From positions 1 through 38,818 of IMG/VR virus record IMGVR_UViG_3300031576_000171: a stretch of 38,818 nt of DNA. One strand, 5' to 3'. This stretch comes from a virus. The position numbers and the translations under genes were made by a program. The notes beneath the pieces were generated by a model. That model ran no database searches and was not told the origin of the DNA. It saw nothing but the letters and a program-made list of their open reading frames with translations. Below, one piece after another: positions 1 through 38,818 of this stretch (position 1 is the first letter of the stretch; each line of letters begins with the position of its first letter).

Positions 1-127
1 CTGGAACTGGAGCGAGTGTCCTGAAAGGACACAGGACTATAGTCATGAGTCATCTCATTCCACAGATCACCCTTTCAGACGAAGAGTTTGAGCGGTTGCA
101 GAACTACGCCGACCATCTGGGGCTGAC
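1..127. repeat. terminal direct repeat, left copy
   Basis: Bases 1-127 are identical to the last 127 bases of the window. The repeat cuts through the gene that starts at 45, and the gene order is continuous across the join, so the molecule is circular or circularly permuted. A length of exactly 127 matches a common maximum assembler k-mer, so I read it as an assembly overlap and not a packaged terminal repeat. Confidence 0.95.
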
Positions 128-242
128 CACCTGGGAGGCCGTGCGCAGATTGATCCGGGATGCGCCGCTGTATCCCCGCAATATCCAGCAGATGATCGCG
201 CCCGATCTGGAGGTCAAGAGTGGGCCTGAACTGGAAGGGTAA
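45..242 (+). CDS. small ribbon-helix-helix-like protein in the neck gene cluster
   Basis: This 65-residue protein is not a family I can name. It reads as a short strand (QITLSDEEF) followed by two helices (FERLQNYADHLG and TTWEAVRRLIRDA), the layout of an RHH/Arc-type DNA-binding fold. It sits between the head-closure gene (on the far side of the join) and the HK97 gp10-like gene, whose start overlaps its end by 23 bases. AAAGGAC/AGGAC sequences lie upstream of the ATG. A DNA-binding fold among connector genes is odd; it may instead be a small neck or assembly protein with a similar helical pattern. Confidence 0.7.
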   Translation: MSHLIPQITLSDEEFERLQNYADHLGLTTWEAVRRLIRDAPLYPRNIQQMIAPDLEVKSGPELEG

Positions 243-618
243 GCAGGTTGAGGCGGAGATCATTGCCCGGCTGAAACTGGCGCTGGGAGACATTGGACTG
301 GACATTGAGGGTGAGGGCAAACAGCAGCTGTATCCCGGTCACGGGGTGATCACCGGCACACTGCGACGCAGCATTCATGCGGCCAGCGGAGACCATGTGT
401 TTGCCGCTGATGCCGCCGGTCAGGAGCTCGGAGGATCCGCGCCGCAGGCCGTGGAGCGGAGCAACCGGCTGCTGATTGCGGTGGGCTCCGGCCTGAACTA
501 TGCGATGACCGTGCATCAGGGCCACGGCGCCTTTCAGGGGTATCACTACATGACCAATGCGGTGCAGCGGGCGGCTCCGAGGGCGCTGGATCATGTCCGG
601 CGCAGAAGCGCCCGATAG
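220..618 (+). CDS. HK97 gp10-like neck/tail-completion protein
   Basis: A 132-residue protein with the two signatures of the HK97-gp10/minor tail protein family. The first is YPGHGVITGTLRRSI at residues 38-52 (the usual DTGxLRxSI region); the second is YAMTVHQGHG at 94-103 (the usual YAxxVHxGxG region), followed by a C-terminal helix. Members join the head connector to the tail during assembly. The start is GTG, chosen because GGAGG lies 6 bases upstream and the family N-terminus (a helix rich in Lys/Glu/Leu) follows directly. It precedes the tail terminator, as is usual in siphoviruses. Confidence 0.85.
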   Translation: MGLNWKGKQVEAEIIARLKLALGDIGLDIEGEGKQQLYPGHGVITGTLRRSIHAASGDHVFAADAAGQELGGSAPQAVERSNRLLIAVGSGLNYAMTVHQGHGAFQGYHYMTNAVQRAAPRALDHVRRRSAR

Positions 619-657
619 TCCCCCTGGTGCGGGGATGGTATGCGGGGCATAGTATGG
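619..657 (+). repeat. dispersed G-rich intergenic element, copy 1
   Basis: TCCCCCTGGT followed by GCGGGGATGGTATGCGGGG and CATAGTATGG. The same unit is found in inverted orientation at 4547-4588 and in direct orientation at 23584-23631. This copy fills the space between two connector genes and supplies in-frame ATG codons upstream of the probable tail terminator start. Confidence 0.8.
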
Positions 658-660
658 CTG

Positions 661-1080
661 ATGGTTGATGCTCTGGAAGCAACCCTGGCATGGCTGCTGC
701 TGGACGACAGCCTGCGACTGCTGACCGGCGGGCGGATTGCGGTGCAGCACAAGTTCGGTGACGGATGGGCCGTTCCATCCAGAGCGTTGCAGATTCGCTA
801 TGACGGCGGCACGCCGGACCTGTACACGCCGCGTCAGGTGGTCCGGCTGGAGGCTCGCTGCTATGGCGAGAACAGTTATGAGGCCAGCAAGGTCTACCGG
901 GCCCTCATTGCTCGCACACGGGAAACGTTGCGCGAGCGGGTTCAGACGACAGACGGGTTCGCGCTGCTGTACTGGCTGGTTGCATTGAGCGGGCCCAATA
1001 TGTTGCGCGACCCGGAAGCAGAAGTGGACATGATCCTGATCTTTGTGGAGACATGTGTTTCGGAGACGGATATTCCGTAG
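661..1080 (+). CDS. putative tail terminator protein
   Basis: A 139-residue protein placed between the gp10-like protein and the tail tube, the usual position of the tail terminator that caps the tail and joins it to the head. It has the expected alternation: an N-terminal helix (DALEATLAWLLLDDSLRLL), beta-strands, then a helix (YEASKVYRALIARTRETLRERV), then strands ending in VDMILIFVETCV. An in-frame ATG at 640 would add 7 residues, but those codons lie inside the dispersed G-rich element, so I prefer the ATG at 661. Neither start has a clear Shine-Dalgarno site. The function rests mainly on position and fold pattern. Confidence 0.7.
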   Translation: MVDALEATLAWLLLDDSLRLLTGGRIAVQHKFGDGWAVPSRALQIRYDGGTPDLYTPRQVVRLEARCYGENSYEASKVYRALIARTRETLRERVQTTDGFALLYWLVALSGPNMLRDPEAEVDMILIFVETCVSETDIP

Positions 1081-1098
1081 AACTTAGGAGACTGAACG

Positions 1099-1671
1099 AT
1101 GGCAGACACAAAACCGTTTGACCAGTTGACCGGGACGCAGGATGTGTACGTGGCTCCGGTGGGAGAGGCGTTCCCGCTCGTCAACGCGGCGCCGGCAGGC
1201 AACTGGTATCTGCTGGCGGCCACGGACGGGGAACAATCCATGCAGCACGCGGGGGCGCTCACCTACTTCCGGGACAATGACCACCAGGCGCCAGTGAAGG
1301 CTGTTCGACCGGAGGAGGAAGGGATTGTCCGCTTTGGTCTGGTTGGACTCAATCTGGAAAGTTATTCCCGCATTCTGGATGACGTTGCCAACCTGACCAA
1401 CCAGGCCGGTCCCCCGGCCACGCGCACGATGCCACTCAAGCGGGGGGCGGTCCCGAATGAGTTTGCGCTGCTGTTTCGCGGTGCTGCACTCTCCCCCTAC
1501 GGCGCTTTCCCCGGCCAGTATCAAATCTTCCGGGGAGTGTTCGACGGGGAGCCGCAGCCCACCTGGGCTCGAGACGGACGGGCCATGCTGGAGTGCGAAT
1601 TCCACGTTCTGGAAGACGACACCCAGTCCGAGATCAACCGGATGGGGACGCTGGTTGTGCAGACATCATAA
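1099..1671 (+). CDS. major tail tube protein
   Basis: A 190-residue protein beginning MADTKPFDQLTGTQDVYVAP and rich in beta-strand and small residues, as in siphovirus tail tube proteins, whose hexameric rings stack around the tape measure. It lies between the tail terminator and the tail chaperones, which is the standard place. AGGAGACTGAACG upstream of the ATG gives a good ribosome site. I see no Ig-like C-terminal extension. The family assignment is by synteny and general character, since tube proteins diverge strongly. Confidence 0.8.
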   Translation: MADTKPFDQLTGTQDVYVAPVGEAFPLVNAAPAGNWYLLAATDGEQSMQHAGALTYFRDNDHQAPVKAVRPEEEGIVRFGLVGLNLESYSRILDDVANLTNQAGPPATRTMPLKRGAVPNEFALLFRGAALSPYGAFPGQYQIFRGVFDGEPQPTWARDGRAMLECEFHVLEDDTQSEINRMGTLVVQTS

Positions 1672-1713
1672 CCTGATCGTCTGACCATCTGTCACAGACT
1701 GAAGGAGGAAACT

Positions 1714-2118
1714 ATGGCAACGGACAATCTGAACTTCACGCTGCTGATCCCGGAGCGGGATACGTTTACAGACCAGGATGGGGCTGTGTATGAATTTCGC
1801 TCCCGGATGGATTTCAGCATGGAACATCTTGCTCTGGCAAATAAGTTGCAGCGGGCATTGAGCGGGGCGTTGGACCGGCTTGCAGAAGTACCGGAGGATG
1901 AGAGCAGTGCCTCCGTATTCGAGCGGACGGTAAATGAAGTTATCGGCATGGCCTTGCCCGATCTGCCGGAGACGCGCCGCAAAGAAATGACGCTGGGTCA
2001 GAAGACAAAAATTGTCGAGTGGTGGAATAAACGCAATGCATCCCCATTCACAGATGGAAAGCAGCCGGAGGTTGCAAAGGCCACAACGGGAAAAGCAGTG
2101 GCGAGTCAACCGGTCTGA
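1714..2118 (+). CDS. tail assembly chaperone (gpG-type)
   Basis: A 134-residue protein between tail tube and tape measure, the fixed position of the first tail chaperone. The N-terminal half is beta-rich (NFTLLIPERDTFTDQDGAVY) and the second half helical (FSMEHLALANKLQRALS). AAGGAGGAAACT just upstream of the ATG is a strong ribosome site. Near its 3' end the frame contains GGG-AAAA as G GGA AAA (2088-2094), the canonical X XXY YYZ slippery heptamer, which would redirect a fraction of ribosomes into the next frame. In known siphoviruses the short and long forms are needed in a fixed ratio and are absent from the finished virion. Confidence 0.88.
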   Translation: MATDNLNFTLLIPERDTFTDQDGAVYEFRSRMDFSMEHLALANKLQRALSGALDRLAEVPEDESSASVFERTVNEVIGMALPDLPETRRKEMTLGQKTKIVEWWNKRNASPFTDGKQPEVAKATTGKAVASQPV

Positions 2119-2414
2119 TTCTGGCAAAGCTGATTCGCTATTACCATCTGGATCCGGAGCGCATTCTCAAGTACCCACTCTGGATCATTGAACTGCTGGA
2201 GGAGCAGCTTCCCCGGCTGGAGGCAGAGGAATTGCAGCAGTGGATTGTCGCAATCAGTGTGCCTCATATGCGCGAGGGGGACCGGCGCACAGTGCTTCGC
2301 CGTCTTGATCGTCTGCTGGCGATGCCTGTTGTCAGAGTGATCCCCGAAATGCTGGAACACAATCCCGAGAAGGCACGCGCCTGGTTTGAGAATATGGGAG
2401 CCACGGTTCAATAA
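1714..2414 (+). CDS. tail assembly chaperone -1 frameshift fusion (gpGT-type)
   Basis: Frameshift product: the first 127 codons (1714-2094), then re-reading of base 2094 in the -1 frame to the TAA at 2412-2414, giving 233 residues. The T part has no good initiation site of its own. It reads as a convincing helical domain (LAKLIRYYHLDPERILKYPL, then ELLEEQLPRLEAEELQQWIV). Its stop overlaps the tape measure start (TAATG). Programmed -1 frameshifting at GGGAAAG-like heptamers between these two frames is a conserved trait of lambda-like and HK97-like phages; here the heptamer is GGGAAAA. Frameshift efficiency cannot be read from the sequence. Confidence 0.85.
2088..2094 (+). promoter_or_regulatory. 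-1 ribosomal frameshift slippery heptamer
   Basis: G GGA AAA in the frame of the upstream chaperone. Slippage places the two tRNAs on GGG and AAA, and translation continues AGC-AGT-GGC in the T frame, 22 bases before the zero-frame stop at 2116-2118. I did not find an obvious strong stem-loop immediately downstream. Confidence 0.88.
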
Positions 2415-4489
2415 TGGCCGCATTCTCATTGGGTGAAGCCACCCTTGGCACAGCCATTGATCTCGACGGTCTGAAGCGTGGACTGGCGGAGGGGGAACGC
2501 CACGGTCACAGCTTTGTCAGCAACCTGGGAGGCATCCTCAAGACCGGCCTGATTGTCGCCGCCAGCGCCGCCGCCGTCGGCATCGGGGCGCTGGTCGGCG
2601 GGCTGGCGCTTGCAGTCAAAGAAGCTTCTGCTTCTCAGGAAGCTCAGGCTCAGTTCAATGCCGTGCTTGAGGCTACAGGTGGTGTGGCCGGTGTCACGGC
2701 GCAGATGGCGAATGAGCTTGCCAGTAGCCTGCAGAACGTTACACGCTTCTCCGATGAAACAGTACTCTCTGCCGAGACAATGCTGCTGCAATTCAAGAAT
2801 ATCAGCAGCGAGGTATTCCCGGAGACCACAGAACTGGCGCTGGACCTTGCCACCCGGCTGGGAACGGATGCTGCCAGCGCAGCCCGGATGCTTGGCAAAG
2901 CACTGGAGACACCCGGCGAGGGGCTGTTGCGCCTGAAGTCTGCCGGGGTTGCCTTCACGGATGCCCAGACAGAGATGATCCTTGGAATGGCCGAGGCCGG
3001 GGACGTGGCCGGCGCACAGCAGGCTATTCTGGATGCCCTCTCCAGTAGCATCGGCGGTGCTGCCAGGGCTGCCGGGGAGACGTTCGCAGGGCGACTGACA
3101 ATCCTCAAGAACCGTTTCAGCGATGTGCTGGAGACCATCGGCTTTGCAGTTCTTCCCATTCTGGAGGATCTGGCGGGGACGCTGCTGGCAACCGGAGGGC
3201 CGGTGGAACAGCTTGCCGCGTGGGTCAGTGCTGTGCTTGTCCCTGCCCTGACCGAAGCAGGGAAATGGATCAGTGACGTTGGCATTCCGGCATTGAAACA
3301 GTTTGGCGCCTGGTTCATGGAGGAGGCGCTGCCAGCAATCATCCCGTTTGTGCAGGCTGTGCTGGCACAGCTCATCCCCGGTCTGCAACAACTCTGGACC
3401 TGGATCAAGGATCTTGCTGAAGCCGCCATGCCACTCCTCTCTGCCGCAATAGATTTTGTAGTGGACCACTGGAAGATATTTGCGGCTATCGGAGCAGTGA
3501 TCATGGCCGTGATTATCGCAATCAATGCTCCCATTCTGGCCGTGATCGGGGTGCTGGTCCTGCTTGCCACGGCCTGGGCAAACAACTGGGGCAATATCCA
3601 GGGGATCACGGAGGCGGTGACTGCAACAATCCAGAACATTATCACAACGGTGATGGGCGCCATCCGATCCTTCTGGGCCAGATGGGGCGACGATCTCACC
3701 ACGATTGCCACCTTCGTCTGGAGCACGATCCGGGGGTATATCACGACATCCATCAATCAGATACAGGCCATCATTGCAGTAGTAAGCGCCATCATCTCCG
3801 GGATCTGGCAACAGCACGGCGCTGCCATTCTGACCGTGGCTCAGAACACATGGAACCTGATCAAGCTGGGGATCGAGACGGCAATCAACAATATCAAGTC
3901 CATCATCACCCTGATCTCTGCGGCCATCCGGGGCGACTGGACGACGTTCGGCACAGAGTTGCGGAACATCTGGGACAACACCTGGAATCTCATCAAAGCG
4001 GCTGTTGTCACAGCCTGGACTAATATCACGACTACGGTCAGCAGTCTGGTTGCCTCTGTGAAAGCAGCCTTTACGAACATTGACTGGGGGGCCGTCGGAC
4101 GCAACGTGATCAACGCAATCGCGGGCGGCATCTCCGGCGCGGTCGGGTCGCTGGTGTCGGCTGCCGTGAATGCTGCGCGGGCGGCCTTCGAAGCGGCAAA
4201 GGCATTCCTTGGAATTGACTCTCCCAGCAAGCTGTTTGAGGGATTGGGGCAACAGGTGATGGGCGGCATGGCACTCGGTATTCGGCACGGTGCGGTCATG
4301 CCCATCGGCGCAATGCTGGGCATGACTCCAGCGTTGCTGTCGGCTGCTGCCGGGACGGGGACGGTGTACAACGTGGGGCCGATTGATGCGCGTGGCTCAA
4401 TGCTATCCAGCGCCCAGATCGAAGCAGCGGTTACACGAGCAATGCGGCAGCGCGGGCGGGCCACGGACAGCTTGATCAGGACAACTTGA
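2414..4489 (+). CDS. tape measure protein
   Basis: A 691-residue protein directly after the tail chaperones, beginning on the TAATG overlap. It has a hydrophobic Ala/Gly-rich segment at about residues 38-68 and a second at about 350-390. Several amphipathic segments have similar WNLIK and INxIxxII patterns between 400 and 560. The C-terminal motif SPSKLFEGLGQQVMGG is typical of tape measures. The protein sets tail length inside the tube and leaves through the cell envelope during DNA ejection. By the usual scale of about 0.15 nm per residue the tail would be near 100 nm (inference). No peptidase or muramidase domain is visible in it. Confidence 0.92.
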   Translation: MAAFSLGEATLGTAIDLDGLKRGLAEGERHGHSFVSNLGGILKTGLIVAASAAAVGIGALVGGLALAVKEASASQEAQAQFNAVLEATGGVAGVTAQMANELASSLQNVTRFSDETVLSAETMLLQFKNISSEVFPETTELALDLATRLGTDAASAARMLGKALETPGEGLLRLKSAGVAFTDAQTEMILGMAEAGDVAGAQQAILDALSSSIGGAARAAGETFAGRLTILKNRFSDVLETIGFAVLPILEDLAGTLLATGGPVEQLAAWVSAVLVPALTEAGKWISDVGIPALKQFGAWFMEEALPAIIPFVQAVLAQLIPGLQQLWTWIKDLAEAAMPLLSAAIDFVVDHWKIFAAIGAVIMAVIIAINAPILAVIGVLVLLATAWANNWGNIQGITEAVTATIQNIITTVMGAIRSFWARWGDDLTTIATFVWSTIRGYITTSINQIQAIIAVVSAIISGIWQQHGAAILTVAQNTWNLIKLGIETAINNIKSIITLISAAIRGDWTTFGTELRNIWDNTWNLIKAAVVTAWTNITTTVSSLVASVKAAFTNIDWGAVGRNVINAIAGGISGAVGSLVSAAVNAARAAFEAAKAFLGIDSPSKLFEGLGQQVMGGMALGIRHGAVMPIGAMLGMTPALLSAAAGTGTVYNVGPIDARGSMLSSAQIEAAVTRAMRQRGRATDSLIRTT

Positions 4490-4500
4490 AAGGAAGCCAT

Positions 4501-4545
4501 CAGTCATCAGTCGGCAGTCATCAGTCTGCCGTCTGAAGACTGAAG
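4501..4545. repeat. CAGTC/CTTCAG tandem intergenic tract, copy 1
   Basis: Irregular tandem units of CAGTCATCAGT, CAGTCTGCCGTC and TGAAGACTGAAG between the tape measure and the next tail gene. Similar tracts lie at 14515-14572 and 38291-38365. Unit order varies and there are no constant spacers, so it is not a CRISPR. Confidence 0.8.
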
Positions 4546-4546
4546 A

Positions 4547-4588
4547 TACCATCCCCGCATACCATCCCCGCACCAGGGGGACCAGGGG
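4547..4588 (-). repeat. dispersed G-rich intergenic element, copy 2 (inverted)
   Basis: Reads TACCATCCCCGCATACCATC then CCCGCACCAGGGGGACC, the reverse complement of the element at 23584-23631 and at 619-657. It lies directly next to a CAGTC tract, so two repeat families share this 120-base spacer. Confidence 0.8.
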
Positions 4589-4611
4589 AACTGAGGGAAC
4601 TGGAGACTGAA

Positions 4612-6042
4612 ATGCCGGCAGGATTATTTCTTCAGATCACGGAGATTGCCCCCACTGTTTTGACACCGATTGTTATCGGTGATGGGGGCGGTGGCCGCAC
4701 AGATTACATGTTGGTTCGGGATGGCTGGGCTCCCGGTAGCGCTGCCATGCGCGATGACATGTTCGGGGGCCACGGTCCTTACATGGAAGTGGAAGATGAA
4801 CTGATCCTGAATATCACCGGAGAGACAGCCAGTGCGGCGTTTGCCAATTTACGCCGGTTGGCACAGCACCTTGAGCAGGCGGAACGCTGGCAAAACGGTG
4901 AAAATGTGGAGCCAGTTGTGTTGCAATACTCGCCGGTCGGCTCCACAGTCAGCAGTATTGCGAACCCGCTGCAATGGGTCATCCTGGGACGGGCTGCCGG
5001 GGATCAGACCTCCGGTATACAACTCTCACCGACGTTCAATCGCACACTGCGGGCCTTCATGCTGGAGGGCGTGCGGGTTCGATTCATGCGGCATGGAGAC
5101 GGTAAACAGACCACGGTCTCTGCTTCTTCAGTGGCAACGGTCAATGGTGATCTGGTGACCATCACAAACCCGGCTGCACTGGCCTTTCCCGGCCCGACAA
5201 AGTTGATCATTACAAACATCTTCAAGCGGGCAAATTTTGACAGCCCTGTATTTGTCCTGCTGGCAGAGGATGCCAACGACATCTCCATTCAGGATGCGGA
5301 GGACTTCGATAACGCGGGAGCATTTATCAGTGTGGCCGACAGTGCCCGGCTTGCCCGGAATACAAACGTTCTGCGGTATACGCCCACGGGCACAGCAAAG
5401 GTAGTTTCCGGGGGTGGCAGCGGGTTCCCGGAGACGCAAACGCTGGACACGCTGATAGCCGTCTTCGCCAATATCCGCAACAACTCCTCCACGGCCTCGT
5501 ACACGGTCTGGGCCAGGATCTTCTCGGTGGCGGCACACCGCACGGTTCAATTTCGAGAGACACCGGGCGTTGTGATCAATGCCGGAGCGACTGCTCCAAA
5601 GTGGTACTTTCTGGGGTTGATTGGATTTGCGGCGCAGGCAGATTTTGCGGCACTGGCAGTTCAGGCCTCGGCGGTGGATGCCAGTCTGGACATTGACACG
5701 GTGTTATTTCTGAACCTTCGCAATCCGAATTCCGGGGTCATCGAGTTTCAGGCGGAGGAAACGGGATTGAATGAGACCCGGACCTATGAAGTTGATCATC
5801 GAAGGTTTACCAGTGTGACCCGGCCCAGGCCATCCCCCCGCGTGTGGTTCCACGATAACTTCATGGTGAACTGGGCCGGTGATCCGATCCTCTACACTCG
5901 CAGCGCCAGTCTGTTCGGCGTGCTGCTGGGAACACAGGGAGTGGTCAGCGCGGACCGCTGGCGTCAGGCGGCGGCGGCGGATGCGTTGTTCTCGAACGTC
6001 TGGACAGCAGAGCGCAATCCCGCCTTCCCGATTCCACAATGA
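4612..6042 (+). CDS. large distal-tail/tail-tip protein
   Basis: A 476-residue protein immediately after the tape measure, the place of the distal tail (Dit-like) or equivalent tail-tip protein. The N-terminal ~160 residues include strands and helices (ILNITGETASAAFANLRRLA) resembling a tube-like or Dit domain; the rest is beta-rich with aromatic and Asn/Thr residues. The ATG follows a repeat-filled spacer with GGGAACTGGAGACTGAA upstream, and its stop overlaps the next start (ATGA). The exact family is not recognised. It could carry receptor- or carbohydrate-binding modules in its central region. Confidence 0.7.
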   Translation: MPAGLFLQITEIAPTVLTPIVIGDGGGGRTDYMLVRDGWAPGSAAMRDDMFGGHGPYMEVEDELILNITGETASAAFANLRRLAQHLEQAERWQNGENVEPVVLQYSPVGSTVSSIANPLQWVILGRAAGDQTSGIQLSPTFNRTLRAFMLEGVRVRFMRHGDGKQTTVSASSVATVNGDLVTITNPAALAFPGPTKLIITNIFKRANFDSPVFVLLAEDANDISIQDAEDFDNAGAFISVADSARLARNTNVLRYTPTGTAKVVSGGGSGFPETQTLDTLIAVFANIRNNSSTASYTVWARIFSVAAHRTVQFRETPGVVINAGATAPKWYFLGLIGFAAQADFAALAVQASAVDASLDIDTVLFLNLRNPNSGVIEFQAEETGLNETRTYEVDHRRFTSVTRPRPSPRVWFHDNFMVNWAGDPILYTRSASLFGVLLGTQGVVSADRWRQAAAADALFSNVWTAERNPAFPIPQ

Positions 6043-7676
6043 AGCTGTTTCTCGGGTTGTATGCGGCGGCAACGGGGGCGAATTCGCAGGGCCGGGGTGA
6101 GCTCCTGGAGGATCTCAGTCGGCGGGTGGTCAGTCTGACTTTCGGAACCAACCTGCACGGCTTTGCCGATCTGCAATGCCAGGTTGAACTGCCATTGAGC
6201 CGGGCTTTCTGGCTGTATGACCGTCCCGGACTGCCACACCTGGAGCTTCGCCACGGTGCGATGAAAGTGTGGGAGGGACGGCTGGAGGATGTTGCCATCA
6301 TTCCCGGCGGATTGCAACTGGGCGCGTTCGGCTACTGGCGGGCATTTTATGATGTGCCCTATACGGCGTTGTGGAGCACCACCAGCGTGGCGGAATGGTT
6401 TGTGGGTGATGACCGGATACGTGCAGGTAACCAGCCCGACCGATTCAACTTTGATACCAATAATCGGCTTTATATCACGCCGGTCAAGAATTCCGTTCTG
6501 GGCAACACAGGCTCCGTCAAAGTGGGGCGTCTGATGTTTGCACTACCACATCTTGGAGACCGGAATATTCTGGCCATCACTTTCGATTTCGCTTTTCGCG
6601 CCCCGAACGCGAGCTGGAACGTTGCTCTGGAATCTTTTACCCCGATTTATCCCATCGGCTCGGGACTCTGGACTTTCATTAATACCCTGTGGGGAGAAAT
6701 TTCAGGTAATGGAGCTGAACAGACCGGGACTGTGACAGTCACCTCAATGACATCCGCCGGAGGCCTGGGCTTCTACATGCATTTCAATGCCGCTGATGCG
6801 ACGTATGGCAGCGAGACTGGCACGGACTACCTGAAGATCACCAACTTGCGCGTGCTGACGCGGGCGGCAACCACGCTCAATGCTGACCATGTGGCTTCCG
6901 GGCTGGTGACCTATCTCAACGCGATCAATTCCAGCCAGGTCCAGAACGTGACCGGCCTGGTGCAGTCGCCCGGCCTGGACCTGCGCGACGAGCTCTATGA
7001 AGATGCTCTACCTGCCGACATCCTGACCCATCTGGCGGCGCTGGGAGACAATCAGACGCCGCCGCGCCAGTGGGAAACAGGCGTGTGGGAAAACCGCATA
7101 TTGCATTTTCGACCGAAGGGGGATTCCTCCTGGACCCGGACCTGGTATGTGGACATCACGGCCCTGGAACTTGAGCGCACGCTGGAGGCGCTGCGAAACA
7201 ATGCTTATGCGCTGTACGAGGAGGCCGGGGGCCGGACGCTGCGAACACCGATTGCAGTGAACAACAGCAGCGTGACACGGTTCGGGCTGACACGCCGGGG
7301 GGCGGTCCAGGTCCGCACGACGAGCCTGACCCAGGCCAACGTGCACCGGGATGCGTTTCTGGAGGATCGGCGCCAGCCGAAGCCGCGAGCCGCAATCCAG
7401 TTCTCGCAACTGTACGACAGCGCGGGAGCACGCTGGCCGGCCTGGGCAGCAAGGGCCGGGGACACCATCGTGATGCGCAACCTCCCACCGGCGCTATTGA
7501 CGGGGACTGACCTCATTCGCAGCTTTCGCTGCTCTGAGACGAAGTACGATGCATTCACGGGTGTTCTGGAACTCACACCGGAGTTGCCTCTGCCAACGCT
7601 TGAGCAGTTGATGGCCAGACAGGCAGCAGGGATACCGCTGACCAGGCCACGACGATATCCTGTTCCTCAAACCTGA
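6039..7676 (+). CDS. baseplate hub / tail-associated (Tal-like) protein
   Basis: A 545-residue protein overlapping the previous tail gene by four bases. The N-terminus (FADLQCQVELPLSRAFWLYD, and later MKVWEGRLEDV) resembles the beta-barrel start of phage tail hub proteins that hold the tip together. A beta-rich insert of about 110 residues (near 175-275) may be a carbohydrate-binding jelly roll, since it contains WNVALESF-like strands. The C-terminal third returns to a hub-like pattern (AWAARAGDTIVMRNLPP and a final beta-rich part). No catalytic motif is seen. The function is inferred from order and fold pattern. Confidence 0.68.
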   Translation: MKLFLGLYAAATGANSQGRGELLEDLSRRVVSLTFGTNLHGFADLQCQVELPLSRAFWLYDRPGLPHLELRHGAMKVWEGRLEDVAIIPGGLQLGAFGYWRAFYDVPYTALWSTTSVAEWFVGDDRIRAGNQPDRFNFDTNNRLYITPVKNSVLGNTGSVKVGRLMFALPHLGDRNILAITFDFAFRAPNASWNVALESFTPIYPIGSGLWTFINTLWGEISGNGAEQTGTVTVTSMTSAGGLGFYMHFNAADATYGSETGTDYLKITNLRVLTRAATTLNADHVASGLVTYLNAINSSQVQNVTGLVQSPGLDLRDELYEDALPADILTHLAALGDNQTPPRQWETGVWENRILHFRPKGDSSWTRTWYVDITALELERTLEALRNNAYALYEEAGGRTLRTPIAVNNSSVTRFGLTRRGAVQVRTTSLTQANVHRDAFLEDRRQPKPRAAIQFSQLYDSAGARWPAWAARAGDTIVMRNLPPALLTGTDLIRSFRCSETKYDAFTGVLELTPELPLPTLEQLMARQAAGIPLTRPRRYPVPQT

Positions 7677-7700
7677 GATGGACTTGAAGGGAATCAGAAC

Positions 7701-8876
7701 ATGAACCTTGGACCCGAGATCGGGCCGGGCGGAGGGGCGGGCGCCCGCTGGTGGCGGGAAGGCGGCAGACCGGCGGTCGTGAAGCTGCGGGACGACTTCG
7801 GCCTGGCGGCCGAGCTGGCGCGCGACCACCCGGAGATCCTGGTGATCGGGCGGGTACATGAGGGGCCGGAACTGGACCCGGTCAATGACTACAACGCGGG
7901 TAAATCACCGGAGCAGGCGGCGGAAGACTTCATCAGCCGCCAGCGGGCGAAATATGAACTCAATCCGGCAATCAAAGTCTGGGAGGGGCCGAATGAAACC
8001 GGGCTCGGCCACGGCGCAGCCACGGCTCCCGATGTGGTAAGCCGGATGGTCTGGTACGCCAGCTTCGAAATCTGGCGGCTCGTGCTGCTGAAGACGATGG
8101 GCCTGCGCGGAGTGGTGGGGAATTTCTCGACGGGCACACCGGACCTGGCGCTGTGGGCGCACTTCCGGCCCGCGCTGGCGTCGGCGGTGGCTCACGGCGG
8201 CTATCTCGGCGTCCACGAATACGGTGGGGCTTTCCTCTGGCACGATGCTGGCTCAAACATACTGCGCTATCGGAACGTGCCGGAGATTGCACAGAGCGGA
8301 GTCAAGCTAATTATCACCGAATGCGGCCTGGACCGGGTGCAGGGGCCGCCGGGCTACGTCACCGGCGCCTGGCGTGATCTGTGTCCGCAGTGGGAGCAAC
8401 GGGGCGACGTGCTTCCGGGCGGGGACTGCGCCAGTTTCTACGCCGCTCAACTGAGGTGGTATGAGGCGGAGCTGCGCCGGGACGGAGCGATGGGCTGCGT
8501 GTTCACCTGCGATCCAGCCTGGCCGCAATATCGGATTGATAACTCGGCGGTGCTGGATGAGCTGATCCAATACGGACGAACGCAGCCGGAGCCACAGCCG
8601 CCACAGCCGCCCGAGCCTGAGCCGGAACCCGAACCGGAGGAACCCATGACTCTTCTGAATGACATCGTGATCGTTACACTCAAGCGGAAACTGACACGTC
8701 GGGACGCAAAAGGGAACTCTCTGGAAACTCTTGAGCCAGGCGAATCCCGTAAAGTATACGTGCGACCGATCAATTTCCGCTGGCAGTTCGGAGATCGGCG
8801 GCTCATTATCGTGGATTCGAACGTCGAAAGCCTGTGGGCCGGGACGGAGGCCGAGCCGTCCGTGGAGTACCTGTGA
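7701..8876 (+). CDS. clan GH-A-like glycoside hydrolase with Pro/Glu-rich linker (probable endolysin or tail glycosidase)
   Basis: A 391-residue two-domain protein. Residues 1-290 read as a TIM-barrel glycosidase. WEGPNE at 94-99 gives the Asn-Glu pair used as acid/base in clan GH-A (E99), VHEYGG at 171-176 is a typical inner strand, and IITECG at 204-209 ends a strand with the expected nucleophile (E207). A Pro/Glu/Gln-rich linker (about 295-315) leads to a 75-residue beta-rich C-terminal domain (VKRKLTRRDAKGNS-like), perhaps for wall binding. No signal peptide is seen. Because the next two genes are holin-like, I favour a cell-wall lysin; a tail-tip depolymerase is the alternative. Catalytic class is inferred from motifs only. 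Confidence 0.75.
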   Translation: MNLGPEIGPGGGAGARWWREGGRPAVVKLRDDFGLAAELARDHPEILVIGRVHEGPELDPVNDYNAGKSPEQAAEDFISRQRAKYELNPAIKVWEGPNETGLGHGAATAPDVVSRMVWYASFEIWRLVLLKTMGLRGVVGNFSTGTPDLALWAHFRPALASAVAHGGYLGVHEYGGAFLWHDAGSNILRYRNVPEIAQSGVKLIITECGLDRVQGPPGYVTGAWRDLCPQWEQRGDVLPGGDCASFYAAQLRWYEAELRRDGAMGCVFTCDPAWPQYRIDNSAVLDELIQYGRTQPEPQPPQPPEPEPEPEPEEPMTLLNDIVIVTLKRKLTRRDAKGNSLETLEPGESRKVYVRPINFRWQFGDRRLIIVDSNVESLWAGTEAEPSVEYL

Positions 8877-8877
8877 A

Positions 8878-9201
8878 GTGAATTTCAGCGAACTTTTGCC
8901 ACTATTCGCCCAGGTGCCTCTGGTGGGCATATTCGTCTGGTTCGTGCTGGAGCGCGATAAGCGCGAATCCGAGGCGCGGCAACACCGGGATGAGCAGTGG
9001 CGCGGTTTCCTGACCGAGCAGCGTCAGAGCACCAATATGGCGTTGCAATCGCTGGCCGACAGCCTGGAGCGAGTGGAGGAGAAGCAGGTCGCCGGATTGG
9101 GCGAACTGGCAAAGCAGATCGCCGGGCTGACCAGCATTATCGTGGCGCACGATACGCGGGCCCAGGAGTTCATCGCCCGCGAACGCAAGGGAGAACGATA
9201 G
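8878..9201 (+). CDS. membrane-anchored coiled-coil protein, BhlA/UviB holin-like
   Basis: A 107-residue protein starting at a GTG two bases after the glycosidase stop, with GGAG 10 bases upstream. One transmembrane helix at about residues 4-22 (LLPLFAQVPLVGIFVWFVL) is followed by a charged segment (ERDKRESEARQHRDEQ) and a long coiled coil to the C-terminus. That is the layout of BhlA/UviB-type holin-like proteins. In-frame codons continue upstream inside the glycosidase, but the hydrophobic start and coupling favour the GTG. It probably works with the neighbouring small holin-like protein in lysis. Confidence 0.7.
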   Translation: MNFSELLPLFAQVPLVGIFVWFVLERDKRESEARQHRDEQWRGFLTEQRQSTNMALQSLADSLERVEEKQVAGLGELAKQIAGLTSIIVAHDTRAQEFIARERKGER

Positions 9202-9225
9202 AAGTTGAATTGAAAGGAGATAACT

Positions 9226-9423
9226 ATGAAAAAGCTCAAAGGACTCCTGGCAAGCCGCAAGTTCTGGGCCGCCGTGGTCGGGGTGGCCGTCACCACGGTC
9301 AAGGCCTACCGCCCGGACGACTTCCCGCTGACCGAAGATCAGCTCACCAGTGTCGTGGCGTTGCTGGCGGCCTATATCGTCGGCACGGCTGTAGAAGATC
9401 ACGGCAAAGCTGCCGCAGGCTGA
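9226..9423 (+). CDS. small two-helix holin-like protein
   Basis: A 65-residue protein with a basic N-terminus (MKKLKGLLASRK) and two hydrophobic helices (FWAAVVGVAVTTV and LTSVVALLAAYIVGTAV) separated by a short acidic turn. It ends in a polar tail. This matches small phage holin proteins of the KFWxAxxG...AAYIxGTAxED type. The ribosome site TTGAAAGGAGATAACT is one of the strongest in the genome. It is the last gene of the rightward block and closes a glycosidase / coiled-coil membrane protein / holin set. Confidence 0.8.
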   Translation: MKKLKGLLASRKFWAAVVGVAVTTVKAYRPDDFPLTEDQLTSVVALLAAYIVGTAVEDHGKAAAG

Positions 9424-9507
9424 TATGCGCCTGTGACCGATGCTGCTGGCGTTTGCCGGCGGCGTTGTGTGCGGCTCTGCTACGCCTGGCTGACTATCCC
9501 GTAACAT

Positions 9508-9563
9508 GCGGCCCCTGCCGCCCCTCCGCTGCTACTCCTCCTGGCAGCATCGGCGGGGGCCGC
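9508..9563 (+). terminator. long hairpin at the convergent end of the late and early blocks
   Basis: GCGGCCCCTGCCG (9508-9520) pairs with CGGCGGGGGCCGC (9551-9563), 12 Watson-Crick pairs and one U-G pair when read on the plus strand. An inner stem GCTGC (9528-9532) pairs with GCAGC (9544-9548). It lies 85 bases after the last rightward gene and before the end of the leftward block. There is no T-run, so factor-dependent termination or mRNA 3'-end protection is as likely as intrinsic termination. Nothing coding is supported in the rest of the 9424-9639 spacer. Confidence 0.5.
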
Positions 9564-9639
9564 TCCTTCATTATAAGTAAGTCTATCAGGTCTGCGATAT
9601 AGCCGGACGGAGCGTGCCGCCGGATCGAGCGGGCGGCGC

Positions 9640-10089
9640 TTACTCACCAGATGGTAGAGCGGGCAAATTCAAGATCTGTGACAAATCCAGTGCCAGTTCT
9701 GGCGTGGCGACTTGAGAAGCAGTACGACCATCAGGCAACAGCAACGCCGAAAAGAATGCTATGCGCCCGCCACGCACCCGTGCATCCATACAGGCCGCCT
9801 TGACATGGTGATATAACATTGTCGCGGCCTGTCGGCGGGCCGCTTTCAAACTATCCCTTGAGCCAGAACGGGTTGGCAGTACAGGCCAGATGATCTTGAA
9901 GCGGTCCCCCTGCAACTCAAAACCAATCATATAGGCCTCCCGTCCGGTTGTGGCATCCATGCCCTCAGCGATAGCCAGCACTTTTCCCCCGGCATCGCCA
10001 ATCTCATGGCGTGCCTTTTCGAGCCAGTCGCCCGGTGCTGATCCGCCAGTCTTCCAGTAATTAATCCTTTCCGCATAAGGCAACTTCAT
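9640..10089 (-). CDS. conserved phage protein of unknown function
   Basis: A 149-residue protein with no recognised motif. It looks like a compact alpha/beta fold: an N-terminal WLEKARHEIGDAGGKVLAIAEGM, a central strand pair (GFELQGDRFKIIWPVLP) and a helix rich in Ala/Arg (SLKAARRQAATMLYHHVKAACMDARV). The start is fixed by AGGAGGAAACA directly upstream. It overlaps the stop of the preceding HTH gene by four bases. Frames running further upstream lack this ribosome site. As the last gene of the leftward block it may be a nucleic-acid-related accessory protein, but that is only a guess. Confidence 0.75.
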   Translation of the reverse strand: MKLPYAERINYWKTGGSAPGDWLEKARHEIGDAGGKVLAIAEGMDATTGREAYMIGFELQGDRFKIIWPVLPTRSGSRDSLKAARRQAATMLYHHVKAACMDARVRGGRIAFFSALLLPDGRTASQVATPELALDLSQILNLPALPSGE

Positions 10090-10478
10090 TGTTTCCTCCT
10101 GTCTTGAAAAAGCCCGGCCAGTTCGTCTACCCGGTCCGGCCTCATGTGGCGCATTATAGACCGGAACGCTGACTGCGGATCGTCCAGAGCGATTGCCAGT
10201 CGGCGGCGGGGCCTGTGGCCGCTGGCGCGCGGGCAGGACTTGCGGATATGCACCTGCTGGCAGTGGGGACAGGCGGGGACGGCCACGAGCGCGGGCAGGC
10301 CGAGCCGTTCCCGGATGTGTTTCGCCTTCGGGTTGTAGCCAGAAGCCACGCGGCAGACGGTCCCGACCGATAGTCCGTTTTTCAGCGCCACGGCTTCCCA
10401 CCTTCCCAGGATAGCCCGCTCCTGTTTCAAGCGCTCCTGAACGCTCTCCAGGATTTGGAGGGGCATCTTTGCGGTCAT
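10086..10478 (-). CDS. helix-turn-helix protein with a Cys/His cluster
   Basis: A 130-residue protein. Residues about 8-60 contain an HTH pattern (ERAILGRWEAVALKNGLSVG then TVCRVASGYNP), with a recognition-helix-like segment ending in KHIRERLGLP. Then comes CPHCQQVHIRKSC, a possible small zinc site, and a basic stretch (RPRRRLA). It is probably a DNA-binding regulator. The ribosome site is AGGAGTGATGA upstream of the ATG, and the stop overlaps the next gene by four bases. The spacer upstream carries GAAAGGAATAAGACAA, also found before the gene starting at 12438. Confidence 0.72.
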   Translation of the reverse strand: MTAKMPLQILESVQERLKQERAILGRWEAVALKNGLSVGTVCRVASGYNPKAKHIRERLGLPALVAVPACPHCQQVHIRKSCPRASGHRPRRRLAIALDDPQSAFRSIMRHMRPDRVDELAGLFQDRRKQ

Positions 10479-10519
10479 TCATCACTCCTGGAAAACTCGC
10501 CAAAATTGTCTTATTCCTT

Positions 10520-11200
10520 TCATGATCTCTGTTGCCATTCCCGAAAAATGTTTTCGCAAGATCGGCGTATCGCCTCTGCTGGCGCGTCTGTCTGCCACTT
10601 CGCCAGGGCTTTCCAGTAGCGATCATTGGTTCCACGGTTCGTACCCGGCACCCAGTAGCGACAATGGCGCGTCGCCATACGGCAGGCCATATTTCCATCG
10701 GCGCTGATAACGTCTGTTATTCCCCGCAGGTAAAACCAGACATTCATCTGCGCCTGCGGCGAGCCGCCAAGAAGATGAACGGGTCGGCCCGCAAACTCCC
10801 ACAGTGGCACTGATGTGCCGCCGTAGCGGGTCGGCACACTGTAGGCCAGTACAACATCGCGCCCGCCAACATGACGGGGTATCCGGGGGATGCCGCCGAT
10901 CACCTTCGGAATAATCAGGACGTATTCCACAAACTGCCCGGCCTCTTCGCCCCAGTTCAATACTTCGGACAATTGATCCTTCCGTTCCCAGTCTAATACT
11001 GTAGCCATAAATGGCCTGTGTTGTGCCAGAGCCGCCATGTATGCTGAGCGGTCTGGCTTCTTCCAATCCTGGTCTGCGAAGTAGAGCGGGCCATAGACCA
11101 CATCCGGTAGCCTCACGCCGAGTTTGAACCCGGCCTGTAATGCAATCTCCGCAAACTGCTTATTGTCAGCGCCGCAGTAGATCAGAGTCGGAGCCGCCAT
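10520..11200 (-). CDS. conserved phage protein with TIM-barrel-like pattern
   Basis: A 226-residue protein beginning MAAPTLIYCGADNKQFAEIA. Conserved-looking blocks include GPLYFADQDW, ATVLDWERKDQL, VLIIPKVIGGIPRIPR, AYSVPTRYGGT, VHLLGGSPQAQM and DVISADGNMACRMATR. This strand-helix series with Gly/Asp loops suggests a TIM-barrel-like fold. I associate similar proteins with an uncharacterised phage family (possibly DUF6610), from memory and with low certainty. The VHLLGGSP and SADGN blocks faintly recall tRNA-guanine transglycosylase-like barrels, but no catalytic pair can be fixed. It overlaps the preceding mini-GNAT gene by 19 bases, suggesting a functional pair. Confidence 0.75.
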   Translation of the reverse strand: MAAPTLIYCGADNKQFAEIALQAGFKLGVRLPDVVYGPLYFADQDWKKPDRSAYMAALAQHRPFMATVLDWERKDQLSEVLNWGEEAGQFVEYVLIIPKVIGGIPRIPRHVGGRDVVLAYSVPTRYGGTSVPLWEFAGRPVHLLGGSPQAQMNVWFYLRGITDVISADGNMACRMATRHCRYWVPGTNRGTNDRYWKALAKWQTDAPAEAIRRSCENIFREWQQRS

Positions 11201-11490
11201 ACGTTTAACTGCTTTCCGGTTCGGGTTGTCACTTGCTCTTCCAGCACGAAGCCCCGTCGGGCATACCAGGCATTTGCTTCCAGATCGGCAGGACATTTCG
11301 CTAACAGGCTGATTGCTCCCGGCGTCTGTCTCAATCGGACCAGCATCTCGCTTCCAGCACCGCGACGGGTAGATATGATTTCGCGGATTGTCAACTGGCC
11401 GTCACGTCTCAGATGCCAGTGACAGAATCCGCCGTCAATCAAGAGTAATTCGCCCCGCCGTGCGCTTTCGTAGAGAGCGTCAAAGATCAT
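11182..11490 (-). CDS. minimal GNAT-like acetyltransferase domain protein
   Basis: A 102-residue protein with the core of a GNAT fold: strands HWHLRRDGQLTIREIIST, then RRGAGSEMLVRL in the place of the acetyl-CoA-binding loop and helix. The final ISLLAKCPADLEANAWYARR then GFV is a classic motif B ending. It is about 40 residues shorter than a normal GNAT, and the usual R/QxxGxG/A is reduced to RRGAGS. Cofactor binding is therefore plausible but not assured. It is coupled by a 19-base overlap to the following barrel-like gene. The substrate is unknown. Confidence 0.7.
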   Translation of the reverse strand: MIFDALYESARRGELLLIDGGFCHWHLRRDGQLTIREIISTRRGAGSEMLVRLRQTPGAISLLAKCPADLEANAWYARRGFVLEEQVTTRTGKQLNVWRLRL

Positions 11491-11496
11491 CCTGTG

Positions 11497-11570
11497 CTAC
11501 TCCCCGCCCCGTCCCCCGCGCCCGCCCGCCTGCTCAAGGTTGCTCACCCCGAAACCGGCTCAGGCGGCAT
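11497..11570. repeat. early-region mosaic repeat, copy 1
   Basis: Contains CCCCGCCCCGTCCCCCGCGC and GCCCGCCTGCTCAAGGTTGC, then CGAAACCGGCTCAGGCGGCAT. The first part recurs at 12053-12104. The middle recurs at 11791-11839 and 12464-12532. The last part matches the 3' end of the gene at 11813-12052. It looks like a decayed duplicate of gene ends. Confidence 0.7.
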
Positions 11571-11587
11571 TCCGCTGCCCGGCCCTG

Positions 11588-11770
11588 TTATTGACCGTAT
11601 GAATTTGCGTACAGGCGGATATAAACATTCCATTCGGGGTGCTCGTCGTCCTCATCTCTCTCGCAAGCGTCACAAAGGTAGCCCTCGTTTGCTGGCAGAT
11701 CCTCTGCATTCCCAACCAGTTCTGACGGTACTTCAACGAACTCTCCGCAACTGATACAGCGTATTCCCAT
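11588..11770 (-). CDS. small zinc-ribbon-like protein
   Basis: A 60-residue protein with two CxxC pairs (CISC at residues 5-8 and CDAC at about 33-36), spaced as in a compact zinc ribbon. An acidic stretch (ERDEDDEHPEW) and a C-terminal strand follow. AAGGAG seven bases before the ATG fixes the start; an overlapping frame that begins at a GTG a few bases upstream lacks such features. It is an isolated small gene between two copies of the early-region repeat. A role in protein or nucleic-acid binding is likely, but its target is unknown. Confidence 0.75.
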   Translation of the reverse strand: MGIRCISCGEFVEVPSELVGNAEDLPANEGYLCDACERDEDDEHPEWNVYIRLYANSYGQ

Positions 11771-11790
11771 CGCTCACTCCTTCTCACATA

Positions 11791-11839
11791 TCGCCCGCCT
11801 GCTCAAGGCTGCTCAGCCCGAAACCGGCTCATACGGCAT
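11791..11839. repeat. early-region mosaic repeat, copy 2
   Basis: TCGCCCGCCTGCTCAAGGCT followed by GCTCAGCCCGAAACCGGCTC and ATACGGCAT. It overlaps the last codons of the following leftward gene. The same block, slightly diverged, is at 11521-11570. Confidence 0.7.
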
Positions 11840-12052
11840 CTGCGGAATAATCCTGTAAAGAGGCGGCGCAAATCCAGGCCTGTACCGTCTCTCCAGGAAC
11901 CCTTTCACCTTCAGGGTGTCGCAAACAAACTCCTGCCTTTTGATGATGTATGGCAGTTCATACGGCTCAAACCATTCAACAGCGTTGGCAGCACAATACT
12001 TACGGATTTCTTCCAGCGTCCATCTCTGGTACTTTGTCAGCAGATCAGTCAT
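11813..12052 (-). CDS. small protein of unknown function
   Basis: A 79-residue protein, MTDLLTKYQRWTLEEIRKYC then AANAVEWFEPYELPYIIKRQ. It has an N-terminal helix, a winged-helix-like strand pair (FVCDTLKVKGFLERRYRPGF) and a proline-rich tail. The VCDTLKVKGFLERRY portion resembles the recognition part of a small winged-helix domain, so DNA binding is possible but unproven. GGGGTGAGCA precedes the ATG. Its last codons are inside a copy of the early-region repeat. Confidence 0.7.
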   Translation of the reverse strand: MTDLLTKYQRWTLEEIRKYCAANAVEWFEPYELPYIIKRQEFVCDTLKVKGFLERRYRPGFAPPLYRIIPQMPYEPVSG

Positions 12053-12104
12053 TGCTCACCCCGCCCCGTCCCCCGCGCCCGGCGGCCTGCTGGCCGCTGC
12101 CCTT
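12053..12104. repeat. early-region mosaic repeat, copy 3
   Basis: TTGCTCACCCCGCCCCGTCC then CCCGCGCCCGGCGGCCTGCT and GGCCGCTGCCC. It matches the right part of copy 4 (12464-12532) and the left part of copy 1. It occupies the spacer upstream of a small leftward gene and includes that gene's ribosome-site region. Confidence 0.7.
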
Positions 12105-12126
12105 TTTCTTCCGTCTGTGAGTAAGG

Positions 12127-12438
12127 CTACAACTCCAGGCTTTCTCTCAACTCGTTGATAAGCCGGATTGCATCACGGATTTCTTCGGTGCGCGCTCTCA
12201 GGTTTTCGGCCAGCGGAGCCATTGGCGGCATTTTCTCCGCATCCTTAGATACTATGTTAAGTTGGGATGGCCCCAGGACCGGGATCAGGCGGGCCGACAA
12301 CTCCGCAATGGCTTTGAACAACTCCTGAATAGCACTTTCTAGCGCGGCGCTTTCCGCCACTATCTGGGGCGGTGGGCCAGGGTGATCCGCTTCCTGTGCG
12401 TACATTTCCCGTGTAAGATTTGCCGTTCTAGAGTTCAT
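12127..12438 (-). CDS. small helical coiled-coil protein
   Basis: A 103-residue protein that is almost wholly helical: heptad-like segments ESAALESAIQELFKAIAELS and APLAENLRARTEEIRDAIRL flank a short loop. No enzymatic motif is visible. AAGAAAGGAATAAGACA before the ATG is a good ribosome site. It sits alone between two repeat copies, upstream of the methyltransferase group in genome order but later in the leftward operon. Function unknown. Confidence 0.72.
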   Translation of the reverse strand: MNSRTANLTREMYAQEADHPGPPPQIVAESAALESAIQELFKAIAELSARLIPVLGPSQLNIVSKDAEKMPPMAPLAENLRARTEEIRDAIRLINELRESLEL

Positions 12439-12463
12439 TGTCTTATTCCTTTCTTGAATTCGC

Positions 12464-12532
12464 CCGCCTGCTCAAGGTTGCTCACCCTGCCCCACCCCGT
12501 CCCCCGCGCCCGGCGACCTGCTGGCCGGAGCC
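12464..12532. repeat. early-region mosaic repeat, copy 4
   Basis: GCCCGCCTGCTCAAGGTTGC, TCACCCTGCCCCACCCCGTC and CCCCGCGCCCGGCGACCTGC in a row: the fullest copy. On the minus strand it encodes the low-complexity C-terminus of the small gene at 12472-12687, so the repeat has been absorbed into a reading frame. Confidence 0.7.
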
Positions 12533-12687
12533 CTTTTGCGTTGCTTACCGTGCCCGTTCGCCGCCTGGTTACTCCAGCCGTCCAGTTGCGCCAGGATGCG
12601 CCGTGTTGTCTCCGCGAGCGCGTCCCATCCGCGGTAGCGGGCGCGGCCTGCGGCGATCTGCGCGGCGGTCAGGGGGGCGAGCTTCAC
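12472..12687 (-). CDS. small basic protein of unknown function
   Basis: A 71-residue protein from a GTG start that overlaps the methyltransferase stop (GTGA). The first 45 residues (APLTAAQIAAGRARYRGWDA, then LAETTRRILAQLDGW) form two amphipathic helices. The last 20 are low complexity (Arg, Pro, Gly, Ala) and come from a copy of the early-region repeat, so the original C-terminus was probably different. Translational coupling supports it as real. Function not recognised. Confidence 0.6.
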   Translation of the reverse strand: MKLAPLTAAQIAAGRARYRGWDALAETTRRILAQLDGWSNQAANGHGKQRKRAPASRSPGAGDGVGQGEQP

Positions 12688-13841
12688 ACAAACATCTCCC
12701 GCTGTATCGCCGCCGTCCGTCTACGGGCATGATCTGTCAGGTATTCCATACTCAGGTCCAGGCCGATCCCGACGCGGCCCAGTTGTTCGGCTACCATGAC
12801 GGTTGTTCCACTGCCGCAGAAGGGGTCAAGCACAATACAGTGCCCGGTGTCATCAGAATGGGAACATGTGGGCTGCCAGCCGATAGTTTCAGGCGGTTTG
12901 TAATTCGCATAAAAGTTCTTTCCCTTTGAGACATTCGATTCAATGCGCTGGCCGCGCTCTAAGTCATTCTTGTGGTTATGCCATGATTTTCCTTCTACTC
13001 TATCAGTTACCCGCTCCCACGGCGCACCGCAAACCCCGCACGCCTTCGGGCTGGTCCCGGCCAGAATGCAGCGGCGGGGAATGGCAGAGGGGAAAGTGGC
13101 GTAGTGAGACTCTGAATAGGGAAATGTTGCAATAGTCCAAACACTTCGCATATTGCGACCCGTCCACTCATTTGCCATACCGGGGATCATGGTAACAGGA
13201 ATATTACTGTTATTATCGAAACTCTGATGATGGGTATATATGCCTTTGCCACGAAATGCTCGTCTGTTACCTGCAGATGTGGGACTGTTGAGCTCCTTTA
13301 CCGCCTCCGCATCCCAGAAGTAATGCGCTGATTTTGTCAACAGCCAGATATGCTCATGGTCCGTAGTCGGTCGGTCTGTCACCGACTCTGGCATGGCGTT
13401 CGGCTTGTGCCAGATAATTCGACTCCGTACCCACCAGCCCTGCTCCTGGGCCGCCAGCGCCACACGCTCCGGGATGAGCATGAGGTCCTTGGGTCTCAGG
13501 CCATCTGACCGTTTTCTCTGTTGCCTTTTCAAGGTTCTGTGTTTTTTCTGTCCAACAACAAGATGAGTGCTGGATACCTTGTCATGGCGTCCAATTTCTC
13601 CACTCGCATAACTATCGCCGATGTTAAAAAACATTACCCCATCCGGCCTCAGCACCCGCCAGCACTCGGCCAGCACTGCCAGCGTCTTTGCGATGTACGC
13701 CTGCAAGGTTAGCTCAAGCCCCATCTGGCCGGGGATGCCGTAGTCTCTCAGGCCAAAGTAAGGTGGCGATGTAACAATTACCTGTACGCTGTTTTCAGGC
13801 AGCGGGATATGCACTGCATCCGCCCGTGCCAGGCCGGTCAC
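12684..13841 (-). CDS. beta-class DNA methyltransferase (TSPPY type)
   Basis: A 385-residue SAM-dependent DNA methyltransferase. The catalytic motif IV TSPPYFGL is at residues 24-31 and the SAM-binding motif I DPFCGSGTT near the C-terminus (339-347), which is the circularly permuted beta-class order. An S in SPPY is more usual for N4-cytosine enzymes, but adenine methylation is not excluded. A CxxC pair (CGVCGAPW) with later Cys residues is a probable zinc-finger insert before motif I. It starts at GTG on a GTGA overlap. No restriction endonuclease is adjacent, so it is an orphan enzyme, probably protecting phage DNA. Confidence 0.9.
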   Translation of the reverse strand: MTGLARADAVHIPLPENSVQVIVTSPPYFGLRDYGIPGQMGLELTLQAYIAKTLAVLAECWRVLRPDGVMFFNIGDSYASGEIGRHDKVSSTHLVVGQKKHRTLKRQQRKRSDGLRPKDLMLIPERVALAAQEQGWWVRSRIIWHKPNAMPESVTDRPTTDHEHIWLLTKSAHYFWDAEAVKELNSPTSAGNRRAFRGKGIYTHHQSFDNNSNIPVTMIPGMANEWTGRNMRSVWTIATFPYSESHYATFPSAIPRRCILAGTSPKACGVCGAPWERVTDRVEGKSWHNHKNDLERGQRIESNVSKGKNFYANYKPPETIGWQPTCSHSDDTGHCIVLDPFCGSGTTVMVAEQLGRVGIGLDLSMEYLTDHARRRTAAIQREMFV

Positions 13842-14056
13842 TCTGCCACCCCGATCAAAAAGTGGCCGGTCTGCACCGTCCGGCTCTCGCGGATCTGCAC
13901 CCCGCCCACGGTCTGCGGGTGCTGGCCGTCGGGGTGGATATAGCAGGTATCAGGCGCGTGGCCGTATTTCTCGCTGTAATGCTTCACGGCGACGGCCAGC
14001 CGCTGCTCGAAGGGCTGCTTCCGGTCAGGCGAAAACCATAGCATTCCAATGTTCAT
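13838..14056 (-). CDS. small conserved protein of unknown function
   Basis: A 72-residue protein, MNIGMLWFSPDRKQPFEQRL, then a helix (AVAVKHYSEKYGHAPDTCYI), a His/Pro loop (HPDGQH) and two strands. Its beta-alpha-beta-beta appearance is compact and it is coupled to both neighbours by four-base overlaps (ATGA and GTGA). I have a general memory of such short proteins starting MNIGMLWFD in Chloroflexota genomes, which supports the host guess only weakly. No catalytic motif is seen. Confidence 0.75.
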   Translation of the reverse strand: MNIGMLWFSPDRKQPFEQRLAVAVKHYSEKYGHAPDTCYIHPDGQHPQTVGGVQIRESRTVQTGHFLIGVAE

Positions 14057-14421
14057 TCGGACCTGCTCAAAAGGTCGCGGGCGCGGCGGGTGGTATCGAT
14101 TTCTCGCTCATGCGCCAGCCACCATGCAAGATCATTTTTCTCTACTGTGGCTGTAACTTTTGCCGTGTGGATTTCTACATATTCCCGCAGCGCCGCCTCT
14201 GTGCGGCTGAGTTGGCCCCGCAATACATTTGCGTGGAAGACAGCCGCGTCAAGGTCTGCGTGGGTCGGAGCATCCGCAAGCAATCCCCGGCACTCTTCCA
14301 GTTCCAGCCGTAACCGCTCCGCCGCCGCCAGCTCGCCGGGGTCGGGGCGTGTCAGGCGCTCGGGGCGCGGCGGGTACTGCGGGTAGGGCTGGCCGAATTC
14401 ATCATATTCGTAGAGCGGCAT
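14053..14421 (-). CDS. coiled-coil protein with Tyr/Pro-rich N-terminus
   Basis: A 122-residue protein beginning MPLYEYDEFGQPYPQYPPRP, followed by helices that look like coiled coil (ELAAAERLRLELEECRGLLA and LRGQLSRTEAALREYVEIH). I choose the ATG at 14421 because AAAGGAG lies nine bases upstream. An in-frame ATG at 14475 would add 18 plausible residues (MTADWYIPEPYRR...) but has a poorer ribosome site. The stop overlaps the next start by four bases. Function unknown. Confidence 0.68.
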   Translation of the reverse strand: MPLYEYDEFGQPYPQYPPRPERLTRPDPGELAAAERLRLELEECRGLLADAPTHADLDAAVFHANVLRGQLSRTEAALREYVEIHTAKVTATVEKNDLAWWLAHEREIDTTRRARDLLSRSE

Positions 14422-14514
14422 GGGTAGTGACTCCTTTCGGCGGTAAGGCTCGGGGATATACCAGTCAGCGGTCATTCGTCTCTCTCTTCGCGCCTGCTGA
14501 TCTGCGCCGACCGC

Positions 14515-14572
14515 CAGCAGTCGTCAGTCATCAGTCTTCAGTCTTCAGTCTGTAGTCTGCCGACTGCCGTCT
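14515..14572. repeat. CAGTC/CTTCAG tandem intergenic tract, copy 2
   Basis: Runs of CAGTCGTCAGTCATCAGTCT, TCAGTCTTCAGTCTGTAGTC and TGCCGACTGCCGTCTG between two leftward genes. The unit is about 7-10 bases and irregular. It shares TGCCGTCTG with the other two tracts. Confidence 0.8.
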
Positions 14573-14575
14573 GAT

Positions 14576-14818
14576 TCAACTGGCGGCCTCCTCTTTCACG
14601 TGTGGAAGGTCACTGCATTCCAGGTAGCCGCCTCTGCCCTGACATTCCTGACAGGTCTCAAGCATTTCGCCGGGCAGATATGGATAATAGATCGGGTCTT
14701 CATCGGCAAGGTCAAAGGAGCCTTCGCCGTGACAGTGCCAGCAACTCACCCATTCCAGATGTGCCCCGCAGATCAGGCAGATTTCATGGTCGCTCATTTC
14801 GTCCTCATGGTCGCTCAT
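14576..14818 (-). CDS. DnaJ-type zinc-ribbon protein
   Basis: An 80-residue protein with three cysteine pairs: CLICGAHLEW, CWHCHGEG and CQECQGRGGYLEC. The CxxCxGxG spacing of the last two pairs is that of the DnaJ cysteine-rich zinc domain. It lacks a J domain, so it is more likely a small zinc-binding or nucleic-acid-associated protein. The ATG at 14818 overlaps the upstream stop (ATGA). The N-terminus MSDHEDEMSDHE comes from a 12-base tandem-like duplication, leaving a second in-frame ATG as an alternative start. Confidence 0.8.
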   Translation of the reverse strand: MSDHEDEMSDHEICLICGAHLEWVSCWHCHGEGSFDLADEDPIYYPYLPGEMLETCQECQGRGGYLECSDLPHVKEEAAS

Positions 14819-15159
14819 GCCGCATCCCCTGCGGCGGCCCGCTCCCGACCGCCGGGGCGACCGCTGGCGCCGTTCGGGGCGGGGGCGTCCGGCCACAGGG
14901 GGGCGGCGAGCAAGCGGAACATCTCTTCCCGTACCATCCGGTATTCCACATGGATCATGGCAGCCGCACAGCGGTCCCGTGCCGCCTGTACGCTGTCACC
15001 CGTGCCGCCGTCAAGCGCAAACGCAATCCGCTCCAGACGATGGGCCGATACTTCCTGCAACACCGCCAGCGCATAGCGCCGGACAATTCCGCCGACTCCT
15101 GTAGCCAGCAGTTCCCTGGCCATGCTCTCGGCGGCCAGCTCATCTTCCATCGTGTCCAT
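14815..15159 (-). CDS. small helical protein of unknown function
   Basis: A 114-residue mostly helical protein (MDTMEDELAAESMARELLAT, VRRYALAVLQEVSAHRLERI) with a Pro/Gly/Arg-rich tail. The start at 15159 has GGGAG seven bases upstream and overlaps the helicase stop by 20 bases; a second ATG three codons later is possible. Its position directly after the helicase would suit a helicase loader or accessory factor, but no P-loop or other motif supports that. Function unknown. Confidence 0.7.
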   Translation of the reverse strand: MDTMEDELAAESMARELLATGVGGIVRRYALAVLQEVSAHRLERIAFALDGGTGDSVQAARDRCAAAMIHVEYRMVREEMFRLLAAPLWPDAPAPNGASGRPGGRERAAAGDAA

Positions 15160-16441
15160 TGCGCGGCTCCCATCCCATCCACTGCGGCATGAATACAAAC
15201 TTCGCCACGCGGTTCCTTGCCCCGTTGCGGTCCTTGCGGACAATCACTTCCGCCGTATGATCGGCGCTCGCCCCGTTGTAGTAGCCCTCGCGGTACAGTG
15301 CCAGAACAATGTCGGCATTCTCCTCAATCTCCCCGCTGTCCCTGAGATCAGCAAGGTCCGGCCTCTTCTCGTGGCTCCTCTCCACACCGCGATTCAATTG
15401 CGCAGCACAGATGACCCGCGTCCCGAGGCGCTTTGCCAGTTGCTTCATGCCCCAGGAAATATGTCCCTGACGTTTATTCTCAGTCTCGCCGGCATCCGCA
15501 AAGAAGCGCAGATGATCGGCAATCACCAGGTCGAGTCCGCCACGCTCGCGTTTCACGCGGGCGCACAGGTCGTACATCTGGTCCGTGGTCTGCGGCGTGC
15601 TCCCGTCAACTGAAAGCGTGTTTCGATACACGATCAGATGAGCCTCCTCTTGCAGCCGTCTGTGCTCGTCGGGCATGAGCTTCTTCTGGCGGTAAGCAAA
15701 CCACGAGACACGCGCCCGCCGACAGGCCGCGCGGATGGCCCACTGCTCCGTCGTCATCTCCTTGGTAAACACGGCCACGACCCCGCCGGCCTCCGATACC
15801 AGATCGGAAATCTGGACCAGCAGGGCGGTCTTGCCCATACCCGGCCTGCCCATGACAACCGCCAGCGTCCCGGCTTCCAGCCCTCCGCCCAGACAATCAT
15901 CCAGCAGGGCAAGTCCGGTCGGGAGGATATAGCCGGTCGCATTGTCAGGGTTTTCCAGAATAGCCAGGACCCGATCAGCAATGCTGGAGATCGGCACAAG
16001 CGTACCGTCGGTCGTGTTGCGCAAGAGATCGGGCGCACCGTTCAAGAGGCCGCGAATATGGGCCTCGTCCCCGGCGTGAGCGGCCTTTATCAGGTCATCG
16101 GCCAGCCCCGAGGCCCGGCGTAGCGCCGTGAGCCGGACCAGTTCCCCGGCAAGATAACCGGCGTGAGTAGCCAGCATCGGCGGCGGGTCCAGGGGGTGGA
16201 AGAAATCGTGATATCTTGCCGCGTCCACCACTGCCCCGCCCCGGATGGTTTCCGCGATCTCGGACCATGCCCGGCGCGCGGGCGCGTTTCCGAAATGCGC
16301 GGGGGTCAACGACTGGACTTCCGGCCACATGATATGCGGCTCCAGCGCCAGCAGGGTGATCAGGTCGGCCTCTATGTCGGGATCGTAGAATTTCCCCTGC
16401 ACCGGCCCGCGCCCGTTTCGCTTGAAGGTTATGTTATTCAT
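15140..16441 (-). CDS. dnaB: replicative DNA helicase, DnaB family
   Basis: A 433-residue RecA-type hexameric helicase. The N-terminal domain (residues 15-135) resembles the DnaB N-domain (DPDIEADLITLLALEPHIMW ... RRAWSEIAETI). Walker A GRPGMGKTA is at 198-206, Walker B LDLVIADHL at 303-311, and the H3/H4 region CAAQLNRGVE and LRDSGEIEENADIVL follow. It unwinds phage DNA at the fork with host polymerase. The start ATG has GGAGGAAGTCT upstream and overlaps the preceding initiator-like gene by eight bases; longer upstream readings lack a ribosome site. Length is close to that of normal DnaB. Confidence 0.93.
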   Translation of the reverse strand: MNNITFKRNGRGPVQGKFYDPDIEADLITLLALEPHIMWPEVQSLTPAHFGNAPARRAWSEIAETIRGGAVVDAARYHDFFHPLDPPPMLATHAGYLAGELVRLTALRRASGLADDLIKAAHAGDEAHIRGLLNGAPDLLRNTTDGTLVPISSIADRVLAILENPDNATGYILPTGLALLDDCLGGGLEAGTLAVVMGRPGMGKTALLVQISDLVSEAGGVVAVFTKEMTTEQWAIRAACRRARVSWFAYRQKKLMPDEHRRLQEEAHLIVYRNTLSVDGSTPQTTDQMYDLCARVKRERGGLDLVIADHLRFFADAGETENKRQGHISWGMKQLAKRLGTRVICAAQLNRGVERSHEKRPDLADLRDSGEIEENADIVLALYREGYYNGASADHTAEVIVRKDRNGARNRVAKFVFMPQWMGWEPRNGHDGR

Positions 16442-17225
16442 AGACTTCCTCCGGGATGAACTCATCCTGAGATACAAATGCCTGCGGCCAGTTCTCGCGT
16501 ATCTGTGCGAGTGTTGGAGACTGACCCTTCTGGCCGCGCCAGTCGCTCTGTCGCCACCACTGAGCAAAGCGATGCACATCTTCTGCCCTTGCCTGATAGT
16601 TCACGGCCATGTGTTCTATAAAAGCGCGGGCGGTCTTTGTGTCCCAGTTCGGGCGAATATGGAAGTCCGACTCGATAGCTCCAGTAAAGCCATTGTGCCT
16701 TGCAATACCTGAGGCCAGTGCCACTGCTATTCTCTTTTTGTATTGCCCGGCAGTCAGGGAGTCGGGCGCGGATGCGCCCTCTTCCTCTGAGAATACTTCC
16801 ACTGAGAATACTTCCTGTGCGGTTTTTTGCGCTTCTAGAACTGTTGTTTTTTGAGTTTCTTGAAACGCAAATTCTGCGTTTCTGGATTTCTTGCCTGGAA
16901 GCCTTACCTTTGGTTTCCCGATCTGAGTTCCGGGCAGGGTATAAACGTTAGTCCTACCCTGCCCGCGTCGTTCACGGAGAACCAGTTTTACATCACATAA
17001 CTCATTGATGTATCCGCGCGCCGTATTCGGACTGCATCCAATAGCAGTAGCCAGCGTCTGCATTCCGGGAAAACAGCCCCCGGAATTCCAGGCATAGGAG
17101 AGGAGAGTTCCATAGGCGCATTTCGCGCCCGGCGAGATGTCTTTACGCCGCAATACGTGAGTGGGTACGACTGTAGCTCCTTCTGACCAGATTCCGTGTC
17201 CTTCCAGTTTCACTTCCCCGCTCAT
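16434..17225 (-). CDS. helix-turn-helix replication initiator-like protein
   Basis: A 263-residue protein. Residues 20-100 form a winged-HTH of the kind found in phage replication proteins (DISPGAKCAYGTLLSYAW, then TLATAIGCSPNTARGYINEL, then LVLRERRGQGRTNVYTL). A charged linker with a small internal duplication (EVFSVEVFSEEE) leads to a C-terminal helical domain. Next to DnaB this suggests origin recognition and helicase recruitment (O/DnaD-like role, inferred). AAAGGAAATGAAGA precedes the ATG. It is the first gene after the TTGACG-17-TATAAT promoter and the structured leader described separately. Confidence 0.82.
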   Translation of the reverse strand: MSGEVKLEGHGIWSEGATVVPTHVLRRKDISPGAKCAYGTLLSYAWNSGGCFPGMQTLATAIGCSPNTARGYINELCDVKLVLRERRGQGRTNVYTLPGTQIGKPKVRLPGKKSRNAEFAFQETQKTTVLEAQKTAQEVFSVEVFSEEEGASAPDSLTAGQYKKRIAVALASGIARHNGFTGAIESDFHIRPNWDTKTARAFIEHMAVNYQARAEDVHRFAQWWRQSDWRGQKGQSPTLAQIRENWPQAFVSQDEFIPEEVYE

Positions 17226-17266
17226 TCTTCATTTCCTTTCCGCCTCCTGTTGATCCCCCGGTTAAA

Positions 17267-17386
17267 GTAAAACAGCCGTTACCGAAACGCGATTGCTTGT
17301 CGGACACCTGCTACGGAGGTCCGGTCGCTCGCGCCTGATAACGGCTGCTTTACCGACAAACAAAAACGACCGCTCCCTCCGTAGCA
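17267..17386 (-). ncRNA. structured leader RNA with three crossing helices (candidate new RNA element)
   Basis: Read on the minus strand from the predicted transcription start. P1 pairs 17376-17386 with 17309-17319 (11 bp) and 17367-17372 with 17322-17327 (6 bp). P2 pairs 17353-17361 with 17295-17303 (9 bp). P3 pairs 17337-17353 with 17267-17283 (17 bp). All strands appear in the order P1, P2, P3, P1', P2', P3', so every helix crosses the others. The three non-Watson-Crick positions are G-U on this strand and would be A-C on the other, which points to a minus-strand RNA. It ends 41 bases before the initiator-like gene. Probable cis-regulatory leader; an origin element is the alternative. Confidence 0.75.
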
Positions 17387-17420
17387 CTGACATTATAAAT
17401 CTATTTTCCCCCGGCGTCAA
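17385..17420 (-). promoter_or_regulatory. strong sigma70-type promoter of the replication operon
   Basis: On the minus strand TTGACG (17420-17415), a 17-base spacer, TATAAT (17397-17392), and a predicted start near 17385. The -35 hexamer lies inside the last codons of the preceding leftward gene. The predicted start falls on the first base pair of the leader helix P1. This is the best promoter in the window. Confidence 0.85.
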
Positions 17421-17622
17421 CCCGCTGCCCCGCTTCCGGCGCGGCGGCATCCACCGGCCCCCGCCCGTTCCGCGCCTGCCACACAAACCGCGCCGCTTTG
17501 CAAAATCCAAAATCGGGGGCGTGGAAAAAAAGGATCAACGCTTCCGCCTTCTGCGCGTCCGTCAGCCCATGCCTGCCGATCATCCGTTTGAGGACGGCAT
17601 ACTGCCGGTAATAATCAGTCAT
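17401..17622 (-). CDS. small protein of unknown function
   Basis: A 73-residue protein, MTDYYRQYAVLKRMIGRHGL then TDAQKAEALILFFHAPDFGF. The first 45 residues are helical and look genuine; the C-terminal 20 are Ala/Gly/Pro-rich. It overlaps the previous stop by eight bases and has no strong ribosome site, so translational coupling is likely. It is the last gene before the replication-operon promoter, whose -35 box is within its 3' end. Confidence 0.65.
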   Translation of the reverse strand: MTDYYRQYAVLKRMIGRHGLTDAQKAEALILFFHAPDFGFCKAARFVWQARNGRGPVDAAAPEAGQRVDAGGK

Positions 17623-17935
17623 GGCTGCCGTTCTTTACTGCGGCGAGGCGCGCCAGCCAGCGCATGATCTCGCCCAGCCCCACGAGCGTCCGGTGGCGGG
17701 TATCCAGCACCGGACCGGGCAGGCCGTCCAGTATGTCGCCGGTCTGGACCTGGTGTACCGGCAGCCCGGCGCGGCGCGCGAGGGCCAGCGCCCGCCGCGA
17801 GTCTTCGCTGTCGGTCAGGTACAATTGCGATACTCCGGCCGGTTTCCGGGTCACATTCCAGTCCTTCGGGTCACTCGCATCCGGCTGCGGGCCCGGGCGC
17901 GGGCGGGTCAGGCTGTAGAGGCGGGATTTGCTCAT
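17615..17935 (-). CDS. small alpha/beta protein, thioredoxin-fold-like without cysteines
   Basis: A 106-residue protein. SQLYLTDSEDSRRALALARR, then AGLPVHQVQTGDILDGLPGP, VLDTRHRTLVGLGEIMRWL gives a strand-helix-strand-strand-helix series ending in a cis-Pro-like GPVLDT, reminiscent of glutaredoxin or GST N-terminal domains. The CxxC is missing, since the expected loop reads TDSEDS. It could be a non-redox binding version or an unrelated alpha/beta fold. It is coupled to neighbours by overlaps of four and eight bases. Function unknown. Confidence 0.65.
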   Translation of the reverse strand: MSKSRLYSLTRPRPGPQPDASDPKDWNVTRKPAGVSQLYLTDSEDSRRALALARRAGLPVHQVQTGDILDGLPGPVLDTRHRTLVGLGEIMRWLARLAAVKNGSHD

Positions 17936-18075
17936 TTCGGCCAGTGCTTCCGGTCGGGCTCACTCAGGAACCGCCTGATCTGCGGCGCGATACGCTGCTC
18001 GTACAGGCGCCGCTTCAGACACCGCCCCAAAGCGGCGAGGGCAAAGGCAGATAGGACAATAGTGAGTTCGATCAT
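17932..18075 (-). CDS. small single-pass membrane protein
   Basis: A 47-residue protein: MIELTIVLSAFALAALGRCL is one hydrophobic helix, followed by a basic cytosolic-type tail (KRRLYEQRIAPQIRRFLSEP). The ATG overlaps the preceding stop (ATGA) and the stop overlaps the next start, so it is translated within a tightly packed operon. Frames extending upstream of this ATG have no ribosome site. A role at the host membrane is likely; no family is recognised. Confidence 0.65.
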   Translation of the reverse strand: MIELTIVLSAFALAALGRCLKRRLYEQRIAPQIRRFLSEPDRKHWPK

Positions 18076-18431
18076 GTCACTTCTGGTTGCAGTTCCGCGC
18101 GCGCCTGCTCGACCAGCGCCACACACTCGGGGAAGGCCCGGCCCACGAAGGCCGGAATGTCCTCCAGCACGTCGCCATAGTCCTCGCGCAGTTCCCGCTC
18201 ACTGATCTGCGCGTTGTACAACAGGCCCACGGCGACCGCCAGGCCCGGCGCAGCGTCATTGAGTTGACGGATTCGCTCGAGGTCTGCCCGGTTGAACAGG
18301 TCGAAGAGCGTCTGGACCGGGTCGAGTTCATTGCGCCCGGTCAACACAAGAAATATGCAGTTATAGAATGAGCCGGCCGGATAGCCCTGCTTGCCGTCGC
18401 TCAATAACCATCTGACATTGTTGACATCCAT
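18072..18431 (-). CDS. conserved protein of unknown function
   Basis: A 119-residue protein starting MDVNNVRWLLSDGKQGYPAG. The hydrophobic FYNCIFLVLTGRNELDPVQT and later helices (RADLERIRQLNDAAPGLAVA, IPAFVGRAFPECVALVEQAR) suggest a small all-helical soluble protein. GGAGG six bases before the ATG fixes the start and rejects the longer upstream frame, which runs through a palindromic spacer. Function unknown. Confidence 0.72.
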   Translation of the reverse strand: MDVNNVRWLLSDGKQGYPAGSFYNCIFLVLTGRNELDPVQTLFDLFNRADLERIRQLNDAAPGLAVAVGLLYNAQISERELREDYGDVLEDIPAFVGRAFPECVALVEQARAELQPEVT

Positions 18432-18476
18432 GTAATTCCTCCATTCTTCAGTCGTCAGTTCCAATTCCCCCCGGCG

Positions 18477-18507
18477 CCCCTGTCCCGCCGTATCGGCGGG
18501 GCAGGGG
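18477..18507 (+). repeat. GC-rich palindromic element
   Basis: CCCCTGTCCCGCCG, a TAT loop, then CGGCGGGGCAGGGG: 13 Watson-Crick pairs and one U-G pair on the plus strand. There is no T-run. A diverged relative lies at 19018-19066 in the spacer before the next leftward gene. Both follow an ATTCC...CCCCCCGGC lead-in. They may be 3' mRNA-end protectors or REP-like elements. Confidence 0.55.
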
Positions 18508-18595
18508 TCGTGTCCCCTTAGTGCGGGAATGCCCAGCAGTGCGGGCACTGTGTGGTATGCCGCACCCCGGCGGAAGGTCGAGCCCGGTCTCTCAG

Positions 18596-18970
18596 TCAGG
18601 AACATTCCACATTGAAAGCGCGCGGAACGATACGGCATTCTGCGCCCGGCCTGATGCAGCGCGTATAGTCGGGAACGTCAAGGAATAGCGTCACGGGAAC
18701 TGCGCTCACCAGAAAATCAAGGCTGATCCATCCGCTCATTGACGACTCGCTCCACAGATGGATGGAGCGGCTCACGGGCTTCTTGCCGCTTGCCTGGCGC
18801 ACTTTCCGGTATGCCCACATTCCGGGGGTCTGCGGATGAAGGTGCACAGTGTCTCCATTGCTCCGATACGAGAATTCGCCATCACCGAGAACGGCGTGAA
18901 TGGCGCGGATTGCTACTGCGGATTTTTGTGCTTCCTGCTGCACGCTGGCGATTGCTTCATCTGCTGTCAT
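18596..18970 (-). CDS. conserved protein of unknown function
   Basis: A 124-residue protein with an N-terminal helix (MTADEAIASVQQEAQKSAVA), then strands (GEFSYRSNGDTVHLHP, GWISLDFLVSAVPVTLFLDV) and a Cys/Arg-containing end (YTRCIRPGAECRIVPRAF). AAGGAG upstream of the ATG is a good ribosome site. The alpha-plus-beta make-up is credible for a real protein, but I do not recognise a family. Confidence 0.72.
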   Translation of the reverse strand: MTADEAIASVQQEAQKSAVAIRAIHAVLGDGEFSYRSNGDTVHLHPQTPGMWAYRKVRQASGKKPVSRSIHLWSESSMSGWISLDFLVSAVPVTLFLDVPDYTRCIRPGAECRIVPRAFNVECS

Positions 18971-19121
18971 TCGTATTCTCCTTCCACTTGTGCATCATGT
19001 AATTCCTATCACTCCCCCCGGCTCCCCCGCCCCGCCGTCAAGCCGGTACTGGCAGGGGCTCCCCCGGCATATATGCTGGTGGTCGCGGACGGGCGCAGGG
19101 GTCGTGGGCCGCACCCCGGTA

Positions 19122-19745
19122 TCAGGCGCTCTGGAAGCTGGCAGAACAAAAGCTCTCGCCCTGCTTGTGCGAGAGCCATGATCCATCATCGTTGGCGCGT
19201 CGTTTCAGAGTCTTGCCCGCATGTTGCGGGCAGGCGATCTCGTTGGGCTCAGAGGCGTCACCCCGGATCAACAGCGTCATTTTGCCTCTGGAGATTTCCA
19301 GTGCCCCATTTTTCATCTTCCACTCGTATGGGCCGGAAGAAGAGGCAGGCGCATTGCCATTACTGCCCGCCTGCGCCGGCGCTGTCTGCGCCGGTTGCTG
19401 GCCGACCGGTTTGGGCTGGATTTTCAGATCTTCCATCTTACCCATGAGCGCCCGGAAGCGGGTCAGCAGTCTGTCATCATCGCTATCCCTGAGCGTATAT
19501 TGCAGGTTGTAGCCCTTCGCGGTAACAGCATAGAAGTTCATGCTGGCCGGAGCTTCGGGCAGTGAATTTGCCAGGCTTGCGCGGGCGCTTTCGAGTGCTG
19601 CTGCCAGATCCTCATTCTTCTGGTAGAGATCCTCCATTGCCGACTTCAGCGCGCCCACCTGCGGGTCTTCCGGCTCCGCCAGTGACGGCGGCTCCGGTTG
19701 CGGTAGCCTGTTCTGTCGTGCCTGTTGTGCTGTTGCTGTTGCCAT
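19122..19745 (-). CDS. conserved phage protein with coiled coil and C-terminal zinc-binding motif
   Basis: A 207-residue protein. A Gln/Pro-rich N-terminus precedes a coiled coil (VGALKSAMEDLYQKNEDLAA). The domain MNFYAVTAKGYNLQYTLRDS, ending in LLTRFRALMGKMEDLKIQP, follows; then a Gln/Ala/Ser-rich linker. The last 40 residues (EIACPQHAGKTLKRRANDDG, then SWLSHKQGESFC) hold a Cys/His/His/Cys set likely to bind zinc. TAAGGAGAATAGATC upstream gives a strong ribosome site. This order (tether, small beta domain, linker, zinc site) suggests a DNA-associated early protein, possibly an SSB-like or recombination accessory factor; this is speculation. Confidence 0.72.
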   Translation of the reverse strand: MATATAQQARQNRLPQPEPPSLAEPEDPQVGALKSAMEDLYQKNEDLAAALESARASLANSLPEAPASMNFYAVTAKGYNLQYTLRDSDDDRLLTRFRALMGKMEDLKIQPKPVGQQPAQTAPAQAGSNGNAPASSSGPYEWKMKNGALEISRGKMTLLIRGDASEPNEIACPQHAGKTLKRRANDDGSWLSHKQGESFCSASFQSA

Positions 19746-19801
19746 GATCTATTCTCCTTATGCCCCGCCGTTTCAGGGCCGGGGCACTAAATGGTGGCTA
19801 C

Positions 19802-19996
19802 TTATTCTTGAACTTCGTTCGCCGGGATCTCCGGCAGGGTCCAGTACGTCGCGCTGATGCTTCCGCGCCGGAATCTGGACCGGCTGGCCGCCCGACGCCG
19901 CTTTGCCATGAGGCGCTTGTGGATATGAACGCCGCACTTGCAGAAGCGGATGGGCCTGCCAGTCTTCGGGCAGAGCTTCTTCGGATTGGCGGTCAT
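19802..19996 (-). CDS. small basic protein with Cys cluster
   Basis: A 64-residue protein, MTANPKKLCPKTGRPIRFCK then CGVHIHKRLMAKRRRAASRS. Cysteines and histidines (CPKTG...CKCGVHIH) could form a small zinc knuckle, followed by a very basic stretch suited to nucleic-acid binding. The start overlaps the preceding stop by four bases (ATGA), which favours this frame over an alternative overlapping one. Confidence 0.68.
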   Translation of the reverse strand: MTANPKKLCPKTGRPIRFCKCGVHIHKRLMAKRRRAASRSRFRRGSISATYWTLPEIPANEVQE

Positions 19997-20292
19997 TCAG
20001 CACCGCCTTCCCCGGCAGGTGCATCCGGGACTATAGCCGCCGGGGGCAGCAGGGCGGCGAGGGCAGCCAGGACTTTGCGGTTGACCGCCCAGTGGGGTGG
20101 AGGATCCGCAGCCAGCACCGCGCGGGCGGCGGCGCGCAACTCATCAATGGTATCGCCGCAGATTTCGTTCGTTGCATTGGCGTCAGCCAGGGCATTCTTG
20201 AGCCGCTCAATTTCGTCTTGCAGCCGCTCAACGGTTGCTATCAGCCGCTCAATGCTCCTCGTGGAACTGAGATCATTCGGTTGGTTTCTCAT
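19993..20292 (-). CDS. small coiled-coil protein
   Basis: A 99-residue protein. Residues 12-60 form a clear coiled coil (RSIERLIATVERLQDEIERL, KNALADANATNEI); the rest is Ala/Pro-rich helix. GAAAGGTGACACCCC precedes the ATG. A promoter-like GTGACT-17-CTATAC lies upstream on the same strand. Function not recognised. Confidence 0.68.
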   Translation of the reverse strand: MRNQPNDLSSTRSIERLIATVERLQDEIERLKNALADANATNEICGDTIDELRAAARAVLAADPPPHWAVNRKVLAALAALLPPAAIVPDAPAGEGGAE

Positions 20293-20314
20293 GGGGTGTC
20301 ACCTTTCTTGTGTG

Positions 20315-20343
20315 GTATAGTTTGCTGTCCGGCTGGTAGTCAC
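20315..20343 (-). promoter_or_regulatory. possible leftward promoter before the small-protein operon
   Basis: Minus strand GTGACT (20343-20338), 17 bases, CTATAC (20320-20315). The same 11 bases TGTGGTATAGT occur at 23141-23151 before the other leftward operon, and on the plus strand they read as an extended -10 (TGG TATAGT). A shared regulatory site is therefore likely, though promoter strength is modest. Confidence 0.45.
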
Positions 20344-20386
20344 CTTCCAGCCGTGCCCGCCGGGCAGCACCGGCGGGTCTTTTTTT
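20328..20386 (+). ncRNA. candidate 59-nt plus-strand small RNA ending in an intrinsic terminator
   Basis: Hairpin 1 pairs CGGCTGG (20330-20336) with CCAGCCG (20347-20353). Hairpin 2 pairs CCCGCCGG (20356-20363) with CCGGCGGG (20370-20377), followed by TC and seven Ts. It is preceded by TGTGGTATAGT, an extended -10 that would start transcription near 20328, but no good -35 is seen. All flanking genes are on the other strand, so this terminator serves no rightward gene. It would be antisense to the leader of the gene at 19993-20292. Confidence 0.5.
20356..20386 (+). terminator. intrinsic terminator on the plus strand
   Basis: Eight-pair GC stem CCCGCCGG/CCGGCGGG, six-base loop GCAGCA, then TCTTTTTTTA. 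Canonical form for rightward transcription. Read leftwards it lacks a T-run. Confidence 0.8.
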
Positions 20387-20389
20387 ATC

Positions 20390-20596
20390 CTATGGTTCTG
20401 GCGCTGGCAGCTTCATGGCTGCCTTCTCCAGCCGCGCCAGGATGGATTGCAACATCTGTGCTAGGTCTTCCATGCGCTCCAGACTCCGCAGTCTCTCGCG
20501 CTGGAGGCGCTCCTGATGCCAGGCGCTGGCGCCCAGCCCGCCCAGTGCGCCCGATACGACTCCGATTGCGGCTACCCATATGAATACGAGTTCCAT
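20390..20596 (-). CDS. small membrane-anchored coiled-coil protein
   Basis: A 68-residue protein with one N-terminal transmembrane helix (MELVFIWVAAIGVVSGALGG) and a coiled coil (ERLQRERLRSLERMEDLAQM, LQSILARLEKAAMK). It resembles in plan, not sequence, the BhlA-like protein of the lysis cluster. Here it lies in the early leftward region right after the Cro-like gene. TGGAG lies upstream of the ATG. It could be a membrane anchor or a superinfection-exclusion type protein; unproven. Confidence 0.68.
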   Translation of the reverse strand: MELVFIWVAAIGVVSGALGGLGASAWHQERLQRERLRSLERMEDLAQMLQSILARLEKAAMKLPAPEP

Positions 20597-20670
20597 GCGT
20601 CCCGTCTCCAGTCACACCCGGCGTAGAAATTGGTGTATGATAGAAGAGAACGGGGGACATTGGAAAATAC

Positions 20671-20916
20671 TTATTCATGACCGTTCGCCGTGGGAAATAA
20701 GTACCGGTACAGGGCAGCATTGATGCGGGACTGGCGATCTGGATTGTCAGGGTAGGAATGGGGCAGGCGGATAATAGTCTTGTGTCCCAGCCCACCACCG
20801 CGAATGATGCGTTGCAGGGATGGAGCCGCGATGCCGATACGCCGAGCCGTGGGTCGGAGTCCGTCCGTTTGCACACTTTCGGAGAGGACTTCCTGAATCG
20901 TCAGTTTGCCGTCCAT
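20671..20916 (-). CDS. Cro-like helix-turn-helix regulator
   Basis: An 81-residue protein, MDGKLTIQEVLSESVQTDGL. An HTH is visible in LRPTARRIGIAAPSLQRIIR, with GGGLGHKTIIRLPHSYPDNP after it. It is divergent to an XRE repressor gene 90 bases away, the arrangement of a Cro/CI switch. The start at 20916 is chosen because the promoter TTGACT-17-TACAAT ends nine bases upstream of it. The longer version from 20946 would need to begin upstream of the -10. The mRNA would have almost no leader. Confidence 0.75.
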   Translation of the reverse strand: MDGKLTIQEVLSESVQTDGLRPTARRIGIAAPSLQRIIRGGGLGHKTIIRLPHSYPDNPDRQSRINAALYRYLFPTANGHE

Positions 20917-20923
20917 TACTGCC

Positions 20924-20954
20924 CTATTGTAAGCTAAAGCTGGCAAGAAGTCAA
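20924..20954 (-). promoter_or_regulatory. leftward promoter of the Cro-like gene
   Basis: Minus strand TTGACT (20954-20949), 17-base spacer, TACAAT (20931-20926). Predicted start near 20919, two or three bases before the ATG. The nearest purine-rich stretch is AGGGCAGTA, so the message is leaderless or nearly so. It lies in the 89-base gap between two divergent regulators and is probably controlled by one or both. Confidence 0.75.
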
Positions 20955-21005
20955 GTATTTTACAAATCTTTAAGGTTTCTAACCCATTTGCTACAGGAGG
21001 AGCAC

Positions 21006-21446
21006 ATGAGCGAGAACAGCCTGGGACGGGCGATTACCTACTTCCGCAAGCGCCGCGACTGGTCCACCCGCAGGCTTGCGGCAAAGGTGCGCGATCTGGC
21101 TGCCCGGCGCGGCATCCCGATCAAGCTATCCAACCAGCACTTGAGCGATGTAGAGGGCGGTCGGAAAGGCCTGGGGTCCGAGCGGCTGGCCCTGGTCGCC
21201 GCCGTGCTGGGGGTGACGGCAGACGATTTGCTCAACTGGCGCCCGGTGGATCAGCCCGCCGAGCGGATAGACGAGCTGGTCCCCCGGCTCCAGCGCCTGG
21301 TGCGTGAGCTGGAACAGGAGAACGAACATACGCTGGCGCTGATCGAGCAGGAGCTTGACCTGTTGCGGTCTGTGCGCCGGCCGGAGGGTAATCATCAGCT
21401 AGCCTTTCCGCAACCGGCTCTGGCAAGGATACTGCCGGGACTGTAG
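21006..21446 (+). CDS. XRE-family repressor-like regulator
   Basis: A 146-residue protein. Residues 6-76 are a Cro/CI-type HTH: LGRAITYFRKRRDWSTRRLA, KLSNQHLSDVEGGRKGLGSE and VAAVLGVTADDLLNW. Residues 85-125 are a coiled coil (LVPRLQRLVRELEQENEHTL) likely to dimerise. There is no LexA-type peptidase domain, so RecA-triggered self-cleavage is not expected. CAGGAGGAGCAC before the ATG at 21006 fixes the start. It faces the Cro-like gene and probably controls the early/late decision or lysogeny. No integrase is present. Confidence 0.85.
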   Translation: MSENSLGRAITYFRKRRDWSTRRLAAKVRDLAARRGIPIKLSNQHLSDVEGGRKGLGSERLALVAAVLGVTADDLLNWRPVDQPAERIDELVPRLQRLVRELEQENEHTLALIEQELDLLRSVRRPEGNHQLAFPQPALARILPGL

Positions 21447-21462
21447 GCGCGGGGCAGGGGGA

Positions 21463-22026
21463 TCAGGCCAGGCCAGCGGGGATACCGTTGGCGCTGGCTT
21501 TGTTCCGCTCATAAGCAGTCTGTTGCTCGGGTGGCAAGTGTTCAAAGTAACCGCCATAGCGACTCTCTCTATGGCTCCCACTGCCCCGACGCCAGAGCCA
21601 GTATTTACCCCGGTTGGTCACTTCCACCCGCCAGCCTGCGGCAATCATTTGTTCAAAGTCCGCAGGATCATACCCGGTTGACTCTTCGCTGATAATTCTG
21701 GTGAGGGCTTCCGCTTCCTCGGTATCCTGCTCCGAGATGGTTACTGGCATAGTGTGCCTCTGCCCGTCAAGCAGCTGGCATATCTGCTCGAATTGCTCCA
21801 GGTCTTCGGCCTCCAGTCGGAACCATTCACGCATGGCCTGCTTATTTCTGAATTTGTTATGCAAGGATTGTTCCACCGGGGCAGGATTATCAAACTGGTA
21901 GCAGGACTCTACGACTAGCTCATAAGGGTTCCCGGTCTGCAATGCGGCAAGGCGGGACTCGATGTGTCCTGCAATCCCGATTTTGAAAAAGTCGTTGCAC
22001 CGAATCAGATATAAATAGCTGCTCAT
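21463..22026 (-). CDS. GIY-YIG-like (T5orf172/MUG113-type) protein with a C-terminal phage module
   Basis: A 187-residue protein. Residues 4-72 match the T5orf172/MUG113 branch of GIY-YIG nucleases: YLYLIRCNDFFKIGIAG, then SRLAALQTGNPYELV, then VEQSLHNKF with the probable catalytic Glu (E52). Residues about 132-176 (WRVEVTNRGKYWLWRRGSGS, SRYGGYFEHLP) are a separate module that recurs in the protein encoded just upstream at 22153-22500. It may nick or bind DNA. It overlaps the preceding gene by four bases and converges with the repressor gene 16 bases away. Confidence 0.82.
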   Translation of the reverse strand: MSSYLYLIRCNDFFKIGIAGHIESRLAALQTGNPYELVVESCYQFDNPAPVEQSLHNKFRNKQAMREWFRLEAEDLEQFEQICQLLDGQRHTMPVTISEQDTEEAEALTRIISEESTGYDPADFEQMIAAGWRVEVTNRGKYWLWRRGSGSHRESRYGGYFEHLPPEQQTAYERNKASANGIPAGLA

Positions 22027-22295
22027 GCAAGAATCCCCTCACCCGGCGCGATTGCCAGTAATTCAGGCGTCGGGTTGCCAGGCAGGAAGTCCGGTTCCCC
22101 TTCGCCGTCAATGGCGATGTGCGCCTGCCCGATGACCAGCACGATCCCGGTCTCAACGTTCCCCGCCTCTATCGGGATCCCCGCCTGCTGGCAGTAGCTC
22201 ACGGCGCTTTTCAGGATCTCCAGCGCCTCGGCTGGCCCGATTGCCGCTACTGGTACTTTGCGCTTTCGGCTTGCGCCGCCGTTTGTTTTGCTCAT
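22023..22295 (-). CDS. small protein of unknown function, overlapping its upstream neighbour out of frame
   Basis: A 90-residue protein. A basic N-terminus (MSKTNGGASRKRKVPVAAIG) is followed by an alpha/beta domain (PAEALEILKSAVSYCQQAGI, ETGIVLVIGQAHIAIDG). GGAAGGCAGAAT precedes the ATG. Its first 143 bases lie inside the end of the preceding gene in another frame. The codon content here makes the better protein, so the tail of the neighbour is probably the secondary reading. It overlaps the next gene by four bases. Confidence 0.7.
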   Translation of the reverse strand: MSKTNGGASRKRKVPVAAIGPAEALEILKSAVSYCQQAGIPIEAGNVETGIVLVIGQAHIAIDGEGEPDFLPGNPTPELLAIAPGEGILA

Positions 22296-22500
22296 ATTCT
22301 GCCTTCCTCTTTTCGGGCAGGATTGCGAACCTGCCGCCATAGCGACTCTTCCGATTCTTCCCTGAGCCTTTGCGCCATTGCCAGTAGTGGCCCCGATCGG
22401 TCACTTCCACTCGCCAGGACCGGCGCTGGATAACCGGCAGATCGGTTGCTGATTGTAAAACCCGGGCATGGCCTACCAGTAGTGGCAGGTTGCCCGTCAC
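22153..22500 (-). CDS. protein carrying the WRVEV...RYGG module
   Basis: A 115-residue protein from a GTG start on a GTGA overlap. Residues 29-73 (WRVEVTDRGHYWQWRKGSGK, then SRYGGRFAILP and YEQNK) are clearly the same module as the C-terminus of the GIY-YIG-like protein. The last ~35 residues (from about 81) look like unselected sequence, because the next gene occupies that stretch in another frame. The module is rich in aromatic and basic residues and may bind nucleic acid; its family is unknown to me. Confidence 0.7.
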   Translation of the reverse strand: MTGNLPLLVGHARVLQSATDLPVIQRRSWRVEVTDRGHYWQWRKGSGKNRKSRYGGRFAILPEKRKAEYEQNKRRRKPKAQSTSSGNRASRGAGDPEKRRELLPAGGDPDRGGER

Positions 22501-23126
22501 ACGTTTGGGCCGGGCTTCTCACTGGCAAATACCTTCTTGCCATTACCGTTGGCACCCTGGCGCCTGCCCGTGATCTGACCGGCAATGTTCCGCGTGGTCG
22601 CTTGTGCGCCCTCGTGGATAATGTCATGAACTGCATCATCCCTGGCAGCGGTTTTCTGTTCCTTGACGTAGGCGTCAATCATGTCCGCCTCTGCCTCCGC
22701 CTCTGCCTGGCGTAGCTGATTGGATGGGTCCAGATTGAACATCATTCCCCATCCGATAATAGCCAGCATGGGCGTCGCCGGGGAGAGCATCTGCCACCAG
22801 TAGAGTCCGAAGTCCTGGCCTGTGCCCACGTTGTAAGCCAGAATGGAATTCAGGCCGAGCACGAGAATATCTGCCAACCAGAAAATCCACCCGCCCACAA
22901 GCTGGGGTCCGGGAGCGAACCACCAGTGCATAGCAACCGGAAGCGCCAGGGCAGACATGGCGGTCGTGATTGCGCCGATCATCGCCAGAACGCCCATAAT
23001 CCCGGTTGGAAAGACATCCTGCATAAGCACAATGAACATGATGTCTCCGAAAATGACGCCACCAGCGTAAGCCAGTGCGCCGACAAGCATTGCCAGTCCT
23101 TTTAGTGCGGACATGTTGCGACTCAT
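22497..23126 (-). CDS. four-helix integral membrane protein
   Basis: A 209-residue protein with hydrophobic helices near residues 8-34, 42-66, 77-98 and 116-132, then a soluble tail with acidic and basic segments (QAEAEAEADMIDAYVKEQKT). No transporter or enzyme motif is visible. It is the first gene of a leftward operon whose start region carries repeated TGTACGTAA sites and AAGGATC as ribosome site. A membrane protein encoded with regulators suggests host-surface alteration or superinfection exclusion; this is inference only. Confidence 0.75.
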   Translation of the reverse strand: MSRNMSALKGLAMLVGALAYAGGVIFGDIMFIVLMQDVFPTGIMGVLAMIGAITTAMSALALPVAMHWWFAPGPQLVGGWIFWLADILVLGLNSILAYNVGTGQDFGLYWWQMLSPATPMLAIIGWGMMFNLDPSNQLRQAEAEAEADMIDAYVKEQKTAARDDAVHDIIHEGAQATTRNIAGQITGRRQGANGNGKKVFASEKPGPNV

Positions 23127-23150
23127 AGCCAGGATCCTTATGTGGTATAG

Positions 23151-23171
23151 TGTACGTAAGTGTACGTAAAC
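23151..23171. promoter_or_regulatory. operator-like tandem repeat TGTACGTAA
   Basis: TGTACGTAAG is directly followed by TGTACGTAAAC, two tandem 10-base sites in the leftward promoter region (weak GTTTAC/-10 CTATACC). A related cluster is at 23219-23244. Arc/CopG-type RHH repressors bind such tandem repeats, and one is encoded 97 bases away. Confidence 0.6.
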
Positions 23172-23218
23172 TATAAACCAGATTTACCAGGCTGTCAAGT
23201 GCCCTGCGTCCCAACATA

Positions 23219-23244
23219 TCCGTAAGTATCCGTATGTGTACGGA
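23219..23244. promoter_or_regulatory. second operator-like cluster
   Basis: TCCGTAAGTATCCGTATGTG followed by TACGGA contains imperfect repeats of CCGTAAGT/CCGTATGT and an inverted TCCGTA...TACGGA. It sits 23 bases before the RHH gene start, where it would suit autorepression. Confidence 0.55.
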
Positions 23245-23267
23245 CATTTTCATGATACACTATTCGC

Positions 23268-23492
23268 ATGAGCAAAGACGGAAGACATCCGCCCAAAAAA
23301 GATAAGCGGATAGAAATACGGGTTGACCCCGATTTATATGACCGGGCAACTGAGCGGGCACACATCTTCGGCGGCCTGTCAGCCGTAATTCGAGCCATGC
23401 TCAAGATGTTTGCCAGTGGCGAGAATAACTTTGACCCTGAGGATCTGGCCGACGCCCACCGCCGCGCAAAAAAGGAACCCCGCAAGAAGTAA
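23268..23492 (+). CDS. ribbon-helix-helix transcriptional regulator
   Basis: A 74-residue protein with a basic N-terminal arm (KDGRHPPKKDK). The RHH strand is RIEIRVD (residues 14-20), helix A is PDLYDRATERAHI, and helix B starts in GGLSAVIRAMLKMF. A charged tail follows. It is divergent from the leftward membrane-protein operon with operator-like repeats between them, so auto- and cross-repression are likely. No Shine-Dalgarno site is seen. GATACACT ends six bases before the ATG, so a leaderless transcript is possible if that is its -10. Confidence 0.85.
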   Translation: MSKDGRHPPKKDKRIEIRVDPDLYDRATERAHIFGGLSAVIRAMLKMFASGENNFDPEDLADAHRRAKKEPRKK

Positions 23493-23583
23493 GTGCCACA
23501 TCGGGGCGCTTCTCATTTCCGGCCGGGCCAGCAGCGGGGCAGGGGGCCGGGTGGCGCGGCAAACAAAACCCCGGCGCGTCCCG

Positions 23584-23631
23584 GTCCCCCTGGTCCCCAA
23601 AAGTGCGGGGATAGTATGCGGGGATGGTATA
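23584..23631 (+). repeat. dispersed G-rich intergenic element, copy 3
   Basis: TCCCCCTGGTCCCCAAAAGT, then GCGGGGATAGTATGCGGGGA and TGGTATA. It is the same unit as at 619-657 and, inverted, at 4547-4588. It lies just upstream of the TTGACA promoter of the transglycosylase gene, in an otherwise non-coding 266-base spacer. Confidence 0.8.
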
Positions 23632-23649
23632 ACTCCCCACAACCCCCTC

Positions 23650-23679
23650 TTGACAACCGCAAGCAATAGCATATAGAAT
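23650..23679 (+). promoter_or_regulatory. strong promoter of the transglycosylase gene
   Basis: TTGACA (23650-23655) with either TAGAAT (23674-23679, 18-base spacer) or TATAGA (23672-23677, 16-base spacer). The predicted start is near 23686, exactly where the hairpin at 23686-23715 begins. A perfect -35 box. Confidence 0.8.
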
Positions 23680-23685
23680 GCCAGC

Positions 23686-23715
23686 AAGAGCGCGCGGCTC
23701 CGGTCGTGCGCTCTT
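23686..23715 (+). terminator. 5'-end hairpin or attenuator
   Basis: AAGAGCGC (23686-23693) pairs with GCGCTCTT (23708-23715), followed by TATAT. It occupies the first 30 bases of the predicted transcript. The T-run is weak (CTTTATAT), so it may stabilise the mRNA 5' end and not terminate. Confidence 0.45.
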
Positions 23716-23758
23716 TATATCCCGGCGGCTGCACGCGCGCAGTTGCCGGCTGCCATCT

Positions 23759-24283
23759 ATGATCTATCTTTTATTCACCTCACTTATCCCGGCCGCCTTT
23801 ACCTGTTCAACCCTGAGCACTTACTGGTCGGATGAGATTCGCCCCTACGCCTCTCTCATTGAGCGACACGCCTGCTACTGGCGTCTGCCCGCCGACTTCG
23901 CGGCCGCACACATGTGGGCCGAAAGCCGCGCCCGCTGGTGGGTGGTCGGAGAATCCGGGGAAATCGGTCTCTACCAGATCATGCCCGCCGACAACTTCAC
24001 CCGCCCCGAGCTCTCTATCGCCGGGCGTCCCTCCGCGCTGGAGCTGTTCGATCCCGTCAACAACATCGCGTTCGCCGTGCACTACATGGCCGGCTGCCGC
24101 ACCCGCACGCGACAATCCGGCGCCGAAAATCTCTATGATGCCGCCCGCTGTTTCAACCGGCCCGGCCTGGTGCTGGTGGATCCACAGGCCGGCCAGGCCT
24201 ACTCGCAGAACATCATGGGCATGTACGCCCGGGCCCTCTGCGCCAGAGGCGCCGGATGCCAGCGCTCAACCACACCCAGATAA
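23759..24283 (+). CDS. secreted lytic transglycosylase (SLT-like)
   Basis: A 174-residue protein. Residues 1-20 form a signal-like hydrophobic start (MIYLLFTSLIPAAFT). The catalytic Glu lies in MWAESRARWW (E55) and the family motif GLYQIMP is at 70-76, followed by NIAFAVHYMAG and a C-terminal Tyr-rich helix with two cysteines. It should cleave peptidoglycan glycan strands outside the membrane. It lies outside both the lysis cluster and the tail genes, with its own promoter, so it may act early or be regulated separately. Translation start is chosen for the signal sequence; no good ribosome site is seen. Confidence 0.82.
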   Translation: MIYLLFTSLIPAAFTCSTLSTYWSDEIRPYASLIERHACYWRLPADFAAAHMWAESRARWWVVGESGEIGLYQIMPADNFTRPELSIAGRPSALELFDPVNNIAFAVHYMAGCRTRTRQSGAENLYDAARCFNRPGLVLVDPQAGQAYSQNIMGMYARALCARGAGCQRSTTPR

Positions 24284-24305
24284 GGCTCTGCCAGCCGGGG
24301 CACCG

Positions 24306-24620
24306 ATGAGTGAATTGATTGCACTCGAAGCCGAAGATGATCGCTCCAACGGAGTGGAGCGGGGGGCAGATTTCCCTCCGCAGCGCTGGCCGCAGTCGGC
24401 GGCGCTCATTCGACGCGAGTGCCCGGATATGTGCGCGGTGTTGCAGCTTATTCTCCTGAGCGAGTTTCCGGTCGGCATCCGGGAGTCCATGGCGTTTGCG
24501 CTGGACGTGCTGACCGAAGTGGTTCACGCGCTGCCGCCGGTGACGGATGGGCCGGGCAGCCCGAAGGTGGCGCATGTGACCGGGGAGTTACCGGCACGGT
24601 GGGGGGCAGGGCAGGGGTAA
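24306..24620 (+). CDS. small protein of unknown function
   Basis: A 104-residue protein, MSELIALEAEDDRSNGVERG. The middle part (SAALIRRECPDMCAVLQLIL, then LSEFPVGIRESMAFALDVLT) is convincingly helical and hydrophobic; the tail is Pro/Gly-rich. The ribosome site is poor (CCGGGGCACCG). It follows the transglycosylase by 22 bases and is probably cotranscribed. No family recognised. Confidence 0.55.
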   Translation: MSELIALEAEDDRSNGVERGADFPPQRWPQSAALIRRECPDMCAVLQLILLSEFPVGIRESMAFALDVLTEVVHALPPVTDGPGSPKVAHVTGELPARWGAGQG

Positions 24621-24695
24621 GATGGGTCTGGTTTTCATAAGTAATCTTAGCGCAATTACAGTTTTCAGCCCTTCTCTCGCTGTTTTCTGACGTTT

Positions 24696-24878
24696 TCAAT
24701 GTCCGGTGGTGAAATGTTGCGTCATAAGAAATTGAATACCACGGCTGATGCTACCGTTACCAATGGCTTTCAATTGCCGCACTTCTTCGGGGAGCAGGCT
24801 GACGGAGGTCTTGATGCAGAGGCCCTGGCCCCGGCGCGGGCGACCACGCCTGCGCTTTGTGGGAGGCATCAGGGTCAT
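24696..24878 (-). CDS. AT-hook plus ribbon-helix-helix DNA-binding protein
   Basis: A 60-residue protein. RRRGRPRRG near residues 8-16 is an AT-hook-like GRP core, followed by an RHH pattern: strand CIKTSVSL, helix PEEVRQLKAIG, then GSISRGIQFLMTQHF. It should bind DNA, the AT-hook in the minor groove. The start overlaps the preceding micro-gene stop by four bases (ATGA). It is the second gene behind the promoter at 25058-25086 and converges on the rightward gene ending at 24620. Confidence 0.75.
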   Translation of the reverse strand: MTLMPPTKRRRGRPRRGQGLCIKTSVSLLPEEVRQLKAIGNGSISRGIQFLMTQHFTTGH

Positions 24879-25021
24879 TTGACGGCGATGACCTTATCAA
24901 CATGGACATACTGCTGAAGCCCGCCGACGAAGATCATGTTGTCCCACATGCTGATTACGGTGTACCACTCACCGTAAACGGTCTTGATTTTCATTCCGGG
25001 CTTGAGGTCGCTGGTGTTCAT
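24875..25021 (-). CDS. micro-protein with SH3/KOW-like beta pattern
   Basis: A 48-residue protein, MNTSDLKPGMKIKTVYGEWY then TVISMWDNMIFVGG and VHVDKVIAVK. The LKPGMKI...V opening and the alternating strands look like a small SH3/KOW-type barrel. AAACAGGAGACAAACA gives a strong ribosome site with AGGAG seven bases from the ATG. A very good promoter (TTGACA-17-TAAGAT) precedes it, and the stop overlaps the AT-hook gene start. All three signals agree, so the gene is well supported despite its size. Confidence 0.8.
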   Translation of the reverse strand: MNTSDLKPGMKIKTVYGEWYTVISMWDNMIFVGGLQQYVHVDKVIAVK

Positions 25022-25050
25022 TGTTTGTCTCCTGTTTCCTTTGCTGATTT

Positions 25051-25086
25051 CGTGATTATCTTACCACTAAAATACAGTGTTGTCAA
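25051..25086 (-). promoter_or_regulatory. strong leftward promoter of the micro-protein/AT-hook operon
   Basis: Minus strand TTGACA (25086-25081), 17-base spacer, TAAGAT (25063-25058), predicted start near 25051. It points away from the rightward late block starting at 25135. Confidence 0.82.
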
Positions 25087-25096
25087 GAGGCAGTTT

Positions 25097-25118
25097 CCAG
25101 CCTGAAAAGGCTGGTTTT
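25097..25118 (+). terminator. small hairpin with T4 tail
   Basis: CCAGCC, loop TGAAAA, GGCTGG, then TTTT. It lies between the leftward promoter and the start of the ParB/methyltransferase gene. As a weak rightward terminator it would insulate the late block; its position 17 bases before the ATG also allows a role in the leader. Confidence 0.45.
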
Positions 25119-25134
25119 CGAGCGATTTTTCAGG

Positions 25135-26319
25135 ATGACTGCTAAAAACGGGCGAAAAGGCAGCAAACTCGCAGACTTCCGGCCTGCATCCGTAAATGCC
25201 AACCGCCATACTCAGCGCGGCCTGGGGATGTTAGACCGCTCCATGTCCGAAGATGGCTTCCTGTCCCCGATCACGGTAGCCGCAGACGGCGAAGCGATAG
25301 ACGGCTCGGCAAGACTGGAAACGGCGGCCACCCGTTTCGATAAGCCGCCAATCATCATTGAAAGCGACGGCACTCAGCCGGTTATCCACATCCGCCGCGA
25401 CATCCCCAACGCGCGGACGCCGCAGGCGAAGCGGCTGGCTATCAGCGCCAATCGCGTGGGTCAGGTAGATTTAGATTTCGATGCCGACGTGCTGGCCGGG
25501 CTTGTGGAAGAGATTGACCTATCACAGTTCTGGTTTCCCGACGAACTCTCCGGGCTGCTGGCCGGGACTGCCGGGTACGAACCGCCGGAAGATCCGGGAG
25601 CAGAGATAGACCGCGCTGAAAAACTACGGGAGAAGTGGCAGGTAGAGTCGGGGCAGTTGTGGGAGTTGGGGCAGCACCGACTCATTGTCGGCGATTGCAC
25701 AGACCGGGCGGTTGTGGAGCGGCTGATGCAGGGCGAGAAGGCGGACGCGGTGGTCACTGACCCGCCGTATGGGACAAACACTGATACGGGCTGGCTTACC
25801 GCGCTGAACGTGAAGCGCGGTAAGCCAGCCAATAAAAGCGATAACAGACTGATGGGGGATGATGGAAGTCTGGACTTATCGTTCCTGTTTGAGTACGACA
25901 AATGGCTTGTATGGGGGTTCCCGTACATCTACAGTAACAAAGCCAATGGCTGGCTTGTCTGGGACAAGTGGCCCGGTGTTGATGGCGGTGGTCTGGGTAA
26001 TCCCGTTGAAATGGCGCTTACTAACTTCTGGAGTGGTTTCAGATTGGCGCGCGTTATGTGGGCTGGTTATTATCGCGCTGAGGGAGAGAAGCGGGAACCA
26101 CATCCGACACAAAAACCGCTGACGGTAATAGAACCATTTGTTCAAATGGTGGAGGGTATTGTCTACGATCCCTTCGCCGGCTCCGGCACAACCCTGATTG
26201 CCTGTGAACGTCTGGGCCGCAAGTGCCGGGCGGTGGAGATCAGCCCCGCCTACTGCGCCGTGACACTGGAACGCTGGCACGCCCTGACCGGCCAGCCGCC
26301 GCGCCGGGAGGAAGGGTGA
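25135..26319 (+). CDS. ParB-like N-terminal domain fused to a DNA methyltransferase
   Basis: A 394-residue protein. Residues 10-110 form a ParB/Srx-type domain (ADFRPASVNANRH, then EDGFLSPITVAADGEAIDGS, ARLETAATRF). The methyltransferase follows, with DPPYG at 209-213 (motif IV) and DPFAGSGTT at 345-353 (motif I), the beta-class order. DPPY favours N6-adenine methylation. This fusion is a common phage enzyme type and lies just before the terminase, as here. The ribosome site is poor (TTTTTCAGG). No partner nuclease is present. It likely modifies phage DNA before or during packaging. Confidence 0.9.
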   Translation: MTAKNGRKGSKLADFRPASVNANRHTQRGLGMLDRSMSEDGFLSPITVAADGEAIDGSARLETAATRFDKPPIIIESDGTQPVIHIRRDIPNARTPQAKRLAISANRVGQVDLDFDADVLAGLVEEIDLSQFWFPDELSGLLAGTAGYEPPEDPGAEIDRAEKLREKWQVESGQLWELGQHRLIVGDCTDRAVVERLMQGEKADAVVTDPPYGTNTDTGWLTALNVKRGKPANKSDNRLMGDDGSLDLSFLFEYDKWLVWGFPYIYSNKANGWLVWDKWPGVDGGGLGNPVEMALTNFWSGFRLARVMWAGYYRAEGEKREPHPTQKPLTVIEPFVQMVEGIVYDPFAGSGTTLIACERLGRKCRAVEISPAYCAVTLERWHALTGQPPRREEG

Positions 26320-26323
26320 CAGC

Positions 26324-26830
26324 ATGGCCCGCGAGACGCCGCGCCACCGGGAAGCCTTCGAGCAGTGGTATGCCGACCCGGATCGCAATGTTACTGCGAT
26401 TGCGCGGCAGTATGGGGTAACAGATACGGCGGTTCATAAATGGCGTCAAAAGTTTGGCTGGGATGCGCGTGCAGCAGAGCGGGACCGGGAAGTGGAACGG
26501 CGCGCACGCAACGAATCTATCAGGCGCCAGGCCGATATGCTCAAGCGTCATGCTCAATCCGGGCGCGCGTTGCAGCAGCAGGGCCTGAAGCGAGTGCTAC
26601 AGGGAATCGAATCTGACCAGGCCGCGATCCGGGCGGTCACAGAAGGGGTACGGGTAGAACGGCAGTCGGAAGGATTGCCGGAGTGGATTTTTGAAATCCT
26701 GAATGCCAGCAACGATGAGCTACAGCGTAAGTACGCCGACGCCATTGCAGAGGCAGATGGTGATACTGCGGGAGATGCAGGCCCGCAGATTGCCGCTTCC
26801 GACGCGGGTAACGGCTCTCAGGCAGCCTGA
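26324..26830 (+). CDS. terS: terminase small subunit
   Basis: A 168-residue protein. The N-terminus is an HTH (FEQWYADPDRNVTAIARQYG, then VTDTAVHKWRQKFGWDARAA), and the central part is a long basic coiled coil (ERDREVERRARNESIRRQAD). This is typical of small terminase subunits that recognise phage DNA and form rings. It starts four bases after the methyltransferase stop and overlaps the large-subunit frame. GGAGGAAGGGTGACAGC gives a ribosome site, if slightly distant. No pac or cos sequence could be identified. Confidence 0.82.
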   Translation: MARETPRHREAFEQWYADPDRNVTAIARQYGVTDTAVHKWRQKFGWDARAAERDREVERRARNESIRRQADMLKRHAQSGRALQQQGLKRVLQGIESDQAAIRAVTEGVRVERQSEGLPEWIFEILNASNDELQRKYADAIAEADGDTAGDAGPQIAASDAGNGSQAA

Positions 26831-28112
26831 TACCTGGCCCGCCAACCACCTGGCCGACCCCGAGACCGGGCAGCCCGTCCCGTTCCACCCCGGCCAGCAG
26901 CGAGCCCTGGACAGTCCGGCGCGCTTTGTATTCGTGCTGGCGGGAACGCAGGGCGGCAAGACCAGTTTTGGACCCTGGTGGCTGGCGCGTGAGATAGACC
27001 ACCTGGGCGGGGGCGACTATCTGGCGGTCACGGCTACCTTTGACCTTTTCAAGCTGAAGATGCTCCCGGTCATGCGTCTGGTATTCGAGACGATCCTGAA
27101 ACGGGGGCGCTACTGGGCCAGCAGTCGGGTGATGGAACTGGCCGATCCGCAAGGCCGCTTTCATGCTCAAACAGCCGATGATCCCATGTGGGGCCGGATC
27201 ATCCTTCGCTCGGCCGAGAGCGGCGGCGGCCTGGAAAGCGCCACGGTCAAAGCGGCCTGGCTGGATGAGTGCGGGCAGGAATCGTTCGTCATCGGCACCT
27301 GGGAGGCGGTGCTCCGCCGTCTCTCACTCTCGCAGGGCCGGGTGCTGGGCACGACCACGCTCTATAACCACGGCTGGTTGAAGGCTCAGGTGTATGACCG
27401 CTGGGCTGCGAGAGAGAGTGACTATGAAGTTGTCCAGTTTGACAGCCACATCAATCCGCGCTTCCCTCAGGCAGAGTATGACCGCGCTGAGCGCGATATG
27501 CCTGGCTGGAAGTTTCACATGTTTTACCGGGGTGAGTACGATAGACCGCCCGGCATGATCTACGACTCATTCAACGAGTCGCGCTGTGTTATTGAGCCAT
27601 TCGCCATCCCTGACAAGTGGCCGCGCTATGGCGGCCTGGACTTCGGCGGGGTGAACACCGCCGCGCTGTGCTTTGCGGAAAACCCGGCCAACAAACGATT
27701 GTATGCTTTTCAGGAATATCTGGAAGGCGGTAAGACCGCGGCCGGCCATTCGAAAGACCTGGCCCCATGGGACTGCGCGTTGTGGGTGGGTGGCTCACAC
27801 TCGGAGGGCCAGTGGCGGCAGGAATTTCGGGCGGCGGGGCTGCCCGTAAACGAGCCGCCGATCAATGACGTGGAAGTAGGAATTGACCGGGTATATGGTT
27901 GCCATGCCCGGAATGAGATATTCGTGTTCAAGACCCTGACCCGTTATCTGGCCGAGAAGCGCACCTATAGCCGCGAGCCTGACACCGCCGGGCAGCCGAC
28001 CGAAAAGATCAGGGACAAAAACAGCTTCCATATTCTGGATGCGGAGCGGTACATCATCAGCCAGCTCCGGGATACTACCCCGAAGCCGCAGGCAGGGGTC
28101 ACATGGATCTGA
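26703..28112 (+). CDS. terL: terminase large subunit
   Basis: A 469-residue packaging ATPase/nuclease. Walker A AGTQGGKTS is at residues 80-88, Walker B AAWLDE at 184-189, the coupling motif GTTTLYN at 216-222, and the RNase H-like nuclease begins with GGLDFGG (D313). It drives DNA into the prohead and cuts it. The first ATG overlaps the small subunit by 128 bases; an in-frame ATG at 26757 (MVILREMQAR) would also fit, and neither has a strong ribosome site. The stop overlaps the portal gene by 10 bases. Confidence 0.93.
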   Translation: MPATMSYSVSTPTPLQRQMVILREMQARRLPLPTRVTALRQPDTWPANHLADPETGQPVPFHPGQQRALDSPARFVFVLAGTQGGKTSFGPWWLAREIDHLGGGDYLAVTATFDLFKLKMLPVMRLVFETILKRGRYWASSRVMELADPQGRFHAQTADDPMWGRIILRSAESGGGLESATVKAAWLDECGQESFVIGTWEAVLRRLSLSQGRVLGTTTLYNHGWLKAQVYDRWAARESDYEVVQFDSHINPRFPQAEYDRAERDMPGWKFHMFYRGEYDRPPGMIYDSFNESRCVIEPFAIPDKWPRYGGLDFGGVNTAALCFAENPANKRLYAFQEYLEGGKTAAGHSKDLAPWDCALWVGGSHSEGQWRQEFRAAGLPVNEPPINDVEVGIDRVYGCHARNEIFVFKTLTRYLAEKRTYSREPDTAGQPTEKIRDKNSFHILDAERYIISQLRDTTPKPQAGVTWI

Positions 28113-30091
28113 TCGAGCGCTTGCAGGGCTGGCTCTTTCAGGGATTGGTCAAGGCTTCCGGGTTGGCGGTCGCTCCGCCATGGGTTACAACCAGCTTTCA
28201 GGAACCGTCCTTCCGCTCACTGGTCACCGAGGGCTACCAGCAGAATGGCGCTGTATTCGGTTGTATCAGCGCATTGGCCTTTGGATTTCCAGAGCCACCT
28301 GTTGTCGTCGCCAACCTGAAAGATGAGGCTGTCCCTGAACATCCTCTGCGGCAATTGCTGAACAACCCCAATCCGCTCATGGGCGAGCCAGAACTCATGT
28401 ACTACACGATCATCTACACGGCCATCGGCGGCAACGCCTACTGGCACAAGGTCCGCAGTGGCTCCCGCCGGGTGGTGCAACTCTGGCCTTATCACGCGGG
28501 GCACATCCTGCCCGTGCCAGGTGGGGCAAACTGGATCTCGCACTACACCTACGACCCTGGCACCGGTCAGAGAATCCTCGTTCCCCCGGAAGACATCGTA
28601 CACTTCAAGTGGCCTGCGGTGGACGCCTACCAGCCGTGGATGGCAATGGCCCCATTGCGAGCCGTGGCACGGGACGTGGACAGCGACAATGAAATCATTC
28701 GCTATCTGTTTGCATTGCTGAAGAATGACGCTGTTCCGAGAACGGTATTGACATTGCCTGCTGGCGCAACCCTGGAACGCGCAGCACGCCGCCGACTGAA
28801 GCGGGACTGGAACCAGAAGTTCAGCGGCACGGGCCGGGGCAGCACGGCGGTCCTTGAGGGCGGGATGGACATCAAACGTGTCGGTCTGGACTTGAAGGAG
28901 CTTGAGTTTCAGGCATTGCACGATGTCCCGGAGCGCAGGATTTGTGCCGCATTCAAAGTTCCTCCGGTGGTTGCTGGACTTGGCGATGACCCTACATTCT
29001 CGAATAGCGAGGCAGCCTACACAAGGTTCACGCACAGCACACTCGCCATGCTGTGGCGGCTTGCCGCCGGAGAAATTCAGAGTGCACTGGGTTCGGACTT
29101 CGGCGGGAATATCCGGGTTCACCACGATCTGTCGAAGGTGCAGGCACTGGTAGAGGATCAGAATAAACTCTGGAACCGGGTGCATCAGGGTGTCTCCGGT
29201 CAATATGTCATGGTCAATGAGGGACGGGCGGCGCTCGGACTGCCTCCAGATGCCAGAGGCGATGTCTTCCTGCGAACACTGGCAGTTATCCCGGAGCCGG
29301 CGCAACCGGTCAAGGGGTTACAGCTCAAGCAGTCCCGTGCTGCCGTGCGGGTGGCTCAGACATTGCAGACGGTGCGGGGCACTACAGCCCGTAAGATGGA
29401 GAAGGAGCTTGACCGGTATTTCGACGCCCTGGCGGAACGGGTGGTCCGGCGCGCAAGCAAGAGTCTGGATGGGAACATACGCCATGCCCCCCTCTCGGCC
29501 TCCGGTGTGCTCGCGCTGGAGCGAAAGGTTCAGGCGGGCGATCTGCTGACCGACGGCGACAACCGGGAACTGTCGGCGCTCATCCGCAAGTTTCAGGCAG
29601 ACATTATTTCCGCGAGCTGGGAGACATGGAACACTGCGCTGGGGGTCGTGGTGGACTTCACCCTGGACGATCCGACCGTCACGTCTATCCTTGCCACGAG
29701 CGGGCAACGGGTGCGGGACATTCAGGGGACGACTCTGGAGCACATTCGCTCTGCGTTGCAGCACGGCGCCGAGCAGGGCTGGTCCATTGATCAGATTGTT
29801 GATGGAGATGAGGACACGCCCGGCCTGCGTCACGTGGTGGAACAGACCTACCGTAACCGGGGACGGGCGATTGCGCGCACAGAACTGGGAACAGCGCAGC
29901 AACAGGCCGCTGTGATGCGCTACGGCGACGCCGGGATCAAGCACGTGCTGGTGCTGGACAACGGCCAGGAGGACCCGGATACGGAGTGTGCTGCCGCCAA
30001 CGGTCAGACATGGACCCTTGCAAAGGCGGAAAGCAGCCCGCTGCAACATCCGAATTGCACGAGAGCTTTCGCCCCGGTGGTGGGTGAGTGA
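28103..30091 (+). CDS. portal protein fused to a MuF-like head morphogenesis domain
   Basis: A 662-residue protein. Residues 1-400 match HK97-type portals: YQQNGAVFGCISALAFGFPE, HPLRQLLNNPNPLMG, GNAYWHKVR, PEDIVHFKW, ERRICAAFKVPPVVAG. Residues about 430-660 are a MuF-type region (VRGTTARKMEKELDRYFDAL, GRAIARTELGTAQQQAAV) ending in DTECAAANGQTW and QHPNCTRAF, the Cys/His/Asn pattern of MuF C-termini. Normally these are two genes. The portal forms the DNA entry vertex; the MuF part would lie inside the head and may be injected. Confidence 0.9.
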   Translation: MDLIERLQGWLFQGLVKASGLAVAPPWVTTSFQEPSFRSLVTEGYQQNGAVFGCISALAFGFPEPPVVVANLKDEAVPEHPLRQLLNNPNPLMGEPELMYYTIIYTAIGGNAYWHKVRSGSRRVVQLWPYHAGHILPVPGGANWISHYTYDPGTGQRILVPPEDIVHFKWPAVDAYQPWMAMAPLRAVARDVDSDNEIIRYLFALLKNDAVPRTVLTLPAGATLERAARRRLKRDWNQKFSGTGRGSTAVLEGGMDIKRVGLDLKELEFQALHDVPERRICAAFKVPPVVAGLGDDPTFSNSEAAYTRFTHSTLAMLWRLAAGEIQSALGSDFGGNIRVHHDLSKVQALVEDQNKLWNRVHQGVSGQYVMVNEGRAALGLPPDARGDVFLRTLAVIPEPAQPVKGLQLKQSRAAVRVAQTLQTVRGTTARKMEKELDRYFDALAERVVRRASKSLDGNIRHAPLSASGVLALERKVQAGDLLTDGDNRELSALIRKFQADIISASWETWNTALGVVVDFTLDDPTVTSILATSGQRVRDIQGTTLEHIRSALQHGAEQGWSIDQIVDGDEDTPGLRHVVEQTYRNRGRAIARTELGTAQQQAAVMRYGDAGIKHVLVLDNGQEDPDTECAAANGQTWTLAKAESSPLQHPNCTRAFAPVVGE

Positions 30092-30633
30092 TGATCGTCA
30101 TTGGCAGGATCGCTCTGACGGGGGCATGGGATACCGCTCCGGCGCCGAACGGTTCCGTGGCCGTGCGTCTGGTCCCTTCCCATTTCGAGGGCCACGGCTG
30201 GGACCCCACTACCCGGGAAATGCTGCTGGCTCTTCAGGAGCAGGGCCTGGCCGGGAAAACTGTCCTTGACTTCGGGGCAGGCGTCGGCACGCTGGGCCTG
30301 GCAGCCCTGGCGCTTGGCGCGAAACATGCTGATGCGGTGGAAATCCATCCGCAGGCACAGGAAGTCATCCGCCAGAACCGCAAGGCCAACAATGTCAGCG
30401 GCTCGAAGCTGGAAGTTTTCCCGACTCTTCCAACGAACCGCAAGTATGACCTGATTCTGTGCAACCTGCTGAACAGTTCGTTGACCGATCAATACCTGCC
30501 GGACCTTGAAGAGCGATTGACAGCAGGCGGGCAGATCATCTTCACACGCCAGGGCGAAGCGCGCGGGCAGCGGGGCCGGGCACATACAGGCGACGTACAC
30601 GGATCATGGTCGCTGGGGGTACTCCACAAATGA
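30088..30633 (+). CDS. PrmA-like class I methyltransferase
   Basis: A 181-residue protein. FEGHGWDPTTREMLLALQ (residues 33-50) is the PrmA-type lead-in (usually GTGxHxTT). Motif I is VLDFGAGVGTLG (59-70), an acidic residue follows at E85, and YDLILCNLLN (120-129) corresponds to PrmA NIL-type motif IV. PrmA trimethylates ribosomal protein L11, but this protein lacks PrmA's N-terminal substrate domain. It lies between portal and head genes with four-base overlaps on both sides, so a virion or host protein target during late infection is possible. Substrate unknown. Confidence 0.8.
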   Translation: MMIVIGRIALTGAWDTAPAPNGSVAVRLVPSHFEGHGWDPTTREMLLALQEQGLAGKTVLDFGAGVGTLGLAALALGAKHADAVEIHPQAQEVIRQNRKANNVSGSKLEVFPTLPTNRKYDLILCNLLNSSLTDQYLPDLEERLTAGGQIIFTRQGEARGQRGRAHTGDVHGSWSLGVLHK

Positions 30634-31022
30634 TCCACACCAACCGCTGGACTCCAGACACCTGCCCCGGCGACCATTCCATGCACTGCCGCCTGATATG
30701 GCAGTGGGACGACGCCGAGAACCCGATTGTAGGAACACTCGTGGCGAGCGAGTTTATCTGTCCCGCTCATCAACTGATCGGCCTGCTACCGGGCCCGGCG
30801 CACTGGGATTGGAACATGGACGAGAACCGGCGCAAGAACATCACGCTGGTCATCGGGCAGGCGGAGCATGGACCATTGACGCCAGATGACTATTCGTGGT
30901 CTTACAGCGCGGCGCGGGTTTTGCTGACAGTTTCATTCGCCGGTCTCAACCCGCAACAGAAGGTCCGCATCCAGGCGGCCTGCGATCTTCAGTTTGGACC
31001 GGCAAGGGTACTGGTGCAGTAA
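30630..31022 (+). CDS. head-cluster protein of unknown function
   Basis: A 130-residue protein, MIHTNRWTPDTCPGDHSMHC, with further Cys/His/Asp residues and strands (RLIWQWDD, LVASEFICPAHQ). A C-terminal pair of strands (AARVLLTVSFAGLN) follows. The Cys/His spread could bind a metal. It overlaps the methyltransferase (ATGA) and shares one base with the next gene (TAATG), so the three are translated as a set. It may be the methyltransferase substrate, but nothing direct shows this. Confidence 0.7.
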   Translation: MIHTNRWTPDTCPGDHSMHCRLIWQWDDAENPIVGTLVASEFICPAHQLIGLLPGPAHWDWNMDENRRKNITLVIGQAEHGPLTPDDYSWSYSAARVLLTVSFAGLNPQQKVRIQAACDLQFGPARVLVQ

Positions 31023-32242
31023 TGCAGAATGTGATGGTCATGGGCAATGCAGGCGCGCAGACCATCGGTCAGAATTTGACTCGTTACTTCGGTATTACGG
31101 GTGACGAGACGAATGCTTCCACGGAAGCGACCGTCCAGACCCGCCTGCGGGACAGCTTTACCTGGAGTCGTCTGCGAGCCTATATCTCTTCCAACACATT
31201 TGCAGCGGGAAACAACACAACGCTGGCCTTTCGCAAAAATGGCGTCACGTCTACCGCTGTGACGATTTCGATTGACGGAGGTGTGACGGGAGAGGTGGAA
31301 GACCTGACCGGCTCGGAAGGCCCGGTATCCGGCGATCTCATCAACTATGTCATTGTGACCCCCAACGTTGCCGGAGCCATTGGCGTCTCGTTTGTGGAGT
31401 CCCTGCTGGACGGTTCGGTAGGTATTTTCCAGGTGGATGCCGGGAGCAGGCTCACCGCTGCCGCCAGCACGACGTATTACTGCCCCCCCGATGGGGCGCT
31501 CATCGGCACTTCCTGGACCACCGAAGCCTGGGCGCAGATGGCGGCGCGTGAGACGGTCACGGTGGATCGCCTGCGGGGGTACCTGGCAAGTATTGGCACG
31601 GGCGGCAGCCTGACGATCCGCACGCGCATCGGCGGGGCGAATGGCAACCAGTCTATCGCCTGGACCGGCACGACTGGCGAGCAGGAGGACACGACCAACA
31701 GCGATGCGATGTCAAATGGCAACCTGTTCAACTATTCGATTGCCAATACCAACACCGCAGGTACTACCAGCCTGGCGCAGATTCAACTGCGCCACAACGG
31801 GACGCAGAGTTTCCTGGGCTGTGTCAACCTCGGTGCTGTGACTGTAGCCAGCGCACTGACCCGTGACTACCTGCCCGAAGGCGACCTGGAGGTGACCACC
31901 ACCGAGGCCCAGGCTCAGGTAGATGCCAATGCCACGCGGGTTCTCAAGAACATGCGCGTTCATCTCTCGGCCAATTCCATTAACGGGTCGAGCACGTTCA
32001 CGCTGCGCCAGGATGGGGTGGACACGGCGCTGGCGGTGACGTTTCCGGCTTCTACTGCCGGGACTCAGGAAGACCTGGTGGACAGCGTGACGTACACGGC
32101 CACGCAGGAGATGAGCACAAGGCTGGTCACGGGCGGCACGATGAATAGCATGACGCCGCGCATCATCCAGTACACGCAGGAGGATGAGGCAGTGGCGGCG
32201 GATGAGCTCATGGTCGGACGGCGTGCGATCTCGATGCCTTGA
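31022..32242 (+). CDS. three-repeat beta-rich fibre or decoration protein
   Basis: A 406-residue Thr/Ser/Asn/Gly-rich protein made of three similar beta domains, about residues 22-130, 153-265 and 283-395. Each has an RLRxYL/MRVHLS-type strand (SRLRAYISSN, DRLRGYLASI, NMRVHLSANS), then TLAFRKNGV / TIRTRIGGA / TFTLRQDGV, then a TGE(V/Q)EDLT or TQEDLVD turn. The pattern suggests repeated jelly-roll or C1q-like sandwiches, as in head fibres or decoration proteins. It is between portal and capsid genes, not in the tail cluster, so a head-surface role is favoured. Confidence 0.72.
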   Translation: MQNVMVMGNAGAQTIGQNLTRYFGITGDETNASTEATVQTRLRDSFTWSRLRAYISSNTFAAGNNTTLAFRKNGVTSTAVTISIDGGVTGEVEDLTGSEGPVSGDLINYVIVTPNVAGAIGVSFVESLLDGSVGIFQVDAGSRLTAAASTTYYCPPDGALIGTSWTTEAWAQMAARETVTVDRLRGYLASIGTGGSLTIRTRIGGANGNQSIAWTGTTGEQEDTTNSDAMSNGNLFNYSIANTNTAGTTSLAQIQLRHNGTQSFLGCVNLGAVTVASALTRDYLPEGDLEVTTTEAQAQVDANATRVLKNMRVHLSANSINGSSTFTLRQDGVDTALAVTFPASTAGTQEDLVDSVTYTATQEMSTRLVTGGTMNSMTPRIIQYTQEDEAVAADELMVGRRAISMP

Positions 32243-32258
32243 AAGGACGGCGTAGTTT

Positions 32259-32585
32259 ATGGGATATTTGTTGAACGATAACCGGGAAAGTGGTGGCGCA
32301 CTTCTGGAAGCCGACACAAAGGCCTGTCCACACTGTCAGGGGGTCATCGTGATGTCGGCCTGGCGCAGGAACGGGGGCTTTTGCTTCTCGTGTGATGCGC
32401 CAGTCTGCTTCCAATGTTTTGCGGCGATGCAACAGCATGGTTGTACTCCTTACCTGCGCCTGATCGAACTGGCGCTGGCCGGGAAGCCAGCAGTTACCTA
32501 TGAGGATGTGGCGCGGCAGACGCGGTTTGTCGTGCCCCGTCCAGAGATCAAATTCTTCGACAATCTACAACAGGAAAGGAAATAG
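32259..32585 (+). CDS. zinc-finger protein of the head cluster
   Basis: A 108-residue protein with CPHC (about residues 23-26), CFSC, CFQC and HGC: enough ligands for two zinc sites in a treble-clef or B-box-like arrangement (CPHCQGVIVMS, GFCFSCDAPVCFQCF). The C-terminal half is helical, then strand. TTGAAAGGACGGCGTAGTTT precedes the ATG. Small zinc-finger proteins are sometimes encoded among head genes; their role is not established. Confidence 0.75.
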   Translation: MGYLLNDNRESGGALLEADTKACPHCQGVIVMSAWRRNGGFCFSCDAPVCFQCFAAMQQHGCTPYLRLIELALAGKPAVTYEDVARQTRFVVPRPEIKFFDNLQQERK

Positions 32586-32588
32586 ATC

Positions 32589-33029
32589 ATGGCTTACATC
32601 TTTGGAACTTTCGCAGGGGCCGCTTCAGCGGAAAACTGGACGGTGGATGCGGATGCCGCCGGCGAGATCGGCTTCGTAGCCGAGGTGCACTGGGGTGGCG
32701 AGGTCACGACTTCCACGGCCATGCGAAGCCGGTGGACCCGCCCCACGACCGCCGGAGTGACGTTTGTTGCCATCGCCACGGAACTGGGCGATCCTTCACA
32801 CACGGCGCGCCTGCGATTCGGGACCTTCACCACCGGGCCGACTCTGGCCGCATCACCCTCCGGCCTGTATCACACAAGCTGGAATGCCCACGGCGGTATC
32901 GGACGCTGGCTGGCGGGACCCGGTGAGGAGTGGTTCGTCATCAATGGTGTGGCGCAGGGCCAGGTATCCTGCACCAGTGATGTGGGCACGGCGACCAGCA
33001 CTCACGGGATCGGCTGGCGCGAAGGCTGA
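32589..33029 (+). CDS. putative beta-rich structural protein
   Basis: A 146-residue protein, rich in Thr, Ala, Gly and aromatic residues, with a beta-sandwich pattern (NWTVDADAAGEIGFVAEVHW, TARLRFGTFTTGPTL). AACAGGAAAGGAAATAGATC is a strong ribosome site, suggesting high expression. Its place between the fibre-like and the Pro-rich repeat proteins suggests a minor capsid or decoration protein. Not a family I recognise. Confidence 0.65.
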   Translation: MAYIFGTFAGAASAENWTVDADAAGEIGFVAEVHWGGEVTTSTAMRSRWTRPTTAGVTFVAIATELGDPSHTARLRFGTFTTGPTLAASPSGLYHTSWNAHGGIGRWLAGPGEEWFVINGVAQGQVSCTSDVGTATSTHGIGWREG

Positions 33030-33049
33030 TATAAGACTGACAGCTTCAT

Positions 33050-33829
33050 GTGGCTGACTATCTATTCTGGCAACGGCGCAGGCGGGCAAATGCCGCACCG
33101 TGGCACTGGAAATTCCCGCCTGCCCCACCGCCGGATGTTGTCGAAGTTGCCCCTGGAAGGGCGCTGCGCCCGGATCCGGGACGGGAGCGACGAGCGGGCT
33201 ATACCGCTTATGATATTCCATTCCTGCCGGTTCCGCCGGAGATTGCTGCCGAGGAGCTGCCGCCCGGTCAGACCGTATGGGTTATTCCGCGTCGTGAGCT
33301 TCGCGCAGCCCGGAGTGCTTATGAGATCGTATTCCTGCCGGTTGGCCCGGATGCGCCGGCCGGAATGCCTGAGGAGCTTCAGCGTTCCCTTCTGGTCATC
33401 CCGCGCCGGGAGCGGCGGGCCAGTTATGAAGCCTATCACTTCGAGAACCCGTTTCCGGGCTCGGGCGACCTTCCGGTCGAGTTGCGGCGTTTTCTCAGCC
33501 TGTACCCGGACTATAGCCGCCGGCGCACGGCTTCGACCGCCTATGGCATCCCTGCGCTTCCGATCCCCTCGGAACTCCCCCTTCTTACCGAAGAACTCAG
33601 GCGCTCGCTGGAATCGAGAAGATGGGGGCACAGGCCACGCGCCGGTTATGAGGCGTATGCCATTTCTGCCATTCCCATCGGGCCGGATGCAGCGGCAGTA
33701 GCACCCCATGCCCTCACCCCGACAACGGCGACGATCCCGCGAGCGTGGGGGCTGGCGGTGCTGGATACGGATGGGTCCGCAACCGTAGAAATCACGGACC
33801 GTGGTAAACGGAAGTTGACACCGGAATGA
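33050..33829 (+). CDS. Arg/Pro-rich tandem-repeat protein
   Basis: A 259-residue protein from a GTG start. Five degenerate repeats of about 37 residues are anchored at YTAYDIPFLP (51-60), SAYEIVFLPV (89-98), YEAYHFENPF (126-135), STAYGIPALP (162-171) and YEAYAISAIP (200-209). Between the anchors run acidic segments (PEIAAEELPPG, PEELQRSLLVIPRRE) and Arg-rich patches. A conventional domain (AWGLAVLDTDGSATVEITDR) ends it. The repeats look extended and may bind along a regular surface such as the capsid lattice, or DNA. The function is unknown and the repeat is not one I recognise. Confidence 0.72.
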   Translation: MADYLFWQRRRRANAAPWHWKFPPAPPPDVVEVAPGRALRPDPGRERRAGYTAYDIPFLPVPPEIAAEELPPGQTVWVIPRRELRAARSAYEIVFLPVGPDAPAGMPEELQRSLLVIPRRERRASYEAYHFENPFPGSGDLPVELRRFLSLYPDYSRRRTASTAYGIPALPIPSELPLLTEELRRSLESRRWGHRPRAGYEAYAISAIPIGPDAAAVAPHALTPTTATIPRAWGLAVLDTDGSATVEITDRGKRKLTPE

Positions 33830-34071
33830 GTGACGGTGGAGTCGCCGGGGTATGGGAGACAGGCATGGATGTACCCGGTACGGCTTTTGAACAGATGATG
33901 ATCGTTTGCGGATGGGTAAAAGTGCCCGGCCAGATGGTCAACCCGGGCACTCTGAAAGAACCTGCCCTGCGCCAGAAGGCGCTGCTGATTGCCGTGCGCC
34001 GTGCGCTTTACATCGTGGGAGACGCCATCGGAGAATATCTGGGGCTTGCGCCGAGAGTAAAAGTAGAGTAG
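33826..34071 (+). CDS. small protein of unknown function
   Basis: An 81-residue protein coupled to the repeat protein by a four-base overlap (ATGA). It has a Gly-rich start, then FEQMMIVCGWVKVPGQMVNP and a helical end (ALRQKALLIAVRRALYIVGD). It may be a small head-cluster assembly factor. It is the last gene before the intrinsic terminator at 34149. Confidence 0.68.
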   Translation: MSDGGVAGVWETGMDVPGTAFEQMMIVCGWVKVPGQMVNPGTLKEPALRQKALLIAVRRALYIVGDAIGEYLGLAPRVKVE

Positions 34072-34148
34072 AGTAAGCCAGTCAGCAATTAACTCGCGCC
34101 CGGCCCGGCCCCTGCCCCGCCGCCAGCGCGCAGAGTCCGCCCGACACG

Positions 34149-34189
34149 GCCCGCTCTCCGGTATCCAATCCGGGGTGCGGGCTTTTTTG
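34149..34189 (+). terminator. intrinsic terminator inside the late block
   Basis: GCCCGC (34149-34154) pairs with GCGGGC (34177-34182), with an inner CCGG/CCGG stem, followed by TTTTTTGTTTT. It is in a 128-base spacer with further GC-rich sequence and separates the packaging/portal genes from the protease/capsid genes. The next ATG is only 11 bases after the T-run and has no Shine-Dalgarno site. Confidence 0.85.
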
Positions 34190-34199
34190 TTTTCTGTGA

Positions 34200-34538
34200 A
34201 TGAGTGACTTCGGTTTTGCGATCAAGCAGAATGATCTGCTGCCCGTGCTGACCGCCACACTCAAGGACGCAGCGGGAGCGGCAGTGGACCTGACCGGGGC
34301 AACGGCTGTCTTCAGAATGGGACTGGTTGGAGCCGCCACATTGAAAGTGAACACTGCGGCAACCGTGGACCCGGACCAGGTGGCAAATAAAGGCAAGATC
34401 ACATATAGCTGGGCCGGGACGGACACCGATACTGTGGGTATCTACGAGGGCGAGTTCACGGTCACATTCTCCGGTGGGAAGCAGCAGACGTTTCCCAACC
34501 CCAGGCATATCGTCATTCATATTGACAGGCGGAAATAA
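34200..34538 (+). CDS. beta-sandwich structural protein of the head region
   Basis: A 112-residue protein with the pattern QNDLLPVLTATLKDAAGAAV, DLTGATAVFRM, YSWAGTDTDTVGIYEGEFTV and FPNPRHIVIHI. This resembles a common prophage beta-sandwich protein (also seen as the N-terminal domain of BppU-like proteins). Here it precedes the prohead protease, so a head-surface or assembly role is likely. It has no visible ribosome site and starts 11 bases after a terminator; its stop shares a base with the protease start (TAATG). Confidence 0.72.
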   Translation: MSDFGFAIKQNDLLPVLTATLKDAAGAAVDLTGATAVFRMGLVGAATLKVNTAATVDPDQVANKGKITYSWAGTDTDTVGIYEGEFTVTFSGGKQQTFPNPRHIVIHIDRRK

Positions 34539-35638
34539 TGCAACAGGAATTTAAATCTTCCCCCACTGAATTCAAATCAGAGGGAGACCAGGGGGAGTTT
34601 GAAGGGCACTTTTCAATTTTCGGAAACGTGGATGATGCGGGAGACATCTCGCATCCCGGAATGTTTATCAAGACGATCCGGGAGCGCGGGCGGCGGGTCA
34701 AGCTGTTCTATGCCCATGACTGGAACAAGCTGATCGGTCCTCCTCCGAAGACATTGCAGGAGGATACGGTCGGGCTGTTTGCTGCGGCCCGGCTCACGCT
34801 GGACTCCCTCTGGGGTAAGGAAGCATGGGTATTGATGAAGGACGGAGCGCTGACCGAAGGCAGCTTTGGTTACTCGGCGGTCAAGTATGACTACGATGAG
34901 AACGCCGTCCGGCATCTGCGGGAAGTCAAACTGTTTGAACTCAGTCCGGTCCCGCTCGGCGCCAATCCGTTGACAGAACTGCGGGCGATCAAGTCCATGC
35001 TGGATGGGAAGCTGCCTCCGGGCGCCACGCTATACGATGAATTGGCGAGTCGGCTGGCGCTGTTTTCCAAGGGGGCTATCCCACCGCATACGACGGCAAA
35101 AGCCGATGAGAACCTTGCCTGGGACGCGGGCGCGCAGGTGCGGGAGGCAGAGGGAGCCGCACAGCTCCGGCGCATGCACGCCTGGCTGGATGATGACGGC
35201 GATCTTGAGGCAAAGGGTAGCTACAAACTGCCGCATCATCTGGCAGGCGGGGCGGTCGTATTGCGGGGAGTGATGGCCGCTGGTGGCGTGATGATGGGAG
35301 CGAGCGGGGGTGGCTCATTCCCCTCTGGCGACGTGGCCGGTATCAAGCGGCATCTGGAAGGGCATTATCACCAGTTTGACCGCAAGGCGCCGTGGGAAGA
35401 GGAAGCAGAACTGGACGTCTATGTGGAAACGGTAGAAGCTGTGCTACATGAGCTCAAAGCCGGTCGTGTATTGAGCGCGGCCAGCGTTGGCAAGGTCAAT
35501 GCGGTCCTTGCGGCGGTGCGCACCGCCCTGGCCGATCTGGAAGAACTGCTGGCATCCGCCGAGCCGGATACGCACTCGGCAATGCTGCATCGCAGAATGA
35601 GGGTCGCAAAGCTGGGGCTCTCGTTGAATACTCGTTGA
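34538..35638 (+). CDS. HK97-type prohead protease with C-terminal extension
   Basis: A 366-residue protein. Residues 15-155 are the U35/HK97 protease: GHFSIFGNVDD, the catalytic His in YAHDWNKLIG (H60), the nucleophile in GSFGYSA (S109) and the FELSPVPLGANP end. The 200-residue C-terminal part includes SYKLPHHLAGGAVVLRGVMA and DVAGIKRHLEGHYHQF, a domain often found after phage proteases, then a helix-rich tail that could act as scaffold. It processes the capsid precursor. The start is on a TAATG overlap. Confidence 0.9.
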   Translation: MQQEFKSSPTEFKSEGDQGEFEGHFSIFGNVDDAGDISHPGMFIKTIRERGRRVKLFYAHDWNKLIGPPPKTLQEDTVGLFAAARLTLDSLWGKEAWVLMKDGALTEGSFGYSAVKYDYDENAVRHLREVKLFELSPVPLGANPLTELRAIKSMLDGKLPPGATLYDELASRLALFSKGAIPPHTTAKADENLAWDAGAQVREAEGAAQLRRMHAWLDDDGDLEAKGSYKLPHHLAGGAVVLRGVMAAGGVMMGASGGGSFPSGDVAGIKRHLEGHYHQFDRKAPWEEEAELDVYVETVEAVLHELKAGRVLSAASVGKVNAVLAAVRTALADLEELLASAEPDTHSAMLHRRMRVAKLGLSLNTR

Positions 35639-35651
35639 AAGGAAGGTTACT

Positions 35652-36941
35652 ATGACCGTTCAAAGTAAGAAGCTGCGTGAGGAGGCCAACAACCTGTGGA
35701 CTCAGGCACATACCCTCCTCAAGGAGTTCGAAGGCAAATCCATCCCGGCTGAGAAGGCCACCGAGGTAGATACGCTGCTGGATCAGGTAGAAGCGAAGAA
35801 GGTAGAAGCCGACCGGCTGGACCGCATCGAAGGTCTGGAAAGTCACTTCAATGATCCGGTGAATCAACTGCCCGCTCCGACGGGTGACGGGGGGGATGAC
35901 GATAGCCAGCCCGCTGGAATGGCAGGCTACTATCGAAAGGCATTCCCCACGAGCCGATACTGGAAAAAGCCAATCACCGCTGCGGATAAGGCATTCGGGC
36001 TCTATCTGCGGAGTGGCGAGAAGGCTTTGAAGCCGGATGAGCTGAAAGCGCTTTCCGCCGGAGACGATGCGGCCGGCGGGTTCCTGGTGGCGCCGACCCA
36101 GTTTGCCACCGGGCTGCTGAAGTTCGTGGATGACCGGGTGATCGTGCGTCAACTGGCGCACGTCGAAACGCTGGCGGCAGCGGAGAGCCTCGGCATCCTC
36201 TCCATTGACACCGACCTGTCCGACCACGACTGGACATCGGAGATCCTGACCGGCGCGGAGGACACGATCAAGCCATTCGGCCAGCGGGCGCTGACTCCGC
36301 ATCCGCTCGCCAAGCGGATCAAGGTCTCGAACACCCTGCTGCGGAAGGCCACGAGGCCGGTGGAAGCTATCGTAATCGAGCGGCTGGGCTACAAGTATGC
36401 CGTCTCAACCGAGAAGGCGTACATGACCGGCGACGGCGCGCAGGAGCCGCTGGGCCTGTTCACGGCTTCGGCCAACGGGATTCCGGTAAGCCGGGACACC
36501 ACGTACACCGACACCAACGATACGACCCGCTCCGACAGTATCATCGATGCCAAGTTCGCGCTGAAAGAGCAGTACCAGATGTCGCCCACGACACGCTGGA
36601 TCGTCTCGCGGGAGTTTGTCAAGCGGGTGCGCAAGTTCAGAGATGCAAACGGGATGTTCCTGTGGAACCCCGGTCTGGCGCTGATGGGCGGCCAGCCGGC
36701 CACCATCGTGGACATCCCCTATGTGATGAGCGAGTTCGCGCCCAACACATTTACCACCGGGCTGTATATCGCCCTGCTCGGCGACCTGAACTTCTACTGG
36801 ATCGTGGACAGCCTGGCGTTCCAGATCCAGACGCTGATCGAGTTGTATGCGGAGGCCAATCAGCGCGGCTATATCGGCCGCTATGAAGGCGATGGCGCGC
36901 CGGTGCTGGCGGAAGCCTTTACCCGGCTCAAGATGGCCTGA
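35652..36941 (+). CDS. major capsid protein, HK97 fold
   Basis: A 429-residue protein. The N-terminal ~70 residues are a coiled-coil delta domain (LREEANNLWTQAHTLLKEFE, LLDQVEAKKVEADRLDRI) that is normally removed by the protease. The HK97 core begins near residue 115-140 with AGGFLVAPTQFATGLLKF, VRQLAHVETL, then KRIKVSNTLLRKA, STEKAYMTGDGAQEPLGLF, and TLIELYAEANQRGYIGRYEG at the C-terminal region. TTGAAAGGAAGGTTACT is a strong ribosome site suited to a highly made protein. Confidence 0.93.
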   Translation: MTVQSKKLREEANNLWTQAHTLLKEFEGKSIPAEKATEVDTLLDQVEAKKVEADRLDRIEGLESHFNDPVNQLPAPTGDGGDDDSQPAGMAGYYRKAFPTSRYWKKPITAADKAFGLYLRSGEKALKPDELKALSAGDDAAGGFLVAPTQFATGLLKFVDDRVIVRQLAHVETLAAAESLGILSIDTDLSDHDWTSEILTGAEDTIKPFGQRALTPHPLAKRIKVSNTLLRKATRPVEAIVIERLGYKYAVSTEKAYMTGDGAQEPLGLFTASANGIPVSRDTTYTDTNDTTRSDSIIDAKFALKEQYQMSPTTRWIVSREFVKRVRKFRDANGMFLWNPGLALMGGQPATIVDIPYVMSEFAPNTFTTGLYIALLGDLNFYWIVDSLAFQIQTLIELYAEANQRGYIGRYEGDGAPVLAEAFTRLKMA

Positions 36942-36980
36942 GTCCGGTGAAGAGAGTATTCAGATTGAAAGGAGTTTCCT

Positions 36981-37424
36981 ATGGCTGTCTATGAGACCAG
37001 TCGCACGGTTCTAAATCGCGTTTCCAACGCGGTGGCGGTGGGTACGACAACAATCACCAGCGCGTCGGTGGACATGCAGGACTGGCAGGGCTGCCGGTTC
37101 ATTGTCATCTGGGGCGCGATCACGGACGGCTCGCCGTCTATGAAAGTGCGCCAGGGGACCGTGACCGGCATGTCCGATGGCGCCGATCTGGCCGGGACGC
37201 TTGCGGCTCCGGCACTGACCGATGACAACAAGCTGACCATCGTGGATGTCTACCGACCGCAGGAGCGGTTCCTGGACTGCGTGGTCGCTCGCGGCGGAGC
37301 CACCGGCGCTGTCATTGACGCGATTATCGCGGAACAGTATGACCCGCGTGTCATGCCCGCCACGCAGGACGCCGATGTCGCGGTCGCCGAGAAGCACACT
37401 TCACCGGCCGAGGGGACAGCATAA
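36981..37424 (+). CDS. putative head decoration or stabilisation protein
   Basis: A 147-residue beta-rich protein directly after the capsid gene, with TTGAAAGGAGTTTCCT as a strong ribosome site. MAVYETSRTVLNRVSNAVAV, DWQGCRFIVIWGAITDGS and FLDCVVARGG are regular strands, and the C-terminus (PATQDADVAVAEKHTSPAEG) is flexible. Position and expression signal suggest a capsid-binding protein. I do not recognise the family with certainty. Confidence 0.68.
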   Translation: MAVYETSRTVLNRVSNAVAVGTTTITSASVDMQDWQGCRFIVIWGAITDGSPSMKVRQGTVTGMSDGADLAGTLAAPALTDDNKLTIVDVYRPQERFLDCVVARGGATGAVIDAIIAEQYDPRVMPATQDADVAVAEKHTSPAEGTA

Positions 37425-37430
37425 CGCGGT

Positions 37431-37952
37431 ATGAGTCTGCTGGCTATTGCGGAAGTGCGCGCGCTGGTTCGCACGGCGCTGGATGATGTCCAGCTTCAGA
37501 CGCTCATCGAGCGCGAGGAGACGGACATCATCCAGCGCTACGGCGCGCACTTTGTAAACGCGAGTACACCGATCACGGAGATCCTGCCCGGCGATAGAGA
37601 GCACCTGTTTCTCAGCCGGGAGATTGACTCGGTGACATCGGTGAAGGAGCGCATCGCAGTCACGGACGCGCAGGCAACGCTGGCGGCCACGGCCTACTAC
37701 GTGCGCAAAGGGGAAGGCGCTCTACAACGCGTGCCACTCGGGACGTTCTGGGGCGCGGAAGTGGAAGTCAGCTACGTACCGCAGGATGACAATCCCCGTC
37801 GCAAACAGGTGCTTCTGGAACTGGTGCGGCTGGCTCTGGAGCGCACCGCGATGAAGTCGGAAGCAATCGCCGGTGAGTACAGTTACAACGCGCCGGATTG
37901 GGATGCGGAGCGGGCGCGATTGATTCGCTCGCTCGGATTCACGGAGGTCTGA
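37431..37952 (+). CDS. head-tail connector protein (gp6-like adaptor)
   Basis: A 173-residue protein. The helical start (LLAIAEVRALVRTALDDVQL, QTLIEREETDIIQRYGAHF), central strands (LFLSREIDSVTSVKERI, VEVSYVPQDD) and C-terminal helix (LLELVRLALERTAMKSEAIA) follow the HK97 gp6/SPP1 gp15 adaptor pattern, which forms a ring under the portal. It lies after the capsid and decoration genes as expected, six bases after the previous stop. Confidence 0.82.
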   Translation: MSLLAIAEVRALVRTALDDVQLQTLIEREETDIIQRYGAHFVNASTPITEILPGDREHLFLSREIDSVTSVKERIAVTDAQATLAATAYYVRKGEGALQRVPLGTFWGAEVEVSYVPQDDNPRRKQVLLELVRLALERTAMKSEAIAGEYSYNAPDWDAERARLIRSLGFTEV

Positions 37953-37953
37953 T

Positions 37954-38286
37954 ATGGCTATTCTGACCGTTCAAGAGATCGTTCGCGCTGGAGTGATCCC
38001 GACGTACAACGCGGCGGCGGGCGGCGGGGACAGTTTTCCGAATGATAGCCGGATACTGCTGCATTTCAAGAACACCAATGCGGCGGCCCGCAATGTGACG
38101 GTTGCCACCCAGATCACGGTGGACGGCAAGGCGGTTGCGGACGATGTGCTCAACGTCCCGGCGACGACCGGAGACAAGATGATCGGACCGTTCCCTTCCA
38201 GTCTCTACAACGACGTCAATGGTCGGGTGCAGTTGACCTACGATGCCACAGCCGGTCTCACCGTTGCCGTGATGCGGTTGACCTGA
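37954..38286 (+). CDS. small beta-sandwich structural protein
   Basis: A 110-residue protein: MAILTVQEIVRAGVIPTYNA, then LLHFKNTNAAARNVTVATQI, VPATTGDKMIGPFPSSLYND and VQLTYDATAGLTVAVMRL. I know this pattern (tripartite Ig-like sandwich with GPFPxxxYND) as a common small phage protein near head-completion genes; its role is probably decoration or fibre attachment. It starts two bases after the adaptor stop. Confidence 0.72.
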   Translation: MAILTVQEIVRAGVIPTYNAAAGGGDSFPNDSRILLHFKNTNAAARNVTVATQITVDGKAVADDVLNVPATTGDKMIGPFPSSLYNDVNGRVQLTYDATAGLTVAVMRLT

Positions 38287-38290
38287 GGAA

Positions 38291-38365
38291 GTCTTCAGTC
38301 TTCAGACATCAGACGGCAGGCTTATCCGTTTGACTGAAGACTGCTGACTGCCGTCTGAAGACTGA
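38291..38365. repeat. CAGTC/CTTCAG tandem intergenic tract, copy 3
   Basis: GTCTTCAGTCTTCAGACATC, then CAGACGGCAGG, and on the other side TGACTGAAGACTGCTGACTG and CCGTCTGAAGACTGAT. Unlike the other copies this one is an inverted arrangement: AGACGGCAG (38311-38319) can pair with CTGCCGTCT (38348-38356). Confidence 0.8.
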
Positions 38366-38367
38366 TA

Positions 38368-38715
38368 ATGAGCTTTGCGAGCCACCTGATCCACACCTCC
38401 ACGGTGCAGACGGGGACACCGGCTGCCGATCCCTACAACCGGGACGTGCAGGCCTGGTCGGATCGGGAGGTGGAAATTCCCTGTCGGCTGGTGATTTCCA
38501 TCCACGATGTTATCACGAGTGATCTGGCACAACTGCTGACCGTCGCACGGTATCGGTTGCTGCTGCCTGCAGGTGTCACTGTGACAGAGAATGATCGGGT
38601 CAATGTCACACTGGAAGATGGCTCTGCCTCCGGTCCTTACCGGATCAAAGGCATTCTTCCCCGTCGAAACCATGCATTGCATCACACCACGCTGGAACTG
38701 GAGCGAGTGTCCTGA
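38368..38715 (+). CDS. head closure / head-tail joining protein
   Basis: A 115-residue protein of the phage head-tail joining (HK97 gp7 / SPP1 gp16-like) type: SHLIHTSTVQTGTPAADPYN, REVEIPCRLV, ARYRLLLPAGVTVTENDRVN, GPYRIKGILPRRN and HHTTLELERV form the expected small beta-barrel. It lies between the adaptor and the gp10-like protein across the join. The ATG follows a repeat tract with no clear ribosome site. Confidence 0.82.
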   Translation: MSFASHLIHTSTVQTGTPAADPYNRDVQAWSDREVEIPCRLVISIHDVITSDLAQLLTVARYRLLLPAGVTVTENDRVNVTLEDGSASGPYRIKGILPRRNHALHHTTLELERVS

Positions 38716-38818
38716 AAGGACACAGGACTATAGTCATGAGTCATCTCATTCCACAGATCACCCTTTCAGACGAAGAGTTTGAGCGGTTGCAGAACTACGC
38801 CGACCATCTGGGGCTGAC
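38692..38818. repeat. terminal direct repeat, right copy
   Basis: Exact copy of bases 1-127. It contains the end of the head-closure gene (stop at 38713-38715) and the first 83 bases of the small gene that is complete at the left end. Removing one copy gives a 38,691-bp circle. Confidence 0.95.
38736..38818 (+). CDS. partial duplicate of the RHH-like gene (cut by window end)
   Basis: First 83 bases of the gene that is complete at 45-242, present again only because of the 127-base terminal overlap. It is not a second gene. Confidence 0.95.
   Translation, partial: MSHLIPQITLSDEEFERLQNYADHLGL

Follow-up and report, generated by a model that had tools for sequence, protein, structure and literature searches.

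A leader RNA with crossing long helices, predicted to be bistable or knotted, at the start of a phage replication operon

What is carried by the roughly 160 nt that separate a near-consensus promoter from the replication initiator gene in the virus record IMGVR_UViG_3300031576_000171, where long segments can pair in mutually crossing order? We addressed this question within the window, meaning the whole stretch of 38,818 nt that was analysed. It carries an exact 127-bp direct repeat at its two termini (positions 1-127 = 38692-38818; 60% GC) and, given this terminal repeat, is probably a complete or circularly permuted siphovirus genome of 38,691 bp. Structural genes are read from the plus strand; within an extended block of minus-strand genes (23.2k to 9.6k) lie the promoter, the ~160-nt leader and the two genes that follow it. 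The first of these encodes a 263-aa replication initiator with an HTH_36 domain (16434-17225, minus strand; phrog_270, 5e-14), and the second a DnaB-like replicative helicase (15140-16441, minus strand; phrog_19, 8e-59). The probable ATG of the DnaB gene (16441) overlaps the stop codon of the initiator gene, which suggests translational coupling, so that control over initiator translation would plausibly extend to DnaB.

Several other features of the window were recorded. Two divergent sigma-70 promoters, each matching 11/12 consensus positions (23170-23198 on the minus and 23650-23679 on the plus strand), probably mark the main early control region at ~23.2-23.7 kb, and the cumulative GC skew has its minimum close by. 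Arrays of CAGTC(A/T)TCAGTC-like repeats occupy three intergenic sites in the genome (4495-4548, 14505-14580 and 38290-38366). The sequence GTCCCCCTGGTGCGGGGATGGTATGCGGGG forms a 30-bp perfect inverted repeat whose copies, at 618-647 and 4553-4582, are separated by 3.9 kb; a partial third copy lies at 23603-23630. The portal protein has its kin among the Mu-like phages Aussie, StopSmel and Mwe-Yong1, and TerL among a wide group of environmental contigs (window 26703-30091); their combination with a DnaB/HTH_36 replication module looks like an exchange of modules.

The sequence-only reading that drew attention to the locus had claimed a TTGACG-17-TATAAT promoter on the minus strand, and we could confirm a sigma-70 type promoter there (17392-17420, minus strand) that agrees with the consensus at 11 of 12 positions. 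It overlaps the stop codon of an upstream 73-codon ORF (17401-17622). With a 6-nt discriminator, the predicted +1 is G17385, placing a leader RNA of ~160 nt, the 5’ UTR of the initiator-DnaB operon, at 17226-17385 on the minus strand; we infer the transcript and its +1 from this promoter, and the same holds for how control is directed, what triggers it and what function the RNA may have, as discussed below. G17385 is at the same time the first G-C pair of the first helix, H1, in keeping with the earlier observation that pairing begins at or next to the transcript start. No terminator-like site, that is, no stem with a U-tract, was found in the leader, and a role as transcription terminator or attenuator was ruled out on this ground.

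A helix search on the minus strand resolved the pairing into four helices. H1 (19 bp in total, with arms 17364-17385 and 17310-17330) comprises H1a, of 10 bp, or 11 bp should the transcript include 17386 (17385-17376 with 17319-17310), and H1b, of 9 bp including 2 G-U pairs (17372-17364 with 17330-17322). H2 has 11 bp with 1 G-U (17363-17353 with 17303-17293) and H3 18 bp with 3 G-U (17354-17337 with 17283-17266), while H4, of 8 bp with 2 G-U (17336-17329 with 17292-17285), prolongs H3 into a 26-bp helix across a 1-nt bulge at 17284 (arms 17329-17354 and 17266-17292). Altogether, of the 120 nt at the start of the leader, 108 are assigned to helices (56 bp), each with essentially one strong partner. 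The pairing order is 1-2-3-1’-2’-3’, known as ABCABC or ‘pseudotrefoil’, with linkers of 0, 0, 0, 6 and 0 nt.

The three helices proposed from the sequence are therefore all present on the minus strand, in the proposed order, and every non-Watson-Crick pair is indeed a G-U on that strand. Their lengths had been understated, however (H1b has 9 rather than 6 bp, H2 11 rather than 9 and H3 18 rather than 17), H4, with its extension of H3, had been overlooked, and the linkers, given as 5, 0, 9, 5 and 11 nt, are in fact shorter.

Is this arrangement more than chance would produce? The leader has a crossing-triple score of 93.8, a value not reached in 3000 dinucleotide shuffles of its sequence (best shuffle, 71.1). 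In GC-rich phage DNA (~2.2 Mb), isolated crossing triples with a comparable summed score turn up at a rate of about one per Mb, so this score is by itself indecisive. When helices broken by small loops were joined before scoring, the leader came first in 2.93 Mb of phage DNA on both strands (97.9 versus 80.1 for the runner-up). Moreover, the best fold that uses no pair of the minimum free energy (MFE) structure reaches -55.5 kcal/mol, as compared with -38.3±2.8 kcal/mol in shuffles (minimum -49.3; 0/1500).

These properties depend on the strand. By GC-corrected second-fold energy, the minus-strand leader takes ranks 1 and 2 of 5158 genome windows, while the opposite (plus) strand falls outside the top twelve; the ranking made without GC correction, in which the leader is at rank 137, is uninformative. 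The MFE z-score is -3.8 on the minus strand and -1.45 on the plus strand, whose folding is not unusual. Confinement of the unusual folding to the minus strand favours an RNA made from this promoter over a DNA-level palindrome, supporting the earlier description of an RNA-strand feature that starts at the +1 of a strong promoter. The leader structure is thus real, statistically exceptional and strand-specific.

Two explanations that dispense with a functional RNA can be weighed against these results. The overlapping inverted repeats could be operators or a phage origin, recognised by the initiator or by a repressor, with the RNA folds a by-product; the repeats adjoin the initiator gene and overlap the transcription start, as such a DNA element might. 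Yet the irregular positions are all G-U on the minus strand, H1 starts exactly at +1, and the unusual folding is limited to that strand. The arms are not repeated elsewhere apart from one copy of the H3 motif with 3 mismatches, 16801-18000 contains no iterated 9-mers beyond the leader arms and hence no iterons, and three unrelated inverted motifs would require three specificities, making a DNA element improbable. We consider least probable of all that the inverted copies lack a function, having arisen in a non-coding stretch by template switching or chance: a single sequence is known and comparable triples recur at the rate given above, but the combined statistics, the use of nearly all of the 120 nt, the exact +1 position and the near-consensus promoter argue against it.

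Folding predictions for the leader converged on two alternatives. State A is a 5’-terminal hairpin of 30 bp built on H1 (17309-17386, minus strand), worth about -45 to -46 kcal/mol alone; state B is a hairpin of 35 bp (17266-17354, minus strand) that combines H3+H4 with an inner stem and excludes A. As the helices cross with almost no linker, B can form only by undoing H1. The predicted energies of A and B are nearly identical at 170 nt (-63.4 versus -63.3 kcal/mol) and close for the 135-nt core (-55.5 versus -57.7 kcal/mol), the gap lying within about 0.5-6.4 kcal/mol at other transcript lengths; a shift of 1-2 nt at the 5’ end reverses which fold is favoured. With A fixed, 0/2000 randomisations yielded a competitor matching B in strength; with B fixed, 14/2000 yielded one matching A.

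A fold based on H2 is 13-18 kcal/mol worse than either A or B, and H2 was dropped as a stand-alone state. Of the switch suggested earlier, between H1/H3 and H2 states, the H1-versus-H3 alternation is thus predicted by the energies, whereas the H2 state is not. The computation demonstrates the helices, their mutual exclusion, the equal energies of the two folds and their strand specificity.

Knotted forms are not scorable in the nested energy model, which counts against the reading as a switch, and we used linker distances to estimate which helices could coexist. Simultaneous formation of H1, H2 and H3 is forbidden by the 0-nt linkers next to H2, which bears out the earlier expectation that all three are unlikely to coexist. 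H1 and H3 together are allowed by linear distance, with a 9-nt L1 (about 62 Å) over an 18-bp stem (50 Å) and a 26-nt L3 spanning 21 bp; H1 with H3+H4 is disallowed, L1 offering 62 Å where 67 Å are needed and L2 being 0. A true pseudoknot of H1 with most of H3, large and of H-type, with the H2 segments as loop strands, might therefore be the functional form, for instance as a compact protein-binding operator or a shield of the 5’ end.

Such a knot is the main structural rival to a switch. Arms with one strong partner per nucleotide and no shared strands favour it, as this is expected of a knot and not of a switch in which strands are exchanged, and the summed duplex energies of H1 (-34.3 kcal/mol) and H3 (-26.5 kcal/mol) rival either hairpin alone. 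ABCABC knots are typically built from short stems. They are also rare, found in 51 sequences as compared with 1688 for the H-type in one survey (PMC3390330). In the leader, L1 would have to wind more than 1.5 turns around H3, becomes too short, with L2 = 0, once H4 forms, and is 0 nt if H2 is considered, which excludes H2. We regard the partial H1+H3 pseudoknot as unlikely, if worth keeping in view.

The reading we favour, tentatively and at a little under an even chance, is that the first ~120 nt of the initiator-DnaB mRNA act as a bistable leader that takes on its fold while being transcribed and thereby tunes initiator/DnaB translation. The H1 hairpin of state A would be complete once ~80 nt have been transcribed and would be the first to form; the second half of the leader, whose sequence can pair with the hairpin loop, could then build the larger H3+H4 hairpin of state B. 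Folding of successive prefixes of the growing transcript agrees with this order, A being the sole fold up to ~115 nt, after which B competes. The direct refolding path between A and B has a predicted barrier of 38-46 kcal/mol, an upper bound since pseudoknotted intermediates were disallowed, which suggests a fold picked during synthesis or needing later help. With two folds of near-equal energy on either side of such a barrier, the outcome is probably decided in transcription, or later by a helper, rather than by equilibration; candidates for the helper would be a ribosome, a helicase, a nuclease or an RNA-binding protein.

How might the fold reach the initiator gene? Its likely Shine-Dalgarno sequence is AGGA at 17234-17237 (minus strand), 8 nt before the ATG at 17225. 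The GGAGG at 17243-17247 that had been pointed out before the gene, as a partner of CCUCC in the 3’ arm of H1, lies 17 nt from the ATG and is not the best-placed candidate, so the proposed CCUCC-GGAGG link to the initiator is weak. Opening the ribosome-binding site is predicted to cost 2.1-2.4 kcal/mol in A and 4.1-4.3 kcal/mol in B for transcripts of 217-257 nt; the two states are equal at 187-197 nt, the difference appearing once the transcript reaches at least 50 nt into the gene. State B would thus make the initiator site somewhat harder to open, so that activity would be higher in A, and coupled translation would carry the effect over to DnaB; as the lever is weak (~2 kcal/mol), the direction, A on and B off, is a guess.

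A possible leader ORF of 34 codons (17363-17262, minus strand) was also noted, with a TTG start at 17363 and GGAGGGAG upstream. It spans the whole structured leader and ends about 25 nt before the initiator Shine-Dalgarno sequence; its codon third positions are near-neutral, and no homologue was found. The GGAGGGAG motif (17380-17373) is buried in A, at 15 kcal/mol, and exposed in B, at 3.6 kcal/mol, a difference that could matter if the short ORF from TTG 17363 is read.

Several considerations weigh against the bistable switch. A strand common to both folds is typical of switches, but here the arms hardly compete for bases, 108 of 120 nt having a single main partner. In addition, the predicted effect on the ribosome-binding site is small and gone at 187-197 nt, there is no terminator or U-tract, and the searches described below reached no homologous leader. 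A more specific proposal, that this very large pseudotrefoil-like leader is an undescribed phage regulatory RNA that, through a long H1+H3 knot or a choice made by order of synthesis, serves as a one-way timer for initiator and DnaB, is conceivable, and we rate it as rather unlikely.

The same complementarity could also operate between molecules. A processed 5’ hairpin (17385-17310) might act as a small RNA that, through its loop, base-pairs in trans to the 3’ half of further leader copies, near the initiator ribosome-binding site, for copy-number or immunity control as by P1 c4, P4 CI and IsrK. The hairpin forms a compact unit of 76 nt at the end of the transcript, and its loop segments 3-4 are complementary to the downstream leader over 26 bp; but a terminator is absent after H1, and cofolding of the two fragments gains nothing, the -74.0 kcal/mol obtained being the sum of the parts. 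As C4 and other Rfam models are negative and neither a repressor nor a lysogeny gene could be recognised among the genes of the window, self-antisense control appears to be a remote prospect, about as improbable as a DNA element.

Searches for relatives covered RNA families, viral sequences and the neighbouring genes. The suggestion that no known Rfam family has this shape held: Rfam 15, including C4 (RF01695), gave no match over the whole window at gathering thresholds, and none even at E<=5 for 17150-17480. Scans of viral sequences with the initiator and DnaB as single proteins gave no homologous locus, and a scan for the exact H1/H3 pattern gave no match; the H3 motif had 17 chance-like matches in viral contigs, mostly in coding-like sequence and with the other arms absent nearby. 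An alignment search with the initiator recovered only Jenst-type phages, one with DnaB yielded 80 loci, 0 with this initiator, and those with portal and TerL yielded 80 loci each (TerL up to 61% identity) with other replication modules. The more distant HTH_36 genes of phages G062, G063, G082 and others lack a comparable leader. In Brevibacillus phage Jenst (L019, ~1200-1460), a related initiator is preceded by a TTGACA-type promoter and a leader of more than 200 nt that has a long hairpin but no crossing architecture. A homologous leader was thus not reached by viral scans, genome scan or tblastn, in collections that may omit very near records.

Taken together, its predicted folds make the leader most likely a regulatory RNA of the replication operon, either bistable or knotted. 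Should it switch co-transcriptionally between two states, the leader would provide a compact, naturally occurring case in which crossing helices rather than shared strands force the fold, and would place phage replication genes under the control of an RNA fold. At 160 nt, the system is small and open to direct probing and reporter fusions.

Among known RNA architectures, the ABCABC pseudotrefoil, or L-type genus-1 knot, has the identical order of pairing segments (PMC3390330, PMC4708108). The known examples, 51 sequences, are called exotic; the helices of the leader, in contrast, are 11-26 bp long, have near-zero linkers and cannot all be present together. In the leader of the MS2 maturation gene and in hok, the order of synthesis picks the fold, and slow refolding controls translation. 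Metastable leaders are also described for type I toxin mRNAs such as hok and aapA1 (PMC6733600). What we propose here resembles hok, aapA1 and MS2 in that the fold would be set by the order of synthesis; these systems differ in using short metastable hairpins and one ground state, where the leader has two large folds of about equal energy, and the window contains no toxin and is not an RNA-phage genome. In P1/P7 c4 (RF01695), c4-a1b1 and P4 CI, a hairpin RNA is made in the same transcript as a complementary target near a ribosome-binding site. The leader shares with c4 and P4 CI a hairpin and its complement in one transcript near such a site, but its complementary segments stand in crossing, non-antisense order and match no Rfam family.

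The closest parallel in outline is IsrK (isrK-orf45-anrP) of the Salmonella prophage Gifsy-1, whose 180-nt leader has two folds, A at -85.66 and B at -84.21 kcal/mol (PMC4825925). One of these is silent and the other active, as established with native gels and compensatory mutants (PMC4825925). Both are phage leaders, comparable in length, that have two mutually exclusive folds of nearly equal energy, predicted in our case. A further likeness is that the central part of the 5’ RNA base-pairs with a stretch of ~30 nt farther downstream, with a resulting adjustment of translation that for the present leader is proposed. IsrK differs in that it controls an antiterminator through an upstream ORF, whereas the first gene here is a replication initiator, and in that its terminated short form acts in trans, whereas this leader has no terminator. 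The leader is thus like IsrK in outline, but we do not file it as a member. The earlier view of the locus as an undescribed system is not established: phage leaders with two near-isoenergetic folds are a kind already known (PMC4825925), with the difference that the folds of IsrK share strands and the helices of this leader cross without shared strands.
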